A stretch of 64,000 bases of DNA from positions 5,744,001 through 5,808,000 of the forward strand of contig NZ_CP022685.1 of assembly GCF_002556545.1 (NCBI RefSeq), read 5' to 3'. This DNA comes from Streptomyces formicae. GTDB taxonomy: Bacteria > Actinomycetota > Actinomycetes > Streptomycetales > Streptomycetaceae. Under the pieces are notes generated by a model, which saw only the letters and a program-made list of their open reading frames with translations, searched no databases and had not been told where the DNA came from. The position numbers and the translations under genes are program-made. Positions 1-64,000 of this stretch are shown piece by piece (positions within the stretch are counted from its first letter, which is position 1; every line of letters starts with the position of its first letter).

Positions 1-1
1 G

Positions 2-214
2 AGGAAGCCCTTCGATCCCTCGGGCATCCGCATCGGCACCCCCTCCCTCACCTCGCGCGGACTGGGTCCGGAGCACATGGCGACCGTCGCCGACTGGATC
101 GACCGCTCGGTCACCGCCGCGGGTGCCGGGGACGAGGACGCCCTGACGAAGATCCGGTGCGAGGTCGCCGACCTGATGGCCGCCCACCCGGCCCCGGGCC
201 TGCCGACCGTCTGA
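2..214 (+). CDS. glyA: serine hydroxymethyltransferase, C-terminal end (partial)
   Basis: Only the last 70 residues are in the window; the gene begins upstream. The visible part has the SHMT C-terminal signature: a SGIRIGTPSLTSRG segment (the arginine that binds the substrate carboxylate lies in such a segment), followed by a helical tail ending in HPAPGLPTV. The enzyme interconverts serine and glycine using PLP and tetrahydrofolate in the cytosol. The frame is fully GC3-biased and stops at TGA. It is recognised by sequence feel and by its place just before the trpS region, as in other Streptomyces. Confidence 0.85.
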   Translation, partial: RKPFDPSGIRIGTPSLTSRGLGPEHMATVADWIDRSVTAAGAGDEDALTKIRCEVADLMAAHPAPGLPTV

Positions 215-221
215 CCCGCCG

Positions 222-373
222 CCTGATCCGCTGCCTGATCCGCTGCCTGATCCGCCGCCGGAATCCGTCCGCCGTGCTCGCCGTCTGCCCGGCGGGCGCG
301 GTGGACGGCCACTCACAGGCCCTGCGACTCACAGGCTCGGCGACTCAAGGCCCTGCGGCTCACAGGTCCCGCA
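222..373. repeat. short tandem repeats downstream of glyA
   Basis: Two unrelated short tandem arrays lie between the glyA stop and the minus-strand gene. The first is three copies of the 12-mer CCTGATCCGCTG at 222-257. The second is about four imperfect copies of a 16-mer like ACTCACAGGCCCTGCG from 311 to about 373, running into the 3' end of the next gene. No uridine-tailed hairpin was seen, and no gene is apparent in 215-359. Confidence 0.6.
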
Positions 374-1100
374 GCTTCTGGCGGGGCCCGCGATCCTGGG
401 GCCGTCGCCGCCACGCCGACGCCGCCGCCCAGCCCTCGGTCACCGGCCCGCGCAGCAGCAGCGCGGCGACCGCCCCGGCTCCGGCGCCCGGTATCGCCCA
501 CCACCATTCGGTGTCGGAACTTCCCCCGCTGCCGCCCCTCGCTTCGGCCGCCTGCGGGTCCTCACGCTTCTCCGGTGCTGCTGGTGCCGCCGGTGTCTCC
601 TCATCGCTGGGCGCGATCCCGGAATGGCCCTCCTGGGACGCCTTGCCCATCAGCCCCAGCTGCTTGAGCAGGGACCTCAGGCGCTCGGGATCCCTGGCCT
701 TGTACCAGGTGCCGTTGAGTGATGCGACGTCCGTCGAGCGGTGCACCCAGACGTCCGCGCCCTTCTTGCCGGACAGCGGGGGATAGACGCGGTCCACCCG
801 CCACGTGCTCACGTCGTGCACCATCCAGGTGATGTTGATCTGGCGGGTGCTTTCGCCGATGCCGAGACCCGGCGGCTGCTCGCCCGGTCCGTCGAGGGCA
901 CCGGCCGGTTCGAGCGAGCGCTCCAACTGGCCGTACCTCGCGTCGTTGTTGTAGAGCGCCGCCGCCTCCGTGCTCTCCGGTGAGACGAGCAGCACGCTCG
1001 TCGGCCCGCCTGCCACCGCGTGCGGTGCGCTCAGCACCACCAGAGCGGTCGCGGCCGCGAGCCCGACCGCCGATCCCCACGCTCCCCTTGCCTTCCCCAT
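360..1100 (-). CDS. secreted, C-terminally membrane-anchored hypothetical protein
   Basis: This 246-aa protein has a signal peptide at residues 1-30 (hydrophobic run ending in APHAVAGG). An extracellular domain of about 150 residues follows, then a low-complexity linker, and a C-terminal hydrophobic segment near residues 197-217 beginning WWWAIPG, followed by an arginine-rich cytoplasmic tail. I recognise no family. It lies 70 bases downstream of the anti-sigma-like membrane protein on the same strand, so it may be the last gene of the ECF operon and act at the cell surface. That role is inference from position only. Confidence 0.75.
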   Translation of the reverse strand: MGKARGAWGSAVGLAAATALVVLSAPHAVAGGPTSVLLVSPESTEAAALYNNDARYGQLERSLEPAGALDGPGEQPPGLGIGESTRQINITWMVHDVSTWRVDRVYPPLSGKKGADVWVHRSTDVASLNGTWYKARDPERLRSLLKQLGLMGKASQEGHSGIAPSDEETPAAPAAPEKREDPQAAEARGGSGGSSDTEWWWAIPGAGAGAVAALLLRGPVTEGWAAASAWRRRPQDRGPRQKLRDL

Positions 1101-1172
1101 GTCCGATCCCCCAGCCGCCCCGCGGCGCGGCCCCTCCGCGCCGGTTCACTTCTGGTACACCGGCCGAGCCGT

Positions 1173-2024
1173 TCAGGTTCCCGATCCGGACGACCCGGAA
1201 GGAACGGATTCGGCGATCTTCAGCGCCCGCTCCTTCGACGCCACTCCTTCGAGCCGCAGCGTCAGCCGCTCGCGGTCGCGCGTCCACAGCAGCGTCGGGC
1301 CCGCGACGCGCTCGGTACGCCGCCACCGGTCGCCGTCGCCGTCCGTCAGCCGGAGGGTGAGCCGATGCGGCTCGGCGAACCACAGCGCCGTCCCCCCGCC
1401 CACGTCGAGCCACTCGGGCAGTTTCGGCACCGTCTTGGCGAAGCCCGGGTCGAGGAGTGCCGGGTACTCGTCGAGCCGTATCGTCCGGCCGTCCTCGTGC
1501 CAGCACAGGGTGAGCAGGGCGCGGCCGCCCGGCTCCCGCGTCACCGACACCGCGGCCGGTGTGCCGAGCGCGCCCGGCACGACGGGCGCAAACCCGGCGA
1601 GGCGCCGGGCCTCGCGCATCGGGAGCGGATCGGCGCACGCGGGCACGCGCGCGCTGGCCGTCGGGGTCGCCGACGGGTCGTACCGCACCTCGACGCCGCC
1701 GAAGTCGAACCACTCGACGACCGCGGCCCGCACCGGAGGCGTGAGCGCGAGCACCGTGAGCAGCCCGCACAGCGCGGCCGTCACCGTTCGCCAGCGTGTC
1801 CGAAGGCCGCGCCGCAGCCGGTGCAGCCGCTCGACGGGGCCGGGCGGCTCGGCCACGGGAGGCGGGATCCTCTCCGCGAGTATCCGCGCGAGGACGCGCT
1901 CGGCCATGGAATCGCCCGGCTCGCCGCCCGCTCCGGGCGCGTCCAGCGACCGGCCCAGCGCCAGCAGCTCCTGGCGCAGCCGCTCCGGCTCGGGCGTGTC
2001 GCCCTCGCCGCGCCGCTCACTCAT
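1173..2024 (-). CDS. membrane partner of the ECF sigma factor (anti-sigma-like)
   Basis: The 283-aa product has a cytoplasmic N-terminal region of about 80 residues, one transmembrane segment near residues 83-103 (VTAALCGLLTVLALTPPVRA), and an extracytoplasmic domain of about 180 residues. The start chosen is ATG at 2024 (MSERRGEG); an in-frame ATG at 2033 is also possible. Either overlaps the stop of the sigma gene, implying translational coupling. There is no zinc-binding HxxxCxxC motif in the N-terminus, so it is not a standard ZAS anti-sigma factor. Sequestering the upstream sigma at the membrane is inferred from topology and coupling. Confidence 0.75.
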   Translation of the reverse strand: MSERRGEGDTPEPERLRQELLALGRSLDAPGAGGEPGDSMAERVLARILAERIPPPVAEPPGPVERLHRLRRGLRTRWRTVTAALCGLLTVLALTPPVRAAVVEWFDFGGVEVRYDPSATPTASARVPACADPLPMREARRLAGFAPVVPGALGTPAAVSVTREPGGRALLTLCWHEDGRTIRLDEYPALLDPGFAKTVPKLPEWLDVGGGTALWFAEPHRLTLRLTDGDGDRWRRTERVAGPTLLWTRDRERLTLRLEGVASKERALKIAESVPSGSSGSGT

Positions 2025-2619
2025 GCCCTCCACCTCCTTCCCCTGGAAGCAGCTGCCCCAGCTTGCGCAGGGCGCGGTTCAGGCGGGACTTCACCGTGCC
2101 CCGCGGCCAGCCGAGCGCCTGGGCCGTCTCCGCCTCGTCCATCTCCAGGAGATAGCGGTAGGTCACGACCAGGCGGTGATCGTCACTGAGCAGGTCGAGG
2201 GCGGCGAGCAGCGCCGCCCTGCGCTCGTCCTCCAGGGCCGCCACGGCCGGGTCCGCCGATTCCGGTATCAGTGGCTCCGCCTCGGCGAGCGCCGCCTCGC
2301 GGCCGACGACCGACCGCTGCCGGACCGCCGAACGCACTGTGTTCCTCGTCTCATTGGCCACGATCGAGAGCAGCCACGGCCTGAACGCCGAGCCGTCCCT
2401 GAACCGCGCCAGTGAGCAGTAAGCCTTGAAGAAGGCCTGCTGCACCACGTCTTCCGCGTCCGATCCCGCTCCGAGCGCCTTCGCCGCCCTGAGGGCGATA
2501 CCGGTGAACGCGCGCACCAATTCCGCATACGCCTCCGGCTCTCCGGCGCGCACGCGGGCGATCACCGCACCCTCGTCGACGACGCGGCCCCCCTCCAGGA
2601 CCTCCCCCTGTGCCCTCAC
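2017..2619 (-). CDS. ECF RNA polymerase sigma factor
   Basis: A sigma-70-family factor of about 200 aa. Region 2 is seen around FTGIALRAAKALGAGSDAEDVVQQAFFKAY, here shown only by its DAEDVVQQAF core and the FRPWLLSIVANETRN segment; region 4 is the helix-turn-helix ending in WPRGTVKSRLNRALRKL. No SnoaL domain follows, so it is not of the large ECF41 type. The start is uncertain: GTG at 2619 lies just downstream of a possible ECF-type promoter, GTG at 2565 has a better Shine-Dalgarno, and the frame stays open to 2691. It is translated together with the overlapping membrane partner, so it probably answers an envelope signal. Confidence 0.88.
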   Translation of the reverse strand: MRAQGEVLEGGRVVDEGAVIARVRAGEPEAYAELVRAFTGIALRAAKALGAGSDAEDVVQQAFFKAYCSLARFRDGSAFRPWLLSIVANETRNTVRSAVRQRSVVGREAALAEAEPLIPESADPAVAALEDERRAALLAALDLLSDDHRLVVTYRYLLEMDEAETAQALGWPRGTVKSRLNRALRKLGQLLPGEGGGGHE

Positions 2620-2623
2620 ACTC

Positions 2624-2654
2624 TTGATACACCGGCCGGACACGATCGGTTCCC
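2624..2654 (-). promoter_or_regulatory. possible ECF-type promoter
   Basis: Read on the minus strand, GGGAACC at 2654-2648 is followed about 17 bases on by GTATCAA at 2630-2624, just before a GTG start codon at 2619. GGAAC-type minus-35 elements are typical of ECF promoters in Streptomyces, so autoregulation is plausible. This was judged by eye only. Confidence 0.35.
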
Positions 2655-2684
2655 ACCCGTCACACACCTGTTTCCGAGCTATGA

Positions 2685-3722
<1,038 letters not shown>

Positions 3723-3805
3723 GCCCCACAGGACCGAGCACGACAGCCGCACCCGCGCTGCACCGCAGCGCCCCCTGCCCACCAACACGACGACAGGAGT
3801 ACGAC

Positions 3806-4387
3806 GTGGGGACCGTAACGATCGGTGTGTCGATCGCGGTCCCGGAGCCACACGGCAGCCTGCTCCAGGAGCGGCGCGCGGGCTTCGGGGACCCCGCGGC
3901 GCACGGCATCCCCACGCACGTGACCCTGCTCCCGCCCACTGAGGTGGACGCGTCCGCGCTGCCCGCGGTTGAGGCCCATCTGGCCTCGGTCGCGGCGGCC
4001 GGGCGGCCCTTCCCGATGCGGCTCTCGGGGACGGGCACCTTCCGGCCGCTCTCGCCCGTCGTCTTCGTGCAGGTCGTCGCGGGCGGCGCGGCCTGCTCCT
4101 GGCTGCAGGAGCGGGTGCGGGACGCCTCGGGACCGATGGAGCGCGAGCTCCAGTTCCCGTACCACCCGCACGTCACGGTGGCGCACGGCATCTCCGAAGA
4201 GGCGATGGACCGGGCCTATCAGGAGCTCTCGGAGTACGAGGCCGAGTGGCCCTGCACCGGGTTCGCCCTCTACGAGCAGGGCTCCGACGGCATCTGGCGC
4301 AAGCTGCGCGAGTTCGCTTTCGGCGGCCCCGTAGTGCCCCCTCAAGCCCCGGCCCCGGCGGCCCGGGGCACGCTGCCCGCTCGCTGA
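3806..4387 (+). CDS. 2'-5' RNA ligase family protein (2H phosphoesterase)
   Basis: A 193-aa protein with the paired HxT motifs of the 2H phosphoesterase superfamily: THVTL near residue 37 and HPHVTVAH near residue 117. These histidines hydrolyse or join 2',3'-cyclic and 2'-5' phosphodiesters in known members. The start is GTG at 3806, preceded by AGGAGT at 3795-3800. It follows trpS by 83 bases on the same strand and may be co-transcribed with it. The physiological substrate is unknown. A proline- and alanine-rich tail begins after residue 175. Confidence 0.88.
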   Translation: MGTVTIGVSIAVPEPHGSLLQERRAGFGDPAAHGIPTHVTLLPPTEVDASALPAVEAHLASVAAAGRPFPMRLSGTGTFRPLSPVVFVQVVAGGAACSWLQERVRDASGPMERELQFPYHPHVTVAHGISEEAMDRAYQELSEYEAEWPCTGFALYEQGSDGIWRKLREFAFGGPVVPPQAPAPAARGTLPAR

Positions 4388-4392
4388 CCAAG

Positions 4393-4584
4393 GTGTCCTG
4401 GCCGCGTCTGCCCGCGGCGGGCGAGGTCACGGCCAAGGGCAAGCAGCAGCTCTGGCTCGACCCGATCGTGCCGGTGCCGGGGACGCGGAAGTTCGTCGGC
4501 GCGGGCAAGGTCTACGTCATGCAGAGCGGCAACCCGCTGACCCTGCCCGCCGTCGCCACGTACGAACCCCGACGGGGCGCCTAG
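4393..4584 (+). CDS. small hypothetical protein or 3' remnant
   Basis: This stretch lies in a different frame from the upstream 2H phosphoesterase and starts with GTG 5 bases after its stop. It encodes 63 residues (beginning VSWPRLPAAGEV) with near-perfect GC3 bias in all but two or three codons, which argues that it is or was coding. It has no Shine-Dalgarno of its own, so translation would depend on coupling. Its stop TAG overlaps the stop of the convergent dprE2 (shared CTAG). I do not recognise the family; it could be the displaced 3' end of a longer ancestral gene. Confidence 0.4.
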   Translation: MSWPRLPAAGEVTAKGKQQLWLDPIVPVPGTRKFVGAGKVYVMQSGNPLTLPAVATYEPRRGA

Positions 4585-5336
4585 ACCGGCAGCCGTCGGA
4601 ACAACGGCCTCGGTGCGTGCCGCAGCGCCGACATGACGACCCGCAGTGCTCCTGGCACCCACACGGTCTCCGAGCGGCGCCGCAGGCCCGTCTCGATGGC
4701 CTCCGCCACCGCGTCCGGAGTGGTCGCCATGGGCGCCTCCTCCAGGCCCGCCGTCATCTTCGACCGTACGAAGCCGGGGCGGACGACCATCACGTGCACT
4801 CCGGTGCCGTGCAGCGCGTCGCCGAGGCCCTGGGAGAAGGCGTCGAGGCCCGCCTTGCTGGAGCCGTAGATGAAGTTCGAGCGGCGGGCCCGCTCGCCCG
4901 CCACGGAGGAGAGCACCACCAGGGAGCCGTGCCCCTGGGACTGGAGCGCCCGCGCGCAGACCAGACCTGCCGAGACCGCGCCGGTGTAGTTGGTCTGGGC
5001 GACGCGCACCGCGGAGAGCGGCTCGTCCTCGTCGCGCGCCTGGTCACCGAGGATCCCGAAGGCGAGCAGCACCATGTCGATGTCGCCCTCGGTGAAGATC
5101 TTGCCGAGGGACTCCTCGTGGGACTCGGGGTCGAGGGCGTCGAAGGCGACGGTGCGCACGTCCGCGCCCATGTCGCGCAGTGCGGCCGCGGCCTTCTCCA
5201 GGTCCGGGGACGGCCGTCCGGCCAGCCACACCGTGCGGGTGCGGCGGGCCACGAGGCGGCGGGCGGTGGCCAGGCCGATCTCGGAGGTGCCGCCGAGGAC
5301 GAGCAGGGACTGAGGGGTGCCGAAGGCGTCTTTCAT
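4581..5336 (-). CDS. dprE2: decaprenylphospho-beta-D-erythro-pentofuranosid-2-ulose 2-reductase (DprE2-like SDR)
   Basis: A 251-aa short-chain dehydrogenase. The nucleotide-binding glycine motif is GGTSEIG near residue 15, and the catalytic YxxxK is seen as YGSSK near residue 156 with the serine of VVLSSVAG upstream. In mycobacteria DprE2 reduces the 2'-keto intermediate made by DprE1, giving decaprenyl-phosphoryl-arabinose. The assignment rests on the sequence plus the 13-base gap from dprE1 in the same operon and the neighbouring UbiA and PAP2 genes. Its membrane-associated role in an organism without arabinogalactan is not known to me. Confidence 0.88.
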   Translation of the reverse strand: MKDAFGTPQSLLVLGGTSEIGLATARRLVARRTRTVWLAGRPSPDLEKAAAALRDMGADVRTVAFDALDPESHEESLGKIFTEGDIDMVLLAFGILGDQARDEDEPLSAVRVAQTNYTGAVSAGLVCARALQSQGHGSLVVLSSVAGERARRSNFIYGSSKAGLDAFSQGLGDALHGTGVHVMVVRPGFVRSKMTAGLEEAPMATTPDAVAEAIETGLRRRSETVWVPGALRVVMSALRHAPRPLFRRLPV

Positions 5337-5349
5337 GAGTACCGGTCTC

Positions 5350-6822
5350 CTAGAGGGCGAGGCGGCGGGAGAGGTCCGAGCGGAACACGCCGCGCGGGTC
5401 GAGATCGGCCCGCAGAGCGCGGAAGTCGTCGAGCCGCGGGTACATCGCGGCGAGCATCTCGGGCCGCAGCCGCGAGTCCTTGGCGAGATAGACGCGCCCT
5501 TCGGCGGCGGCCACCTCCTCGTCGAGTTCGTCGAGGAAGGCGCCGAGTCCCGGCAGGTTCGCCGGGATGTCGAGAGCGAGGGTCCAGCCGGGCATCGGGA
5601 AGGACAGCCAGCCGGGATCGCCCTCTCCGAAGCGCTTGAGCACGGCGAGGAAGGAGGGGCAGCCGCGCTCCGAGATGCGCCGCACGATGTGGCGCAGGGC
5701 CTCCTCCTTGCCGTATCCGACGACGAATTGGTACTGCACGAAACCGCTGCGTCCGTAGACGCGGTTCCAGTGCGGGACGCCGTCCAGGGGATGGAAGAAC
5801 GTGGAGATCTTCTGCAGCTCGCCGGTGCGGGAGCGGGGCGCCTTGCGGTACCAGAGCTCGTTGAACAGGCCCACCGACGCCTTGCCGAGCAGCCCCTCCG
5901 GTACGAACGAGGGGGCGGCGGGCAGCTGGCCGGGGCGGAACGCCAGCGGGGCCCTGCGCGCGCGTGCCCGGGCCGGGAGCGCGTCCAGGGGCGCGTGGTC
6001 GCCGCGGGTCAGGACCGAGCGCCCCATGGCCGCGCCGCGCGCGAGGAGGTCGATCCAGGCCACCGAGTAGCGGTAGCGGTGGTCGGTGGCGGCGAGACGG
6101 GCCATCAAGTCGTCGAGGTCCGTGGCGCGTTCCGTGTCGACGCTCATCAAGGACGTCTCGACCGGCTGGAGTTGGACGGTCGCCGAAAGGATCATGCCGG
6201 TCAGGCCCATGCCGCCCGCCGAGGCGTCGAACAGGGGGGTGCCGGGCGTGACCGTGTGGACCGTGCCGTCGGCGGTGAGGAGGTCCATCGCGAGCACGTG
6301 CCGGGAGAAGGATCCCGAGACGTGGTGGTTCTTGCCGTGGATGTCGGCGCCGATGGCCCCGCCGACCGTCACGTAGCGGGTCCCCGGGGTCACCGGCACG
6401 AACCAGCCGAGGGGGAGCAGGACTTCCATCAGGCGGTGCAGCGAGACGCCCGCGTCGCACACGACGGTGCCCGCGTCGGCGTCGATGGCGCGCACCCGGT
6501 CCAGGCCCGTCATGTCGAAGACGGCGCCGCCCGCGTTCTGTGCCGCGTCTCCGTAGGCGCGGCCGAGGCCCCGGGGGATGCCGCCGCGCTCCCCGCAGCC
6601 GCGCACCGCGGCGACGGCCTCCTCCTGAGTGCGTGGCCTGACGAGCCGGGCGGTGGTCGGGGCGGTGCGGCCCCAGCCGGAGACGGACACGGCGTCCGAC
6701 GCGGCCACGGGTGCGGCGTCCGACGTGGCCACGGGTGCGGGTGGGACGGGGGAGCCGGTCGAGGGGGTGGCGAGGGAGTCGGTGGGGGAGTCGGCAGGCA
6801 TGCAAGCGACCGTATCGCCCAT
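5350..6822 (-). CDS. dprE1: decaprenylphosphoryl-beta-D-ribose 2'-oxidase (DprE1-like FAD enzyme)
   Basis: A 490-aa FAD-binding oxidase of the VAO/PCMH fold. The FAD region shows GIPRGLGRAYGDAAQN and GADIHGKNHHVSGSF, which carries the histidine equivalent to H132 of Mycobacterium tuberculosis DprE1. The C-terminal AKDS lysine (equivalent to K418) is kept near residue 448. At the position of benzothiazinone-target C387 the sequence reads GWTLALDI, giving Ala416. It epimerises DPR to DPA together with DprE2. An Ala/Pro-rich extension of about 45 residues precedes the domain, so the true start may be ATG at 6801. Confidence 0.93.
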   Translation of the reverse strand: MGDTVACMPADSPTDSLATPSTGSPVPPAPVATSDAAPVAASDAVSVSGWGRTAPTTARLVRPRTQEEAVAAVRGCGERGGIPRGLGRAYGDAAQNAGGAVFDMTGLDRVRAIDADAGTVVCDAGVSLHRLMEVLLPLGWFVPVTPGTRYVTVGGAIGADIHGKNHHVSGSFSRHVLAMDLLTADGTVHTVTPGTPLFDASAGGMGLTGMILSATVQLQPVETSLMSVDTERATDLDDLMARLAATDHRYRYSVAWIDLLARGAAMGRSVLTRGDHAPLDALPARARARRAPLAFRPGQLPAAPSFVPEGLLGKASVGLFNELWYRKAPRSRTGELQKISTFFHPLDGVPHWNRVYGRSGFVQYQFVVGYGKEEALRHIVRRISERGCPSFLAVLKRFGEGDPGWLSFPMPGWTLALDIPANLPGLGAFLDELDEEVAAAEGRVYLAKDSRLRPEMLAAMYPRLDDFRALRADLDPRGVFRSDLSRRLAL

Positions 6823-6968
6823 ACCGGGATACTTTGCTCCTAATCATCCATCTCCTCACCGAAATGGGTGATTGATGGAGTGTCACTCAACATTGCCGTA
6901 AATATTGGTGCGTTGCCTAGAAGAGTCGATATGCCCAGTTCTCGACATGTCTTCGAAAAAGAGGCCAC
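6823..6968. promoter_or_regulatory. AT-rich divergent promoter region, dprE1 / PAP2
   Basis: This 146-base intergenic region is much richer in A and T than its surroundings. It separates the dprE2-dprE1 operon from the PAP2-ubiA-gtrA operon, so it should hold promoters for both directions. Partial inverted similarity is visible around 6841-6877 (AATCATCC against GGGTGATT). No specific operator is claimed. Confidence 0.55.
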
Positions 6969-7487
6969 ATGCACGACATGGACCACCGGTTGCTGGCGGC
7001 CCTGCGCGACTGCGGCGCGAATCCGCGCGTGGCGTCCGCCGCGCGCGCCCTCTCCTGGAGCGGCGAGCACGGCGCGCTCTGGATCGCCGCCGGACTCACC
7101 GGCGCCTACGTGGACCGCGAGCGGCGCGGCGCGTGGCTGCGCGGCACGGCGCTGACCGTCGCCGCCCACCTGGTCAGCATGGGCGTCAAGCAGGTCGTAC
7201 GCCGACCGCGCCCCGGCAGCCGCGGCGTCGTGCCCCTCGTGCGCACCTCGGGCCGCCACTCCTTCCCCAGCTCGCACGCCACGTCGGCGGCGGCCGCCGC
7301 CGTCGCGTACGGCGCCCTGGGCCCCGTAGGCGCCCACCTGGTCCCCCCGCTGGCCGCCGCCATGTGCGTCTCCCGGATGGTCGTCGGCGTGCACTACCCG
7401 ACGGACGTGGCCGCGGGCGCGGCGCTCGGAGCGCTGACCGCGCGAGCGGGAGCCGCCTGGATGAACGGAGGCCGCACACATGCCTGA
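6969..7487 (+). CDS. PAP2-family phosphatase (phospho-DPR phosphatase-like)
   Basis: A 172-aa integral membrane lipid phosphatase. The three PAP2 motifs are visible: KQVVRRPRP near residue 76, the PSSHATS motif near residue 98, and SRMVVGVHYPTDV near residue 135 with its catalytic histidine. The start is ATG at 6969 with GAGG at 6961-6964. In the mycobacterial pathway the matching enzyme removes the 5'-phosphate from decaprenylphosphoryl-5-phosphoribose, between the UbiA and DprE1 steps. The stop overlaps the ubiA start by 8 bases. Confidence 0.88.
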   Translation: MHDMDHRLLAALRDCGANPRVASAARALSWSGEHGALWIAAGLTGAYVDRERRGAWLRGTALTVAAHLVSMGVKQVVRRPRPGSRGVVPLVRTSGRHSFPSSHATSAAAAAVAYGALGPVGAHLVPPLAAAMCVSRMVVGVHYPTDVAAGAALGALTARAGAAWMNGGRTHA

Positions 7488-8433
7488 ACGTTCCGCCACT
7501 CTGGAACGCGCCCGTCCGCCCCAACCGTCGAGGCCGGGCCCCGTCAGCCTGCCGCTCGGCCTCCTGAAGACCGCGCGGCCCCGCCAGTGGGTGAAGAACG
7601 TGCTGGTCGTCGCCGCTCCCGCGGCCGCGGGCGAGCTCTTCTCCCGCCATGCGCTCAGTCAACTCGCGATCGTCTTCGTCCTGTTCACGGCCGCCGCGTC
7701 CGCCGTCTACCTGATCAACGACGCGCGCGACGCCGACGCCGACCGCGCCCACCCCACCAAGTGCCGCAGGCCAGTCGCGGCGGGACAGGTGCCGGTGTCC
7801 GTCGCGTACGCCGTCGGGGGCGTGCTCGCGGTGCTCGCGCCGGTGGCCGCCGCGGTCCTGTGCACCCCGCTGACGGCCGCGCTCCTCGCCGCCTACGTAG
7901 GCATGCAACTCGCCTACTGCGTCAGCCTCAAGCACGTCCTGGTCGTCGATCTGACGATCGTGACGACCGGCTTCCTGATGCGCGCCATGATCGGCGGACT
8001 CGCGCTCGGCATCCCGCTGTCGCGCTGGTTCCTGATCACCACGGGCTTCGGGGCCCTCTTCATGGTCTCCGCCAAGCGCTACTCCGAGGCCGTGCAGATG
8101 GCGGGGAGCTCCGAAAAACTGGGCGCCACGCGCGCGTTGCTGACCGAGTACACCACCGGCTACCTGCGCTTCGTGTGGCAGCTGGCCGCCGGGGTCGCCG
8201 TCCTGGCGTACTGCCTGTGGGCCATGGAGAGCGGCGGCACCGCCAACGGCAGCCTGCTGCCCTGGCGTCAGTTGTCCATGGCGGCGTTCATCCTCGCGAT
8301 CCTGCGCTACGCCGTCTTCGCCGACCGGGGTACGGCGGGCGAGCCCGAGGACGTCGTGCTGCGCGACCGGGCGCTCGCCGTGATCGGCCTGGTGTGGCTC
8401 GCCATGTACGGCCTCGCCGTCACGGACTGGTGA
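7480..8433 (+). CDS. ubiA: decaprenyl-phosphate phosphoribosyltransferase (UbiA superfamily)
   Basis: A polytopic membrane prenyltransferase of 317 aa. The first aspartate motif is NDARDADADRAHPTK near residue 78 (NDxxDxxxD). The second cytosolic loop contains SAKRYSEA, where DPPR synthases differ from quinone UbiA enzymes. It transfers phosphoribose from PRPP to decaprenyl phosphate, the committed step toward decaprenyl-phosphoryl-arabinose. Eight or nine hydrophobic segments are visible. It overlaps the PAP2 gene at its start and gtrA at its end (GTGA), so the three are translationally coupled. Confidence 0.93.
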   Translation: MPERSATLERARPPQPSRPGPVSLPLGLLKTARPRQWVKNVLVVAAPAAAGELFSRHALSQLAIVFVLFTAAASAVYLINDARDADADRAHPTKCRRPVAAGQVPVSVAYAVGGVLAVLAPVAAAVLCTPLTAALLAAYVGMQLAYCVSLKHVLVVDLTIVTTGFLMRAMIGGLALGIPLSRWFLITTGFGALFMVSAKRYSEAVQMAGSSEKLGATRALLTEYTTGYLRFVWQLAAGVAVLAYCLWAMESGGTANGSLLPWRQLSMAAFILAILRYAVFADRGTAGEPEDVVLRDRALAVIGLVWLAMYGLAVTDW

Positions 8434-8906
8434 GCGGGGGAGCGGGGTCCCCGCGCGAACGGCTGCGGGCGCTGGGGCCCGAACTGCTCGGCTTCGCCGC
8501 CGCGGGGATCTGCGCGTACGCCGCCGATCTCGGTCTCTTCGTCTGGCTGCGCGGACCCGTCGGCATGGACCCGCTGACCGCCAAGGCCCTGTCCTTCGTG
8601 GCGGGCTGCTCGGTCGCGTACGCGGGCAACGCGCTCGGCACCTACCGGCGCGATGCCGCCGACGTCCCGCGGCTGCGGCAGTACGCGGTCTTCTTCGCCG
8701 TCAACATCGCGGGAGCCCTGGTGCAACTCCTGTGCATCGCCGTGTCCCACTACGGCCTCGGCTTCACGTCCCAGCGCGCGGACACCGTCTCCGGAGCGGG
8801 GATCGGTATGGCATTCGCCACTGTTCTGCGGTTCTGGGGTACTCGGACTTTGGTCTTCCGGACATCGGGCAGGACTGCGAGCAGGGAGGCTTCATGGACT
8901 GGCTGA
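8430..8906 (+). CDS. GtrA-family membrane protein (putative lipid-linked sugar flippase)
   Basis: A 158-aa GtrA/DPMS-like membrane protein with four hydrophobic helices: LLGFAAAGICAYAADLGLFVW, a second around LSFVAGCSVAYAGN, a third around FFAVNIAGALVQLLC, and a fourth ending in FATVLRFWGTRTLVF. Only pieces are quoted. GtrA proteins are thought to flip polyprenyl-phosphate sugars; Rv3789 near the mycobacterial DPA genes is the parallel. The start GTG at 8430 overlaps the ubiA stop by 4 bases. Its 3' end overlaps the next gene by 13 bases. Confidence 0.9.
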   Translation: MSGGAGSPRERLRALGPELLGFAAAGICAYAADLGLFVWLRGPVGMDPLTAKALSFVAGCSVAYAGNALGTYRRDAADVPRLRQYAVFFAVNIAGALVQLLCIAVSHYGLGFTSQRADTVSGAGIGMAFATVLRFWGTRTLVFRTSGRTASREASWTG

Positions 8907-9922
8907 AAAAACTGCCCGTGATCGGGCCGCTTGTCGAACGGGTCATGCGCACGCACGCGTGGCACGCCTACGAGCGGCTCGACCGGGTGCACTGGGCCCG
9001 CCTCGCCGCGGCCATGACGTTCATCAGCTTCCTCGCGCTCTTCCCGCTGCTGACCGTCGCCGCCGCGGTCGCCGCCGCGACGCTCTCGAAGACGCAGCAG
9101 AACCATCTCGAGGACAAGATCTCCGAGCAGGTCCCCGGCATCTCCGACCAGCTGGACCTGAACGCGCTCGTCGCCAACGCGGGCACCGTCGGCCTCGTCG
9201 CGGGCGCCCTGCTGCTCTTCACCGGCATCGGCTGGGTCGGCTCGATAAGGGAGTGCCTGCGGGCCGTCTGGGACCTGGAGGACACCGAGGAGAACCCGAT
9301 CCTGCGCAAGGTCAAGGACGCCGGGGTGCTCATCGGGCTCGGCGGCGCGGGCCTCGCGTCGGTCGTCGCGTCCGCGCTCGCGTCGACCACGGTGGGCTGG
9401 ACCGCCGACCGCCTCGGCATCGACGAACAGGGCTGGGGCGCGGTGCTGCTCCAGGTCATCGCCTTCGCGATCGCCGTACTCGCGGACTTCCTGCTGCTGC
9501 TCTACGTCCTGACGCTGCTGCCCGGCGTACAGCCGCACCGGCGCGACCTGCTCATCGCGGGGCTGATCGGCGCGGCCGGGTTCGAGCTGCTCAAGCTGCT
9601 GCTCGGCGGCTACATGAAGGGCGTCGCCGCGAAGAGCATGTACGGCGCCTTCGGAGTGCCCGTCGCGCTGCTCCTGTGGATCAACTTCACCGCGAAGCTG
9701 CTGCTGTTCTGCGCGGCCTGGACGGCGACGCGGCGGGCGTCCCACAAGGAGACGGCGGAAAACGAGGCGGACGACGAAGAGGCCGTCTCCGTAGAGACGG
9801 CCTCTTCAGGGGCCGGAGGATCCACCCGAGCGGGATCCGGCGGGGAAGCCGCTACGCGGACCGGGGTCAGTCGCGCGGAACGCGGCGACCGGCCTGGCCC
9901 GGCAGCGGCAACCGACGCCTGA
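8894..9922 (+). CDS. YihY/virulence factor BrkB family membrane protein
   Basis: A 342-aa protein with the YihY/BrkB inner-membrane fold: about six hydrophobic segments beginning with a strongly hydrophobic stretch after AAAMTFISFLALFPLLT, and the conserved GAFGVPVALLLWINFTAKL region near residues 250-275. The start is ATG at 8894 behind GGGAGG. Function is unknown; it is not RNase BN. The C-terminal 50 residues are acidic and low in complexity, and contain a perfect terminator-like hairpin (9776-9807). The last 56 bases overlap the convergent carboxypeptidase gene. The functional protein may end earlier in close relatives. Confidence 0.88.
   Translation: MDWLKKLPVIGPLVERVMRTHAWHAYERLDRVHWARLAAAMTFISFLALFPLLTVAAAVAAATLSKTQQNHLEDKISEQVPGISDQLDLNALVANAGTVGLVAGALLLFTGIGWVGSIRECLRAVWDLEDTEENPILRKVKDAGVLIGLGGAGLASVVASALASTTVGWTADRLGIDEQGWGAVLLQVIAFAIAVLADFLLLLYVLTLLPGVQPHRRDLLIAGLIGAAGFELLKLLLGGYMKGVAAKSMYGAFGVPVALLLWINFTAKLLLFCAAWTATRRASHKETAENEADDEEAVSVETASSGAGGSTRAGSGGEAATRTGVSRAERGDRPGPAAATDA
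9776..9807. terminator. perfect 14-bp hairpin inside the YihY tail
   Basis: GAAGAGGCCGTCTC at 9776-9789 pairs perfectly with GAGACGGCCTCTTC at 9794-9807 around a CGTA loop. The two convergent genes meet here, so it is probably a bidirectional terminator. It is unusual in lying within the YihY reading frame, 115 bases before its stop. No run of T follows, which is normal for Streptomyces terminators. Confidence 0.75.
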
Positions 9923-11129
9923 TCACGAAGACACCGGCGGCGAGCAGCGCGAGCACGCCGCCCGTCACGCCGAGGGCGATGCCCATGCCGCTCGACCCGT
10001 CGTCGGAGGCGTGGGCCACGTTCTTGGTCCCGGCCGCGTTGTCGCCGCCGCTGCCAGGAGCGCCCTTGCCCGCACCGGTGGCGCCCTTCGGGGCGACGAG
10101 CTCACCCACCGGGTCGACCTTGCCCGACGCCTTGAAGCCCCAGTCGAAGAGCCGCTCGGTCTCCTTGTAGACCGCGTGGGTCTCGGTGGAGGAGGGGTTC
10201 ATGACGGTGACGAGGAGGACCTTGCCGTTCCGTTCGGCCACACCGGTGAAGGTGTTTCCCGCGTTCGTGGTGTAGCCGTTCTTGACGCCCGCGATGCCCT
10301 TGTAGGGGTTGACGCCGGGGGCGCCGGTGAGCAGCCGGTTGGTGTTCTGGATCTCGAAGGACTCGCGCTTGGTCTTGCCCTTGTCCTTGCCCTTGGTGAC
10401 CTTCTTGGTCGCGCCGGGGAACGTGGCCGTGGCGGTCGCGCAGTACTCGCGGAAGTCCTTCTTCTGCAGCCCGGAGCGGGCGAACAGCGTCAGGTCGTAC
10501 GCGGAGGAGACCTGGCCCTTGGCGTCGTAGCCGTCGGGGGAGACCACGTGCGTGTCGAGCGCCTGGAGGTCCTCGGCGTGCTTCTGCATGTCCTTGACGG
10601 TCTGCGGGACGCCGTCGTTCATCGCGGACAGGACGTGCACCGCGTCGTTGCCGGACTTCAGGAAGACGCCCAGCCACAGGTCGTGGACGGAGTACGTCTC
10701 GTTCTCCTTGATGCCGACCATGCTGCTGCCCGCGCCGATGCCGGCCATGTCGGAGAGCGCGACCTTGTGCTTCTGCGTCTTGGGGAACTTCGGCAGAACC
10801 GTATCTGCGAAGAGCATCTTGAGGGTGCTGGCCGGGGGCAGTCGCCAGTGCGCGTTGTGCGAGGCGAGGACCTCGCCGGACTCCGCGTCCGAGACGATCC
10901 AGGAGCGTCCCGTCAGGTCCTTGGGCAGCACGGGGGCGCCGGGCTTGAGCTTCACCTGGGTGCCGGGCTCGCCGAGCTGGGCACCGCCGACCGTGGACAT
11001 CTTGCCGGGCGGCTTCGGTCGGCCCTCGTCCCCTCCCGGCTTACCGTCCGCGAGTGCGGGCGCCGCGGTCGACATGGACAACAATGCGGCGGAAGCGACC
11101 AAGAAGGCGGTCTTTTTCAAGGCAGGCAC
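9867..11129 (-). CDS. D-alanyl-D-alanine carboxypeptidase (S11, low-molecular-weight PBP)
   Basis: A 420-aa secreted DD-peptidase. The start chosen is GTG at 11129, giving signal peptide PALKKTAFLVASAALLSMS then ALADG. Active-site motifs are S101-T-L-K104 and S159-G-N161. The third box, normally K-T/S-G, reads K283-N-G285. Residues about 385-407 form a C-terminal membrane anchor (GIALGVTGGVLALLAAG) followed by arginines. It trims the terminal D-alanine from peptidoglycan stem peptides outside the membrane. It matches the position of SCO4847. No strong Shine-Dalgarno is visible, so the start is uncertain. Confidence 0.88.
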   Translation of the reverse strand: MPALKKTAFLVASAALLSMSTAAPALADGKPGGDEGRPKPPGKMSTVGGAQLGEPGTQVKLKPGAPVLPKDLTGRSWIVSDAESGEVLASHNAHWRLPPASTLKMLFADTVLPKFPKTQKHKVALSDMAGIGAGSSMVGIKENETYSVHDLWLGVFLKSGNDAVHVLSAMNDGVPQTVKDMQKHAEDLQALDTHVVSPDGYDAKGQVSSAYDLTLFARSGLQKKDFREYCATATATFPGATKKVTKGKDKGKTKRESFEIQNTNRLLTGAPGVNPYKGIAGVKNGYTTNAGNTFTGVAERNGKVLLVTVMNPSSTETHAVYKETERLFDWGFKASGKVDPVGELVAPKGATGAGKGAPGSGGDNAAGTKNVAHASDDGSSGMGIALGVTGGVLALLAAGVFVIRRRLPLPGQAGRRVPRD

Positions 11130-11238
11130 GGACGAGAACGTACATGGCGCCGCTGTGGAAGTCGTCGCCGAGGTGCGCTGTGTCCCGGCCTCCCCACCCC
11201 GGCGGCGGTGCGGAGAAAGACCTCGCGATACTGAACGC

Positions 11239-11481
11239 ATGAAGCTCAGCCGCCCGGTCTCCTGGTTCCTGCTCGCCTTCGGGGTGTGGAGCTGGTTCAT
11301 CTGGATCACTTTCGTCAAGAACCTGTGGAAGGACGGCAGTGGGCTGGCCTTCGACGACGCGGACAACCCGACCGGGTACTTCTGGGTGCACCTGACGCTT
11401 GCCGTTGTCTCCTTTGTCTTGGGGACGGCGGTAGGGGTCATCGGGTTCCGTGGAGTGCGTGCCTTGCGCAGAACGTCATAG
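11239..11481 (+). CDS. small membrane protein, SCO4848 family
   Basis: An 80-aa protein with two hydrophobic helices: one around VSWFLLAFGVWSWFIWITF (residues 6-24) and one around WVHLTLAVVSFVLGTAVGVI (residues 53-72), joined by an acidic loop with FDDADNPTGY. The length and order beside the DD-carboxypeptidase fit the SCO4848 family of Streptomyces. It starts 109 bases from the divergent carboxypeptidase gene. Function is unknown. Confidence 0.88.
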   Translation: MKLSRPVSWFLLAFGVWSWFIWITFVKNLWKDGSGLAFDDADNPTGYFWVHLTLAVVSFVLGTAVGVIGFRGVRALRRTS

Positions 11482-11483
11482 CG

Positions 11484-13055
11484 GTGGCCGTTCTCTTGGT
11501 CCTCGTGGGCCTTGCCGTCCTCGCGGCCTTCGCCGCGCTTCACTGGTACGTGTGGCGTCGCCTCGTGCGTGACACCACCACTCCCGGGTCACTCGCCCGG
11601 CGCGTCGGGACGGTGGTCGTCGTGGCCGCGCCGGTCGTGATGGTCGCGGCGCTCGTGACCGAGCGGGCGGGTGCGCCGTTCTGGCTCCAGCGGGTCCTGG
11701 CCTGGCCGGGCTTCCTGTGGATGGCGCTCTTCCTCTACCTGGTGCTCGCGCTGGTGGTGGGGGAGGCGGTGCGGCTGCTGCTGCGGCGGTGGGTGGAGCG
11801 GGGTGCGGTGGTCTCCGAGGGAGGGCCCTCCGAGCGGGGGCCCTCCGAGAGGGGGCTCTCAGAGAGGGGGTCCTCCGAAAGGGTGTCCTCCGTAGGGGCC
11901 GTTTCCCGAGAGGGCCACTCCGGAGAGGCCCCTTCCGAGGTGCCGCTCTCCGAGGGCCCGCGTGCCGAGAGGCCGCGCTCCGGAGAGGTCCCTTCTGCGA
12001 TGCCGCTCTCCGAGGGCCCGCGTGCCGAGAGGCCGCGCTCCGGAGAGGTCCCTTCTGCGATGCCGCGCTCCGAGGGCCCGCGTGCCGAGAGGCCGCGCTC
12101 CGGAGAGGTCCCTTCTGCGACGGCGCTCTCCGAGGGCCCGCGTGCCGAGAGGCCGCGCTCCGAAGAACCGCTTTCTGCGACGCCGCCCTCCCAAGGCCCG
12201 CCCACCGGGAAGCCCGCGCCGCGCCCCGCGCCCTCGCGGCGGCTCTTCGTCTCCCGTGTCATCGGCGGGAGCGCCGCTGCCGTCGCGGCGGGGACCGTCG
12301 GCTACGGGGCGTACAGCGTGCTGCGCGGCCCCAAGGTGAAGCGGGTCACCGTGCCGCTGGCCAAGCTGCCGCGCGCGGCGCACGGGTTCCGGATCGCCGT
12401 GGTCAGTGACATCCACCTCGGGCCGATCCTCGGCAGGAACTTCACGCGGCGCGTGGTCGACACGATCAACGCCACGCAGCCCGATCTGATCGCCGTCGTG
12501 GGCGACCTGGTGGACGGCAGCGTCGAGGACCTGCGGCCCGCCGCCGCGCCGCTCGCGGGACTTCGGGCGCGGCACGGCGCCTTCTTCGTGACCGGCAACC
12601 ACGAGTACTTCTCCGGGGCCGATCAGTGGGTCGAGCACGTGCGTGAGCTGGGTCTGCGGCCGCTGCGGAACGCGCGTACCGAGCTGCCCTGGTTCGACCT
12701 CGCCGGGGTCGACGACGTGGCGGGCGAGAGCGAGGGGAAGGGGCCCGACTTCGCCGAAGCGCTCGGTGACCGGGACCGCTCGCGGGCCTCCGTGCTCCTC
12801 GCCCACCAGCCCGTCGTCATCCACGACGCCGTGGAGCACGGTGTCGACCTCCAGCTCTCGGGGCACACCCACGGCGGTCAGCTGTGGCCCGGCAACTTCA
12901 TCGCGGACCTGGCCAATCCGACGCTCGCGGGCCTGGAGCGGTACGGCGACACGCAGCTGTACGTGACCCGTGGCGCGGGTGCGTGGGGGCCGCCGGTGCG
13001 GGTCGGGGCGCCGTCGGACATCACGGTCGTGGAACTGGCGTCGCGCCGAGCCTGA
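11484..13055 (+). CDS. membrane metallophosphoesterase with an expanded repeat linker
   Basis: A 523-aa protein. The N-terminal third has about three membrane helices (residues 1-20, 45-60 and 68-92). A Ser/Glu/Arg/Pro repeat linker (about residues 112-240) follows, then a calcineurin-like phosphoesterase domain with its full metal-binding set: VVSDIHLG, GDLVDG, GNHEYF, HQPVVIH and SGHTHGGQ. The start GTG at 11484 is 3 bases after the previous stop. The domain order suggests a membrane-tethered enzyme acting on phosphodiesters or phospholipid heads, as in YkuE/YaeI relatives. The linker is coded by 60-bp tandem repeats, so its length may vary between strains. Confidence 0.9.
   Translation: MAVLLVLVGLAVLAAFAALHWYVWRRLVRDTTTPGSLARRVGTVVVVAAPVVMVAALVTERAGAPFWLQRVLAWPGFLWMALFLYLVLALVVGEAVRLLLRRWVERGAVVSEGGPSERGPSERGLSERGSSERVSSVGAVSREGHSGEAPSEVPLSEGPRAERPRSGEVPSAMPLSEGPRAERPRSGEVPSAMPRSEGPRAERPRSGEVPSATALSEGPRAERPRSEEPLSATPPSQGPPTGKPAPRPAPSRRLFVSRVIGGSAAAVAAGTVGYGAYSVLRGPKVKRVTVPLAKLPRAAHGFRIAVVSDIHLGPILGRNFTRRVVDTINATQPDLIAVVGDLVDGSVEDLRPAAAPLAGLRARHGAFFVTGNHEYFSGADQWVEHVRELGLRPLRNARTELPWFDLAGVDDVAGESEGKGPDFAEALGDRDRSRASVLLAHQPVVIHDAVEHGVDLQLSGHTHGGQLWPGNFIADLANPTLAGLERYGDTQLYVTRGAGAWGPPVRVGAPSDITVVELASRRA
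11941..12180 (+). repeat. four 60-bp tandem repeats within the metallophosphoesterase
   Basis: Four consecutive 60-base units, each coding a 20-residue unit close to LSEGPRAERPRSGEVPSAMP. Units 1 and 2 are identical over the full unit by eye, and units 3 and 4 differ at a few bases. Just upstream (11811-11940) are shorter 15-base degenerate units coding SERGP-like pentads. The period is a multiple of 3, so copy-number change keeps the frame. Confidence 0.93.
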
Positions 13056-13087
13056 AGTGCCGTCCCTTCGGGGGTGGTTGAGTCGAA

Positions 13088-13118
13088 ACTCGCCGGATCT
13101 GGCCGGATATCGGCGAGT
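13088..13118. terminator. hairpin after the metallophosphoesterase
   Basis: ACTCGCCG at 13088-13095 pairs with CGGCGAGT at 13111-13118 across a 15-base loop that itself contains repeated CCGGAT. It lies in the short gap between two plus-strand genes. It could be a weak terminator or an operator for the next gene. Confidence 0.4.
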
Positions 13119-13171
13119 CCTCGTGTGACGCGGTGACACCGCGCGGTCTCTCAGCGCAGCATGGGCATCGG

Positions 13172-13618
13172 ATGTCTGTGCGGTTCTTGACGCGTGCCGG
13201 GCCGGAGGGGGAACGGGGATTGTTGAGACGTGATGCCTTCCGACTGCCACCGCACCCGGCGTCCGTGCCGCTCGCCCGGGCCCGGGTGCGTGATCATTTG
13301 TCGGCCTGGGGGCAGGCGTCCGGTCAGGGGGCGCTCGACGACACCGTGCTGCTCGTGTCGGAACTCGCGACGAACGCGATCCTCCACGGTCCTGTCACCG
13401 AGCGGGATTTCGAGGTCGCGGTGACGGTGCTCGCGGACGGCGCGTGCTTCATCGAGGTCTCCGACGGGGGCCCTTCTGTGCCCGAGCCGCGCGGCGCGGG
13501 CGGCTTGGAGGACGAGAACGGCCGCGGCCTGCGCCTCCTGGACGCGCTCGCGGAGGCGTGGGGTGTGTGGCGGCGGGGCAGCGAGGGGAAGACGGTGTGG
13601 GCGCTGGTACGGGGCTGA
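13172..13618 (+). CDS. ATP-binding regulatory protein (HATPase_c_2, anti-sigma-kinase-like)
   Basis: A single-domain protein of about 148 aa with the GHKL ATPase fold typical of the many Streptomyces RsbW/SpoIIAB-like proteins. The N box is seen as SELATNAILHG near residue 63, the G1 box as EVSDGGPSVP near residue 96, and the G2 region as NGRGLRLLDAL near residue 117. Such proteins bind or phosphorylate anti-anti-sigma factors in the cytosol. The start is uncertain; ATG at 13172 and TTG near 13220 are both possible. No partner sigma or STAS gene is adjacent. Confidence 0.85.
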   Translation: MSVRFLTRAGPEGERGLLRRDAFRLPPHPASVPLARARVRDHLSAWGQASGQGALDDTVLLVSELATNAILHGPVTERDFEVAVTVLADGACFIEVSDGGPSVPEPRGAGGLEDENGRGLRLLDALAEAWGVWRRGSEGKTVWALVRG

Positions 13619-13888
13619 ACGGGCGCCGCCGCTCGCGCGAGCGGGCGTGTGGCACGTCGCTGACGCCCGCGTCGACCCACGCCGCCTGCCCGGGCTCGAC
13701 CACCCACCTCAGCCCACCCACCTCAGCCCACCCACCATCGGCCCACCCACCATCAGCCCCGCCCCCGCCCCCGGCTACGCCTCCAGCGCCCGCCACGTGA
13801 TGATCGGCGACGAGCCACTGGCGTACGACGTCACCCCGAGCGTGGACGAGGTGGACGCGGTGAACTGACCCGGGCCCGCCGCCCGCTG
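13619..13888. other. intergenic region with a possible coding remnant
   Basis: The centre carries short CCCACCCACC-type tandem repeats at about 13700-13760. Just after them, 13792-13868 in the plus direction reads with perfect GC3 bias and ends in a TGA (residues include HVMIGDEPLAYDVTPS). It has no start or Shine-Dalgarno. It could be the 3' end of a deleted gene. I do not recognise it. Confidence 0.3.
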
Positions 13889-15268
13889 TCAGACGCGGAC
13901 GCCGTCCGGCTCGGCCGAGGGCGCTGTGCCGTCCGCCCCGGCCTCGGCAGGGTGCGCGGGGAGGGTGAAGCGGCGGACGCCCGGCACCGCCGCCGTCCCC
14001 GCGCACGCCACGGCCACCAGGACGGCCGCGATCCCCAGGGGGACCCCTGACCCCCAGGCGTCCGCCGCCAGGGGCGCGAGGACGTATCCGAGGGGCATCG
14101 CGGCCATCGAGAGCAGCCAGTCGTACGAGGTGACGCGGGCCAGCGCCCCGGCCGGTATCGCCGCCTGGACCGAGGTCTCCCACACGGGGCTGAGGAAGCC
14201 GAGACCGGCCTGGGCCAGGCCGTAGGCGGCGATGACGGCCGGGGCGGGGGCCTCGAAGGCGAGCAGGGCGAGCGGCAGCGCGTACGTCGAGAGCCCCAGG
14301 TTGGCCATGAGGACCGGACGCCGTGGCCGGGCCCGTCCGGCGAGCAGGGAGCCGAGGAGGAGGCCGACGGCGCCGACCTCCAGGAGCCAGATCCAGACCC
14401 CCTCGCCGCCCAACTCCGCGACGGCGACGGCGGGTCCGAGGGTCGTCAGGACGGCCGCGGCCCCGTTCCACGCGGAGTGGCCGAGCAGGCTCGTCCAGTA
14501 CCAGTCGCGGCCGCGCACCTCCTGCCAGCCCTCGACGAGGTCCTTGCGCAGGGAGCGCCTTTCGGCGGGTTCCTCGGAGGCGGCGCGCTGGACGCGGATC
14601 ACCGAAAGGAGGCACGCGCTGACGGCGAACGAGGCGCCGTCGAGGACGAAGGCCCAGCCGGGGCCCGCGAACGCGACGAGCACCCCGGCGAGCACGGGGC
14701 CGCCGAGGGCGGTGCTGCTCCTGACCACGCCGAGCAGCGTGTTGGCGCCGAGCCGGTCCTGCTCGGCGACGGTGCCCGTGATGAGCGTCGGCAGGGTCGG
14801 CATGGAGAAGGCGGACGCGGCCCCGCCGACGGCCGACGCGGCGGCGATGTGCCACAACAGCGGTTCGCCGCCGAGCAGTTCGACGCCTACGAAGAGCTGT
14901 GTCGCGCAGCGCGTGACATCGGTGAGGAGCGCGACGGTGCGGGCGTCGAACCGGTCGCCGACGACACCGCCGAGCGGCAGCAGGAGCAGCCGGGGGCCCA
15001 TCGCGCAGCCGAGGACGAGGGCGAGGTCGGAGGTGGATCCGGTGGCGCGGAGCACGGCGAGGGTCAGGGCGGCGGGGATGACGGCGTCGCCGACGAGGGA
15101 GAGGGAGCGGCCGAGGAAGAGGAGGCGGAAGGAGCAGTTCCGCAGGAGGAGTTGAGGCAGGAACCGGGAGAGCAGGCGGGAGGGCGGGCGGGAGAGCGGG
15201 CGAGAGGGTGTCCGGGAAGGCAGGCGGGTGGGCTGCCGGGGCGTCGGTGGTGGCGCGGAGCGGGACAT
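13889..15268 (-). CDS. MFS transporter
   Basis: A 459-aa major facilitator with about twelve hydrophobic segments, resembling the enterobactin-exporter/MFS_3 group. The loop between helices 2 and 3 shows GGVVGDRFDARTV, the family's GxxxDRxxRR-like motif. The first 40 residues are an Arg/Ser/Pro-rich extension before the first helix, so the real start may be downstream. It probably exports a small molecule from the cytoplasm. It is divergent from a MarR regulator across a palindrome-rich gap, the usual arrangement for a drug exporter repressed by MarR. Confidence 0.85.
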   Translation of the reverse strand: MSRSAPPPTPRQPTRLPSRTPSRPLSRPPSRLLSRFLPQLLLRNCSFRLLFLGRSLSLVGDAVIPAALTLAVLRATGSTSDLALVLGCAMGPRLLLLPLGGVVGDRFDARTVALLTDVTRCATQLFVGVELLGGEPLLWHIAAASAVGGAASAFSMPTLPTLITGTVAEQDRLGANTLLGVVRSSTALGGPVLAGVLVAFAGPGWAFVLDGASFAVSACLLSVIRVQRAASEEPAERRSLRKDLVEGWQEVRGRDWYWTSLLGHSAWNGAAAVLTTLGPAVAVAELGGEGVWIWLLEVGAVGLLLGSLLAGRARPRRPVLMANLGLSTYALPLALLAFEAPAPAVIAAYGLAQAGLGFLSPVWETSVQAAIPAGALARVTSYDWLLSMAAMPLGYVLAPLAADAWGSGVPLGIAAVLVAVACAGTAAVPGVRRFTLPAHPAEAGADGTAPSAEPDGVRV

Positions 15269-15282
15269 GGGAGCGGACTGTA

Positions 15283-15310
15283 TTTCGCTTCCGAACTATT
15301 CGTCAACGAA
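15283..15310. promoter_or_regulatory. putative MarR operator pair
   Basis: Two short inverted repeats sit in the MFS/MarR gap: TTCGCTTCCGAA at 15283-15294 (TTCG/CGAA arms) and TTCGTCAACGAA at 15299-15310 (perfect 5-bp arms). Their centres are 16 bases apart and they overlap the expected promoters. Autoregulation and control of the exporter by the adjacent MarR protein is inference. Confidence 0.55.
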
Positions 15311-15339
15311 ATATGAGGGACCGAAGTACGCTGCCCTCC

Positions 15340-15903
15340 ATGGCGGATGCGAAGAAGCGTGAGAGCGACACCCGGGCCGGTGAAGCCGCGGAGGGCCGGG
15401 ACTGGACGGACGGCCACCTGGAGCGATGGCTTCCGGTCCTGCCCACCCTCGACCCGGACGTCGAAGGCGCCGTCACCCGCATGAAGAAGCTGACCGTCCA
15501 CCTGCGCCGGGTCCGCGAGCAGTCCCTGGCCGACTTCGACCTGGAGCGCCACGAGTTCGACACCCTGCACAAACTGGCGGGCCGCGGCGGTTCGGCGAGC
15601 CCCTCCGAACTGGCGGCCGACCTGGACCTGGCACCGGCCTCCGTGACCGGCCGCCTGGACGGCCTGGAGCGGCGCGGCCTGATCCGTCGTACGCCCTCCA
15701 GGAGGGACCGCCGCAGGGTCGACGTGGAGCTCACGGAGCAGGGCAGGGCGACCTGGCTCGGTGCGATGGACGTGGTGGGCCACGAGGAGGAGCGGCTGTT
15801 CGGAGTGCTCCCCAAGGCCGAGCGCGCGCAGCTCTCGGACATGCTGCGCCGGATCATGGTGGTGGCGGAGGAGAGCGGCGGGGCGGGCTGGGACCGCTCC
15901 TGA
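15340..15903 (+). CDS. MarR-family transcriptional regulator
   Basis: About 187 aa with a central winged helix-turn-helix: SPSELAADLDLAPASVTGRL as the recognition region and RDRRRVDVELTEQGR as the wing. The dimer helices flank it. The start chosen is ATG at 15340 (MADAKKRES); an in-frame ATG at 15313 would add nine residues and would lie almost on the proposed operator. It likely binds a small ligand and represses the divergent MFS exporter gene. It would act on the operator pair in the gap. Confidence 0.88.
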   Translation: MADAKKRESDTRAGEAAEGRDWTDGHLERWLPVLPTLDPDVEGAVTRMKKLTVHLRRVREQSLADFDLERHEFDTLHKLAGRGGSASPSELAADLDLAPASVTGRLDGLERRGLIRRTPSRRDRRRVDVELTEQGRATWLGAMDVVGHEEERLFGVLPKAERAQLSDMLRRIMVVAEESGGAGWDRS

Positions 15904-15907
15904 GAGG

Positions 15908-15946
15908 CGCGGCTCCGGGCCCGATGTCCCATACTGGGCAGCCGCG
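15908..15946. terminator. hairpin between the MarR gene and the caspase-KAP gene
   Basis: CGCGGCT at 15908-15914 pairs with AGCCGCG at 15940-15946 around a 25-base loop. It lies 5 bases after the MarR stop and 23 before the caspase-KAP start. It may end MarR transcription, or act on the downstream gene. Confidence 0.35.
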
Positions 15947-15968
15947 TTGAGACCACGGGGGGCGCGCG

Positions 15969-18362
15969 ATGCCACGGTTGCCGGATCCGGAACGCTCACA
16001 GGCCGTGCTGATCGGCTGCGACGCGTACGCGCATCTCCCCGACATCCCGGCGATCCGCAACAACGTGGTGGACCTGCGTTCCGTCCTCGGGGAGTCCGGA
16101 GGGTTCCGGCGGTCTGGCGTCCTGACCGTGGTCAACCCCTCACACGCGGACGAGGTCGTGGTCCGCACGAACGAGGTGACGAGCCGTGCGTCGGACGTCC
16201 TGCTCGTCTACTACGCAGGCCACGGCCTCGTCGGCGACGACGGGGAGCTGTACCTCGCGCTGCCGGAGACCAGGCAGGACGACCCGTCCTTGTCGGCCCT
16301 GCCGTTCCACAGCGTGCGGCGCGTCCTGAACCGGAGTCCGGCACGGGTCAAGATCCTGGTACTGGACTGCTGTTACAGCGGTCGCGCCCTGACCTCCATG
16401 AGCAGCTCCGCGGCCTCCGAGTTCGCCGCGCTCAGCGAGGTGGCGGGAACGTTCACGCTGACGTCGAGCGCCTCCACCGCCCTGGCCCTGGCCCGCCCCG
16501 GCGAGCCCTACACGGCTTTCACCGGGGAGCTGATCCGGCTGCTGAGGCAGGGCATCCCGGGGTCGGCCGAGCTGCTGACGCTGGGAGCCGTCGCCGCCGA
16601 ACTCCGCTACACCATGCGGTCCTTGGGCCTGCCGGGACCGCAGGTGCAGGAAACCAACGGGGTCGGCGTCGAGGTGGGCCTGGTCCGCAACCGGGCGTAC
16701 GAGCCGCTGGCCACGGAATCTCCGACGCCCGAGGCCGAAGACATCGAGGAAGCCGAGGAAGCCGAAGAAGCCGAAGAGGCGGAGGAAGCCGAGGAACCCG
16801 AAGACCACGAAGACCACGAAGACGTCGAATGGGCCCACGACGCCCCCGCCACCGAAGACCTCCTGCACCGCGCCCCGATGGCGAAGGTGCTCGCCCTGCG
16901 CCTGATGGAAACCCACGTGACGCAGCCCGAGCTCTCCTTCCTCGTGCACCTCGACGGCCCGTGGGGCAGCGGCAAGAGCAGTCTGCTGAACCTCCTGGAG
17001 GGGCAGCTCGACACCCACTTCCGCGTCGTACGGTTCGACGCCTGGCAGCAGTCCCGGCTCGCGCCCGCCTGGTGGTCCCTGCTCACCTGCCTGCGCCAGG
17101 CGGTCGCGGGGAGCAGGCCCCGGTGGTCGCGTCCCTTCGTCCGGGTCAGGGAGTCGGCCGCGCGGGCCCGCAGAACCGGCGCGCCCTACGCCCTGGCCTT
17201 CGTCGTCGTGGCCCTGCTCGCCGCCCTGCTCGGGTATCTCATCTGGCCGCAGGACTCCGGCCTCGGCGGTTGGGAGCAGCAGGTCAAGGCGGCCACGGCG
17301 CTCTTCGCCGCGCTGGGCACCCTCGGCGCGGGAGCGCTCCTCGCCGCTCGCCTGTTCCTGTGGGACTCGGTGCGCGGCGCCAGGCTCTTCGAGCAGACCC
17401 AGGCCAATCCGATGGCGGACATCGCCGCCCACTTCCAGTGGCTGCTGGAGCACGCGGGCAAACCGGTCGTCTTCTTCGTCGACGACCTCGACCGCTGCGG
17501 TCAGGCGTACGTGGTGGAGTTCCTGGACATGGTGCAGACCCTGGTCCGTGCCACGGGGAACGGAACGGGGACCGGCACGGGGAACGCCACGAGGGGCGCC
17601 CGGGGAGGGACGCGGTACGCGGCCCACTTCGTCGTCGCGGCCGACGGCAGCTGGCTCAGGCGCAGCTACGAGACCGCCCACGAGTCGTTCGCCGACTGCA
17701 TCACCGAGCCGGGCAGGCCCCTGGGCCATCTCTTCCTGGACAAGCTCTTCCAGCTCTCGCTGCCGGTGCCGACGCTCTCGGCGGGGGCGCGGACCGCGTA
17801 CCTGGACCGGATGCTCAGGGTCGCGGGCCCGCCCCCGCCCCCCGAAGAGGCGGGGCCGTCTCCTCGGGATCCTGTCACGCCGCGCGCCGAAGGGGACTTC
17901 ATGGAGCGGTTGCGGCGCTTCGAGGAGGGCCGTACGCGATCGGTCTACGAGACGATGCGGGGCGTCACCGAACGCCGGAGGGCCGAGCACACCCTGCGGA
18001 AGTTCGCGGCGGTACTCGGCGACAACCCGCGGGCCGTCAAGAAGTTCCTCAACATCTACAGCGTCCTGCGGCCCATCCGCTTCATGGAGGGCATCCACGT
18101 GGATCCGGACGCCGTGGCGCTGTGGAGCCTGATCTGTGTCCGCTGGCCCAACGTCGCGGACCACCTGGCGGCCCACCCGGAGGCGGTGGAGGGCATCGCG
18201 GAGCCGCTGTGGGTCTCGGACCACTTCCCCGAGCCGCTGCGCGCCGCCGCCCAGTCGCCCGAGCTGCGGGCCGTGGTGACCTCACCGGACGGGGGACCGC
18301 TGACGCCGGAGCTGATCCGGCAGTGCTCCGGTGTCCGCCGCGGCGCGGCCGTGAGGTCCTAG
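15969..18362 (+). CDS. caspase-like peptidase fused to a KAP-type P-loop NTPase
   Basis: A 797-aa multidomain protein. Residues about 8-240 form a caspase-like (C14) domain, with catalytic His85 in YYAGHG and Cys135 in LVLDCCYSG. Residues 255-287 are an acidic EEAEEAEE linker. Residues about 290-750 form a KAP NTPase: Walker A GPWGSGKSS at 330-338, Walker B VVFFVDDLD at 499-507, and two membrane helices (about 407-425 and 442-463) inserted between them as usual in KAP proteins. A stretch after residue 595 is proline-rich. It is a single gene, with no obvious partner; its stop overlaps the convergent VOC gene (CTAG). A cell-suicide or defence switch, in which the NTPase senses and the peptidase executes, is inferred from the domain logic. 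Confidence 0.9.
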   Translation: MPRLPDPERSQAVLIGCDAYAHLPDIPAIRNNVVDLRSVLGESGGFRRSGVLTVVNPSHADEVVVRTNEVTSRASDVLLVYYAGHGLVGDDGELYLALPETRQDDPSLSALPFHSVRRVLNRSPARVKILVLDCCYSGRALTSMSSSAASEFAALSEVAGTFTLTSSASTALALARPGEPYTAFTGELIRLLRQGIPGSAELLTLGAVAAELRYTMRSLGLPGPQVQETNGVGVEVGLVRNRAYEPLATESPTPEAEDIEEAEEAEEAEEAEEAEEPEDHEDHEDVEWAHDAPATEDLLHRAPMAKVLALRLMETHVTQPELSFLVHLDGPWGSGKSSLLNLLEGQLDTHFRVVRFDAWQQSRLAPAWWSLLTCLRQAVAGSRPRWSRPFVRVRESAARARRTGAPYALAFVVVALLAALLGYLIWPQDSGLGGWEQQVKAATALFAALGTLGAGALLAARLFLWDSVRGARLFEQTQANPMADIAAHFQWLLEHAGKPVVFFVDDLDRCGQAYVVEFLDMVQTLVRATGNGTGTGTGNATRGARGGTRYAAHFVVAADGSWLRRSYETAHESFADCITEPGRPLGHLFLDKLFQLSLPVPTLSAGARTAYLDRMLRVAGPPPPPEEAGPSPRDPVTPRAEGDFMERLRRFEEGRTRSVYETMRGVTERRRAEHTLRKFAAVLGDNPRAVKKFLNIYSVLRPIRFMEGIHVDPDAVALWSLICVRWPNVADHLAAHPEAVEGIAEPLWVSDHFPEPLRAAAQSPELRAVVTSPDGGPLTPELIRQCSGVRRGAAVRS

Positions 18363-18790
18363 GTCCGCGCCAGCTCCGGCCGCTTGAGGTAGTCCGTGAA
18401 GCCCACGACGTTCCCCCACGGGTCGGCGATCTCCACGGTCCACCCGGTGGCGACGGAGAACGGCGCGGCGAGCAGGGGGATGCCCGCGTCGGCGAGGGCC
18501 CGCCCCTTGGCACGGGCGTCCCTGACCTCCAGCCACACGCGGGGCGAGGGCCACGGCGGCGTACGCGGTGCGATGCCGTCCTCCACGCGCAGCAGGACGC
18601 CGGGCGTCTCCTTGCCCACCTTCAGGATGGCGAGCCCGATCTCGTCGAGCCGGAAGGAGACGGGGAACCCGGCCCGCTCGTAGAACCCGACGGCCTCGCC
18701 GAGGTCGCCGACGGGGAACAGGACGTTGTCGTAGCCGAGCAGCTCAGCGGACTGGTCAGCGGACAGGCCGACCGACTGGTTGTCTGACAT
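18359..18790 (-). CDS. VOC-family protein (glyoxalase/bleomycin-resistance fold)
   Basis: A 143-aa protein with two beta-alpha-beta-beta-beta modules. VLFPVGDLGEAVGFYERAG opens the first, and AAPFSVATGWTVEIADPWGN belongs to the second, which ends in the family's typical DPWGNVVGF. These proteins bind metals or ligands and include isomerases, dioxygenases and drug-binding proteins; the substrate here is unknown. It stands alone between the convergent caspase-KAP gene and the sdh operon terminator. Confidence 0.85.
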   Translation of the reverse strand: MSDNQSVGLSADQSAELLGYDNVLFPVGDLGEAVGFYERAGFPVSFRLDEIGLAILKVGKETPGVLLRVEDGIAPRTPPWPSPRVWLEVRDARAKGRALADAGIPLLAAPFSVATGWTVEIADPWGNVVGFTDYLKRPELART

Positions 18791-18863
18791 TCCGTCAGGC
18801 TAGGGCGAGGGGCGCCGCGGGGGCGCAGGCGCGCGTGCACCGCGCCGCGAGCACGCGTTTCTT

Positions 18864-18918
18864 GAGCCGTACGGCCCCGCTGAGCCGGTACGGCCCCGCT
18901 GAGCCCTGCGGCCCCGCT
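18864..18918. repeat. three tandem copies of a terminator arm
   Basis: Three 18 to 19-base units (GAGCCGTACGGCCCCGCT and close variants) lie end to end at 18864-18881, 18882-18900 and 18901-18918. The third forms the left arm of the sdh terminator hairpin, so the array looks like duplication of that arm. Confidence 0.8.
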
Positions 18919-18944
18919 CCTCACGAGGAGCGGGGCCGCAGGGC
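18903..18944. terminator. sdh operon terminator
   Basis: A perfect 19-bp stem: 18903-18921 (GCCCTGCGGCCCCGCTCCT) pairs with 18926-18944 around a CACG loop. It lies 20 bases past the sdhB stop. The symmetrical structure may serve both directions. Confidence 0.9.
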
Positions 18945-18964
18945 GTCGTACGGGCGGAGACCGA

Positions 18965-19735
18965 TCAGAAGCGACGCGTGATCAGCGCGCGCTTGACCTC
19001 CTGGATCGCCTTGGTGACCTCGATGCCACGCGGGCAGGCGTCCGTGCAGTTGAACGTCGTGCGGCAACGCCACACGCCGTCCTTGTCGTTGAGGATCTCC
19101 AGGCGCTGCTCGCCCGCCTCGTCGCGCGAGTCGAAGATGAAGCGGTGCGCGTTGACGATCGCGGCCGGGCCGAAGTACTGGCCGTCGTTCCAGAACACCG
19201 GGCACGAGGACGTGCACGCGGCGCACAGGATGCACTTGGTCGTGTCGTCGAAGCGCTCGCGGTCCTCGGCGGACTGCAGACGCTCACGCGTCGGCTCGTT
19301 GCCCTTGGTGACCAGGAACGGCATCACGTCGCGGTACGCCTGGAAGAACGGGTCCATGTCGACGACCAGGTCCTTCAGGACCGTCAGGCCCTTGATGGGC
19401 TCGACCGTGATCGGCTTGGCCGGGTTGACGTCCTTGATCAGGGTCTTGCACGCCAGGCGGTTCTTGCCGTTGATGCGCATGGCGTCCGAGCCGCAGATGC
19501 CGTGCGCGCAGGAGCGGCGGAACGTCAGCGTGCCGTCCAGGTCCCACTTGACCTTGTGGAGGGCGTCGAGGACGCGCTCCTTCGGGTCGATCTCCAGCGG
19601 GAAGTCCTCCCACGTGGCGTCCGCGGAGACCTCGGGGTTGAAGCGGCGGACCCGCAGGGTGATCGTGATGTACGGGGAGTCGGCGAAGCCCGCCTCGGGC
19701 TTGGCGTCTTCCTTGTCGAGGGTGGGGGTAGCCAT
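18965..19735 (-). CDS. sdhB: succinate dehydrogenase iron-sulfur subunit
   Basis: A 256-aa subunit carrying three iron-sulfur clusters. The plant-type 2Fe-2S ligands lie in CAHGICGSDAMRINGKNRLAC-like sequence near residue 80. The bacterial 4Fe-4S/3Fe-4S motifs are CILCAACTSSCP near residue 170 and CTDACPRG near residue 232. It passes electrons from the SdhA flavin to membrane quinone. The ATG at 19735 overlaps the sdhA stop (TGATG). This is the last gene of the sdhCDAB operon. Confidence 0.97.
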   Translation of the reverse strand: MATPTLDKEDAKPEAGFADSPYITITLRVRRFNPEVSADATWEDFPLEIDPKERVLDALHKVKWDLDGTLTFRRSCAHGICGSDAMRINGKNRLACKTLIKDVNPAKPITVEPIKGLTVLKDLVVDMDPFFQAYRDVMPFLVTKGNEPTRERLQSAEDRERFDDTTKCILCAACTSSCPVFWNDGQYFGPAAIVNAHRFIFDSRDEAGEQRLEILNDKDGVWRCRTTFNCTDACPRGIEVTKAIQEVKRALITRRF

Positions 19736-21489
19736 CAGTACTTACGCTCCATCGGCTGGTAGCGGGTCTGGACGACCGGCTTGTAGTCGAGCCGGATCGA
19801 GTCCGTGCCGTCGTCGGCGACCTCGCGGTACGCCATGGTGTGGCGCATGAAGTTGACGTCGTCGCGGGTCGGGTAGTCCTCGCGGTAGTGACCGCCGCGG
19901 GACTCCTTGCGGGCCAGGGCCGACTGCGCCATGACCTCGGCCAGGTCGAGCAGGTTGCCCAGCTCGATGGCCTCCAGGAGGTCGGTGTTGAACCGCTTGC
20001 CCTTGTCCTGGATGGAGACGTTCTTGTAGCGGCCGCGGAGTTCCGCGATCTTCTCCACCGCGGTCTTGATCGTCTGCTCCGTGCGGAACACCATGACGTT
20101 GGCGTCCATGGTCTCCTGCAGCTCCTTGCGGAGGTCGGCGACCCGCTCGGTGCCGGTGGCGTCGCGCAGCTGCTCGACGAGGCCGACGACCAGGTCCTCG
20201 GGGTTCTCCGGAAGCTCGACGAAGTCGTTCTTGGCGGAGTACTCGGCGGCGGCGATGCCCGCGCGACGGCCGAAGACGTTGATGTCCAGGAGCGAGTTCG
20301 TGCCCAGGCGGTTGGCGCCGTGCACGGAGACGCAGGCGACCTCACCGGCGGCGTACAGACCGGGAACGACGGTCGAGTTGTCCGCGAGGACCTCGCCCTC
20401 GACGTTCGTCGGGATGCCGCCCATGGCGTAGTGCGCGGTCGGCTGGATCGGGATCGGGTCCGTGTAGGGCTCGATGCCGAGGTAGGTCCGCGCGAACTCG
20501 GTGATGTCCGGGAGCTTGGCGTCCAGCTGCTCCGGCGGGAGGTGCGTGAGGTCGAGGTAGACGTGGTCGCCCTCGGGACCGCAGCCGCGGCCCTCACGGA
20601 TCTCCGTGTAGATGGAGCGGGACACGACGTCACGGGACGCGAGGTCCTTCATGACCGGCGCGTACTTCTCCATGAAGCGCTCGCCGTCCTTGTTGCGGAG
20701 GATGCCGCCCTCACCGCGGGCGCCCTCCGTCAGCAGGATGCCCATGCGCCAGATGCCGGTCGGGTGGAACTGGAAGAACTCCATGTCCTCCAGCGGCAGG
20801 CCGCGCCGGTAGCAGGCCGCCTGGCCGTCACCGGTGAGGGTGTGCGCGTTCGAGGTCACCTTGAAGAACTTGCCGGTGCCGCCGGACGCGTAGACCACGG
20901 CCTTCGCCTGGAAGATGTGGATCTCGCCGGTGGCCAGCTCGTAGGCGACGACGCCCGCGCTCTTCTTGACCCCGTCCTCCTCCACGATGATCTGGTCGAG
21001 GACGTAGAACTCGTTGAAGAACTCCACACCCTCCTTGACGCAGTTCTGGTAGAGGGTCTGGAGGATCATGTGGCCCGTGCGGTCCGCGGCGTAGCAGGAC
21101 CGGCGGACCGGCGCCTCGCCGTGGTTGCGGGAGTGGCCGCCGAAGCGGCGCTGGTCGATGGTGCCGTCCGGCGTGCGGTTGAACGGCAGGCCCATCTTCT
21201 CCAGGTCGAGGACCGCGTCGATGGCCTCCTTCGCCAGGATCTCGGCGGCGTCCTGGTCGACCAGGTAGTCACCGCCCTTGATCGTGTCGAAGGTGTGCCA
21301 CTCCCAGTTGTCCTCCTCCACGTTGGCGAGCGCGGCGGCCATGCCGCCCTGCGCGGCGCCCGTGTGGGAGCGGGTGGGGTAGAGCTTGGTGAGCACGGCG
21401 GTGCGGCTGCGCTTCGTCGACTCGATGGCGGCGCGCATGCCCGCGCCGCCCGCGCCGACGATGACGGTGTCGTACTTGTGAATCTTCAC
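19735..21489 (-). CDS. sdhA: succinate dehydrogenase flavoprotein subunit
   Basis: A 584-aa catalytic subunit of full length. The FAD dinucleotide motif is GAGGAGMRAAIE near residue 13. The flavinylated histidine lies in TRSHTGAAQGG near residue 41, the substrate-binding HPTG lies near residue 242, and the RHTMAYRE-type C-terminal segment is present. It oxidises succinate to fumarate on the cytoplasmic side of the membrane. The gene order sdhC-sdhD-sdhA-sdhB is the usual one. Confidence 0.98.
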   Translation of the reverse strand: MKIHKYDTVIVGAGGAGMRAAIESTKRSRTAVLTKLYPTRSHTGAAQGGMAAALANVEEDNWEWHTFDTIKGGDYLVDQDAAEILAKEAIDAVLDLEKMGLPFNRTPDGTIDQRRFGGHSRNHGEAPVRRSCYAADRTGHMILQTLYQNCVKEGVEFFNEFYVLDQIIVEEDGVKKSAGVVAYELATGEIHIFQAKAVVYASGGTGKFFKVTSNAHTLTGDGQAACYRRGLPLEDMEFFQFHPTGIWRMGILLTEGARGEGGILRNKDGERFMEKYAPVMKDLASRDVVSRSIYTEIREGRGCGPEGDHVYLDLTHLPPEQLDAKLPDITEFARTYLGIEPYTDPIPIQPTAHYAMGGIPTNVEGEVLADNSTVVPGLYAAGEVACVSVHGANRLGTNSLLDINVFGRRAGIAAAEYSAKNDFVELPENPEDLVVGLVEQLRDATGTERVADLRKELQETMDANVMVFRTEQTIKTAVEKIAELRGRYKNVSIQDKGKRFNTDLLEAIELGNLLDLAEVMAQSALARKESRGGHYREDYPTRDDVNFMRHTMAYREVADDGTDSIRLDYKPVVQTRYQPMERKY

Positions 21490-21505
21490 TGAAGTCGCCT
21501 CGGCT

Positions 21506-21997
21506 TTAGCGGATGTTCGGGTCGAAGGTGAAGATCACCAGCGTGCCCAGAAGGATGGTGAACACCGTGGCGGTGTACAGCAGGCCCTTGAGCCACAGGC
21601 GCGTGTTCGCGCGCTCCGCGTAGTCGTTGATGACCGTGCGCAGGCCGTTCGCGCCGTGCAGCATCGCGAGCCACAGCATCAGCAGGTCCCAGACCTGCCA
21701 GAACGGCGAGGCCCAGCGACCCGCGACGAACGCGAAGCCGATCTTCGAGACACCGCCGTCGAGCACCAGCTGGATCAGCAGGTGGCCGAGGACGAGGACG
21801 ACCAGGACGACGCCGGACAGGCGCATGAAGAGCCATGCGGCCATCTCGAAGTTGCCGCGGGTCGAGCGCGGGGTCTTGGAGGTCCGCTTGCGCGGGGCCT
21901 CGATGACCGGGGCCGGGTTGTCGGCGTCGTAGAGCGAGACGCCCTCGACGGGGCCGACCCCGGACGTTCCGGACTTCTCAAGCGTGGTGTCGGACAT
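21506..21997 (-). CDS. sdhD: succinate dehydrogenase hydrophobic membrane anchor subunit
   Basis: A 163-aa subunit with about 50 hydrophilic N-terminal residues and three membrane helices: LFMRLSGVVLVVLVLGHLLI, a second around LMLWLAMLHGANGLRT, and a third around TATVFTILLGTLVIFTF. The histidine of LHGANGLR is a candidate heme ligand. It anchors SdhAB with SdhC and forms the quinone site. It lies between sdhC and sdhA with 7 and 16-base gaps. Confidence 0.94.
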   Translation of the reverse strand: MSDTTLEKSGTSGVGPVEGVSLYDADNPAPVIEAPRKRTSKTPRSTRGNFEMAAWLFMRLSGVVLVVLVLGHLLIQLVLDGGVSKIGFAFVAGRWASPFWQVWDLLMLWLAMLHGANGLRTVINDYAERANTRLWLKGLLYTATVFTILLGTLVIFTFDPNIR

Positions 21998-22004
21998 TCT
22001 GGCG

Positions 22005-22385
22005 TCAGCTCCCGAAGACTTCGCGGACGGCGTGGCCGAGGACGGGGTAGAGCGCCCCGACCATCAGGACGAGCCAGATGCCGACGACGGTCCAGAGCAT
22101 CTGCTTCTGGAAGCGGGGACCCTTCGACCAGAAGTCCACGGCGATGACGCGCAGGCCGTTGAGCGCGTGGAAGAGGATGGCGGCGACCAGGCCGTACTCA
22201 AGGAGAGCGACGATCGGCGTCTTGTAGGTAGCCACGACATCGTCGTACGCCTCCGGAGAGACGCGGACGAGAGCGGTGTCGAGGACATGCACGAACAGGA
22301 AGAAGAAAATGAGGACACCGGTGACTCGGTGAGCCACCCATGACCACATGCCTTCCCGGCCGCGGTACAGCGTTCCAGCCGGCAC
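22005..22385 (-). CDS. sdhC: succinate dehydrogenase cytochrome b556 subunit
   Basis: A 126-aa subunit with three membrane helices. The first contains SWVAHRVTGVLIFFFLFVHV, matching the SdhC signature with its conserved histidine and RxTG. The second contains LVAAILFHALNGLRV, with a heme-ligand-type histidine. The start is GTG at 22385 (PAGTLYRGREG), with GGAGGG seven bases upstream; the frame is open further but lacks coding character. This is the first gene of sdhCDAB, and the operon promoter should lie in 22386-22553. Confidence 0.94.
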   Translation of the reverse strand: MPAGTLYRGREGMWSWVAHRVTGVLIFFFLFVHVLDTALVRVSPEAYDDVVATYKTPIVALLEYGLVAAILFHALNGLRVIAVDFWSKGPRFQKQMLWTVVGIWLVLMVGALYPVLGHAVREVFGS

Positions 22386-22553
22386 GGAAGAACCCTCCGG
22401 GAGCGGGGATTGGGGCCGGCCGCCATCTTTTTGCCGATGAGACACAGTTTGTCGGACGAGCCCGGCCGGGTACGGTCCACCGGCCGCTCGTCATCGTATC
22501 GACGACTTGTCGGTGGACCTGCCCCGGGTCCGCCGGTGTGATCAAACAGGCAA

Positions 22554-23237
22554 TCAAACAGGCACGTACGGGCTATCGGGACGCGATTGCGGGCGGGTTT
22601 CCGCGGCGGCGTGTCCCGCGCTCCTCTCGTACGTGGCGTCCGTGTCGTGGCTGGCCGGGGCCATGGTCAGCCGCGCCATCCGGCCGCGGGCGAGCTTGCG
22701 CAGCTCCTCGGCGGCGATGACGCGCTCGTCCTCAGGATCGTTGCCGAGGCGTGACCGGATGCCGGAGAGCAGCAGGTCGAGGGCCTCGTCCGGCGCGGCG
22801 TCGTCGAGACAGATCACGAAGGAGTGCCCGAAACGGCTCTCGTACGCGGCGTGGGCGGCGCGCAGCGCGGTGTGGACGGCGGTGTAGGTGCCCAGGGAGG
22901 TGCTGACCCGGGATCCCTGGTGGGGAACCGTCGGGTCGAGGGGCTCGCTCGCCAGGGCCTCGGCGAGGTCGGAGGGCGCCAGGTCGTACGACGCCTCGTC
23001 GCCCGCGGCGAGCAGCGCGTCCAGGTCGGGGTAGGGCCGGTGGGCGGCGACCTGCCGGGCCCAGTAACCGCTGCCGCAGCAGGTGAGCAGGACGGCCTCG
23101 GCCGCGTCCGGTGTGGCGGAGTTCAGGTGACGCAGGGCGGCGCGGCCGGTGGGACTAGGGGAACGGTGCGGGGGCAGCGTGCGCTCCTGGGCAGGGGACG
23201 GCAAGGGCGGGGCGGTGCGGTGTGGGGGAGTCGCCAC
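22554..23237 (-). CDS. uraD: 2-oxo-4-hydroxy-4-carboxy-5-ureidoimidazoline (OHCU) decarboxylase
   Basis: About 227 aa, with the core near residues 33-180. Family features are LLTCCGSGYWARQVAAHRP near the N-terminus, the helix AAYESRFGHSFVICL, and the conserved tail RLGNDPEDERVIAAEELRKLA. UraD converts OHCU to S-allantoin in uric acid breakdown. The start chosen is GTG at 23237, but the first 30 residues are low in complexity and a later start is possible. No other uric-acid genes are adjacent. It is divergent from the hexosaminidase. Confidence 0.85.
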   Translation of the reverse strand: MATPPHRTAPPLPSPAQERTLPPHRSPSPTGRAALRHLNSATPDAAEAVLLTCCGSGYWARQVAAHRPYPDLDALLAAGDEASYDLAPSDLAEALASEPLDPTVPHQGSRVSTSLGTYTAVHTALRAAHAAYESRFGHSFVICLDDAAPDEALDLLLSGIRSRLGNDPEDERVIAAEELRKLARGRMARLTMAPASHDTDATYERSAGHAAAETRPQSRPDSPYVPV

Positions 23238-23459
23238 GCTAGCGAGGCGTGGTGACAGACGTCCGATGGATGGGCGAATTTCACCCGTACGGGAGAGTTT
23301 CGACTTGTGGTGTGGACGAGTCTCTCGCGGGGGCGCGTCGTAGCGTGGATCCATGGGTCTGACATGTGGTGTGGTGCCGTACGGGGTGTTCTGTGCTGCC
23401 GCTTCGCGGCAGGTTTCCCCCACCAGCCCACCCTTTCGTCCCGTTTCGGGGGGTGTGTT

Positions 23460-25052
23460 GTGAAGCGCGGGCCCGTCGTGGCCGCCGGGGGTGCCGTCGT
23501 CGCCGGGGCCGTTGTGCTCGCCGTGGCCTTCTGGCCCGGTGGGGACGGAGAAGGCGGGGGGTCCGCGAATCCGCCGCCCTCGGACGGGAAGTCCGCCTCG
23601 TCCGCCTCGCCGAGCCCCGAAAGGAGCTACGCCCTCTCCAAGGCGCCCGAGACCATCCCCGCCGTGCGCGAGCACACCGCCGCGCGCGGGCCCGGGTGGC
23701 GGCCCGCCGACTCCGGCCGCGTGGTCGTCCGCGACGGGGACCTCGCCGACGAGGGCCGCCTGCTCGCCGGTGAGCTGAAACTGAAGTACGCCGGTGAGGG
23801 CGCGGCCCGGCAGGGTGACGTGGAGCTGGCGCTCACCTCCGGTGAGGGCGCGGGCCCGGAGTCGTACACGCTCTCCGTGAAGAACCGGCGGGTGCGGATC
23901 GAGGCCCCCACGGACACGGGCGTCTTCTACGGGACGCGGACCCTGAAGCAGGAGGTGCGCGGCGAGCGGACCGCTCCGGAGGGCGTCGTACGGGACCGTC
24001 CGGCCAAGGAGCGGCGCGGCTTCATGCTGGACATCGCCCGCAAGCACTTCGACGTGGGGTGGATCGAGGACCGCGTCAGGGAGCTCGGCGACCTCAAGTT
24101 CAACGAGCTCGGGCTGCACTTCTCCGACGACCAGGCGTTCCGCGTCGAGTCCGACTCGCACCCCGAGATCGTCTCCGCCGACCACCTGACCAAGGCGCAG
24201 GTCCGCGGCATCGTGAAACTGGCCGAAAGTCGTCACATCACCGTCGTGCCGGAGATCGACTCGCCGGGCCACCTCGGCGCGGTCATCCGCCAGCACCCCT
24301 CCCTCCAGCTCCGCGACGCCCGGGGCATCGCCACGCGGGGTGCCGTCGACATCTCCGAGCCGGGCGCGGCGGAGATCGTGGACGATCTCCTGGAGGAGTA
24401 CGCGGAGCTGTTCCCCGGCGCCCACTGGCACCTCGGCGCCGACGAGTACCGCGCCCTCACGGTCAGGGACCCCGAGGGCTCCTACCCGCGGCTGGCCGCG
24501 GCCGCCCGTGAGGAGTACGGCCCCGACGGGCGGGTGCAGGACCTCACGACGGGCTGGCTCAACGACCGGGCCGACACCGTGCGCCCGTTCGACAAGAAGC
24601 CGCTGGCCTGGAACGACGGGTTCTTCAGGGGCGGGACCGAGCAGGCCGCCGACGACCTCGAAGTGGCGTACTGGACCGGCAAGGAGATCGGCGCGCGCGA
24701 GCCCGTCGAGTACCTGCGCGCGGGGCGGAAGCTCCTCAACTACAACGACGAGTACCTCTACTACGTGCTCGGCCAGCCCAACACCTTCCGCTACCCGACC
24801 GGTCAGCGGATCTACGAGAGCTGGACCCCGCTGGTGCTGCGCGGCACCCGCCCGGTGGACAGGAAGTACGACGACCAGATCCTCGGCGGCACCTTCGCCG
24901 TCTGGTGCGACCTGGCGGGCTCGCAGACCCAGGAGCAGGTGGCGCGGGGCATCCGCATGCCGCTGCGGGCGACGGTGCAGAAGCTGTGGGACCCCCGCGA
25001 TCCGGGGCGGTCCTGGGCCGACTTCGTGAAGCTGGCGGACGAGACGGGCTGA
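23460..25052 (+). CDS. secreted beta-N-acetylhexosaminidase (GH20)
   Basis: A 530-aa glycoside hydrolase. An N-terminal hydrophobic stretch (residues 5-24) serves as signal anchor and is followed by a Ser/Gly/Pro linker. A GH20b-like domain lies at about 60-170 and the TIM-barrel catalytic domain after it, opened by RRGFMLDIARKHF. The catalytic acid pair is within HWHLGADEYRAL, where most relatives read HxGGDE; the second glycine is Ala here. It likely removes terminal GlcNAc or GalNAc from chitin fragments or wall glycans outside the cell. The start GTG at 23460 follows a G-rich tract. Confidence 0.88.
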   Translation: MKRGPVVAAGGAVVAGAVVLAVAFWPGGDGEGGGSANPPPSDGKSASSASPSPERSYALSKAPETIPAVREHTAARGPGWRPADSGRVVVRDGDLADEGRLLAGELKLKYAGEGAARQGDVELALTSGEGAGPESYTLSVKNRRVRIEAPTDTGVFYGTRTLKQEVRGERTAPEGVVRDRPAKERRGFMLDIARKHFDVGWIEDRVRELGDLKFNELGLHFSDDQAFRVESDSHPEIVSADHLTKAQVRGIVKLAESRHITVVPEIDSPGHLGAVIRQHPSLQLRDARGIATRGAVDISEPGAAEIVDDLLEEYAELFPGAHWHLGADEYRALTVRDPEGSYPRLAAAAREEYGPDGRVQDLTTGWLNDRADTVRPFDKKPLAWNDGFFRGGTEQAADDLEVAYWTGKEIGAREPVEYLRAGRKLLNYNDEYLYYVLGQPNTFRYPTGQRIYESWTPLVLRGTRPVDRKYDDQILGGTFAVWCDLAGSQTQEQVARGIRMPLRATVQKLWDPRDPGRSWADFVKLADETG

Positions 25053-25178
25053 TCTGTCCTGAGGTGGCCCGTCCTGATGGGGTAAGGTCCTGCGGCCGTC
25101 GTACGCGCTCTGGGGAGGGACGCGGGCGGTCTTCGAACACCGGACCAAGTCCGTGAACCCGTGGGGGGTGGCTCGGCC

Positions 25179-26009
25179 ATGCTGTGCAAGGAATGTCAGT
25201 TGAACACGGCGACGACGTCGGAGGGGCTCTGCGACGTCTGCGTCACGGTGGCGGCCTATGAAGCGCCGCCGCCCGCGGCCGCGCCCGCGCCAGGTGGCGG
25301 TCCCGCCGCCTGGTTGCGCTCGCCGGTCGGGCTCGGCAGGGCGGCCATGGCGCTGCTCGGCGTCGTCGTCCTCACCGATCTGTACGCGCTGTGGGCGGCC
25401 ACCGCGGTGCGCGGCGTGATGGACGACCTGATCTCGGGGGAGTACGGCGACGACATCGCACGGGACGCCGAGCACGCCGACAAGCTGTACTCCGCCGCCG
25501 GTGGGGTGCAACTGGTGGCGCTCGTCGCGACCTGCGTCGTCTTCCTCGTCTGGTTCCACCGCGTGCGCGTGAACGCGGAGGCGTTCGACCCGCACATCCA
25601 TAGCAAGTCGCGCGGCTGGACGGTGGGCAGTTGGTTCGTGCCCGTGGTGAACCTGTGGTTCCCGCGCCGGATCGCCATCGACATCTGGGACGCGAGCGGC
25701 GACCGCTCCAAGAGCCTGGAGGCGCCGGCGGAGCGCGAGACGCCCTGGCTGATCAACGCCTGGTGGACGCTGTGGCTGGTGAGCCTCCTCGCGGGCCGCT
25801 ACGCGGGGCGGCGCTACTCGGCGGCGGAGGAGCCCGAGGAGATCAACTCCGCCCTCACCGGGATGATGGTGTCGGACGCGCTCGACATCGCGGCCGCGGT
25901 CCTCGCGATCCTCTTCGTGCACCGCCTCACGCGCAGGCAGGACCAGAAGGCGCGGTCGGGTCCCGGGGTCGTGCCGGGCGGCTTTCCGCTGGGCGGCCTG
26001 CACGGTTAG
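25179..26009 (+). CDS. DUF4328 membrane protein with an N-terminal zinc ribbon
   Basis: A 276-aa protein. Two CxxC pairs in MLCKECQ and LCDVCVT form a probable zinc ribbon at residues 3-24. A Pro/Ala linker and then about six hydrophobic helices follow. The DUF4328 core is recognised from FHRVRVNAEAFDP, the segment RGWTVGSWFVPVVNLWFPRR, and the WWTLWL region. Function is unknown. The start is ATG at 25179; a GTG at 25161 is in frame too. Confidence 0.85.
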   Translation: MLCKECQLNTATTSEGLCDVCVTVAAYEAPPPAAAPAPGGGPAAWLRSPVGLGRAAMALLGVVVLTDLYALWAATAVRGVMDDLISGEYGDDIARDAEHADKLYSAAGGVQLVALVATCVVFLVWFHRVRVNAEAFDPHIHSKSRGWTVGSWFVPVVNLWFPRRIAIDIWDASGDRSKSLEAPAERETPWLINAWWTLWLVSLLAGRYAGRRYSAAEEPEEINSALTGMMVSDALDIAAAVLAILFVHRLTRRQDQKARSGPGVVPGGFPLGGLHG

Positions 26010-26136
26010 CGAGCACTTCTGTTCTTTGCGTTCTTGTTTGGTTTCTCCTTTTTGGTGGCGAACTCGCCCACGCCTGTGGTGTATTCGCCCGAAGAAGGCG
26101 GAACGGGGCAGCACGGAGCACAGCGGGGGTACGGCG

Positions 26137-26643
26137 ATGGGCTACTGGGGGTACTACGTCGTGGGCAGGAGCGAGCAGCCGCTCGCGGAGCTCTCGGCGG
26201 TGGCGAGCGTCCGCGAGGACCTCAGCCTCCTGGTGCGGCGCGACGACGGCTGGCAGGTGTGGGAGGTCCCGGGCGGCGACGGCACGCGCGACGTCGGCAA
26301 CATGAACACGCTGGCCCTGGAGACGGGCGCGCCCGCGCTCTTCGGATACGTCATGGACAGCGACTGCGTCGTCATCGAGGCGTCGGCGCCGGAGAGCGGG
26401 GCCTGGACCACCTGTCTGGCGCGCCGCGCGATGGCCGGATACCTCGGCGACGGCGGGCTGACCGTCGAGGACTACTTCCTCGAACCGCGCGACGCCGCCG
26501 AACGCGCGGTGGCCTGGGCCGCCGAGGCGGGCCGTACGGCGCGGAAGGCGCCCCTGCTCGACGTGCTGAACGCGGAGGCCGAACCCTCGGCGGAGGAACT
26601 CTTCTTCCGCCTCCTCGACCGGCTCGGTGTCGTGCCGCAGTGA
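26137..26643 (+). CDS. conserved hypothetical cytosolic protein
   Basis: A 168-aa protein beginning MGYWGYYVVGRSEQPLAEL, with GGGGG at 26124-26128 as ribosome site. It has no signal peptide or membrane helix. Alternating beta-rich segments (VVGRS, LSLLVRRDDGW, DCVVIEAS) followed by helices (RDAAERAVAWAAEAG) suggest an alpha/beta fold. I do not recognise the family. It lies 71 bases before the next plus-strand unknown gene and may be co-transcribed with it. The AT-richer 26010-26100 upstream may hold the promoter. Confidence 0.75.
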   Translation: MGYWGYYVVGRSEQPLAELSAVASVREDLSLLVRRDDGWQVWEVPGGDGTRDVGNMNTLALETGAPALFGYVMDSDCVVIEASAPESGAWTTCLARRAMAGYLGDGGLTVEDYFLEPRDAAERAVAWAAEAGRTARKAPLLDVLNAEAEPSAEELFFRLLDRLGVVPQ

Positions 26644-26714
26644 CGGCAGTGACGTTCCCGGGGCAGTGCACGCAGTAAGGGGCAGTGCAGGGTCCGGGAC
26701 GGGAGACGTACAGC

Positions 26715-27302
26715 ATGAGCCTGGTGGAGCTGATCGCGCAGGCCGACGAGAGGGGTCTCGCGGCCAGCGGCCTCGCCTGCCTCGACCGGTGCGTGCCGGT
26801 ACTCGGCGCGGACGACGACCTGCTGCGCCCGCTGTGGGCGAGCCTCGCCGACGGCGGCGACTGGGGCGGGCCGCTCGCCGACGCGCGCGAGGCGCTCGGT
26901 CCCCCGGCGCAGCCGTCCGGGGCGACGGGGGCGATGGGGGCGTCGGGCGAGGCCGTGGCGCTCGCCCGGCGCATGCTCGACGCCGTGCCCGGCGCGCAGC
27001 GCGGTGCCGAGGTGCGGGAGTGGGCGGACGGCTGCTCCGTCGCCGCGCTCCAGGTGCACCGGCTCCTGGACACCGCGCCGGACGGCGCGGGCCGGTCGGT
27101 GCGGGCGCGCCGCGAGGGTCGCACGGACAGCATGTCGCCGCTCGTCGCGGCCGAGCTGCGCCGCCAGATAAGGATCCTGGAGCTCCTCGCGAACCGGGGC
27201 GCGGGCCCGGCGGGCGGACTGCGACAGGCCCTGGACGTGTCCATGGAGGGACGCCGGGTGCTGCGGGCGGTGGTCTCGCGGCGGGCGCGGGGGCGTGGGT
27301 AG
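26715..27302 (+). CDS. conserved hypothetical protein, mostly helical
   Basis: A 195-aa protein that looks all-helical: LVELIAQADERGLAASGLAC at the start, a Pro/Gly spacer near residues 62-75, and basic C-terminal helices with AELRRQIRILELL. The start is ATG at 26715 with GGGAG at 26701. I see no motif for a known family and no membrane segment. It follows the preceding unknown gene on the same strand, so the two may work together. Nothing more can be said. Confidence 0.7.
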   Translation: MSLVELIAQADERGLAASGLACLDRCVPVLGADDDLLRPLWASLADGGDWGGPLADAREALGPPAQPSGATGAMGASGEAVALARRMLDAVPGAQRGAEVREWADGCSVAALQVHRLLDTAPDGAGRSVRARREGRTDSMSPLVAAELRRQIRILELLANRGAGPAGGLRQALDVSMEGRRVLRAVVSRRARGRG

Positions 27303-27313
27303 CGGGTAGTACG

Positions 27314-27835
27314 TCAGTTCCGCTTCGCCGGCAGGTCGGCCGTGCAGGTGGCCCGTCCGTAGGCGCCGGACGCGGTGGCGCGGCGCCGGTGTTCGCCGCC
27401 GATCGCGAGCACGCAGCTCGCCTCCCCGCCTTCCTTCCCGAGCCGGATGCTGACGGCCGGGTCCTCACCGAGCGGTACGCGCACGGTCTTGTGCCAGGGC
27501 AGGTCGACACCGTCCTCCACCGTGGCGTCGCCCTTCGCGCCCCCGGCCACGTACGAGATTCCGGCCTCGCCCGTGCCGGTGACGCGGTACGTCACCGACG
27601 CGGTGGGGGCGGGGCGTCGTCGCTCCGGCTCGTCCTCGTCGAGGGCGCCGTAGACGATGAACGCGGCGCAGAGGGCGAACAGCGCGGCGCCGACGGACAC
27701 GACGCGCCGGTCGGATATCTCGCCGACCACCTCTCCTTCGACCTCGCTTTCCGGGACGACCGTTTCCCCCGTTTCCTCGATTCCGGCCACCGTGCCGAAA
27801 TCCTTCCCCGCTTCGGCCGCGATCTCCTTCTTCAT
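27314..27835 (-). CDS. single-pass membrane protein with an MmpS-like outer domain
   Basis: A 173-aa protein with an acidic cytoplasmic N-terminus of about 45 residues, one membrane helix (VVSVGAALFALCAAFIVYGA, residues 45-64), then a beta-rich extracytoplasmic domain. That domain contains VTYRVTGTGEAGISYV, VDLPWHKTVRVPL and a pair of cysteines (ASCVL, ATCTADL) that may form a disulfide. The pattern resembles the MmpS family, though no MmpL gene is nearby. It converges on the preceding unknown gene with an 11-base gap. Confidence 0.7.
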   Translation of the reverse strand: MKKEIAAEAGKDFGTVAGIEETGETVVPESEVEGEVVGEISDRRVVSVGAALFALCAAFIVYGALDEDEPERRRPAPTASVTYRVTGTGEAGISYVAGGAKGDATVEDGVDLPWHKTVRVPLGEDPAVSIRLGKEGGEASCVLAIGGEHRRRATASGAYGRATCTADLPAKRN

Positions 27836-28113
27836 TTCCCCACCCCATGCGCGTGAGGGGCCGGTGGCGGCCGACCCCGCAAATCGGCCCGGTTATACAA
27901 CATCCGGGCCGCCGTTCACCAGGCGGGGAAGATAGCGGACGTAGTGGGTGATTATCCGTCATGTCAGCTCTAACAGAGCTCACGGCGTAAGGCAGTTGGT
28001 CTTGTGAGAAGCGGCATGCCGGGAGCCCGTCACAGCAGAGCAGTGGCTTCCGCTGGGTAGGGGGAGGGTGCGTCGCGCGCTCTCCCGATCACCGAGTCGT
28101 AGGAGCGGACGTC

Positions 28114-28551
28114 ATGGACGATGAGGGCAGACAGGTGCCGAGAGCCGCGGAGATGCGGGGGCGGGCCCGGGGGTTCGTGGCGCAGGTGACTTCGCGGAAT
28201 CGGCTGCCGCTCGATTTCTCCGTCGCCAGCCTCCGCGTGGTCGACTTCCTCATCGAAGGGCTGCGCAAGGGCGGCCGTGAGCGGAGTGAGATCGCGGGGG
28301 CGTTGTTCGGGCTCGGGGCCTATGTCGGGGAAGTCCTCGTGCGGCGTGCGGGTGCCATGTGGATCGACCTCGACAAGGAACAGCGGGAATTCTTCGGGCA
28401 GTCCGTCGGTGTCCGAATGCCGGACGGTCGGGTGTGGAACCCCTTGGGGAAGGTCGTCAATTGCCTTGAGCGCGGCGGAATGGATGGATCCGAATCCTCG
28501 TTGCAGATCTTCTATCTGACGCTGCCCGGACGGGTCGGGCACGCGGCGTGA
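28114..28551 (+). CDS. conserved hypothetical protein
   Basis: A 145-aa cytosolic protein. It has an N-terminal helix rich in arginine, the segment LDFSVASLRVVDFLIEGLR, then ALFGLGAYVGEVLVRRAGAM with a conserved-looking FGQSVGVRMPDGRVWNPLGKV strand region (quoted in part). The regular fold suggests a real domain found in Streptomyces, but I cannot name it. The upstream 27836-28113 gap holds no gene that I see. The downstream gap of 126 bases separates it from the ECF sigma gene. Confidence 0.72.
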   Translation: MDDEGRQVPRAAEMRGRARGFVAQVTSRNRLPLDFSVASLRVVDFLIEGLRKGGRERSEIAGALFGLGAYVGEVLVRRAGAMWIDLDKEQREFFGQSVGVRMPDGRVWNPLGKVVNCLERGGMDGSESSLQIFYLTLPGRVGHAA

Positions 28552-28632
28552 ATTGGCCGTCGTTGGTTTATTGAGTCTTCTTTTGTTTTGGGTGACTGCG
28601 GCAGAGTGAGCCGCCGGGCGAGGCGCGCGGCA

Positions 28633-28648
28633 GGGCACGGGCACGGTG
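28633..28648 (+). promoter_or_regulatory. 16-base leader shared by two ECF sigma genes, copy 1
   Basis: GGGCACGGGCACGGTG ends 29 bases before the GTG start of the sigma gene. The identical 16 bases occur at 35982-35997, ending 31 bases before the paralogous sigma gene. It may be a shared promoter or leader element. Confidence 0.55.
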
Positions 28649-28677
28649 GGCGGTGTCGGCGGGGTGAAGAGGAGAGC

Positions 28678-29319
28678 GTGGGGCAGGGTGGGGTACATCG
28701 CCATGCGGCGGGCAGTGACGAGGAGTTGACGCGGGCCCTGGTGGCCGCCGGGGCGGGGGACGAGGCGGCCTTCGCCGTGGTGTACCGCTGTGTTCATCCG
28801 GGACTCCTCCGGTACCTGCGCGGACTCGTGCGCGAGGACGCCGAGGACGTCGCGTCCGAGACCTGGCTGCAGATCGTCCGCGACCTGCACCGGTTCCGCG
28901 GGGGCGGCGGCGAGTTCCGCCGGTGGACCGCGACCGTCGCGCGCCACCGGGCGATCGACCACCTGCGGCGGCAGCGCAGCAGGCCGCGCCCCGCGCACCT
29001 TTCGCAGGAGGTGTTCGACCTGCCCGGCACGGACGACACCGCGGGCCAGGTCCTCGAGGCACTCTCCACCGCGCACGTGCTGCGACTGGTGAGCGCGCTG
29101 CCCCCGGACCAGGGCGAGGCGGTGCTGCTGCGCGTCGTGGTGGGCCTCGACGCCCCCGCGGCCGCCCGCGTCCTGGGCAAGCGGCCGTCGGCGGTGCGGT
29201 CGGCGGCGTTCCGCGGACTCCGGCGCCTGGCGGGGGAGTTGGACGCCGAGGCGCCGACGCGGCGGCGCGCCGCCGGGGGCGAGTACGCGGTGCGCAGGGT
29301 GAGACGGGCGGCCTGCTGA
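28678..29319 (+). CDS. ECF RNA polymerase sigma factor (paralogue A)
   Basis: A 213-aa factor. Region 2 includes AFAVVYRCVHPGLLRYLRGL, then EDAEDVASETWLQIVRDL and the WTATVARHRAIDHLRRQR segment. Region 4 has LPPDQGEAVLLRVVVGLDAP and the helix-turn-helix ending VLGKRPSAVRSAAFRGLRRL. The start is GTG at 28678, with GAGGAG upstream; the N-terminus GQGGxxR matches paralogue B. No anti-sigma gene is adjacent. The next plus-strand genes are the P-loop ATPase and binding-protein pair, which may be its regulon or merely neighbours. Confidence 0.9.
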   Translation: MGQGGVHRHAAGSDEELTRALVAAGAGDEAAFAVVYRCVHPGLLRYLRGLVREDAEDVASETWLQIVRDLHRFRGGGGEFRRWTATVARHRAIDHLRRQRSRPRPAHLSQEVFDLPGTDDTAGQVLEALSTAHVLRLVSALPPDQGEAVLLRVVVGLDAPAAARVLGKRPSAVRSAAFRGLRRLAGELDAEAPTRRRAAGGEYAVRRVRRAAC

Positions 29320-29438
29320 GAGCGGTTTCCGGCCGGATGTCACGAGCTCATCGAAACTCTCCCCAAAGCCTCATGCGTCTCGTTAGCCTGACGAGCCATC
29401 ATTCAGCGATCTGGCCACTCACGGCCGCGGAGAGGCCC

Positions 29439-31649
29439 GTGCCTGAGGAACTGGGATTCGATGAGCTGCTGGCCGACGGCGGCTTGATCGCTCGGCTGCT
29501 CGGCAGGACGGCGGCCGGGCGGAGGCGGGATCTGCTCTACGGGGACGACCTGCCCGTGGTGCTGCTCGTGGGCGGGCCGGGGATGGGGAAGGGGCGGCTC
29601 CTGCGGTGTGTGCGGGGGCGGTTCGGGCCGCGCGTGCCCACCGCGTACGTCGACTGCGCCCTGACAGGGTGCCGGGAGCAGGCGGAGGAGCGGCCGCGGA
29701 GCCGGTCGGAAGTGACCGAGGTGCTCGGCAAGATCGCCTCGCAGTACGTCGACTGGCGCGGTGACGGCGGCGGGATACCCGTGCCACGGCTCTACGCGGG
29801 CCTCGCGGCCGTGGCGGCGAGCGACCCGCTCGCCCCCGCGACGCGCCTGGTGGACGAGGTGGGCCGGCTCGATGGTCTGCTGCCGCCCGGTTCCTTCTGG
29901 CGCGGCGTGCTGAAGGGCACGGCCAAGAACTACGTGGGCTTCCTGCTGGGGCTCGTCACCCATCCGCTGGTCGGGCCGTTCATCAACGCGCTCCTCGACG
30001 GGCTCCTCGCCCGCACCTCCAAGGAGGGCAGGGCCGCGCTGACGGCTTGCTACGGGGACTACCCCGGCGCGGGCGGTCAGCCGCTGGTCGGGCTGCGGTC
30101 GCTCGCCGACGACTTCCAGCAGGGCGGGGAGGCGCGGCGGATCGCCGAGGGGTTCCTCCTGCGGGCACTGCGGCAGGACATCGACGCCGCGTACGGCAAC
30201 GTACGCGGCCAGTTGACGCGCGTGGGACGGCCCGCGCTGCTCCTCGACCACGCGGACGGCGCGCTGGGCAGGCGCCTGCTGAAGCCCGTTCTCGAGGACC
30301 GGGAGCGGGGGCACCACGACCGGCTCGTGATCATCGCGACCGCCCGGCGCGAGGACGGTGGCCGCTTCCTGCACAGGGCGGGCAGCGACCACGACGACAT
30401 GGCCACGTGGCGGCCCTTCATGGGCGCGCTGCCCGCGTGGAGCCGCCCGCCGGACGCCGTCCCCGACCACGCGCCGCTGTGGCGCGGCGTGCTGCGCGTA
30501 CGGATGCCCGTGCTCACCCGCGACCAGCAGAAGGACGAGCTCAGCAGGCTCAGGGGCGGCAGGGAGCAGCCCGACAACGCCGTACGCCTGCGCATCCACA
30601 GCGGTGTGCACCGGCTGAGCGGCGGCCGCCCGCTGTTCGTGACGCGGCTCGGCGAGGCGACCGCGGCGGCGTCGTTCCCCACGCCCGAGGAGTGCACCGA
30701 CTGGGCGATCCTGGACGCCCGGGTGCCCGCGGGCGAGGACGAACAGGGCCGCCCCGTCGCCGACCGCCCGGTGGCCGACGTACTCGTCGATGAACTCGTC
30801 GGCCGCGAACTCCCCGAGGAGCTGCCGCCCGAACACCGAGGCCACTGGCTCGACCTGCTCACCCACCTGTCGGTGGCGCACGACGTGGAGTGCGCCCAGA
30901 CCCTGGTGCGCGCCGTCCAGGAGGACCGCAGCGAACGCCTCAACGCCTACCGCATCGCCGAACTCCTGGAGGACACCGGCTGGCCCCGCTGCCCCCGGCA
31001 CTTCATCGGCGACCTCGGCCTGCGCCGCCTGCTCACCCGGCGCCTGTACCGGCTGCGCGACGGCGGCGCGGCCTGGCACGCGGACCACGCGCTGCTCCAG
31101 GGCCACTACCGGGACCTCGGCGACCACCACGCCGACGCGCTGTTCGTGACCGCGGGCGCGCACCGCATGCACCACCTCCTCGCCTCCGACGGCGCGGACC
31201 TCGTCACGCGGTACCTGGCGGGGACCTTCCTGACCCGGCCCGCCGCCGAGTGGTGCGAGGAACTCCTCGCCGTCGCGGACGCCGCGCTGATCGGCGCGGA
31301 CGACGACCGCTACGCGCGCGCCCTCGGCGAGACGCAGGTGCGCGGCGACACCCTGCGCCGCAGGGTCGACCGGCTGCTGCACGCGGTGTGGCTCACCGAG
31401 GACCGCATCCAGCCGCTGGAGGAGACCGTGCCGACGGTGCTGCGCGGGCCGCTGCGCGAGCTCAGCGAGGAGCTGTCGAAGATCGCCGACGAGGCGGTGC
31501 GCGACCAGGGCCCCGAGGGCGCGGACGTGGCGAGGGCGGCGGACGGCGCCGCGCTGCTCATCCGCATGGCCCGCGACTGGGGCGATCGCGCCGAGGACAA
31601 GCAGCCGCTGCAACGGTGCGTGTGCACGGAACACATCGGGTTCGGCTGA
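29439..31649 (+). CDS. large P-loop ATPase of unknown family
   Basis: A 736-aa protein. Walker A is GGPGMGKGR at residues 45-53, and a Walker B-like strand is RPALLLDHADG near residue 270. The remainder is long and helical with many Arg and Trp residues, including a segment near residue 150 that may contact the membrane (NYVGFLLGLVTHPLVGPF). The layout resembles STAND-type signalling NTPases more than motor ATPases, but I cannot place it. The start chosen is GTG at 29439 with GGAGAGG upstream; ATG at 29373 is also in frame. It precedes the membrane-anchored binding protein by 35 bases, so the two probably form one system. Confidence 0.8.
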   Translation: MPEELGFDELLADGGLIARLLGRTAAGRRRDLLYGDDLPVVLLVGGPGMGKGRLLRCVRGRFGPRVPTAYVDCALTGCREQAEERPRSRSEVTEVLGKIASQYVDWRGDGGGIPVPRLYAGLAAVAASDPLAPATRLVDEVGRLDGLLPPGSFWRGVLKGTAKNYVGFLLGLVTHPLVGPFINALLDGLLARTSKEGRAALTACYGDYPGAGGQPLVGLRSLADDFQQGGEARRIAEGFLLRALRQDIDAAYGNVRGQLTRVGRPALLLDHADGALGRRLLKPVLEDRERGHHDRLVIIATARREDGGRFLHRAGSDHDDMATWRPFMGALPAWSRPPDAVPDHAPLWRGVLRVRMPVLTRDQQKDELSRLRGGREQPDNAVRLRIHSGVHRLSGGRPLFVTRLGEATAAASFPTPEECTDWAILDARVPAGEDEQGRPVADRPVADVLVDELVGRELPEELPPEHRGHWLDLLTHLSVAHDVECAQTLVRAVQEDRSERLNAYRIAELLEDTGWPRCPRHFIGDLGLRRLLTRRLYRLRDGGAAWHADHALLQGHYRDLGDHHADALFVTAGAHRMHHLLASDGADLVTRYLAGTFLTRPAAEWCEELLAVADAALIGADDDRYARALGETQVRGDTLRRRVDRLLHAVWLTEDRIQPLEETVPTVLRGPLRELSEELSKIADEAVRDQGPEGADVARAADGAALLIRMARDWGDRAEDKQPLQRCVCTEHIGFG

Positions 31650-31684
31650 CCCGCACGGAGGACGACGGAGAGGGAGGGGCAGCG

Positions 31685-33283
31685 TTGAGGCAGTTCGGGA
31701 ACTGGCTGTACAACACGTTCTGGGCCAACTGGATGCGCAGGATCCTCACGCTGCTCGGCCTCGCGGCCGCGGGCGTGCTCCTGTGGGTGTTCCTGCCGCC
31801 CATCGGCGCACCCGAGAGCTGCGCCTCCGGCGTCGAGAAGCACGGCGGCGAGTGCATAGGCGTCAACGGCTCCGGCTACGACTTCGGTACGCCGGAGATC
31901 AGGGAGGTCGCGCGGGCGATCGCCAAGGAGAACGAGAAGTTCGTCGGCGACAAGCCCCATGTCACCGTGGCCCTGATGCTGCCGTTGCAGCCCGACATCG
32001 CCGCCGAGCGCGTGCAGTTGCGCAGCGAGATCCAGGGGGCCTATCTCGCGCAGTACCGGTCCAATCGCAACGAGAGCACCCCGCTGATGCGCCTCGTGCT
32101 CGCCAATCCCGGTGACGGGTACGCCCAACAGGCCGCGGTCGTCGACCAGTTGGGTGAGATGTCCAGGGACAAGAGCGACAACCTCCGCGCCGTCACCGGC
32201 TTCAACCTGAGCCTGGACGCCACGGAGAAGGCCATCTCGCGCCTGACCAACGAACTGCACATCCCGGTCCTCGCGAGCCGGGTGAGCGCGGACGAACTCG
32301 CCAACCCGGAGAAGAGCACCGGCAAGGTCCCCTATCCCGGCCTCGCCCGCATCATCCCGACCAACCGCCAGCAGGCGGACGCGCTGGCCAGCTTCCACGG
32401 CAGGCTCAAGGACGAGGACACCGTCCTGGTCAAGGACACGCGGCCGCACGACATCTACAACGACTCGCTCGCCAAGGCCTTCAGTCGTACGGAACCGGGC
32501 CCTCCGGGTCCCAAGGACCAGCCGTTCGAATCCCCCTCGATCACCGACCCGGGGGACACGGGCAACGACTTCACCCTCATCGCCCAGAACATCTGCCAGT
32601 CCTCCGCGCGCTACGTCTACTTCGCGGGCCGCCCCGTACACCTGCGGCTCTTCGCCCTGAAACTGGCCGACGTGCAGTGCAAGGGCAAGAAGTACACGAT
32701 CGTCAGCGGCTCGGGCTCGGCCACGCTCAACCGCTACATGAAGGGCGACGACTGGGCGAAGCTGCGCGGCGGCGACAGCAAGGAGCCCATCGTCACGGTG
32801 CAGTACGCCGCCCCGGGGCACCCCGCGGCCTGGGACACGGAGCTCGGCCGCGAGGGCGCGGCGAAGAAGCGGCCCGACTACTTCACCGAGCCCCAGAAGG
32901 AGTTGCGCGAGCTGCGCCTCCTGATCGGCAGGGGATCCGCGGGCCACATCGGCGACGTCCGCCTGGACGACTCCCGCACCATGCTGGTGCACGACGGCGT
33001 CCGCACCATCGCCAAGGCCGTCCTGCTCGCCAACGCCCAGACCGAGGGCACGGTGCCGCCCCTGAAGCGGGTCTCCGACATGTGGCAGCGGATCGAGGCG
33101 ACCAACCGGGTCGTGGGGACCAGCGGCCTGATCTGCCTCACCAACGCGGGCAACGCCTACGACAAGCCGGTGGCGGTGGTCGAACTGAACCCGACCACGA
33201 AGAAGTTGGAGTTCGTGGGCATCGGATGGCCCAAGGGCAAGCCGCAGCCCGCGGACTGCCGGGTGCCCAGCGGAACGGGGTGA
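31685..33283 (+). CDS. membrane-anchored periplasmic-binding-fold (PBP1-like) protein
   Basis: A 532-aa protein with a cytoplasmic N-terminus of about 18 residues, one membrane helix (ILTLLGLAAAGVLLWVFLP, residues 20-38), and a large outer domain. That domain reads like an ABC branched-chain amino acid or ANF-receptor type binding protein: VTVALMLPLQ, GAYLAQYRSN, LVLANPGDGYAQQAAVV, PVLASRVSADE and ARYVYFAGRPVHLRLF are typical strand-helix elements. The start is TTG at 31685 with GGGAGGGG six bases upstream. It has no permease genes nearby, so sensing rather than transport is inferred, with the preceding ATPase as partner. Confidence 0.82.
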   Translation: MRQFGNWLYNTFWANWMRRILTLLGLAAAGVLLWVFLPPIGAPESCASGVEKHGGECIGVNGSGYDFGTPEIREVARAIAKENEKFVGDKPHVTVALMLPLQPDIAAERVQLRSEIQGAYLAQYRSNRNESTPLMRLVLANPGDGYAQQAAVVDQLGEMSRDKSDNLRAVTGFNLSLDATEKAISRLTNELHIPVLASRVSADELANPEKSTGKVPYPGLARIIPTNRQQADALASFHGRLKDEDTVLVKDTRPHDIYNDSLAKAFSRTEPGPPGPKDQPFESPSITDPGDTGNDFTLIAQNICQSSARYVYFAGRPVHLRLFALKLADVQCKGKKYTIVSGSGSATLNRYMKGDDWAKLRGGDSKEPIVTVQYAAPGHPAAWDTELGREGAAKKRPDYFTEPQKELRELRLLIGRGSAGHIGDVRLDDSRTMLVHDGVRTIAKAVLLANAQTEGTVPPLKRVSDMWQRIEATNRVVGTSGLICLTNAGNAYDKPVAVVELNPTTKKLEFVGIGWPKGKPQPADCRVPSGTG

Positions 33284-33300
33284 TCCGCCGGGCACCCGGC
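33258..33300. terminator. bidirectional terminator over the PBP-like gene stop
   Basis: GCCGGGTGCCC at 33258-33268 pairs with GGGCACCCGGC at 33290-33300, and an inner GCGGA/TCCGC pair extends the stem after one mismatch. The stop codon of the upstream gene lies in the loop. It sits between two convergent genes. Confidence 0.8.
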
Positions 33301-33308
33301 CTGCCGCG

Positions 33309-34811
33309 TCACGGCGTCAGCGCCTGCCCCAGCCGCGCCCCGGCAGGAGTCCCAAGATCCGTACGCCCGTAATAGACGCCGCTGGACCCCGGCACGCCCG
33401 AACTGCCGCTGTCCAGCTGGAGGATCGTGCCGTCGCCCGCGTCCTCGCCCTCCACGCCGATGGCCAGGTCCGCGCGGGCGGAGCCGGAGAGGTGCGCCAG
33501 GGTCGCCGACGAGCCGAGGCGGTCGCCGGTCTCCGTGGAGCCGGGGACGCCGGGCTCGTCCTGCGAGAAGGCCTTCGCGCCCGTGCCGGTGAGGCCGGAC
33601 GAGGAGCCCTTCAGGAGGAGGGAGGTGCCCGCGTCCTCGCGGGCGGTGCCCGAGCGGGTGATGTCCTCGCCGGGCGCGCCGGTCAGGACGTCCGCGTAGC
33701 CGTCGGCGTTGTAGTCGCCCGCCGCGACCGACCAGCCCATCGCGTCGCCCGCCTCCGCCGCGCCGGGGACGCCGGACGTGGCCTGGTGGACGGTCTTCGC
33801 GCCGGTCGACGTGAGGCCCGTCGACGTGCCGGGCACCACCGTCACCTGGCCGCCCGCGTGCGCGCCCGACTCGGCGGTGTACGGCTGGCCGATGACCAGG
33901 TCGTCGTAGCCGTTGCCGTTGACGTCGCCCACGGCGACCGAGCGGCCGCCGGGCACGGACAGGACGCCGACCCGGCTCAGGCCCGAGCGGCCGCCCCTGA
34001 ACCAGGCGACCTTGCCCTTGCCCGCCTGGTCGCGGTAGGTGAGGGCGACGTCCGCGTAGCCGTCGCGGTTGAAGTCGCCGGACGCCGCGTCGGCGTACGC
34101 GATGGCCGTGTCGCCCGAGGTGAGGCTGCCGCCCGACTCGTGTTCGGGGTCGAGCCGCGCGGCCCACGAGCCGCCCGTGCCCGTCGCGGTGGCGAACACG
34201 TCCGCCTTGCCGTCCGCGTTGAAGTCGCCGGAGGCGACCGCAGAGCCGAACCTGGCGCCCTTGTAGTGGAAGTCGTCCGCCAGCTGCATGTCCGTGCCGG
34301 AGGTGAACTTCGGGCCGTAGAGCATGGTGACCGCGCCGCGGTCGGTGTTGCCCGCCGCGTCGTCCTCGCCGGGCGCGCCGATCACGAGGTCGGCGTAGCC
34401 GTCGGCGTTCAGGTCGCCCCACGCGGTCGCCGCGCCCCAGTCGTCGCCGGTCTCCGACGCGCCGGGCACGCCCTCACTGGCCTGCGTGAGGGAGATCTTC
34501 GAGGCGGCCACGGGCCCTTCGAGGCCGCCGGGCACGACCGTGACGCGGCCGCGGCTCGACGACGCCTTGGGGGTGCCCGCGATCAGGTCGGTGATGCCGT
34601 CGCGGTTGAAGTCCCCGGTGGGTATCGCGGAGTTCTTGCCCGCGCCGGGCTCCGCCATCGCGTACGGTACCGTGCCCGCGCCCCCCAGCACGACGGCGCC
34701 GATCGTCAGCCACGCCCTGCGCCGCAGACCCAGCGGTCTGTACGCATGCGTGGAACGGGCTCTTCCGCGGGTGCTTCCACGGGCTTCCTCACGTGCTCCG
34801 CGCGGCCTCAA
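33309..34811 (-). CDS. secreted FG-GAP/VCBS repeat protein (integrin-alpha-like propeller)
   Basis: A 500-aa exported protein. An arginine-rich leader is followed by a signal helix near residues 33-53 (WLTIGAVVLGGAGTVPYAMA). Seven repeats of about 60 residues follow, each opening with a calcium-binding motif such as GDFNRDGITDLIAGTP, GDLNADGYADLVIGAP or GDYNADGYADVLTGAP. This fits a seven-bladed beta-propeller outside the cell, as in integrin alpha chains. The start is TTG at 34811 behind GGGGTGGGG. The ligand is unknown. It converges on the PBP-like gene and is divergent from the lipoprotein gene. Confidence 0.88.
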   Translation of the reverse strand: MRPRGAREEARGSTRGRARSTHAYRPLGLRRRAWLTIGAVVLGGAGTVPYAMAEPGAGKNSAIPTGDFNRDGITDLIAGTPKASSSRGRVTVVPGGLEGPVAASKISLTQASEGVPGASETGDDWGAATAWGDLNADGYADLVIGAPGEDDAAGNTDRGAVTMLYGPKFTSGTDMQLADDFHYKGARFGSAVASGDFNADGKADVFATATGTGGSWAARLDPEHESGGSLTSGDTAIAYADAASGDFNRDGYADVALTYRDQAGKGKVAWFRGGRSGLSRVGVLSVPGGRSVAVGDVNGNGYDDLVIGQPYTAESGAHAGGQVTVVPGTSTGLTSTGAKTVHQATSGVPGAAEAGDAMGWSVAAGDYNADGYADVLTGAPGEDITRSGTAREDAGTSLLLKGSSSGLTGTGAKAFSQDEPGVPGSTETGDRLGSSATLAHLSGSARADLAIGVEGEDAGDGTILQLDSGSSGVPGSSGVYYGRTDLGTPAGARLGQALTP

Positions 34812-35008
34812 TTACCCCACCCCTCAACGAATTCCAGGTGAACCAAGCGAGTCCGTACGACCGGCCGAAGAGGGAAAGGGTTGTAGGAGTGCGGGCGATT
34901 TGTCGCGTGACGTATCCCGCACGCCACAGGTGTGACAGCGGGGCGGGCGGGTGCGCTGGGTCATGTGAGAGGTGTGACGCTGTGAAATGTCTGTGGGTGG
35001 GGAGTCAC

Positions 35009-35872
35009 GTGTACGGGCGTACGGGGACGGGGACAGGGACGGGAAGACGGTGGGTGCGGGCGGCCGCGCTCTCGCTCGCGGTGGGCGCGGTGGCGGGCGT
35101 CCTCACGTCCTGCGGCACCCACGACCGCGCGGTGAGCTACTCCGGGGGCACCCTCGAAAAGGTCACGCCCGAGAACGAGCGGCGCGGCAAGGAAATCTCC
35201 GTCGAGGCCATGGGCCTGTTCAAGGACGTGGGATCGCTGCGCCTCGCAGTCGACAGGACCAGCGCGCGGGGCCGCCAGAAGGTCTCCCTGCACATGGACC
35301 GCGACAGCAACTGCACGGGCACGTTCGACGCGGGCCCCACGCAGCGCGGCGACCTCATCATGATCGAGGGCCGGGCGACCTACGTGCGGTTCAGCGACCG
35401 GTCCCTCCAGGAGATCCGCGAGCTGGCGATCCGGCGGGGCCCGGAGATCGCCGCGCGGGCCCGCGAGCGGACGGCGCTGGCGCGCGGGAAGTACCTGAAG
35501 ATCCCGACGGGCGGAGCCGTCGGCTCCGCCGCGATGCCGGTGGACAGCTGCGACCTCGACAAGATCACCAGGCAGATGCCGGGCGGCCCCGGTCCGGACG
35601 ACGTCATCAAGGCCCAGGGTCCGACCCGGCGTTACGGCGAGGACGTCATTCCGCTCGTCGAGCACGGCAACGGGGAGACGACCGTGTACGTGGCCGCGCA
35701 CGGCAAGCCGTACGTCCTCGGCCTGGAGGCGGCGGAGAACGGCGAGACGATGAGGATGCGGATGTCCGACTACGACGAGCCGGTCGAGGCGGTGGCCCCC
35801 GCGGCGGCGCAGACCATCGACATCTCGGAGGTCTCGGGAGGTACCGGCGGCGGCTCGCTCTTCGAGGTGTGA
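35009..35872 (+). CDS. putative lipoprotein
   Basis: A 287-aa protein with a clear lipoprotein signal: RRWVRAAALSLAVGAVAGVL followed by the lipobox LTSC with Cys35 as the lipid site. The start GTG at 35009 is chosen because GGGGAG lies five to ten bases upstream; GTG at 34982 is an alternative. The mature domain carries a few scattered cysteines (NCTG, SCDLD) and resembles the LppX/LprG-like or DUF-type lipoproteins common in Streptomyces, but I cannot assign it firmly. It precedes the second ECF sigma gene on the same strand. Confidence 0.82.
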   Translation: MYGRTGTGTGTGRRWVRAAALSLAVGAVAGVLTSCGTHDRAVSYSGGTLEKVTPENERRGKEISVEAMGLFKDVGSLRLAVDRTSARGRQKVSLHMDRDSNCTGTFDAGPTQRGDLIMIEGRATYVRFSDRSLQEIRELAIRRGPEIAARARERTALARGKYLKIPTGGAVGSAAMPVDSCDLDKITRQMPGGPGPDDVIKAQGPTRRYGEDVIPLVEHGNGETTVYVAAHGKPYVLGLEAAENGETMRMRMSDYDEPVEAVAPAAAQTIDISEVSGGTGGGSLFEV

Positions 35873-35981
35873 GGCGCGTACGCCGGGGGACCCGCCGCCA
35901 GGACCGTGCGGCCCGCGCCGATGGCCGTGCCCTCCCGCGCTGTGACACTTCCGTGCCGGGGGACGCTGGTGACCGTGGGGG

Positions 35982-36005
35982 GGGCACGGGCACGGTGAAC
36001 CGTGC
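35982..36005 (+). promoter_or_regulatory. shared ECF leader, copy 2, overlapping an inverted repeat
   Basis: The 16-mer GGGCACGGGCACGGTG at 35982-35997 is identical to the element before paralogue A. Here it also overlaps the inverted repeat GCACGG-TGAA-CCGTGC at 35990-36005, which is not preserved in copy 1. Confidence 0.55.
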
Positions 36006-36028
36006 CGCGTCGGCCGGATGGGAAAGCG

Positions 36029-36655
36029 TTGGGCCAGGGTGGGAGATCCCGTCGCGCGCGGGCGCACGACGAGGAACTGGGCAGAGCGATCGCGGCGGCA
36101 CAGCAGGGCGACGAGGCCGCCTTCGCCATCGCCTACCGGCTCGTCCAGCCCGGGCTCGTCGGCTATCTGCGCGGCCTGGTCGGCACCGAGGGGGAGACCG
36201 CGGAGGACGTGGCGGCCGAGGCCTGGCTGGAGATCGCCAGGGACCTGGGGCGCTTCCGCGGGGACGGCGCCGGATTCCGCGGCTGGACCGCGACGATCGC
36301 CAGGCACCGGGCCTTCGACCACCTGCGCCGACAGCGGACCCGGCCGCGCCCCGCAGCCCCGGAACAGGACCTGCTCGAACTGCCGGGCCCGCACGACACC
36401 CCCGAACAGGCCCTCGAGGCGATCTCGACCCGACGGGTGCTCGACCTGATCGGCGAACTGCCCCGCGACCAGGCGGAGGCCGTCCTGCTGCGGGTGGTCG
36501 TCGGCCTCGACGGCCCCGCGACGGCCCGGGTCCTCGGCAAGCGGCCCGGAGCGGTACGGACGGCCGCCCACCGGGGACTGCGCAGGCTCGGGGAGCGCCT
36601 CGGCCCCGACGGCGCGGCGGATGAGGGGCCCGGCACGCTGGGCGAGTCGAGATGA
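36029..36655 (+). CDS. ECF RNA polymerase sigma factor (paralogue B)
   Basis: A 208-aa factor closely related to paralogue A. It has the same GQGG N-terminus, then AFAIAYRLVQPGLVGYLRGL, GETAEDVAAEAWLEIARDL, WTATIARHRAFDHLRRQR, LPRDQAEAVLLRVVVGLDGP and VLGKRPGAVRTAAHRGLRRL. The start TTG at 36029 is set by alignment with paralogue A; its Shine-Dalgarno (GGAAAG) is close. No anti-sigma gene follows; the next gene belongs to the terpene block. The pair looks like a local duplication. Confidence 0.88.
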   Translation: MGQGGRSRRARAHDEELGRAIAAAQQGDEAAFAIAYRLVQPGLVGYLRGLVGTEGETAEDVAAEAWLEIARDLGRFRGDGAGFRGWTATIARHRAFDHLRRQRTRPRPAAPEQDLLELPGPHDTPEQALEAISTRRVLDLIGELPRDQAEAVLLRVVVGLDGPATARVLGKRPGAVRTAAHRGLRRLGERLGPDGAADEGPGTLGESR

Positions 36656-37078
36656 AGGGCGCGCGCCGGGCGCGGGGGTGATGGCGGAGCGGGTGGCTCG
36701 GGCCGTCGGGCCAGGCGTACAGACGCGGCGAGGCCGAGCCTCATCGAGGCGCACACGGAGTCCTCTGCTGGGCGGTGTGGTCCAGGCGGCGGTGAAGCCG
36801 CCTTCAGGCGCCCGGGGCAGGGGGGGCGGTGGTGGTGCGGAAGGAGCGCTTCCGCACGGGATATGCCATGTCCATGTTCTGTTCCGCCCCCCCCTGCCTC
36901 GTTGGATGCTTTCGAGCCCCCTGTGAGCAGGCATGTTGTGCAGGGGCAGGGCAAATGAATAACGACGTGCAGCGTCACAGCGTCACTGATCTGCCGGCTT
37001 CCTTGTGCTGTGTACCTGGTTTCCGGGGTGCACGGTCGACGGTCGGCAGAGGGCGCGTCCGGTGGGAGGAGCAGAGGG
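36656..37078. other. junction between sigma paralogue B and the terpene block
   Basis: This stretch of about 420 bases holds no convincing gene. A 9-bp hairpin (GTGCGGAAG at 36835-36843 with CTTCCGCAC at 36849-36857) may terminate the sigma gene. From about 36900 the sequence becomes noticeably richer in A and T, consistent with the start of the accessory block and with the promoter for the terpene genes. Confidence 0.5.
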
Positions 37079-37606
37079 ATGGCCACGGTCGTGGCGGACA
37101 GCGTGGTGCCGGTGGTGCCGCTGCTGAAGCGGGTGGTCGGCCCGGGGGCGCTGCGTGCGCTGCCGGAGGACCAGTTGCCGGGGCTGGCCGGGGAGATCCG
37201 CCGGTTCCTCGTCGCGGAGGGCATCGGCGACACCAACCGCGTCTCCCTCTCGGCCGACCCCGTGGAACAGGTCAAGGCGGGCTGCCGCATCCCGCGGACC
37301 CCGGGACTGCGCCCTCGCAAGCTGGAGATCGCCGCCTGCCCCGGCCGCGGCGGTCGCCCGCGCCTCCAGGCCGACATCCACAAACCTGTTTCCCAGGTCG
37401 AGGCGGCCTTCGACGGCTTCCCCCACCCCCTGCGCGTCTCCTACGGCAACGGACAGGTCTTCTGCCACGGCGAAGTGCTGCGCACCGCCCCCGCATCAGC
37501 GTTCGTCGAGACGCAACTGGGCGGAGCGTCCCGCCTGCCCGACACGAGTAGCGGCAGCACACCAAGAAGGATGGTCAACTCCAGTGAAGCCGGTGAACAG
37601 ACATGA
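37079..37606 (+). pseudogene. chimeric remnant: Dxs N-terminus joined to IspG C-terminus
   Basis: The 175-residue frame joins pieces of two MEP-pathway enzymes. Residues about 13-45 (LLKRVVGPGALRALPEDQLP and on to GEIRRFLV) match the N-terminus of 1-deoxyxylulose-5-phosphate synthase. Residues about 46-140 (EGIGDTNRVSLSADPVEQVK, then LRPRKLEIAACP) match the end of HMBPP synthase IspG. IspG's CPSCGR is reduced to CPGRGGR, and the MGCVVNGPGE segment between PLRV and GNGQ is gone, so the cluster ligands are lost. It keeps a good ribosome site (GGAGG at 37065-37069) and overlaps the prenyltransferase start (ATGA), so it may still be translated. An inactive enzyme is the safest reading. Confidence 0.75.
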
Positions 37607-38739
37607 CCGTCAACGGATCACTGCCTCCCTCCCTCCAGCCCTTGCCCTCCATGCTCTCCTGCCCTGACCCGTTGGACCCGGCCCGGATACGTCATCAGGT
37701 CGACGCGGTTCTGGGCGCGTTCATCCACCACAAGAAGGCCGCGGCTCGCGAACAGGGGCTGCCTGTCGAGGCCCCCCAGGCACTGGATGACTTTCTGGCG
37801 GCCGGCGGTAAACGCCTGCGCCCGCTGCTGTGCGTGCTGGGCTGGCACACCACCGGCAGCAGCAGCGGGGGCGGCCTGGCGCAGGCGGTTCAGGTGGGCG
37901 CGGCTCTGGAGATGTTTCACGCCTTCTGCCTCATCCACGACGACATCATGGACCACTCCGACACCCGCCGCGGACGGCCTACCGTCCACCGCGCGCTGGC
38001 TGCACGTCACCGTGCGGGCCACGACGCTGTTCTGGCCAAGGACATCGGCACCAGCGCGGCCATCCTGGCCGGCGACCTCGCCCTGCTGTGGTCCGACGAA
38101 CTCCTCCGTGCCCCGGACACCGGCCTCGGCCCGGCCCAGCTCGAACAGGTGGCGCCGCTCATCGACCTGATGCGGGGGGAGGTGCTGCACGGCCAGTACC
38201 TGGACCTGATCTCCACCGGACGCCCCTCCCCTGACACCGGCCCGGCGCTGGCGATCATCCGGTACAAGACCGCCAAGTACACCTGCGAGCGGCCCTTGCA
38301 CATCGGTGCCGCCCTCGCCGGAGCCGATGCCCGCTTCCTGGACGCACTGAGCGCGTTCGCGCTGCCGCTGGGTGAAGCCTTCCAGCTCCGCGACGACCTG
38401 CTGGGGGTCTTCGGCCATCAAGCCGAGACCGGCAAGCCCACCTTCGATGACCTGCGCGAGGGCAAACACACCGTGCTCATCTCCTTCGCCCTGAAGGCCG
38501 CGGACGACACCCAGGCACGGCTGCTGCGCACTCTGTACGGCAATGCCCGCCTGGACGAGGACGACACCGACACCGTGCGGGCCGTCCTGCGGGCCACCGG
38601 CGCGGACCAGGCCGTCGAGCACATGATCACTAACCGCTACGAGCAGGCCCTGGCCGCCCTCGAGGGCCTCTCCCTGCCCCGCGAGGTGCACCACCAACTG
38701 CGCAGCCTCGCAGACAAGACGGTGTGGAGGACGTCATGA
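37603..38739 (+). CDS. polyprenyl diphosphate synthase (probably GGPP synthase)
   Basis: A 378-aa trans-isoprenyl diphosphate synthase. The first Asp-rich motif is DDIMDHSDTRRGRP near residue 110, and the second is DDLLGVFG near residue 265; GGKRLRP near residue 67 binds pyrophosphate. The residue five before the first motif is Phe and the motif has no two-residue insert, a pattern known from type I geranylgeranyl synthases, so a C20 product is favoured. It would supply the terpene synthase downstream. It is coupled at both ends by ATGA overlaps to the chimeric remnant and the first Rieske gene. Confidence 0.92.
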   Translation: MTVNGSLPPSLQPLPSMLSCPDPLDPARIRHQVDAVLGAFIHHKKAAAREQGLPVEAPQALDDFLAAGGKRLRPLLCVLGWHTTGSSSGGGLAQAVQVGAALEMFHAFCLIHDDIMDHSDTRRGRPTVHRALAARHRAGHDAVLAKDIGTSAAILAGDLALLWSDELLRAPDTGLGPAQLEQVAPLIDLMRGEVLHGQYLDLISTGRPSPDTGPALAIIRYKTAKYTCERPLHIGAALAGADARFLDALSAFALPLGEAFQLRDDLLGVFGHQAETGKPTFDDLREGKHTVLISFALKAADDTQARLLRTLYGNARLDEDDTDTVRAVLRATGADQAVEHMITNRYEQALAALEGLSLPREVHHQLRSLADKTVWRTS

Positions 38740-39725
38740 CCGCAGCCGTTCGCTCAGGAAACGGAGACCGGCACTCGGGCTACGACGCGACCTGGTTCGC
38801 AGCAGCCCACTCCAAGAACCTGAAGCACCAGCAGATCGTCAACACCGTCGTCTGCGAGAAGAAGGTGACCTTGTACCGGACCGCTGACGGAGTCGTGCAC
38901 GCGATCAACCCGGTCTGCCCGCACCTCGGGGCGAGCCTCGGGCACGGTCGGGTGGAGGGAGACAACATCCGTTGTCCCTTCCACGGCCTGGCGTTCAACC
39001 CCGAGGGGCGATGCGTCGAGGTTCCCTGGGGGGCTCCCCCCATCCGTCCGAGCGTCCAGCACTACCGGGTGCACGAGAACAACGGATTCATCTACGTCTG
39101 GGTGAGCGAGACCGAACCTGCCTGGACGCCCCTTCACTTGGACCGATCCCCGTTCACCTACGCCGTCACCTGGGAAGCGACGATCAGTGCCAGCCCCCGC
39201 GACATGGTCGAGAACGCTCCCGATTACCAGCACTTCGCCGCCCTGCACACCATGGAGGCGCCCCGGCGGACCGCCCCTACCGTCTTTGAGAAGCACGTGA
39301 TGTCGATCCGTCTCAACGCTGCGGGATTCTGGGTGAACTACCCCACGCTCGCCAGCTTGAACGCGGAGGGAACCGGCCTCATCCACGCCCACGTGACGAT
39401 GCCCCGTACCGCCTTCCGGCTCTTGGAGATCGTCACGCAGACCCCGGCAGACCAGGGGACATCGGTTCTGCGAGTGGCGACGTACGCCAATGCCACCACC
39501 TTCCTCAAGGGAGCAGCACGCAAAGGGGCCGACCGCCTCGTCAGCCACCTCGCCCACTGGGGGGCCACCCACCAGATGAAACGCGACATCTTCATCTGGG
39601 CGCACCGGGTCTACCCCGAGCACGCGCACTTGACCAAGGGGGAGGAGGACATCGCCGCGCTCCGACGATGGATGAGGCAGTTCGACGAGGCCGCCCCGCA
39701 GCCGGATCCTCCGCCCGCCGCCTGA
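38736..39725 (+). CDS. Rieske non-heme iron oxygenase 1
   Basis: A 329-aa oxygenase alpha subunit. The Rieske 2Fe-2S ligands are C61 and H63 in CPHLGASLGHG, and C80 and H83 in CPFHG. The mononuclear iron site is N160-D163-H166-H171 in ENAPDYQHFAALH, like KshA and other single-component terminal oxygenases. It probably hydroxylates or desaturates the terpene made by this set, using electrons from a ferredoxin and reductase, which are not in the window. The start overlaps the prenyltransferase stop. I know few terpene pathways that use this enzyme class instead of P450s. Confidence 0.92.
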   Translation: MTAAVRSGNGDRHSGYDATWFAAAHSKNLKHQQIVNTVVCEKKVTLYRTADGVVHAINPVCPHLGASLGHGRVEGDNIRCPFHGLAFNPEGRCVEVPWGAPPIRPSVQHYRVHENNGFIYVWVSETEPAWTPLHLDRSPFTYAVTWEATISASPRDMVENAPDYQHFAALHTMEAPRRTAPTVFEKHVMSIRLNAAGFWVNYPTLASLNAEGTGLIHAHVTMPRTAFRLLEIVTQTPADQGTSVLRVATYANATTFLKGAARKGADRLVSHLAHWGATHQMKRDIFIWAHRVYPEHAHLTKGEEDIAALRRWMRQFDEAAPQPDPPPAA

Positions 39726-39857
39726 ACGCCGCCACGGGACAACCGGCCCCGGTGCCTCGTCCGCACCTGTTCAGGGGCGACACGTGCTCGCCTGCCATCG
39801 GCTACCACCCGGAGTCGGCCGTAGAGCCGACTCCCCGACCTGATGAGGAAGAGCGGC

Positions 39858-40811
39858 ATGACGATGCAGCGCCACACATACCCCTGGGGCTGGTATCCGG
39901 TCGCGTTCAGTCGCGACGTTCCTTCGGGGAAGGTCATCACCAGCAAGCTCGCCGATTCAGAGGTCGTCGTCTATCGGACCGCTGACGGGCAGGCACATGT
40001 CATCTTGCCCACCTGTCCGCACCTGGGGGCACACCTCGGCGGTGGTCACGTAGAGGGCCAGCTCATCGTGTGCCCCTTCCACGCCTTCGGCTTCGCCCCC
40101 GACGGCACCTGCGCACGAACGGGCTACAACACCACCCCGCCCCACAACGCCCGCGTGGGTACGTTCCCCACCCAGGAAGCCAACGGCTTCGTCTTCGCCT
40201 GGTACCACGAGGCCGCCACGGCCCCGGCCTGGCGCATCGAGCAGGTGGACCTGAAGGGTTTCGGCTACGGGTACCGCAACCAGAACACCTTCCGCGGAAA
40301 CCAGATCGATCTCCTGGAGAACGGTGTGGACCTCGGGCACTTCCAGGTCGTGCACGCGAATCAGGCGAAGATCGTCAACGGTCATCCGATCGAAGACGAC
40401 TTTCGGTACGTCATAGACCTCGAACTCACCGGTTTCTACCGCAACATCCCCACCTACGTCCGCGCGGAGATGTACGGGCTCGGGTACGCAGTCGTGAGTC
40501 TGAAGATGCCGAAGTTCGCCGTGTCCGCGTACGAGATCATCGGATACACACCGGAGGGCAGCGGCCTCATCACACTGCGCCGGACCACGGTCACCCGCTG
40601 CGGCTCCGCGCCCGGAAATCCGGCCGGCCGCCATATCCTCCGGGTCGTATCCACACTGGTGGGATACGTGGTGATGCGGCTGAGCACCGTGCAGGGAAAC
40701 AACGACATCAGGATCTGGGACCGCCGCGTCTTCATCGAACGCCCGAAGCTGGCCCAGGGCGACGGGCCCATCATGCCTGCCCGGAAGTGGGCCGAGAAGT
40801 TCCACCACTAG
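39858..40811 (+). CDS. Rieske non-heme iron oxygenase 2
   Basis: A 317-aa paralogue of the preceding gene. The Rieske ligands are C53/H55 (CPHLGAHLGGG) and C72/H75 (CPFHAFGF). The catalytic iron site is N155-D158-H161-H166 in ENGVDLGHFQVVH. The start is ATG at 39858 with AGGAAGAG upstream; ATG at 39843 is in frame. It is separated from the first Rieske gene by 132 bases without a gene. Similarity to the first is clear in the Rieske domain but low elsewhere, so the two probably act at different positions or steps. Confidence 0.92.
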   Translation: MTMQRHTYPWGWYPVAFSRDVPSGKVITSKLADSEVVVYRTADGQAHVILPTCPHLGAHLGGGHVEGQLIVCPFHAFGFAPDGTCARTGYNTTPPHNARVGTFPTQEANGFVFAWYHEAATAPAWRIEQVDLKGFGYGYRNQNTFRGNQIDLLENGVDLGHFQVVHANQAKIVNGHPIEDDFRYVIDLELTGFYRNIPTYVRAEMYGLGYAVVSLKMPKFAVSAYEIIGYTPEGSGLITLRRTTVTRCGSAPGNPAGRHILRVVSTLVGYVVMRLSTVQGNNDIRIWDRRVFIERPKLAQGDGPIMPARKWAEKFHH

Positions 40812-40862
40812 GGCTCTCGGAACGCACCGCCAAACCCATCCACTGTTCAGGAGGACGCCCGC

Positions 40863-41870
40863 ATGCCAAGGACCGAATTCGACATCCCCGGGATCTCCGC
40901 GACCAGTCCCCACGTCCAGGCCGCACGAGAGCACCTCCTCAAGTGGATGAAAGGGTACGACCTGCTTCCCAGCGATTCCCGGACTCAGCAGCTAGGAAGT
41001 GAGGACGTCGCCCTCCTGACGGCCATGGGCTATCCCTGGGCGGGCTCGGAGGAGCTGAACATCCTGACGGATTACCTCGCGGTGACATGGGTGATCGACG
41101 ACGGGCTCGACACGAAGTTCGGCCGCGAGCCGCACCACGTGATCAAGCTTGTCGAGCAGCTCTGTGCCGTGCTCGACTTTCACGCCGTGGGGCCCGCGCC
41201 AGTGGTCGTCGATGCCTTCCACGATGTGTGGAAGCGCAGTGTCGAGGTCGCCTCCCCCCACTGGCAGGAACACGCCTCTCACACCTGGCGCGCCTACTTC
41301 TGGGGACAGGCATGGGAAACCATCAACAGGTACCGCGCCATGAACGCGCTGGATCTCGAGAACTACGTCTCCCTGTGGAACATTTGCAGCGGGGGCGCCG
41401 TGTGGTTCGAGTACGTCGAGCTGGGTCACGAAGAATTCCCCCCTGCCTGGTTCCACAGTCCAGAAGTCCAGAACCTGCGACGCGCGGCCAACGGCGTGGC
41501 ACTGGCGGTCGACGACCTGGCTTCGCTGGAGAAGGAGGAATCCGACGACGACGAGCACAACTTCATCAAAGTCATGATCAACGCGCACGGCTACAGCCGG
41601 GAAGACGCGATCGCGAAAGCAGTCGCCTGGGGACAGGAGCAGGCCGACCTGATGCGCCGCTGTTATGCGCGCCTCCAGGCGTACGCCGAACAACGCGTCG
41701 GCCTGGACGGAACCGACATCGAAAAGTGCCTGCGCGCCGCAGACGCGGTACTCGCGGGCACACGCGGGTACCACGACTGGGCGCTGATCTCCCCACGCTA
41801 CGGGTCCCACGGAATCCAGGTCCGCGGCGATGGAATTGACGAACCGCTCCGAGTGAGGGGACTGTTCTGA
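40863..41870 (+). CDS. class I terpene synthase
   Basis: A 335-aa cytosolic cyclase of normal bacterial length. The Asp-rich metal motif is D79-D80-G-L-D83. The second metal site is D217-D-L-A-S221-L-E-K-E225, fitting the (N/D)Dxx(S/T)xxxE form, and the C-terminal RY pair lies in ISPRYGSHG. It ionises a prenyl diphosphate and cyclises the cation. The start ATG at 40863 has AGGAGG nine bases upstream. It is the last gene of the set, so the substrate is probably the product of the polyprenyl synthase here. The skeleton cannot be predicted by eye. Confidence 0.92.
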   Translation: MPRTEFDIPGISATSPHVQAAREHLLKWMKGYDLLPSDSRTQQLGSEDVALLTAMGYPWAGSEELNILTDYLAVTWVIDDGLDTKFGREPHHVIKLVEQLCAVLDFHAVGPAPVVVDAFHDVWKRSVEVASPHWQEHASHTWRAYFWGQAWETINRYRAMNALDLENYVSLWNICSGGAVWFEYVELGHEEFPPAWFHSPEVQNLRRAANGVALAVDDLASLEKEESDDDEHNFIKVMINAHGYSREDAIAKAVAWGQEQADLMRRCYARLQAYAEQRVGLDGTDIEKCLRAADAVLAGTRGYHDWALISPRYGSHGIQVRGDGIDEPLRVRGLF

Positions 41871-42053
41871 AGGCGAGTTGGACTTCCCCGCGGAGCGACG
41901 CTTGTCTCCCCGTCCGCGATTGATCGGCCCAGCCGCACTCTGCGGGTCCTGACCAGGCGACTGGCAGCCCGGCGGCAGGGGACCGGAACAGCGGATGAGC
42001 TCGTTCGGGCACCATTTCAGTCCGTGACCTTGGGCTCGACGCCCTGGGGGGGG

Positions 42054-42240
42054 CAACCGCAACGTCGATCAGCCCCCCTGACAAGGGCAACACCTCCATC
42101 ATGTGGTCCTGGCTGCTGCCGCCTACACCGAGGATGATCCCGACGCGGTTGGCGCCGCAGGCCGAGTGCCCCAGGCCGACGTCACCGGCGGCTTTCCGTC
42201 CGGCGGCGAGGGCGAGGCGGATGAACCGGTCGGTGCGCAA
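42054..42240 (-). pseudogene. beta-ketoacyl-ACP synthase N-terminal fragment
   Basis: On the minus strand the frame from 42240 reads TDRFIRLALAAGRKAAGDVG, then RVGIILGVGGSS, the pattern of the segment before the active site in FabF-type ketosynthases (DRFxxLALxAAxxAxxDAGL, RVGxxxGxG). The rest of the domain is missing and no in-frame start or catalytic cysteine follows. It is a small decayed piece between the terpene synthase and the Tn3 remnant. Confidence 0.45.
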
Positions 42241-42489
42241 GGCCAGACGCGGCCCGGCCGTAGCGGCCAGGGCGGTTCATCCATGTGGCAGGGGAAGGGA
42301 GCCAGCGAGACCGAGTCCTGCTCATCCGTGCCCGTCGCCTGCCAGGGCGGTCGGTCGGCGCGAGCCTCCGGCCGCCCTGGCAGCGCCGAGTCCGGGGAAG
42401 TGCCCCGGCAGCTCTCCTGGATCGGCTCAGTCATGCGAGCGATAGCGTCGGCATGACACCGGTGCCGCACGGTCGAGCGCGGCCGCGAG

Positions 42490-42755
42490 TTCGCACGGTG
42501 CGCTACATCGGCCGGTTCCTCCCGGACGACCTGCTGGACGCGCCGTGGGCACGTCATCGAGCACTTAGCCGTGCGGCTCGGCATCGGGGATGTCTCGTGC
42601 CTGAAGCGGTACACCGAGCGCAAGCCGACGGCATACGGAGCACGCGTGGGAGATCCGGGAGTCCTGCGAGTAGCACGAGGATGTGGCGTGGTCGAGGCGG
42701 TCAGCACCGTCCTGCACGGGCGGGCGTGGACTCACCGACAGCGAACTGGCAGACC
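42490..42755 (+). mobile_element. decayed Tn3-family transposase fragment (DUF4158 region)
   Basis: Plus-strand sequence covers the N-terminal DUF4158 part of a Tn3 transposase, split over three frames: VRYIGRFLPDDLLDAPW, then VIEHLAVRLGIGDVSCLKRY and TERKPTAY, then EHAWEIRESCE followed by an in-frame stop, then LHGRAWTH. At least two frameshifts and one nonsense codon make it dead. No terminal inverted repeats or resolvase were found. It marks old transposition next to the terpene set. Confidence 0.75.
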
Positions 42756-42769
42756 ATCAAGGTAAGCGC

Positions 42770-42990
42770 TGGCTCGGCGGAACGTTGCACAGCTGGTGCT
42801 CCAGTTCCCAATCGGCCGGTCGGCCCTTGGGGTCGAACCATGCGGATCCGGCATTGAGTCAACGGCCGCGAACGCGGCGGGCCTGGGCCACAGTGTCCTC
42901 TCCGATGCTGGACTCGGTACCGCAGCACTCACAGACGACAAACAGCGCCAAGCCGTGATCGTCGAAGCACAAGAGTTCGTCAACTTGACT
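42770..42990 (-). pseudogene. unidentified decayed coding fragment
   Basis: Minus-strand translation gives DELLCFDDHGLALFVVCECC, then a stop after about 40 residues and WFDPKGRP in a shifted frame. The CxCC cluster looks like a zinc-binding or small regulatory protein. I cannot name the family. It may belong to the same transposon debris. Confidence 0.3.
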
Positions 42991-43276
42991 ACTGATTGAC
43001 AAAGCCACCGGGCCCTCGCGTCGGTCGTGAACCGCACAACATCCAGCGCTTATTCATCACGCTCCGCGAGGCGTGAGCCGAGTCAGCACCTTCCGGCCGT
43101 TGTCCGCCATTGGAGTTTTATCGCACCCCTGTTCGGGTCACTTCAGGTCAGTGAGCACTGGAGCGTCATGCCCCGGGGGAACGCAGTTGAGGTCTCCCGG
43201 TGAGGGCCGGTCCGCTGCGCGACGTCCCTCAACCGTGTGCCCGTCTCTGCACCGCCGAACCAAAAGGAGAAACTCG

Positions 43277-43897
43277 ATGAACCGGCATTCCTCCCGCTCC
43301 ATGCGGCTGGTGACGTCCGCGATCCTCACGGCCCCGCTCCTCGTCGTACTCCCGGGCGCAGACCTGGCGCAGGCGCAGGCCCCAGCGTGCGGCGGCACGC
43401 GCGACGCGTACGTGGGCAGCACCTACCGGGGCACCACCAAGACCACGGGATCACTGAACCCCTCCCTGCTGCCGCCGATCCTCAACCCGCACCGCCTCGA
43501 CACGCCCTCCACCCCGCTCAGAGCGGCTGCGGGCATCAACGCCGAGGCCGAACTGGTGGTCAAGTTCACCAAGGACGCGCGGGGCGAATACTGGGCGAAC
43601 ACCACGGCGGACGGGAAGGTCACGAGCAGGAGCGGCTACACGCTCAACCTCACCGGGGCCCCGAAGGTCGAGTTCAACGCCAAGATGCACGAGCCCGTGC
43701 TCCACGAGGTCTGGCAGACGGTGAAGGGCGAGCTCAAGCACATCGACAAACTGGACTCCGTCGGCAAGTACATCTACGGCTACGCGCTCGCCGCCCAGAA
43801 CTGCCCCTCCGGCAGCCAGACCCCCACGGTCCTGGCCTCAACGGAGGACAACGGCTTCGGACTGCGCACGACCACACGCCTCACCCGCCAGGGCTGA
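43277..43897 (+). CDS. secreted hypothetical protein
   Basis: A 206-aa protein with a signal peptide (residues 1-35, ending ADLAQAQAPA). The start is ATG at 43277 with AAGGAG seven bases upstream. The mature part contains beta-rich segments such as AEAELVVKFTKDARGEYWAN and YTLNLTGAPKVEFNAK, and two cysteines (ACGG, NCPSG). I do not recognise a family. It lies inside the accessory block, between transposon debris and a second small secreted protein. The 43000-43276 stretch upstream holds no gene that I can see. Confidence 0.75.
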   Translation: MNRHSSRSMRLVTSAILTAPLLVVLPGADLAQAQAPACGGTRDAYVGSTYRGTTKTTGSLNPSLLPPILNPHRLDTPSTPLRAAAGINAEAELVVKFTKDARGEYWANTTADGKVTSRSGYTLNLTGAPKVEFNAKMHEPVLHEVWQTVKGELKHIDKLDSVGKYIYGYALAAQNCPSGSQTPTVLASTEDNGFGLRTTTRLTRQG

Positions 43898-44069
43898 CAC
43901 GAGAGGGCCTCACAGTGATGTGCGCGCTCCTCGACCACGCCGTCGACGACAGCGCCGTGTGACACTGCCGAAAACCCCTCCCCGGCGAGGGCCGGGCCAG
44001 GTCAGAGCATGTGACCCCACACCGAAGAGCCGGGCCGCAACCATCGGGCCAGAGCCTCGTTCTCCGGGC

Positions 44070-44306
44070 ATGAAGAAGATCATCTCTGTCGCTGGCCTCG
44101 CTCTCGCCGTGGCCTGCCTTGCCGCCCCTGCCCACGCCGACGACGGCGACAACTTCGGTCCCGGCATCAACGCCGCGAACAACTGGAACTTCACCGCCGC
44201 CGCCGTCTGCTTCCAGGAACTCGCCGTCGTGCCCGTGGGCGGCGCCTGGAACGGCAACACGCTCAACCACTGCGTGAACGGCAACGTGCTCAACCACGCC
44301 AAGTAG
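44070..44306 (+). CDS. small secreted protein
   Basis: A 78-aa precursor. The signal peptide is KKIISVAGLALAVACLAAPA with cleavage near AHA-DDGD. The mature peptide of about 55 residues has two cysteines (VCFQEL, NHCVNG) that could form a disulfide, and an Asn-rich C-terminus (GNTLNHCVNGNVLNHAK). The length and signal recall the small secreted peptides common in Streptomyces, but it lacks the chaplin core. A hairpin terminator follows directly. Confidence 0.72.
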   Translation: MKKIISVAGLALAVACLAAPAHADDGDNFGPGINAANNWNFTAAAVCFQELAVVPVGGAWNGNTLNHCVNGNVLNHAK

Positions 44307-44320
44307 ATCCCCCGGGCTCA

Positions 44321-44347
44321 GGCGGCGAGGCGACCGGCCTCGCCGCC
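44321..44347. terminator. terminator after the small secreted protein gene
   Basis: GGCGGCGAGGC at 44321-44331 pairs perfectly with GCCTCGCCGCC at 44337-44347 around a GACCG loop. It lies 15 bases past the stop codon. Confidence 0.75.
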
Positions 44348-44481
44348 GGCATCAAACGCAGACCCTTGCAGCCTGCGGCGAGTGGATGACGGTGGGCGCG
44401 CTGCTGGATACACGTCCGGCCTGCACCCACCGTGACGCTCATCCACTTCCGCGGCCGCTAGCTGACCTCGGCTTCGGCAGG

Positions 44482-44748
44482 CTACGTGACGGGCGGGAAG
44501 TGGAGTGGGCGAGGCGGATGGGTCGTCCTGTGTTCACGCGCGAAGTGGATGGCCGCCGCTGCAGATCCACCAAGCCGTTCAAGGAAGAACGCGCGTGCCA
44601 TGGACCGTCTTTGCTCATCGTTCACGTGCATGATCCACCGGGCCGGTGCGGGGACGAAGTGGGCGGCTGCGACGGCTTCCGTCAGGCCGGGTGCCGGGCC
44701 CCGGCGCAGTTGTCCGGTCAGCGCGGTGTACCGACGCAGGGCGTCCAT
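44482..44748 (-). CDS. possible small hypothetical protein or remnant
   Basis: An 88-residue frame beginning MDALRRYTALTGQL, with helical character (LTEAVAAAHFVPAPARWIMH, EQRRSMARAFFLERLGG) and only moderate GC3 bias. The frame is open further upstream to 44958. No convincing ribosome site or family was found. It may be a decayed gene of the accessory block; 44348-45187 otherwise shows nothing clear. Confidence 0.3.
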   Translation of the reverse strand: MDALRRYTALTGQLRRGPAPGLTEAVAAAHFVPAPARWIMHVNDEQRRSMARAFFLERLGGSAAAAIHFAREHRTTHPPRPLHFPPVT

Positions 44749-45187
44749 CTCCGAGCGGCGCAGCCCAACCCTTCTCCGGCCTGGCTCGGCTGCCTGGGCG
44801 GGCGCTGGGGAGAGTGGCCCACGAGGAGCAGCACGCCGATTCGGACCCACCGGCCTACCCGGGGGAACTACCTGCCCGGGAGCGCACCAACGCGGCCGCT
44901 TCTCCCGCGAAGAGGTCGTGACGCGCCTGCTGTCCGCCCGAGACGGAGTTCTCCACATTGCCGGTGCTGCCGCTCATTTGGTCTTCCGCTCCGACAGGAT
45001 CGCTCAACGGCGGGTCCGGCGGGTCCGGCGGGAGCCTTCGGGAGGTCGGCGCCGCGTCTCCTTTCACGTCTCCTTCCGTGTTTCTCTCCATATCCTTTCC
45101 GTTCGCGTACGCGATCATGATGACCTAGGGTGTGCGGCGTACCGCGGGGTGCGCAGAAGCCCCGCAGCTAGCGAACGGGGTTGTGCA

Positions 45188-45553
45188 GTGCGGAAGTTGG
45201 CTTCTCTGCTGGGTGTCGTGGCGATGACGGGGGCCGCGTTTGCGGCCGGAACGGCGACGGCCGGTGCGGTCACGCCGGATGCCGCTCCCACGAGCGTGGC
45301 GAGCAAGTCGTGCGGCAAGGGGAAAACGATCAAGGCGAAGGAGAGCGTCAAGATCCGCAAGACGCGGAAGCTCAACTCGACGGCCAAGGGCCTGTACCCG
45401 AAGGGTGCCAAGGCCAAGTGGGCCGCGTGCGAGGTGAAGTACGGGCAGACCTACTCGAAGTGCGGCTGGCACAACGACAACCGGTGGTCGTACATCAACT
45501 ACCGGGGGACCAAGGGCTGGATTCCGACCGCCTGCGAGAACTTCATCGTCTGA
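45188..45553 (+). CDS. small secreted SH3-like protein
   Basis: A 121-aa protein. The signal peptide (RKLASLLGVVAMTGAAFAAG then TATAGA) is followed by a bacterial SH3-type domain: ESVKIRKTRKLNSTAKGLYP and then KCGWHNDNRWSYINYRGTKG, with the typical closing W-I-P-T-A-C-E-N. Two or three cysteine pairs may form disulfides. SH3b domains of this kind often bind cell wall. The start GTG at 45188 has only a weak G-rich ribosome site. It is single, with a strong terminator directly after. Confidence 0.82.
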   Translation: MRKLASLLGVVAMTGAAFAAGTATAGAVTPDAAPTSVASKSCGKGKTIKAKESVKIRKTRKLNSTAKGLYPKGAKAKWAACEVKYGQTYSKCGWHNDNRWSYINYRGTKGWIPTACENFIV

Positions 45554-45565
45554 GCTGACGCACGC

Positions 45566-45607
45566 ATGAGGGGCCCGGAACCGCCGTCACGGTTCCGGGC
45601 CCCTCAT
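45566..45607. terminator. strong terminator after the SH3-like gene
   Basis: A perfect 18-bp stem: 45566-45583 (ATGAGGGGCCCGGAACCG) pairs with 45590-45607 around CCGTCA. It lies 12 bases after the stop. The stem ends in ATATT on the plus side. Confidence 0.92.
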
Positions 45608-45779
45608 ATTCGCGTCGCCTTCCAGCCGAGCCCGTTCCAGGTCCGACAGATCGCCCCTCCCCACGCCTGGCAGAACGAGTGAACGCGAACACCGTCACCC
45701 GACCCGTCGGACAGGCTCTAGCTGACTCGCCCCGCAGCCCGGATGCGATGGGCCGAACTGCCGGGCGGTTAGAAGAAGA

Positions 45780-46152
45780 GGAGCCTCGGATACTGAGGCG
45801 GCCCCCCAAGCCAGTGTCTTGGTCCTGTACTGCGTGGCGGGTCGGCTGAAACTGCAGTAGTTGGTCGTGTCGTCCACGTATACGCGGAGTACCGGCAGTT
45901 GCATGCGTCTCTGTACCCACTGGGCCGGGTCGGTGCCGACCGCGGCCACCGGCAGCCACCGGCCCCCTCCGCGGGCAGGAACACGCCGGGGTTCAGGAAC
46001 AGCTCGCGGGGAACGGCCTCCACCGCCGCCCGCCAGCGGGGGCTGGAGAGGACGCCCGCCTCCGTCAGGCGGACGGCGAGGGCGCGCCGCGAAGTGCTCC
46101 AGACCTCGCGGCCGACGACCAGCACGCGCAGATCTGCTGCCTTGTCGACCAC
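45780..46152 (-). pseudogene. methyltransferase remnant (ATP-grasp maturase-associated type)
   Basis: Minus-strand frames read RLTEAGVLSSPRWRAAVEAV, PRELFLNPGVFLPAEG, and then, after a frameshift near 46000, GGRWLPVAAVGTDPAQWVQR. This is the N-terminal pattern of the protein-L-isoaspartate-type methyltransferases that accompany ATP-grasp peptide maturases in Streptomyces. The S-adenosylmethionine-binding part is missing and the ending is aberrant. It is a dead gene in the accessory block. Confidence 0.5.
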
Positions 46153-46156
46153 GGCC

Positions 46157-46330
46157 TGGATGTGGAAGGAAGAGCTCGGCTCGAACTGGGACGATCACGG
46201 CCTGGTCTTCGCACGTGACGGCTACAGGCTGTGTAAGGGCGGGACAGCCCCGGGCGGCCCGCAAGATGCCGGCCAGGTCAGCGCCCGATGGTGCTCCACC
46301 AGGGAGCGGCTCGGTCTTCCGGGAGGCCGG
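46157..46330 (+). mobile_element. tyrosine recombinase (phage integrase) remnant
   Basis: Plus-strand translation gives EELGSNWDDHGLVFARDGYR, then QVSARW and RERLGLPG, which fits the segment before the catalytic HxxR box of actinophage integrases (DHGLVFxRDG, then AGLPxxRLHDLRH). The HxxR-Y end is lost. With the Tn3 piece it suggests the accessory block arrived by transfer, but no attachment site or tRNA was found. Confidence 0.4.
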
Positions 46331-46680
46331 CACTGCCCAGCGCATCGGCCTAGAGGGCATGGGGTGAGTCTGAAGATGCGTTGGCCACGCTGTGGGCCAT
46401 GTAGATGCCCCGCACTCCGAGTCTTGGCAGACCGGAGCACGGGGCATCTCCGCGACGACCGGGGCCGCCACCCCCCACAGGAGAGGCCCCGGCCGGCACG
46501 CGGCACGAACCGCGTGCGGTCCGTACTTCCTTCAGCGCCGCGCGTGCGTTTTCTGTCACACCGCGCTCTGTCACTCGGTAGTTGCACGTTGTACAAACAT
46601 GGACGTGGGCCTGGCGAGGCCGTAGCGTGCTGCTTCGCGCCGGGGCCGGGCGCAGATCTCCGAGTGGCAGGATTGAGAGA

Positions 46681-47346
46681 GTGCTGGGGGACGACGCGGA
46701 GCTGACCGCCGCGGTGCTTGCGGCGCAGGACGGGGACGAGACCGCGTTCCGTTCTGTGTACCGCGCTGTGCACCCGCGGCTGTTGGGATACGTACGCACG
46801 CTGGTCGCCGAGCCGGACGCCGAGGACGTCGCCTCCGAGGCCTGGCTGCAGATAGCGCGCGATCTGGAGCGCTTCAGCGGGGACGCCGACCGGTTCAGGG
46901 GCTGGGCGGCGCGCATAGCGCGCAACCGCGCCCTCGATCACATACGCATGCGGGGCCGCCGCCCCGCGATAGGCGGCGACGAGTCCGAGCTGACTGGCAA
47001 ACCCGGCGAAGCGGACACCGCGGGGGAGGCGATGGAGTCCCTCGCCACCGACGCGGCGCTCGCCCTGATAGCGCAGCTCCCGCAGGACCAGGCGGAGGCC
47101 GTCGTGCTCCGCGTCGTCGTCGGTCTCGACGCGAAGAGCGCGGCCCAGACCCTCGGCAAGCGCCCGGGGGCCGTCCGTACGGCGGCGCACCGCGGGCTGA
47201 AGCGACTCGCGGAACTGCTCGGCGCGGACGGCGCGGGACCGACGGACGCGCTGGGCGCCGTACCCCCTCAGAGAGAACCGCGTGGGCACGCGGTGACGTC
47301 CGCCGGTGTGACGCATTCGCGTACGCGGACGCAGAAGGACATGTGA
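46681..47346 (+). CDS. ECF RNA polymerase sigma factor (paralogue C)
   Basis: A 221-aa factor. Region 2: TAFRSVYRAVHPRLLGYVRT, PDAEDVASEAWLQIARDL and FRGWAARIARNRALDHIRMR. Region 4: LPQDQAEAVVLRVVVGLDAK and LGKRPGAVRTAAHRGLKRL. The start is GTG at 46681. It belongs to the same group as paralogues A and B but is more distant and lacks their shared leader. Its stop overlaps the start of the anti-sigma-like membrane protein (TGATG), so the pair is co-translated. The 46330-46680 gap upstream holds no further gene. Confidence 0.9.
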   Translation: MLGDDAELTAAVLAAQDGDETAFRSVYRAVHPRLLGYVRTLVAEPDAEDVASEAWLQIARDLERFSGDADRFRGWAARIARNRALDHIRMRGRRPAIGGDESELTGKPGEADTAGEAMESLATDAALALIAQLPQDQAEAVVLRVVVGLDAKSAAQTLGKRPGAVRTAAHRGLKRLAELLGADGAGPTDALGAVPPQREPRGHAVTSAGVTHSRTRTQKDM

Positions 47347-48566
47347 TGGCCGACGAGCAGTACCAGTGGCTGGACCGGGACGCGGCGGAGCGCCTGCTGC
47401 GCGGGGAGCCCCTCGAAGACGTCGACCCTCACGTGCGCGCGCAGGCCGAAAGGATCGCCCGCGCGCTCGACGCGCTGGCCGCCGACGATCGCGCGACCGT
47501 CCCCGGAGTGGACGGTTCCACCGGTGGCACGGACGGTTCCACCGCGGGCGCGGACCGTTCCGCCGCGGCGCTCCAGGCCGGTGCGGAGCCCGTGGCGCAG
47601 AGCCCCGCGCAGCAGGACGCGGCGCAGCAGCAAGTCCAGGGTGAACTCCCGGGCGAGGCCGCCGCGTTGGCCGCCTTCCGGGCGGTGGGTCCTGGTTCCG
47701 CGCGGGCCACCACCCGCTCCGCCGCCTACGCGACGCCCGCCCACGAGGCCGCCGCGGGCGAGACCGTGCGCCTCGGCCGCGCGGCCGAGCGCCCGCGTCC
47801 TTCCCGGTGGGGCAGACCGGTGCGGTTCGGGCTCGCCGCCGCGCTCGCGGCGTGCATGGTCGGCGGTGTCGCCGTGGCGGCGGGCACGGGAGTGCTGCCC
47901 TCGCCGTTCGGCGGTCACGGCGAATCGGGCCCGGCCGCTTCCGCATCGCCCGTCGCCACCTCCGAGGAGTCCCTGCCGACGCCGTCGGACGACGCGAGCG
48001 AGCCCTCCGAGGAGCTGAACCCGGACGCGAGCAGCGCGCCGGACGAGGAGCCCACGCGGGAGACCGAGAGCAGCTCGCCCCCCGAGGCCGAGGCGGGCGG
48101 CGACACCACGGGCACCACGAAGAAGCCGGGCGGCGCCGAGACGCCGCGGGGCGACAAGACCGGGGACTGGTACCGCAAGGCCGTGGCCGCCTGCCGCGCC
48201 TACCGCAGTGGCGAGCTCCAGGGCGAGAAGCGCCGCCGTCTCGAAGAGGCCGCCAAGGGACGCGCCCGCGTGGAGGAGTTCTGCGGCCGGGTGCTCGGCG
48301 GCTCGGGCGGCGGCAACGGCGGCGGCCACGGCGGCGCCAACGCGGGCGCGGGCAACGGCGGCAACGGCAACGGCGGTGACGACGGCGAGGACGGCGGCGA
48401 CGACGGCGAAGGCGGCGGTTCGAGCGGCGGCGGGGGCGAGGACGGCGGCGACGGCGGCTCCTCGGGCGGCGACACCGGGGGCCACCCCGGCCCGCCCCAG
48501 TCGTCCCCTTCCGCCCCCGGCACGGTCCCCACGGCGTCCTACAGCGCTCTGCCGAACCTGCCGTAA
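47346..48566 (+). CDS. membrane anti-sigma-like protein with low-complexity outer region
   Basis: A 406-aa protein. The cytoplasmic N-terminal region of about 160 residues begins ADEQYQWLDRDAAERLLRGE. One membrane helix lies at about 161-183 (GLAAALAACMVGGVAVAAG). The outer part is acidic and Ser/Pro-rich, with a small domain near residues 277-320 (WYRKAVAACRAYRSGELQGE, ending EEFCG; two cysteines), and ends in a long Gly/Asp/Ser tract. Translational coupling to paralogue C and the topology suggest it controls that sigma factor from the membrane. No zinc motif is visible. Confidence 0.82.
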   Translation: MADEQYQWLDRDAAERLLRGEPLEDVDPHVRAQAERIARALDALAADDRATVPGVDGSTGGTDGSTAGADRSAAALQAGAEPVAQSPAQQDAAQQQVQGELPGEAAALAAFRAVGPGSARATTRSAAYATPAHEAAAGETVRLGRAAERPRPSRWGRPVRFGLAAALAACMVGGVAVAAGTGVLPSPFGGHGESGPAASASPVATSEESLPTPSDDASEPSEELNPDASSAPDEEPTRETESSSPPEAEAGGDTTGTTKKPGGAETPRGDKTGDWYRKAVAACRAYRSGELQGEKRRRLEEAAKGRARVEEFCGRVLGGSGGGNGGGHGGANAGAGNGGNGNGGDDGEDGGDDGEGGGSSGGGGEDGGDGGSSGGDTGGHPGPPQSSPSAPGTVPTASYSALPNLP

Positions 48567-48698
48567 CCCCTGCGTGGCGGGATTCAGAGACCGGGTGTGA
48601 CGTTTTTCGGCACGGTGGCGCAGTAAGTAGTGAGCCGACTGGTCATCGGCCCGCGCACGAGCCGGGGGTTCCCCCCGTACCTTCGGCTCCGTGCCACC

Positions 48699-48737
48699 AG
48701 CGTGGGCGGGATACGTTCCCCCGATCCCGCCCACGCT
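48699..48737 (+). terminator. terminator after the anti-sigma-like gene
   Basis: AGCGTGGGCGGGAT at 48699-48712 pairs perfectly with ATCCCGCCCACGCT at 48724-48737 across an 11-base loop. GCTTTCTCT follows, giving a modest T-rich tail on the plus strand. Confidence 0.82.
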
Positions 48738-48777
48738 GCTTTCTCTCCCCGGACGACCCGCTCTCTGCGGGACGCCT

Positions 48778-48857
48778 TCACTTGTAGACGACGGCCGTCA
48801 CTTGTAGACGACGGCCGTCACTTGTAGACGGCGGCCGTCACTTGTAGACGACGACCT
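48778..48857 (-). repeat. four 20-bp tandem copies of the L,D-transpeptidase 3' end
   Basis: The unit TCACTTGTAGACGACGGCCG is repeated at 48778, 48798 and 48818. The fourth copy at 48838-48857 is the real gene end and differs in its last bases. On the minus strand each unit encodes VYK-stop. Because 20 is not a multiple of 3, the copies place that same ending in all three frames. Confidence 0.93.
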
Positions 48858-49737
48858 TGTCGCCCTTGCGCACCTCGCCGAAGAGCTTCGCGATCTTCTT
48901 CTCGTCCCGGACGTTCACGCAGCCGTGCGAGGCGCCGCCGTAGCCGGTCGCCGCGAAGTCCGACGAGTAGTGCACGGCCTGGCCGCCGCTGAAGAACATC
49001 GCGTACGGCATGGCGGTGTGGAAGAGCGTCGAGACGTGGTGCCGCGACTTCCAGTAGACGCTGAAGGTGCCCTCGCGGGTCGGCGTGTACTGCGCGCCGA
49101 AGCGCACGTCCATCGTCGAGCGGGCCTTGCCGTTCACCATCCAGGTCAGCGTGCGGCTGCTCTTGGCGATGCACAGGACGCGGCCCGTCAGACAGCGCGG
49201 ATCGGGCTTCGCGGGCGGGATGCCGCCGCCCGCGTACCGCTCGAACCGCGTCGGCTCGCGCGTCATGGCGAGCAGCCGCTGCCAGGTGGCGGTGTCCACG
49301 GCGCCGGTGCGGGGCAGGCCGCGCTTGCCCTGGAAACCGCTGACGGCGGCGGTGGTCGCCGGGCCGTACGTCCCGGTCGGGTTCTCGTGGAACCAGGCGA
49401 CCTGGCGCAGCCTGGCCTGCAACTCCCGCACCTGCCCGCCGTGCGCGCCCCGGGCGAGGAGCGTCTTCGGCGGCGCCTGCGGTTCCTGAGGCGCCTGCGG
49501 TTCCCGTGGCTTGGACGGGTCCGGCGCCTGCGACGGCTCCCTCGGCTGCGACGGCTTCGTACGACCGGGTGTCGGGTCCGGAGCGGGCGTGGCGGGCGCC
49601 GAAGCGCCCGGCTTGCCGTCCCCGCCGCCTCCCGCCGCGCTCGGCCGCCCGCCGTCCGTGTCTATCGCCGCGGCCTTGCACCCCGCGGCGAGCACCAGCA
49701 CCGCCACGGCTCCCACCGATATCGCGCCCTTGCCCAT
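48838..49737 (-). CDS. L,D-transpeptidase lipoprotein with a peptidoglycan-binding domain
   Basis: A 299-aa lipoprotein. The lipobox is LAAGC near residue 20, followed by a Pro/Ala/Gly-rich linker. A PGB_1-like domain follows ([30 protein letters not shown]), then the YkuD catalytic domain with the SHGCVNVRD active-site cysteine near residue 275. It makes 3-3 crosslinks in peptidoglycan outside the membrane. The start is ATG at 49737; GTG at 49740 is adjacent. The last codons VVYK-stop are part of a 20-bp tandem repeat that continues beyond the gene. Confidence 0.93.
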
Positions 49738-49829
49738 CACGCCCCCCAGTGCTCCTGGACATCACTCCAGGAAGTGTTTCCCGGTTTGCCGCGAGTGACG
49801 CGTGCCCGTCGCGGGCGCAAGCTGGAGGC

Positions 49830-51410
<1,581 letters not shown>

Positions 51411-51599
51411 GGGGCCGCGGGTCGCGGGGCCGCGGGCTTCACGCTCCTCGGGCTGCGCGTCGCGCGGTCGCTTCGTAGAGCGCATGCTCCGCACTCCGGG
51501 CGTTCCGCGCGCACGGGCGCGCACAGTCATGAGGGGCGCGCGCTGTCCGGTCTCCGGACACCCGTGCCCTATGTCGTACGCGCGTGCGACACTCCGGCC

Positions 51600-52256
51600 A
51601 TGCTGGGTGTCACAGACCTTCCTACGTATCTCGCGGGCCTCGTCCTGATCGTCCTGCTTCCGGGGCCGAACTCGCTGTACGTGCTCTCCGTCGCCGCGCG
51701 CCGGGGCATACGCACCGGGTACACCGCGGCCGCGGGCGTCTGGTGCGGCGACACCGTGCTCATGACGCTGTCCGCGGCCGGTGTGGCCTCGCTGCTCCAG
51801 GCCAACGCGGTGCTCTTCGGGATCGTGAAGTACGCGGGCGCCGGGTACCTGACCTGGCTCGCGATCGGGATGCTGCGGGCCGCCGTCGCGCTGTGGCGCT
51901 CCCGCCGTGAGCGCTTCGAGGACGCGGGCACGGACCCGGCGGACGGCGGCGCGGCCGAGCGACCGTTCCGCAGGGCGCTGGTGATCAGCCTGCTCAACCC
52001 GAAGGCGATCCTGTTCTTCATCGCCTTCTTCGTGCAGTTCGTCGACCCGGGCTACGCCTACCCGGCGCTCTCCTTCGTGGTGCTCGGCGCCCTCGCGCAG
52101 ATCGCGAGCTTCCTCTACCTCACGGCGCTGATCTTCAGCGGCACCAAGCTCGCCGCCGCGTTCCGGCGCCGCAAGCGGCTCTCGGCGGGTGCCACGTCGG
52201 CGGCGGGCGCGCTCTTCATCGGCTTCGCGGTGAAGCTGTCGCTCAGCAGCGTCTGA
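51600..52256 (+). CDS. LysE/LeuE-family amino acid exporter
   Basis: A 218-aa membrane protein with about six hydrophobic helices. The family signature is at the N-terminus: YLAGLVLIVLLPGPNSLYVL (the PGPN motif in the first helix), then ARRGIRTGYTAAAGVWCGD. The LLNPKAILFFIAFF segment near residue 137 is also typical. It probably exports leucine or related amino acids. The start is ATG at 51600. It stands alone; the 51411-51599 gap carries GC-rich short repeats but no gene. Confidence 0.9.
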   Translation: MLGVTDLPTYLAGLVLIVLLPGPNSLYVLSVAARRGIRTGYTAAAGVWCGDTVLMTLSAAGVASLLQANAVLFGIVKYAGAGYLTWLAIGMLRAAVALWRSRRERFEDAGTDPADGGAAERPFRRALVISLLNPKAILFFIAFFVQFVDPGYAYPALSFVVLGALAQIASFLYLTALIFSGTKLAAAFRRRKRLSAGATSAAGALFIGFAVKLSLSSV

Positions 52257-52277
52257 CGGGCGGGGTCCGGCGTCGGC

Positions 52278-52748
52278 TCAGTGGTGCCAGGCCGCGCCGC
52301 CCACGTTGTGGATCATGCGTTGCAGGACCTTGAGCGTCAGGACGTACTCCTCCTCGGTGATGCCCTCGTGGATCTCCGCGCGGATCTGCTGCTGCCGTTC
52401 GGCCGCGCGCTCCCGCAGCGCCCGTCCCTCGTCGGTCAGGGCGATGCGGCCCGCGGTGTCCTCGGTGATCAGGCCGCGGTCGTGCAGGGCGCTGATGTTG
52501 TGCAGCAGGGCGCCGTCGCCGGTGTCCAGGTAGCCGCGCAGGACGCCGACGACCTCGTCGCGCCCCCGGCCGCCCTCGGGCGCGTCGTGCAGCTGCCCCA
52601 TCACCCACCACTGGGGCTGGGTGAGGCCGAGCTCGGCCAGGTGGGTGCGGATGTGGTGGACCACGGCGGTGCCCGCGGCCGAACTCCAGTAGCCGATCGG
52701 CTGGTTGACGAGGTCGGCGTCGCTGTGTGAGTACGTGAAAGTCGTCAT
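52278..52748 (-). CDS. MarR-family transcriptional regulator
   Basis: About 156 aa with the MarR winged helix fold: LTQPQWWVMGQLHDAPEGG opening the DNA-binding domain, LHNISALHDRGLITEDTAGR in the recognition region and RIALTDEGRALRER in the wing. The start is ATG at 52748 (MTTFTYSH) or 52754. It lies downstream of the FAD monooxygenase gene on the same strand, with a perfect 22-bp palindrome just before it. It probably regulates itself and perhaps the exporter or the monooxygenase. Confidence 0.87.
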   Translation of the reverse strand: MTTFTYSHSDADLVNQPIGYWSSAAGTAVVHHIRTHLAELGLTQPQWWVMGQLHDAPEGGRGRDEVVGVLRGYLDTGDGALLHNISALHDRGLITEDTAGRIALTDEGRALRERAAERQQQIRAEIHEGITEEEYVLTLKVLQRMIHNVGGAAWHH

Positions 52749-52762
52749 GCCCACGAACGTAG

Positions 52763-52784
52763 GACCTCAAGTCGACTTGAGGTC
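52763..52784. promoter_or_regulatory. perfect 22-bp palindrome upstream of the MarR gene
   Basis: Two 11-base halves, GACCTCAAGTC and GACTTGAGGTC, abut exactly. The 18-base core differs from the classic SoxR site CCTCAAGTTAACTTGAGG only in its two central bases (CG for TA). It overlaps the stop codon of the monooxygenase gene and sits 15 bases before the MarR start codon. Either the MarR protein or a MerR/SoxR-type regulator could bind it. Confidence 0.8.
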
Positions 52785-54224
52785 AACCGCCCCGAGGTGG
52801 GACCGCAGGTACGCCCGCACCCCCGTCGCGTCCGCCCCCGCCCACCCTAGGTAGCCGTCCGGGCGGACCAGGAAGACGCCCTTGCCGTAGGGCTCGTAGG
52901 CGGGGATCCGGTGTGCGTGGACCAGCGTCCGGTCCAGTGGCGGGAGTTCCGTGTCCGTGCCCACCGCGAGCAGCGTCCAGTGCGGGCCGCGGAACGCGTC
53001 GAAGAGCCGCTCGCCCGTGGTGGCGTCCGGGCCGTCGGGTGCGCGGTCGCCCGCCCGCAGCGCCTCGTCGGCCAGGCCCGCGCGGGTCTCCACCGCTAGC
53101 GACGAGGCGCGGTAGCCGATGCCGAGCTGCTGGGTGGCGGCGCCGCGCCGGGCCTCGCCCCGGTGGATGCGGGTGGAGAGGCCGAGCATATGGGCGGCGT
53201 TGGGCAGCCGCTCCTCCTCGTAGGTGTCGAGCAGGGCGTCGGGGGCGCCGAGGCGAAGGACCGCGCCCAGCTTCCAGCCGAGGTTGTAGGCGTCCTGGAC
53301 GCTGGTGTTCAGGCCCTGCCCGCCCGCCGGGGAGTGGACGTGCGCCGCGTCACCGGCCAGGAAGACCCGGCCCGCGCGGAAGCGGTCGGCGAGCGCCGCG
53401 CGCGGGCGGAAGTCCGAGGACCAGCGCACCTCGGTGACGTCGTCGGCCGACAGGTGCGTACGCGCGGCGACGACCTCGCGCACGCCCCGGAGGGAGAGGT
53501 CGGGCGTCGTCCCCGCCGGGAACCGCGCGGTCAGCTGGAAGTCGGGGATGCCGGGCAGCGGGCAGATCGCCAGGGCGAGGCCGTCGTCGTCGGCGGGCGA
53601 GAACATGTGCCAGTTGTCGCGGTCGAGCGCGGGGATGCGGACGTCCGCGACCAGGACCGGATGCGGGTCCACGGTCTCGCCGGTCATGGCGATGCCGAGC
53701 GCCCTGCGCAGGGTGGAGCGGCCGCCGTCCGCCGCCACCGCGTACGCCGCGCGCACCGCCGTGCCCGTCGAGAGGCCGACGGTGACGCCGTCCGCGTCCT
53801 GCGTCAGGTCCGTCACCGCCGCGCCGAACGTGACGTCGCCGCCGAGCTCCCGCAGGCGCGCGAGCAGGATCTCCTGGGTGCGCCACTGGGGGAGCATCCA
53901 CGGCCCCGCGTGCGGCGCCGCCCCGGTCGGCTCCGACGCGTCGAACATCCGGTGCTCGCCGCGCCGTTCGCCCTCGCGCCACACCATGGCGACCGGGTAG
54001 GGGCCGCCCGAGGCGAGCACCGCGTCGCTCACCCCGAGGTCGTCGAAGACCTCCATGGTGCGGGGCTGGATGCCCTTGCCGCGCGAGCCGGGGAAGAGGG
54101 CGGGCGCCCGCTCGACGACGAGGGCGGGCACGCCGCGCCTGGCCAGGTCGCAGGCGAGGGCGAGGCCGGTGGGTCCGGCGCCCGCGATGAGGACACCGGT
54201 CTCCTTAACGTTGTTAAGTTCCAT
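52767..54224 (-). CDS. FAD-dependent aromatic monooxygenase (class A flavoprotein)
   Basis: A 485-aa flavoprotein of the PheA/TfdB/MhpA/Rox group. The FAD motif is GAGPTGLALACDLARRG near residue 14, the DG motif region is AADGGRST near residue 164, and the GD motif is FLAGDAAHVHSPAGGQGLN near residue 290. The C-terminal thioredoxin-like domain is present. Such enzymes hydroxylate phenols, polyketides or rifampicin using NAD(P)H. A palindromic operator lies inside its first codons and a second in the divergent gap, and the divergent gene encodes a TetR repressor, so it is probably induced by a substrate. Confidence 0.9.
   Translation of the reverse strand: MELNNVKETGVLIAGAGPTGLALACDLARRGVPALVVERAPALFPGSRGKGIQPRTMEVFDDLGVSDAVLASGGPYPVAMVWREGERRGEHRMFDASEPTGAAPHAGPWMLPQWRTQEILLARLRELGGDVTFGAAVTDLTQDADGVTVGLSTGTAVRAAYAVAADGGRSTLRRALGIAMTGETVDPHPVLVADVRIPALDRDNWHMFSPADDDGLALAICPLPGIPDFQLTARFPAGTTPDLSLRGVREVVAARTHLSADDVTEVRWSSDFRPRAALADRFRAGRVFLAGDAAHVHSPAGGQGLNTSVQDAYNLGWKLGAVLRLGAPDALLDTYEEERLPNAAHMLGLSTRIHRGEARRGAATQQLGIGYRASSLAVETRAGLADEALRAGDRAPDGPDATTGERLFDAFRGPHWTLLAVGTDTELPPLDRTLVHAHRIPAYEPYGKGVFLVRPDGYLGWAGADATGVRAYLRSHLGAVDLKST
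54204..54218. promoter_or_regulatory. TetR operator O1 (within the monooxygenase start)
   Basis: CTTAAC-GTT-GTTAAG, a perfect 6-bp inverted repeat. It covers codons 3 to 7 of the monooxygenase gene on the minus strand. Its centre is 35 bases from that of O2. Confidence 0.8.
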
Positions 54225-54238
54225 GTCCGGAGCATGGG

Positions 54239-54253
54239 CTTAACGGTGTTAAG
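54239..54253. promoter_or_regulatory. TetR operator O2 (upstream of the TetR gene)
   Basis: CTTAAC-GGT-GTTAAG, with the same arms as O1. It lies 8 bases before the TetR start codon. Two matching sites over the divergent promoters support repression of both genes by the TetR protein. Confidence 0.8.
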
Positions 54254-54261
54254 TTGTCAAG

Positions 54262-54912
54262 GTGGCCACGACGAAGCTGGACCGCGCCCTGGTGGCGCGC
54301 ACCGCACTGGACCTGCTGAACGAGACCGGACTCGAAGGGCTGACCCTGCGCGCCATCGCGCAGCGCCTGGACGTCAAGGCGCCCGCGCTCTACTGGCACT
54401 TCAAGGACAAGCAGGCGCTGCTCGACGAGATGGCGACCGAGCTGATGCGGCGCATGAGCGAGGACTTCCTCGCCGATCCCGACCCCGACTGGCGGGTGGC
54501 GCTCACCGGCTCGATGCGCGGCCTGCGCGAACACCTGCTGCGCTACCGCGACGGCGCCAAGGTCTACAGCGGCACGCACTTCACGGACACCTCGTACGCC
54601 GCGCCCATGGAGGCCCATCTGCGAGTACTGACGGCGGCGGGCTTCCCGCCCGCCGCGGCCGCGCGCGCCTGGTTCACCGTGTACAGCTACACCATCGGGT
54701 ACGTCATCGAGGAGCAGGCCACGGGCCCCGACCCCGCGCGCGGCGACGGCGGCTACGACCTCGTGGCCCGCGCCGCGCGCCTGGCCGACTACCCGCTGGC
54801 CGCGGCCGCGGGCGAGGAGGTGTTCCGCGACCACGACCGCGGCTTCGAGGCGGGACTCGCCGCGGTCGTCGCGGGCATCGGGGCGACGCTCGGGGCTACC
54901 GGATCCGGGTGA
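54262..54912 (+). CDS. TetR-family transcriptional repressor (TetR_C-type)
   Basis: A 216-aa regulator. The helix-turn-helix is GLEGLTLRAIAQRLDVKAPA, followed by LYWHFKDKQALLDEMA, and the C-terminal ligand-binding region resembles tetracycline-repressor-type TetR_C_1. The start is GTG at 54262. It is divergent from the FAD monooxygenase, with twin CTTAAC operators between and in the genes. It presumably releases DNA on binding an aromatic ligand. Its 3' end overlaps the convergent acyltransferase gene by 17 bases. Confidence 0.92.
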   Translation: MATTKLDRALVARTALDLLNETGLEGLTLRAIAQRLDVKAPALYWHFKDKQALLDEMATELMRRMSEDFLADPDPDWRVALTGSMRGLREHLLRYRDGAKVYSGTHFTDTSYAAPMEAHLRVLTAAGFPPAAAARAWFTVYSYTIGYVIEEQATGPDPARGDGGYDLVARAARLADYPLAAAAGEEVFRDHDRGFEAGLAAVVAGIGATLGATGSG

Positions 54913-56041
54913 GCGCCGTGCGGATCAGCGGGGTCAGCCGCTGCTCCACGAGGCGGTGCAGGAGCCAGGCGAGCAGCAGCATCGCCGCGATCGTCAGGGC
55001 GAACGTCGCGTACGAGGGCAGTCCCAGCTTCCGGTGCAGCGCGGCCACCGTCACCCAGCCCAGGTGCTCGTGCACCAGGTAGAACGGGTACGTCAGCGCG
55101 CCCGCCACGGTCAGCCAGCGCCAGTCGGCGCGGTGCAGGTACCCGAGGGCGATCAGGAGCACCGCGGCGAAGCCCGCCGTGACGATCGCGATGATCACGG
55201 ACGAGGAGCGGTACGAGAAGAAGTCCGGGTTCGGCGCGTGCCAGAGCCGGTCGACCGCGTAGTGCTGGCCGATCAGCCAGCTCACCCCGACGATGCCCCA
55301 TGCCGTGACGTCACGGCGGTCGCGGTGCAGCAGGTAGATGCCGATGCCGCCGATGAAGAACGGCGCGTACTCCGGCATCAGGACCAGGTCCAGGAGGGGC
55401 TCGTTCGCGGCCTCGGCGATCGCCGCCGCCAGGGTCCAGCCCGCGCAGAACAGCACCACGCGCGCGCGGGTCGCGCCCGGCATGACCACGCACAGCGCGA
55501 AGAGCGCGTAGAAGCGCAGCTCGGCCCAGAGGGTCCAGCACACCCCCAACACCCGGTCGGCGCCCAGCGGTTGCTGGAGCATGGTGAGGTTCACCAGCGC
55601 GTCGCTCGGCGAGACGGCGGCGTAGGTGACCACCGGCAGCGCGAAGACCGCCGTCACCAGGACGATCGCCGCCCAGTAGGCGGGCAGCAGGCGCGAGGCG
55701 CGGGAGGCGAAGAAGGAGCGCAGCGGACGGCCCCAGCCGCTCATGCAGATCACGAAGCCGCTGATCACGAAGAAGATCTGGACGCCGAGGCAGCCGTAGG
55801 CGAACCACTCGCTCGCGGTCGGGAACTGGTCGGCGGGGGAGCTCCCCCACGCCTGCGCGATCTCGCCGTCCCTGCCGCCGTAGTGGTAGGCGGCGACCAT
55901 CAGCGCGGCGACGAGCCGCAGTCCGTCCAGGGCGCGCAGGCGCGGGCGCGCGCGGGTCGGCGCGGGAGCGGCCGCGGGCGCGTCGGATGGGGAGTCCGCT
56001 CCCGGCGAGTGCTTCGGGAGCGTGGGTGCCGGAGCGGTCAT
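54896..56041 (-). CDS. acyltransferase 3 family membrane protein
   Basis: A 381-aa protein with about ten membrane helices and the acyltransferase 3 opening RLRALDGLRLVAALMVAAYH, with the catalytic-type histidine at its end. A further family mark is FFVISGFVICMSGWG near residue 90, then FFASRASRLLPAYW. It probably acetylates an extracellular glycan. It is the last gene of the minus-strand half of the wall-polymer locus; its start overlaps the polysialyltransferase-like gene by 4 bases. That supports O-acetylation of the polymer, as inference. Confidence 0.9.
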   Translation of the reverse strand: MTAPAPTLPKHSPGADSPSDAPAAAPAPTRARPRLRALDGLRLVAALMVAAYHYGGRDGEIAQAWGSSPADQFPTASEWFAYGCLGVQIFFVISGFVICMSGWGRPLRSFFASRASRLLPAYWAAIVLVTAVFALPVVTYAAVSPSDALVNLTMLQQPLGADRVLGVCWTLWAELRFYALFALCVVMPGATRARVVLFCAGWTLAAAIAEAANEPLLDLVLMPEYAPFFIGGIGIYLLHRDRRDVTAWGIVGVSWLIGQHYAVDRLWHAPNPDFFSYRSSSVIIAIVTAGFAAVLLIALGYLHRADWRWLTVAGALTYPFYLVHEHLGWVTVAALHRKLGLPSYATFALTIAAMLLLAWLLHRLVEQRLTPLIRTALTRIR

Positions 56042-57420
56042 CCGAGCGCGGTCCTCTTGATGGTGCGCTGCACCGAGCGGGCCCGGCGGGCGACCCGGCG
56101 TACCGTCGCGTTGCGCGGGATGAAGGCGAGCTGCGAGGGCAGCGCGCCGGGCAGGGCGAGTGCGGTGAGGCGGCGCCGCTTGAAGTAGCGCCAGGTGCCG
56201 GCGTCGAGGTGGGTGGCGAGATGCCGCTCGGCGTCCGGGCGCAGGCCCGGATAGATCTGCGGCTGCATCGCGAAGCCGACGGCCTTCAGGAGCTGGGTCA
56301 GCTCGCCCACGCCCATGCCCGTGCGCTGCTCGGTGACCGCCGTGCGGTCGGTGAGCTCGGGCAGCAGCGCGTCGACGATGGTGACCGGGACGCGGTTGCT
56401 GTTCTGATAGGGCGCGAGGCGTTCCAGGAGCAGGTCGGTGCCGGTGCGGGCGGCGGGCAGGTCGTAGAGCGCGGACGCGGTGACGAGGGCGGTGGAGAAG
56501 CAGCCGACGACGAGCGCGGGCCGCATCCGCTGGTAGAGCACCTCGGCGAGCACCGGCGTGTCCAGGACGGTGAGTTCGACGCCCATCGCCCCTGCCGCCT
56601 TCTCCAGGGAGCGCGACCAGCGGGCGGGAGCGGTGGGGTGCGGCTTGAACACCACGCGGGTGTAGCCGAGTTCGGCGGCGCCGCGCACCATGCGGATGTG
56701 CAGTTCCTCCTCTTCCTCGGCGGTGAGGATGGAGAGCGCGGAGAGGTACTGGCCGAGGACCAGCGCGGGCGCCTCGATCGACGGCAACTCCTCCTCGTCC
56801 TCCGCGAGTTCACCGAGGACCTTGAGGAACGTCTCGGTCGGTACGACCTCGGGGGCCACGTCGAACTCGGTGAGCAGGAGCGGCGTCAGGCCCGGCACTA
56901 GGTCCAGGTGGAGCAGGCGCCGCACGCGCGTGCCGACCAGCGGGTCGATCTTGTTGCGGGTGGGGCCGTAGCTCATCAGGCCGTCGGCGTACACGTCCAC
57001 GGGTACGCCGGTGAAGATCTGCGCGAGGGCGAGCGCCGGGTTGACCTGGATCGACTCGACGGCCAGCTCGACGTCGTCGTCACCGAGGTCCCAGAGCAGC
57101 CGGATGTAGCGCTCCCACAGCACGACGTCGTCGCCGCGCGGGGCCCAACCGCCGGGATGGAAAGGGGAGATGGCCTCGTTCCAGGAGCGCACCTCGTCGA
57201 AGCGGCCGCGCAGCCGCTCGAAGCCCGGCATCTCGTCGAGCGGCGTCGTCGTCTCGGGCGTCGCCGCGTTGTTGCTGACGAGGAGGATCCGCCGGTCGGC
57301 CGGGCCGAAGCGGTCGGCGTCCAGGGCGGCGGCGAGCGTCGCCGCGCCGTACAGCGTGGACGCCATGAAGATCTGGGTCGTGCGGGACGCCGGAGCGGGC
57401 GCCGTGCGGGGCTGCGCCAT
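56038..57420 (-). CDS. polysialyltransferase-like glycosyltransferase (POLYST family)
   Basis: A 460-aa GT-B protein. The three motifs of bacterial polysialyltransferases are seen: an acidic DG motif in VYADGLMSYG near residue 144, the HP motif in FKPHPTAP near residue 260, and the Ser/Thr motif in GCFSTALVTA near residue 308. It probably adds nonulosonic acid residues from CMP-sugar to a wall polymer at the inner face of the membrane. It overlaps the GT2 gene by one base and the acyltransferase by 4, and belongs to the same locus as NeuA and NeuB across the divergent gap. Confidence 0.85.
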   Translation of the reverse strand: MAQPRTAPAPASRTTQIFMASTLYGAATLAAALDADRFGPADRRILLVSNNAATPETTTPLDEMPGFERLRGRFDEVRSWNEAISPFHPGGWAPRGDDVVLWERYIRLLWDLGDDDVELAVESIQVNPALALAQIFTGVPVDVYADGLMSYGPTRNKIDPLVGTRVRRLLHLDLVPGLTPLLLTEFDVAPEVVPTETFLKVLGELAEDEEELPSIEAPALVLGQYLSALSILTAEEEEELHIRMVRGAAELGYTRVVFKPHPTAPARWSRSLEKAAGAMGVELTVLDTPVLAEVLYQRMRPALVVGCFSTALVTASALYDLPAARTGTDLLLERLAPYQNSNRVPVTIVDALLPELTDRTAVTEQRTGMGVGELTQLLKAVGFAMQPQIYPGLRPDAERHLATHLDAGTWRYFKRRRLTALALPGALPSQLAFIPRNATVRRVARRARSVQRTIKRTALG

Positions 57421-58397
57421 TACGCGGCCACCTCCGCCGACACCGGGCGCCTGCGCAGCCTGCGAAGACGGGTCGCCCGTTGTATGTCCATGGAGTCGAG
57501 CGCCTCGTCGAGAACGTCCTGCGGCATCCGCTTCAGCGCGGCCGCACTCATTGACTTCAATTTGCGCGCCACGGATGGCTCGAACCTTTCGATGGATCCC
57601 AAATGGTGGGAGATGATCGCACAGTAAGTCCGCACGGCCTTCGGCAGGAGTTCGTCCGCGTCCCTGTCCGCCGCGGTTTCCCGCACCACCTGGTCGAATG
57701 CCTTGATGAAATCGAGCTGTCGTACGTCACCGATCTGCGTGAGCGAAGAGGCGACCCCGCGCCGGTAGAACACGCCGAGAAGGCTCACCGCGGCGAAGGA
57801 TTCGGCCTCGCGGTGCAGCCGCCAGATCCAGGGCCTGTCCTCCGCGGTGCGCAGCCCGTCGGTGAAGTGGAGCAGGCCCGCCTCCGCGAGCCTGCGGTGG
57901 TAGACGCCTGCCCACGCGTAGGCGTAGTCGACGGACGTCGAGCGGTCCGCGGGCAGGATGACGTCACGCGGACTGAGCACCTCCCCCCGCCTGCCGTGCG
58001 GTACGCGGTGGACGGTGCGCGCCCGCGCGGTGCACTGCACATGGTCGGTGCGCACGAAATCGCACCCCAACTCCTCGATGGCGGCCACCAGTTGGGCGAA
58101 GTAGCCCGGGGCGAGCCAGTCGTCACCGTCCAGGAAGGTGAGGTACTCGCCGCGCGCCGCGTCGAGTCCCGTGTTGCGGGCGGTCGCCAGGCCGCCGTTC
58201 GTCTCATGTCTGAGATGGACGGCGCCGGGGAGTTCGCGCGCGGCACGCTCCAGGATGTCCGGTGTCTCGTCGCGCGAACAGTCGTCGACGAGAATGAATT
58301 CGAAGTCGTCACGCGCGTTCGCGCGCAGACTCTTCAAGGTGTCGGGCGCGTATTGCTGCACGTTGTAGAACGGCACGATGACGGAGAGCTTAACCAC
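57420..58397 (-). CDS. GT2 family glycosyltransferase
   Basis: A 325-aa GT-A enzyme. The N-terminus VKLSVIVPFYNVQQYAPDTL, then FILVDDCSRDETPDIL, is typical. The metal-binding DxD lies in TFLDGDDWLAPG near residue 90. A helical C-terminal half lacks membrane helices. It uses a nucleotide sugar and probably adds a linker or backbone sugar to the wall polymer. The start is GTG at 58397. It is the first gene of the minus-strand half; the promoter should be in 58398-58595. Confidence 0.9.
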   Translation of the reverse strand: MVKLSVIVPFYNVQQYAPDTLKSLRANARDDFEFILVDDCSRDETPDILERAARELPGAVHLRHETNGGLATARNTGLDAARGEYLTFLDGDDWLAPGYFAQLVAAIEELGCDFVRTDHVQCTARARTVHRVPHGRRGEVLSPRDVILPADRSTSVDYAYAWAGVYHRRLAEAGLLHFTDGLRTAEDRPWIWRLHREAESFAAVSLLGVFYRRGVASSLTQIGDVRQLDFIKAFDQVVRETAADRDADELLPKAVRTYCAIISHHLGSIERFEPSVARKLKSMSAAALKRMPQDVLDEALDSMDIQRATRLRRLRRRPVSAEVAA

Positions 58398-58471
58398 GTG
58401 GGTGACGTTAGGTGTCGGCCCGTGATTCAGGTCGACCCGCAGTGGGATGTCAGGTGAACGACGTGTGGCGG

Positions 58472-58543
58472 AACGGTTAACCAGCCTTCGCCTGAGCCAT
58501 TTCCCGGGCTGATTCGCCATTCGTCGGCATGCTGTTAACCGTT
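58472..58543. promoter_or_regulatory. inverted repeat in the divergent wall-polymer promoter
   Basis: AACGGTTAAC at 58472-58481 is matched in inverse by GTTAACCGTT at 58534-58543, with 52 bases between. Both arms contain GTTAAC. The pair lies midway between the GT2 and DUF6716 starts and may bind one regulator controlling both halves of the locus. Confidence 0.55.
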
Positions 58544-58595
58544 TGTTGCACCTGAGTTGGGCCGCGAATCGAAATGCCTTCCTAGCGTCTGGGAC

Positions 58596-59972
58596 GTGCA
58601 AGGAAGTCATCGAAACCCGCTGCGGGTCGCCGTGCTCGCCGATTCCGATACGCGATGGAAATGGGGCGCTCTCACCGCGAACCGCATCGTATCGGACAGT
58701 CGGCCGAACGGGCATGGACCCGAGGGGCACGGAGCGCAGGGCCACCGCCTCAGCGGCTATCTGCTCCGCGGCCGGGCCACCCCGACCCCCCGCCAGCTCG
58801 AAGAGGTGGGAGTGCGCGCGGACTCGCTGCGCGAGGTCACCGCCGTCGAGTTCCTGCGGGAGGTGCAGCGCGACGCGCCCGACGTGATCGTGCTCGCCCT
58901 GGTGGGCGGCGCGGTCCAGGCGGTCCTGCACGGCCTCGCCCGGGTCATCGAGGACGCCCGCCTGACCGGCGACGCGGGCAAGCGTCCCGTCGTCGTCACC
59001 GGCTACGTCGGCGTCGTCTACGAGAAGCTCGCCGACGGCCTCCTGCTGCGGCACGGCGCGGACGTCGTCCTCGCCAACTCCCGCCAGGACGCGGAGCGTT
59101 TCCGCGCCGTGTACGAAGGAGTGGGCGCCGACGCCGCCGCGGTGACGGAGGCCGCGCTGCCCTTCCTCGGCGGCGCGCCCTACGAGAAGCACGACCCCTA
59201 CACCGTCGTCTTCGCCGCCCAGCCCTCCGTGCCGGAGAGCGCGGCCCAGCGCACCTACCTGCTGCGCCGCCTGGTCGAACACGCCCGACTGCACCCCGAC
59301 CGCGAGGTGCTGCTCAAGCTGCGCAGCAAGCCCGGTGAGCACACCACGCACATCGAGGAGCTGCCCTACCAGAAGCTGGCGCAGCGCGTCGACGGCGGCC
59401 TGCCCGCCAACTTCCGTCTCGTCTACGGGCACATGGGCGAGGTGCTCGACCGCACCGACCTGCTCGTCACCGTCTCCTCGACGGCGGCGCTGGAATCCCT
59501 GCACCGCCGCGTCCCCACCGCGATCCTCACCGACCTCGGGGTGCGCGAGGCGCTCGGCAACCACCACTTCACCGGCTCCGGCTGCCTCACCTCCTGGGAC
59601 CGCCTCGACGCGGGCGACCTGCCGGAGCCCGACGAGCGGTGGCTGTCCCGGCAGGGCGTCGCCGCCGACGGAAGCTACGAGCGGGCCTTCGACGGGGCGC
59701 GCGAGCGGGTCACGGAGCTGCTCGCCGACGCGGCCGCCGGTCAACTCCCGCCCCTGCGGCCGTACTACAGCCTCACCACCGCGCGCGGCTATCTGCCCGC
59801 GATCCTCGCCCGCCACCACCTCGGCCCGGACGGCGCACCCCTGCCCGGCGCGCCCTCGGCCGACAAGGACCCCGGTCCCGTACGGCAGATCGTGCGCCGC
59901 GCGGCCCGCGGCGCCTACCGCCACGGAGTGCAGCGCGTGGCGCCCGTCATCCGGCGGATGGGCGAGCTGTGA
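58596..59972 (+). CDS. DUF6716 putative glycosyltransferase
   Basis: A 458-aa protein that fits the DUF6716 group of GT-B-like proteins. Recognised parts are LRVAVLADSDTRWKWGALTA at the start, PVVVTGYVGVVYEKLADGLL in the middle and VTVSSTAALESLHRRVPTAI near residue 297, which resembles the Ser/Thr motif of sialyltransferases. The start is GTG at 58596. It is the first gene of the plus-strand half and is followed by neuA. A role as a second nonulosonic-acid transferase is inferred from motif and place. Confidence 0.8.
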   Translation: MQGSHRNPLRVAVLADSDTRWKWGALTANRIVSDSRPNGHGPEGHGAQGHRLSGYLLRGRATPTPRQLEEVGVRADSLREVTAVEFLREVQRDAPDVIVLALVGGAVQAVLHGLARVIEDARLTGDAGKRPVVVTGYVGVVYEKLADGLLLRHGADVVLANSRQDAERFRAVYEGVGADAAAVTEAALPFLGGAPYEKHDPYTVVFAAQPSVPESAAQRTYLLRRLVEHARLHPDREVLLKLRSKPGEHTTHIEELPYQKLAQRVDGGLPANFRLVYGHMGEVLDRTDLLVTVSSTAALESLHRRVPTAILTDLGVREALGNHHFTGSGCLTSWDRLDAGDLPEPDERWLSRQGVAADGSYERAFDGARERVTELLADAAAGQLPPLRPYYSLTTARGYLPAILARHHLGPDGAPLPGAPSADKDPGPVRQIVRRAARGAYRHGVQRVAPVIRRMGEL

Positions 59973-60031
59973 ACCCCGGACGTGCCGCCGTCACCCCCCA
60001 CCCCTCCTCGGCCGACCTCTCAGGAGCCGCC

Positions 60032-61348
60032 ATGTCCCACCCCGACCCAGCGGGCACGCAGGTGCGCCGCGTCCTCGCCGTCATCCCCGCCCGAGGCGGA
60101 TCCAAGGGCGTGCCCGCCAAGAACCTCGCCCCGGTCGGCGGTGTGCCCCTGGTGGCCAGAGCCATCCGCGAGTGCCTGGCCGCCCGCCTGGTCACCGACG
60201 TCGTCGTCTCCACGGACGACCACGTGATCGGCGAGGCCGCCCGCGCCGCGGGAGCCGAGGTCGTCCTGCGCCCCGCCGCGATCGCCGGTGACACCGCGAC
60301 CAGCGAGGCCGCCGTCCTGCACGCCATGGACGCCCACGAGGCCCTGCACGGCGCCGCCGTGGACGTCGTCCTGCTCGTGCAGTGCACCAGCCCCTTCCTC
60401 ACCCGCGAGGACATCGACGGGGTGGCCGCAGCGGTCGTCGAGAACGGCGCGGACACCGCCGTCACCGTCGCCCCCTTCCACGGCTTCATCTGGCGCGACG
60501 CGGCCGACGACGCCGACGATGCCACGGACGGCTCGGCGGACGTCACCGCGCAGCGCACGGACGCCGCCGGCGGCACCGCGACCCTCGCCAACTCCACCCG
60601 TACGCGCGGCGGTTACGGCGTCAACCACGACAAGTCCTTCCGGCCGCGCCGCCAGGACCGCCCCCAGGACCTCCTGGAGACCGGCGCCGCCTACGCGATG
60701 GACGCGGCGGGCTTCCGCGCCGAGAAGCACCGTTTCTTCGGCCACACCGAGCCCGTGCGCACCGACCCCGCCCGCGTCCTCGAGGTCGACGACCCGCACG
60801 ACCTCGCCCGCGCCCGCGCGCTCGCCCCGCTCTTCGACGCGGACCGCGCGGACGCCCTGCCGACCGCCGCCGACATCGACGCGGTCGTCCTCGACTTCGA
60901 CGGCACCCAGACCGACGACAGGGTGCTGATCGACTCCGATGGAAGGGAGTTCGTCTCCGTGCACCGCGGGGACGGCCTCGGCATCGCGGCCCTCCGCAGG
61001 AGCGGCCTGAACATGCTGATCCTGTCCACGGAACAGAATCCGGTCGTCGCCGCGCGCGCGAAGAAGCTCAAGCTTCCCGTCCTGCACGGCATCGACAGGA
61101 AAGACCTCGCACTGAAGCAGTGGTGCGAGGAACAGGGCATCGCGCCCGAGCGCGTGCTCTACGTCGGCAACGACGTCAACGACCTCCCGTGCTTCGCCCT
61201 CGTGGGCTGGCCCGTGGCGGTCGGCAGTGCCCACGACGTCGTACGCGGCGCGGCCCGCGCGGTCACCACCGTCCCCGGCGGTGAGGGCGCGATCCGAGAG
61301 ATCGCCACCTGGATCCTCGGCCCCTCTCTCGACTCCCTCCACAGTTAA
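60032..61348 (+). CDS. neuA: CMP-nonulosonic acid synthetase fused to a HAD phosphatase
   Basis: A 438-aa two-domain enzyme. Residues about 10-260 form an N-acylneuraminate cytidylyltransferase: VLAVIPARGGSKGVPAKNLA holds the CTP-binding loop, and LLVQCTSPFLTREDID is typical. Residues about 285-420 form a KdsC-like HAD phosphatase: VVLDFDGTQTDD with both catalytic aspartates, LILSTEQNPVVAARAKKL, and YVGNDVNDLPCF. The fusion would dephosphorylate Kdn-9-phosphate and activate the sugar with CTP. The start is ATG at 60032 with CAGGAG upstream; a coupled GTG at 59969 is in frame. Confidence 0.92.
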   Translation: MSHPDPAGTQVRRVLAVIPARGGSKGVPAKNLAPVGGVPLVARAIRECLAARLVTDVVVSTDDHVIGEAARAAGAEVVLRPAAIAGDTATSEAAVLHAMDAHEALHGAAVDVVLLVQCTSPFLTREDIDGVAAAVVENGADTAVTVAPFHGFIWRDAADDADDATDGSADVTAQRTDAAGGTATLANSTRTRGGYGVNHDKSFRPRRQDRPQDLLETGAAYAMDAAGFRAEKHRFFGHTEPVRTDPARVLEVDDPHDLARARALAPLFDADRADALPTAADIDAVVLDFDGTQTDDRVLIDSDGREFVSVHRGDGLGIAALRRSGLNMLILSTEQNPVVAARAKKLKLPVLHGIDRKDLALKQWCEEQGIAPERVLYVGNDVNDLPCFALVGWPVAVGSAHDVVRGAARAVTTVPGGEGAIREIATWILGPSLDSLHS

Positions 61349-61361
61349 GGACTGTTCTGCC

Positions 61362-62312
61362 ATGAGCTCCATCACCCCCATCGGCGCCAACTCCCGCCTC
61401 CGTCAGTTCGGTTCGAAGACGGCGGGCCCCGGCCAGCCCGTGTACATCACCGGCGAGATCGGCATCAACCACAACGGTGACCTGGAGAACGCCTTCGCGC
61501 TCATCGACGTGGCCGCCGAGGCCGGCTGTGACGCCGTCAAGTTCCAGAAGCGCACCCCGGAGATCTGCACCCCGCGCGACCAGTGGGACATCGAGCGCGA
61601 CACCCCCTGGGGCCGCATGACCTACATCGACTACCGCCACCGCGTGGAGTTCGGCGAGTCCGAGTACCAGGCCATCAGCGAGCACTGCGCCAAGCGCGGC
61701 ATCGACTGGTTCGCGTCCCCGTGGGACACCGAGGCCGTCGCCTTCCTGGAGAAGTTCGACCTGCCCGCCCACAAGGTCGCCTCCGCCTCGCTCACCGACG
61801 ACGAGCTGCTGCGCGCCCTGCGCGCCACCGGACGCACGATCATCCTCTCCACCGGCATGTCGACGCCGAAGCAGATCCGCCACGCGGTCGAGGTCCTCGG
61901 CTCGGACAACATCCTGATGTGCCACGCCACGTCGACGTACCCGGCGCAGGCCGAGGAGCTCAACCTCCGCGTCATCAACACCCTCCAGGCCGAGTACCCG
62001 AACGTCCCGATCGGCTACTCCGGCCACGAGACCGGCCTGCAGACCACGCTGGCCGCGGTCGCCCTCGGCGCCACCTTCGTCGAGCGCCACATCACCCTGG
62101 ACCGCGCCATGTGGGGCTCCGACCAGGCCGCCTCCGTCGAGCCGCAGGGCCTGACCCGTCTGGTCCGCGACATCCGCACCATCGAGGCGTCCCTCGGCGA
62201 CGGCGTCAAGAAGGTCTACGAGTCGGAGCTCGGCCCGATGAAGAAGCTGCGCCGCGTCCCGGGCGTCGTCGCCGAGAGCGAGTCGGCCGAGACCGAGCCG
62301 GTCGCCGTCTGA
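61362..62312 (+). CDS. neuB: nonulosonic acid synthase (NeuB-type), lacking the SAF domain
   Basis: A 316-aa TIM-barrel aldolase. Motifs are YITGEIGINHNGDLENAFAL, then AVKFQKRTPEICTP, ILSTGMSTPKQI and the metal-site GYSGHETGLQTT. NeuB enzymes usually have about 30 to 50 more residues forming an antifreeze-like (SAF) domain; here the protein ends after KKLRRVPGVVAESE. It condenses phosphoenolpyruvate with a hexose or N-acyl hexosamine. It follows neuA by 13 bases in the same operon. The Kdn-type product is inferred from Streptomyces teichulosonic acid genes. Confidence 0.93.
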   Translation: MSSITPIGANSRLRQFGSKTAGPGQPVYITGEIGINHNGDLENAFALIDVAAEAGCDAVKFQKRTPEICTPRDQWDIERDTPWGRMTYIDYRHRVEFGESEYQAISEHCAKRGIDWFASPWDTEAVAFLEKFDLPAHKVASASLTDDELLRALRATGRTIILSTGMSTPKQIRHAVEVLGSDNILMCHATSTYPAQAEELNLRVINTLQAEYPNVPIGYSGHETGLQTTLAAVALGATFVERHITLDRAMWGSDQAASVEPQGLTRLVRDIRTIEASLGDGVKKVYESELGPMKKLRRVPGVVAESESAETEPVAV

Positions 62313-62365
62313 GCACGCGACCCGCTTTAACCGGATACGGATTAACGGGATACGGACATACGACG

Positions 62366-63469
62366 ATGAGCCCCCGAGTCGGCCGAGCCGCCGATGCCAC
62401 CGGCACCACCGCTCCCTCCACGCTCGCCTTCGTGGAGAGCCCTGTTCAGCTTCTGAACGTCCTGGAGTGGGCGCACGCCGCGGCCGCGACGGGCCCGACC
62501 GGGGGACTCACCGTCGTCGTCCTCTCCCCGAACGACCCGATGACGCGCGGCCAGCTGCGGCGCATGGCCCAGCTGGCCCGTGACGAGGGCGTCGAGGTCC
62601 GCTGGGAGGAGGCGCGCGGTGGCACCGCCGCCCCCTTCCACACCATCGGCGGCCTCGCGGGCCCGCTGCGCAGGGCCGACCGGATAGTGATCGGCGACCC
62701 CTTCTCGCGCTACGTGCAGCTGCTGCTCACGATCACGCGCGCCCGCTCCCTGGTCGTCGTGGACGACGGCACGGCCACGATGGAGTTCATCGCCCAACTG
62801 GCCCGTGGGGAACGCCTGGTGCGCTGGCACCGCAAGGGCGGCAGACCGGGCCCCCGTGACCTGGTCTTCGCCCCGGTGTCGGCCACGGCACGGCGCCGCC
62901 TCACTCCCGGCGGGGCGCGTGCCGTGGAGGTCTTCTCCGCGATGCCCATCGACCAGGCACCGGACGGCGTGACGGTCTCCGTCAACGCCTTCGCCTGGAC
63001 CAGGGAGCGCTTCGGACCGCCCCGCATCACCCGGGGCGCCGACCTCGTCGGCACCTCCCTGGTGGAGACCGGGGTGGTCGACCCCGACCGCTACGTGGAG
63101 GCGGTCCGCGCGCTCTCGCACACGCACGGCGCGACCCGCTACTTCGCACACCGCCGCGAGAGCGCCGAGAAGCTCCACCGCCTCGCGGTCGAGACGGGCC
63201 TCCAGGTCGTACGCCCCGACCTGCCCCTGGAGCTGATCGCGCGGCGCGGCCCCATCGGCCGTACGATCCTCAGCTTCCCCTCGACGGTCGTGCACACCCT
63301 GCCGCTCGCCCTCGCGGGCACCGAGGTGAAGGTCGCGGTCTGCGACATCGACCCGGCCTGGCTGACCGAGACGGCGTCCCCGCGCGCCCAGGGCTTCCTG
63401 TCCGGGGTGACGGGGACGGCACGGGACGTGCACCGCCTGACGTCGGTGCGGCACACGGCACCGGCGTGA
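62366..63469 (+). CDS. sialyltransferase-like protein (GT52/POLYST-type)
   Basis: A 367-aa protein. The N-terminal FVESPVQLLNVLEWAH resembles GT52 sialyltransferases. An acidic DG motif is seen in VVVDDGTATM near residue 133, and a Ser/Thr motif in SFPSTVVHTLPLALA near residue 308; a clear HP motif is lacking. The start is ATG at 62366. It follows neuB by 53 bases and probably transfers the CMP-activated sugar. Upstream of it, GGATACGGATTAACGGGATACGG-like direct repeats (62331-62355) are visible. Confidence 0.75.
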   Translation: MSPRVGRAADATGTTAPSTLAFVESPVQLLNVLEWAHAAAATGPTGGLTVVVLSPNDPMTRGQLRRMAQLARDEGVEVRWEEARGGTAAPFHTIGGLAGPLRRADRIVIGDPFSRYVQLLLTITRARSLVVVDDGTATMEFIAQLARGERLVRWHRKGGRPGPRDLVFAPVSATARRRLTPGGARAVEVFSAMPIDQAPDGVTVSVNAFAWTRERFGPPRITRGADLVGTSLVETGVVDPDRYVEAVRALSHTHGATRYFAHRRESAEKLHRLAVETGLQVVRPDLPLELIARRGPIGRTILSFPSTVVHTLPLALAGTEVKVAVCDIDPAWLTETASPRAQGFLSGVTGTARDVHRLTSVRHTAPA

Positions 63470-63479
63470 GCCCGCACGC

Positions 63480-63935
63480 TCAGGCGGCGGCGAACCCCTT
63501 CACGTACCGCCGCTGCCAGGGCGTCTCCACCGCGTGCCGGTCGTAGCGCGCGCGGACGAACGCGACCGCTTCCCCGGCGGGCACCCCGTCGAGGACGGCG
63601 AGGCAGGCCAGGGCGGTCCCCGTCCTGCCGCGCCCGCCGCCGCAGGCCAGTTCGACGCGTTCGCCCGCGGCGCGGGCCCAGGCGTCGCGCAGCACCTCGC
63701 GCGCCCGCGCCCGGTCGGCGGGCAGCCGGAAGTCGGGCCAGCGCAGCCAGACGTGCTCCCAGGCGATGCCCTCCGGCGCCTTGCCGAGCAGATAGACCCC
63801 GAAGCCGGGCGTCGGCCCCTCCGGCAGCGGGCGCCGCAGCCCCCGCCCCCGGACGAGCCGCCCGGAAGGAAGCCGCAGGACGCCGGGCGCGTCGGCCTGC
63901 CAGGTCGCTGTCGTCGCGCGGTGATCCTCGCTCAT
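63480..63935 (-). CDS. protein-tyrosine/dual-specificity phosphatase
   Basis: A 151-aa cytosolic protein with the Cx5R phosphatase loop in ACGGGRGRTGTALACL near residue 97, where the cysteine is the nucleophile. The general acid may be an Asp in WLRWPDFRLP near residue 67. The sequence otherwise matches small actinobacterial protein-tyrosine phosphatases. The target is unknown. It converges on the last wall-polymer gene with an 11-base gap. 63936-64000 has three TCGTACGGAG-like short repeats and no further gene. Confidence 0.85.
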   Translation of the reverse strand: MSEDHRATTATWQADAPGVLRLPSGRLVRGRGLRRPLPEGPTPGFGVYLLGKAPEGIAWEHVWLRWPDFRLPADRARAREVLRDAWARAAGERVELACGGGRGRTGTALACLAVLDGVPAGEAVAFVRARYDRHAVETPWQRRYVKGFAAA

Positions 63936-64000
63936 GGCCGCTCATCGTACGGAGTCCTCTCGTACGGAGCTCCTCTTGTACGGAGCTCCTCAGACCCCTG

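Follow-up and report, generated by a model that had tools for sequence, protein, structure and literature searches.

The tailoring of bacterial terpenes is usually seen as the task of P450 enzymes. The locus described here, part of a 64-kb stretch of a Streptomyces chromosome that we analyzed as a whole (the window), raises the question of what two Rieske oxygenases do between a polyprenyl diphosphate synthase (PPS) and a class I terpene synthase (TPS). The set is probably a horizontally acquired compact terpenoid operon, in which the TPS would build a C15 or C20 skeleton for the two Rieske enzymes to hydroxylate.

Gene content of the locus

The unit lies on the plus strand and includes (i) the short-chain PPS (37603..38739; Pfam polyprenyl_synt, 1.9e-53); (ii) Rieske 1 (38736..39725; Pfam Rieske, 6.7e-21, and KshA_C, 1.4e-18); (iii) Rieske 2 (39858..40811; Pfam Rieske, 7e-18, and KshA_C, 2.2e-14); and (iv) the TPS (40863..41870; Pfam Terpene_syn_C_2, 3.1e-31). 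All four ORFs are fully open with coding-like GC3, and the four genes stand at the place and on the strand given in the preliminary description. The partial joining by ATGA overlaps claimed there was also found: the PPS and Rieske 1 genes overlap at 38736-38739, and the PPS gene overlaps the preceding ORF at 37603-37606. With ATG starts used, the gap from Rieske 1 to Rieske 2 is 132 bp and that from Rieske 2 to the TPS is 51 bp. The first ORF in the range (37079..37606, plus strand) had gone undescribed there and is a relic. An HMM built for this analysis gave zero P450 matches within the 64-kb window, and a Pfam scan of the ten flanking ORFs revealed no ferredoxin or reductase partner gene.

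An insertion carrying a DXS/IspG relic

The set lies in an accessory insertion of ~9.8 kb (36664..46451, edges approximate), recognized from the gap between the flank matches in relatives and from lower GC and lower GC3 in its genes. The insertion is placed between two conserved plus-strand ECF sigma factor genes, the left one at 36002..36655 (Pfam Sigma70_r2/r4_2; 73-78% DNA identity in seven relatives) and the right one at 46582..47346 (Pfam Sigma70_r2/r4_2/ECF). Six of the seven relatives having both flanks (G001, G003, G006, G007, G009, and G011) have 0.3-1.2 kb between the flank matches, and the seventh (G014) has ~7 kb of other DNA there. This near-empty site bears out the earlier statement that the set lies inside a conserved region. 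Judged from these sequence features, the terpene set appears to be a foreign, horizontally acquired compact operon. Mobile-element debris at 42493..42735 is 84% identical at the DNA level to NZ_CP108804.1, where it is unannotated; the same stretch is annotated DUF4158 on some Streptomyces plasmids, a label carried by 2 of the twelve places listed for it. When the whole-cluster DNA was used as the query, no plasmid record covered 80% of it, and the best matches were to the ispG-PPS part.

The ORF at 37079..37606 is a fusion of a DXS N-terminus (residues ~14-45) with the C-terminal part of IspG (Pfam GcpE, 4.4e-13; DXS HMM, 1.7e-5; IspG HMM, 4e-22). The central parts of dxs and ispG are gone, the MGCVVNGPGE stretch is missing from the IspG part, and we presume the ORF inactive; its reading as a functional gene was ruled out. 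The relic is 50% identical to the IspG of two related operons (L126 and L208, described below) and, across 32 aa, 62.5% identical to L208 DXS, and it retains the dxs start, the ispG end and the ATGA overlap as in those operons. Related operons have full dxs and ispG upstream of the PPS gene; here, only the fusion relic was found. The host's own MEP pathway would provide the precursor, so the operon copies of dxs and ispG could decay. The relic and the debris alongside also fit an unlikely alternative, in which the inserted cluster as a whole is decaying, its dxs-ispG part already degraded and the cyclase function lost. Against this stand the four fully open ORFs with coding-like GC3 noted above.

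The two Rieske oxygenases

Both Rieske proteins are of the KshA/DAF-36 type by PF00355 and PF19298, with Rieske/KshA_C domain scores of 74.4/68.1 bits for Rieske 1 and 64.8/54.5 bits for Rieske 2 (curated cut-offs 20.3/23.3). In a 28-row alignment that includes both, C61, H63, C80, H83, D163, H166, H171, and D284 (Rieske 1 numbering) are invariant; the iron site reads N-x-x-D-x-x-H-x4-H followed by a later Asp in both enzymes. We take these residues to be the 2Cys-2His cluster ligands, the bridging Asp and the 2-His-1-carboxylate iron site. Trimeric assembly, electrons from a partner reductase and a steroid-like substrate are further marks of this enzyme type. The AlphaFold2 model of Rieske 1 has a mean pLDDT of 90.4, and its best solved fold is KshA, a steroid 9-alpha-hydroxylase.

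Rieske 1 forms a long branch in the Rieske tree, for which 74 of 165 rows were kept after close copies were dropped. Its full-length identity reaches at most 37% across 391 other genomes of the genus and the protein matches listed, with short partial matches to 44%. A 71% identical relative of Rieske 2 is among the protein-database matches listed, a search that covered relatives sharing short exact words and, for the two Rieske proteins, the best 120 of 171 and 120 of 1186 matches. A contig scan with the single Rieske 2 sequence yielded no relatives, and the alignment A1 recovered at least 80 loci. No Rieske 2 orthologue was found with A1 among 393 other genomes of the class (next best 336.7 versus 568.4 bits); in these genome searches, the best first-look candidates per genome were scored, and some genomes occur in both the genus and the class sample.

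The KshA fold of Rieske 1 would suit a reading in which both enzymes serve another pathway, such as steroid or aromatic degradation, and lie between the PPS and TPS genes by chance. We regard this as very improbable. Rieske 1 and Rieske 2 are the genome's sole KshA_C matches, an argument against a steroid-degradation set; moreover, the Rieske 1 gene overlaps the PPS gene, and the association of TPS and Rieske genes recurs at other loci (described below).

The terpene synthase

The TPS (P0005) has the alpha-fold and the Pfam match (PF19086) of a bacterial class I terpene synthase. It contains the metal motif DDGLD at residues 79-83 and an SPRY stretch with the RY pair. Its NSE motif is D217-D-L-A-S221-L-E-K-E225, with Asp217 in place of Asn; the broad NSE consensus, (N/D)D-x-x-S-x-x-x-E, permits Asp first. 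Of 33 aligned TPSs, 29 have Asn at this position, the exceptions being P0005, its 69% identical relative P0006, and two synthases from sod-like clusters (L086 and L089). An Arg upstream of the NSE motif serves in pyrophosphate sensing. This position is Arg in 29 of the 33 sequences and is Trp172 in P0005, Trp in P0006, Trp in a Frankia sequence (L017), and His in L062. The earlier claim of intact catalytic residues throughout the four enzymes therefore fails for the TPS at both positions. Its fold membership stands, and its activity is not assured without the sensor Arg, the loss of which may have altered its substrate or left it with little activity.

The missing Arg and the long Rieske 1 branch also agree with the decay of the cluster mentioned above. 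However, P0006 keeps both the Trp and the Asp, so the substitutions are old and maintained; relatives at 69% (TPS) and 71% (Rieske 2) exist; neither DDGLD nor the RY pair nor any Rieske ligand is lost; and the predicted structure models are confident. A functional operon is the more probable reading.

The nearest solved or modeled cyclases of the same fold are the pentalenene, isoafricanol, and avermitilol synthases, to which the TPS is 25-30% identical in structure alignments and from which it differs in having neither the sensor Arg nor the NSE Asn. Against the NCBIfam equivalog for isoafricanol synthase, it scores 142 of 500 bits, far under the cut-off. With the alignment A2, no TPS orthologue was found among 391 other genomes of the genus (next best 155.8 versus 742.5 bits) or among 393 other genomes of the class (next best 143.5 bits). 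P0006 and P0127 are carried by contigs of 2.2 and 4.0 kb, respectively.

The prenyl diphosphate synthase and chain length

The DDIMD motif of the PPS is preceded by Cys at -4 and by Phe at -5 and has no insert; from the Phe and the absence of an insert, the preliminary description had favored a C20 precursor. The Phe and the uninterrupted motif stand, but what they imply is ambiguous, because Phe at -5 recurs in all eight close relatives checked, the nearest solved enzymes have Trp (8f8f, named an FPP synthase) or Cys (3lk5, named a GGPP synthase) there, and most of the nearest solved cyclases act on C15 substrates. Among PPS relatives, a 53% identical one on pSCL4 has cyclase matches of both the class I and the class II type (labdane-like) for neighbors, which counts for C20; in S. 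olivoreticuli, a second, GGPPS-like PPS lies beside the one resembling the window PPS (P0002), which counts against it. Reading C20 from the -5 residue alone was rejected, with C15 and C20 both kept as candidate precursors.

Related Streptomyces operons

The closest match in gene set is an uncharacterized locus in another Streptomyces species (L126; G094:C1:6583000-6602000), which likewise has, all in one orientation, the PPS, a class I TPS and a pair of KshA-type Rieske genes, as well as the ATGA overlap, there between ispG and PPS. Its order is dxs-ispG-PPS-Rieske-TPS-Rieske-ispH, whereas that of the window is relic-PPS-Rieske-Rieske-TPS, and it has intact dxs, ispG, and ispH where the window has only the dxs/ispG relic. 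The PPSs are 57% identical. By contrast, the TPSs are 25% identical, that of L126 having the canonical sensor Arg and NSE Asn, and the L126 Rieske proteins are 27-31% identical to those of the window and fall outside their group in the tree. Because of this placement, the two gene sets may reflect separate recruitment onto one operon backbone.

Plasmid operons of the type dxs-ispG-PPS-(ispH)-TPS occur in S. olivoreticuli (L207; NZ_CP129916.1), pSSP121038 (L208), and p65_CHABEC (L209). They resemble the window in their ispG-PPS order, class I TPS and PPS (54-55% identical, for L209 over a partial CDS), and L207 and L208 have transposase or recombinase genes nearby. The window PPS, L126, PPS1 of L207, and L208 share FHAFCLIHDD, and the window, too, pairs a PPS of this type with a neighboring class I TPS. 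The plasmid operons differ in that dxs and ispG are annotated as full and in their oxidase, a P450 in L208 and L209 and a second PPS with a squalene-oxidase-repeat gene in L207; their annotated genes include no Rieske. The window set descends from a type of mobile operon in Streptomyces, dxs-ispG-PPS-(ispH)-TPS-oxidase, that elsewhere has a P450. It is a rare form of a gene set that recurs, with a Rieske pair where similar sets have a P450.

Published precedents

Bacterial terpene clusters that include Rieske genes have been published before. Sod-like ones are described for Serratia sp. FS14, P. chlororaphis, and B. pyrrocinia (Duell et al. 2019, PMC6366047). As in the window, KshA-type Rieske genes adjoin a class I TPS in such clusters, and the sod-like loci L066, L086, and L091 also have dxs, ispG, and ispH matches. 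They differ from the window in holding a SodC-type methyltransferase: an HMM built from the L081, L086, and L089 methyltransferases found no SodC-type FPP methyltransferase in the 64-kb window. Their TPS and Rieske proteins are placed elsewhere in the trees than those of the window; in the TPS tree, L126 and others are flagged as long branches of unsure placement.

The gromomycin cluster, according to the available portions of its description, encodes a Streptomyces terpenoid pathway with three Rieske enzymes, a P450, its own polyprenyl synthase, GroF and GroH, leading to a guanidino-triterpene; its cyclase GroF is proposed to act by protonation (PMC12105684; gromomycin gene clusters are also treated in PMC13010261). 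The window resembles it as a Streptomyces terpenoid set with several Rieske genes and its own PPS, and differs in having two Rieske matches, no P450 match and a class I TPS instead. Two three-Rieske loci chosen for triple partial hits (L185 and L186) have a PPS with a DDxxxxD insert, and we take them to be of the gromomycin type. The available portions of PMC12929941, PMC10881772, and PMC10301674 contain nothing on Rieske enzymes. In the open-licence literature searched, a scope that takes in few subscription papers, no characterized cluster combines a PPS, a class I TPS and two Rieske enzymes, the outcome that the preliminary description had named as support.

Proposed pathway and the order of its steps

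In the operon that we favor, the PPS would supply FPP or GGPP, the TPS would ionize and cyclize this prenyl diphosphate, and Rieske 1 and Rieske 2 would introduce hydroxyl groups at two sites of the skeleton, or alternatively desaturate it as described for DAF-36. Their electrons would come from a ferredoxin and reductase encoded elsewhere in the genome.

The gene order PPS-Rieske-Rieske-TPS and the coupling of Rieske 1 to the PPS would also accommodate oxidation of the prenyl diphosphate, or of a linear prenyl intermediate, before cyclization, with the unusual TPS specialized for an oxidized substrate. The changed sensor Arg and NSE Asn, both kept in the 69% relative, point the same way: beyond that pair, the non-Asn NSE is shared among the 33 TPSs only with L086 and L089, whose clusters encode methyltransferases. 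Terpene oxygenases usually tailor after cyclization, which counts against this order, and in L126, where the order is PPS-Rieske-TPS-Rieske, the sensor Arg and the NSE Asn are canonical. Published work, seen in the portions available, lends oxidation before cyclization some analogy: sod-type TPSs take a preformed C16 diphosphate (PMC13022886), and inactivation of groA, groB, and groC in the gromomycin cluster leads to accumulation of a linear precursor (PMC12105684). On balance, we find oxidation first improbable; if true, oxygenation would set up cyclization, an oxygen counterpart of the methylation-first sod pathway.

The available portions of the papers cited here assign no chemistry to the pairing of KshA-type Rieske enzymes with class I TPSs. 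The four-gene set is small enough for one-step transfer to a laboratory Streptomyces or E. coli and is a good test case for the Rieske enzymes, and its sensor-less cyclase is a natural test of how far the pyrophosphate-sensor residue is needed.

Recurrence of Rieske and terpene synthase genes

We scanned 150 loci, of which 146 had a Rieske match (131 distinct Rieske proteins at 99% identity, since the two locus sources overlap); L118-L121, picked for their PPS, were uncounted. In 18 of the 146 loci, a TPS and a KshA-type Rieske gene are no more than 4 kb apart, the weakest counted case being L067 (3.3 kb away, with a short TPS match), whereas L183 (5.1 kb) was uncounted. After clustering at 65%, the link holds in 15 of 54 groups. 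TPS density is 45.3/Mb less than 1 kb from the Rieske gene and 14.3/Mb at 1-2 kb, and falls to 1.8, 1.9, 0, and 0 per Mb in the successive bins from 2 to 10 kb. KshA-type Rieske genes are thus recurrent neighbors of class I TPSs in Actinomycetota and Pseudomonadota. Two Rieske genes accompany a TPS in 7 of the 146 loci. The window does pair two different Rieske genes with a TPS, with no P450 match in 64 kb, but the L126 set in G094, these seven loci and the published precedents qualify the earlier view that such a set is unusual. At L084, the distance between the TPS and the second Rieske gene exceeds 5 kb.

The terpene gene set and an upstream relic

As the preliminary description had proposed, a plus-strand unit of four intact ORFs with strong family matches encodes a polyprenyl diphosphate synthase (PPS, 37603–38739), Rieske oxygenase 1 (38736–39725), Rieske oxygenase 2 (39858–40811), and a class I terpene synthase (TPS, 40863–41870). 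The partial ATGA coupling reported for this unit was located at 2 junctions, one between an ORF at 37079 and the PPS gene and one between the PPS and Rieske 1 genes. The statement that all catalytic residues were intact was wrong for the TPS, which has Trp172 at the pyrophosphate-sensor Arg position and Asp217 in place of the NSE Asn. Across the 64-kb window, HMMs built for this analysis detected neither a P450 nor a methyltransferase, IspH, or UbiA.

The ORF at 37079, the first in the range of the preliminary description but undescribed there, is, as judged from its sequence, a DXS/IspG relic. Its residues 14–45 correspond to the beginning of DXS and residues 34–157 to the end of IspG, of which the MGCVVNGPGE stretch is absent; the closest proteins are the DXS and IspG of plasmid pSSP121038 and of L126 (a locus of genome G094). 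In both loci, dxs and ispG lie upstream of the PPS gene with the same ATGA junction as in the window. Therefore, the set most likely derived from a dxs-ispG-PPS operon, whose first 2 genes collapsed into a single remnant.

Insertion between two ECF sigma genes

The window spans positions 5744001–5808000 of a 9.6-Mb single-contig genome. Within it, the set lies in a 9.8-kb stretch bounded by 2 ECF sigma genes (36002–36655 and 46582–47346). These genes are alike in sequence and are near neighbours in relatives, parted here by the insertion. Among 25 relatives searched, 7 with both sigma genes near each other were used for gap measurement, and the gap between flank matches was 0.3–1.2 kb in 6 of them (G011, 341 bp; G003, 767 bp; G006, 954 bp; G001, 1156 bp; G007, 1180 bp; G009, 1234 bp). 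The seventh, G014, holds approximately 7 kb of different DNA there, and the site may therefore be an insertion hot spot. GC content falls from 0.71–0.75 in the left flank to 0.64–0.70 in the set, and the GC3 of the 4 genes is 0.81–0.87 versus 0.91–0.97 in many surrounding ORFs (mechanical gene picks). The downstream DNA is a mosaic of short Streptomyces-plasmid matches, including one stretch annotated as DUF4158 in some plasmids. Thus, the insertion is accessory DNA at a conserved place, in agreement with the earlier placement of the set amid mobile-element debris in a conserved region. At the right edge, positions 45910–46160 share approximately 87% identity with tgmB/tgmC (ATP-grasp peptide system) DNA of an S. 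chartreusis plasmid and appear to be a further acquired fragment.

Relatives of the operon

The same PPS type was found in plasmid records in dxs-ispG-PPS contexts. It occurs with ispH, TPS, and P450 genes in pSSP121038 and p65_CHABEC. In S. olivoreticuli NZ_CP129916.1, it is accompanied by another PPS, a TPS, and a squalene-oxidase-repeat gene, adjoined by Tn3 and IS5 transposases; in S. clavuligerus pSCL4, a 53% identical PPS lies with a P450 and cyclase matches of both class I and class II type (SQHop_cyclase_C). L126 (dxs-ispG-PPS-Rieske-TPS-Rieske-ispH) holds all 4 gene kinds of the window set, with identities of 57% for the PPS but only 25% for the TPS and 27–31% for the Rieskes, which fall outside the Rieske group of the window in the tree. 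It is therefore possible, from these comparisons, that Rieske genes were recruited separately onto one operon backbone.

Both window Rieskes belong to one supported 10-row group (100/99) with relatives P0127–P0132, a G058 Rieske, and a Frankia Rieske that adjoins a TPS; this group is separate from that of the sodorifen-like (sod-type) clusters. The precise position of Rieske 1, a long branch (1.68), is unsure. In the TPS tree, the window protein and its 69% relative group with TPSs from other Streptomyces genomes and with that of L126 (11 rows, 99/97), the L126 protein being flagged as a long branch. The Frankia sp. AiPs1 locus (L017:5126–8765) has the order P450-Rieske-TPS, with Trp again occupying the sensor position of the TPS. 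In G393 (L117:8963–11078), a PPS-Rieske pair precedes P450 and UbiA genes, and the Rieske is 51% identical to Rieske 2; this looks like another terpenoid-like set containing a Rieske.

Association of Rieske and terpene synthase genes

We scanned 150 loci, comprising 80 from a larger number of loci similar to Rieske 2 and Streptomyces regions from the searches with Rieske 1 and related searches; a KshA-type Rieske was matched in 146. In 18 of these 146 (a sample including the Rieske 2-like loci), a class I TPS lay within 4 kb of the Rieske. TPS density was 45.3/Mb below 1 kb from the Rieske, 14.3/Mb at 1–2 kb, and 1.8, 1.9, 0, and 0/Mb in the bins to 10 kb. When Rieskes at least 65% alike were merged, 15 of 54 groups were TPS-linked. 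This recurrent link supports the view that the Rieske genes belong to the terpene pathway; the genome has 2 KshA_C matches in total, both in the set and none elsewhere. The set, previously regarded as unusual, is real and rare, but is a variant of a recurring Rieske–TPS kind, with 2 Rieske genes and a TPS in 7 of the 146 loci (L049, L053, L066, L084, L086, L091, and L126).

The gene order TPS-methyltransferase-Rieske-P450-PPS in Micromonospora wenchangensis (L071:8128–13341) and Actinoplanes subtropicus (L081:8119–13415) suggests possible Rieske-bearing methylated terpene clusters outside Proteobacteria. In Pseudomonas sp. GM50, the TPS (L091:12016–12867) adjoins 2 Rieske genes and ispH-ispG and has DDMPL in place of DDxxD, as do the group B synthases described in PMC13022886, a C17 terpene paper whose main text does not contain “oxygenase” or “2Fe-2S”.

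Precursor and order of reactions

The precursor may be C15 or C20. The Phe five residues before the first DDxxD motif of the PPS, with no motif insert, is consistent with type I GGPP synthases and with the C20 precursor previously favoured from these features, and the pSCL4 gene context would point to C20. However, this residue is Trp in FPP synthase 8f8f and Cys in GGPP synthase 3lk5, the closest solved relatives of the PPS, and both the S. olivoreticuli context, where the second PPS is GGPPS-like, and the nearest solved relatives of the cyclase would point to C15.

Most likely, the PPS would act first and the TPS second, followed by 2 Rieske hydroxylations. Rieske oxidation before cyclisation, the boldest reading, is improbable; in its favour, the Streptomyces guanidino-triterpene pathway of gromomycin, with 3 Rieske oxygenases and a polyprenyl synthase, accumulates a linear precursor upon Rieske inactivation, according to PMC12105684. 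Gromomycin is one precedent for Rieske enzymes in terpenoid pathways. Another comes from Serratia sp. FS14, whose sod-like cluster, according to Duell et al. 2019 (PMC6366047), includes a Rieske protein resembling those of P. chlororaphis and B. pyrrocinia; sod-like clusters carry a methyltransferase (found in L086 and L089), whereas the window has no such match. In the open-licence literature searched, we found no characterised cluster with a PPS, a class I TPS, and 2 Rieske genes. In L185 (G202) and L186 (G331), 3 tandem KshA-type Rieske matches adjoin a PPS with a DDxxxxD insert, and from this arrangement they look like gromomycin-type loci in 2 further species.
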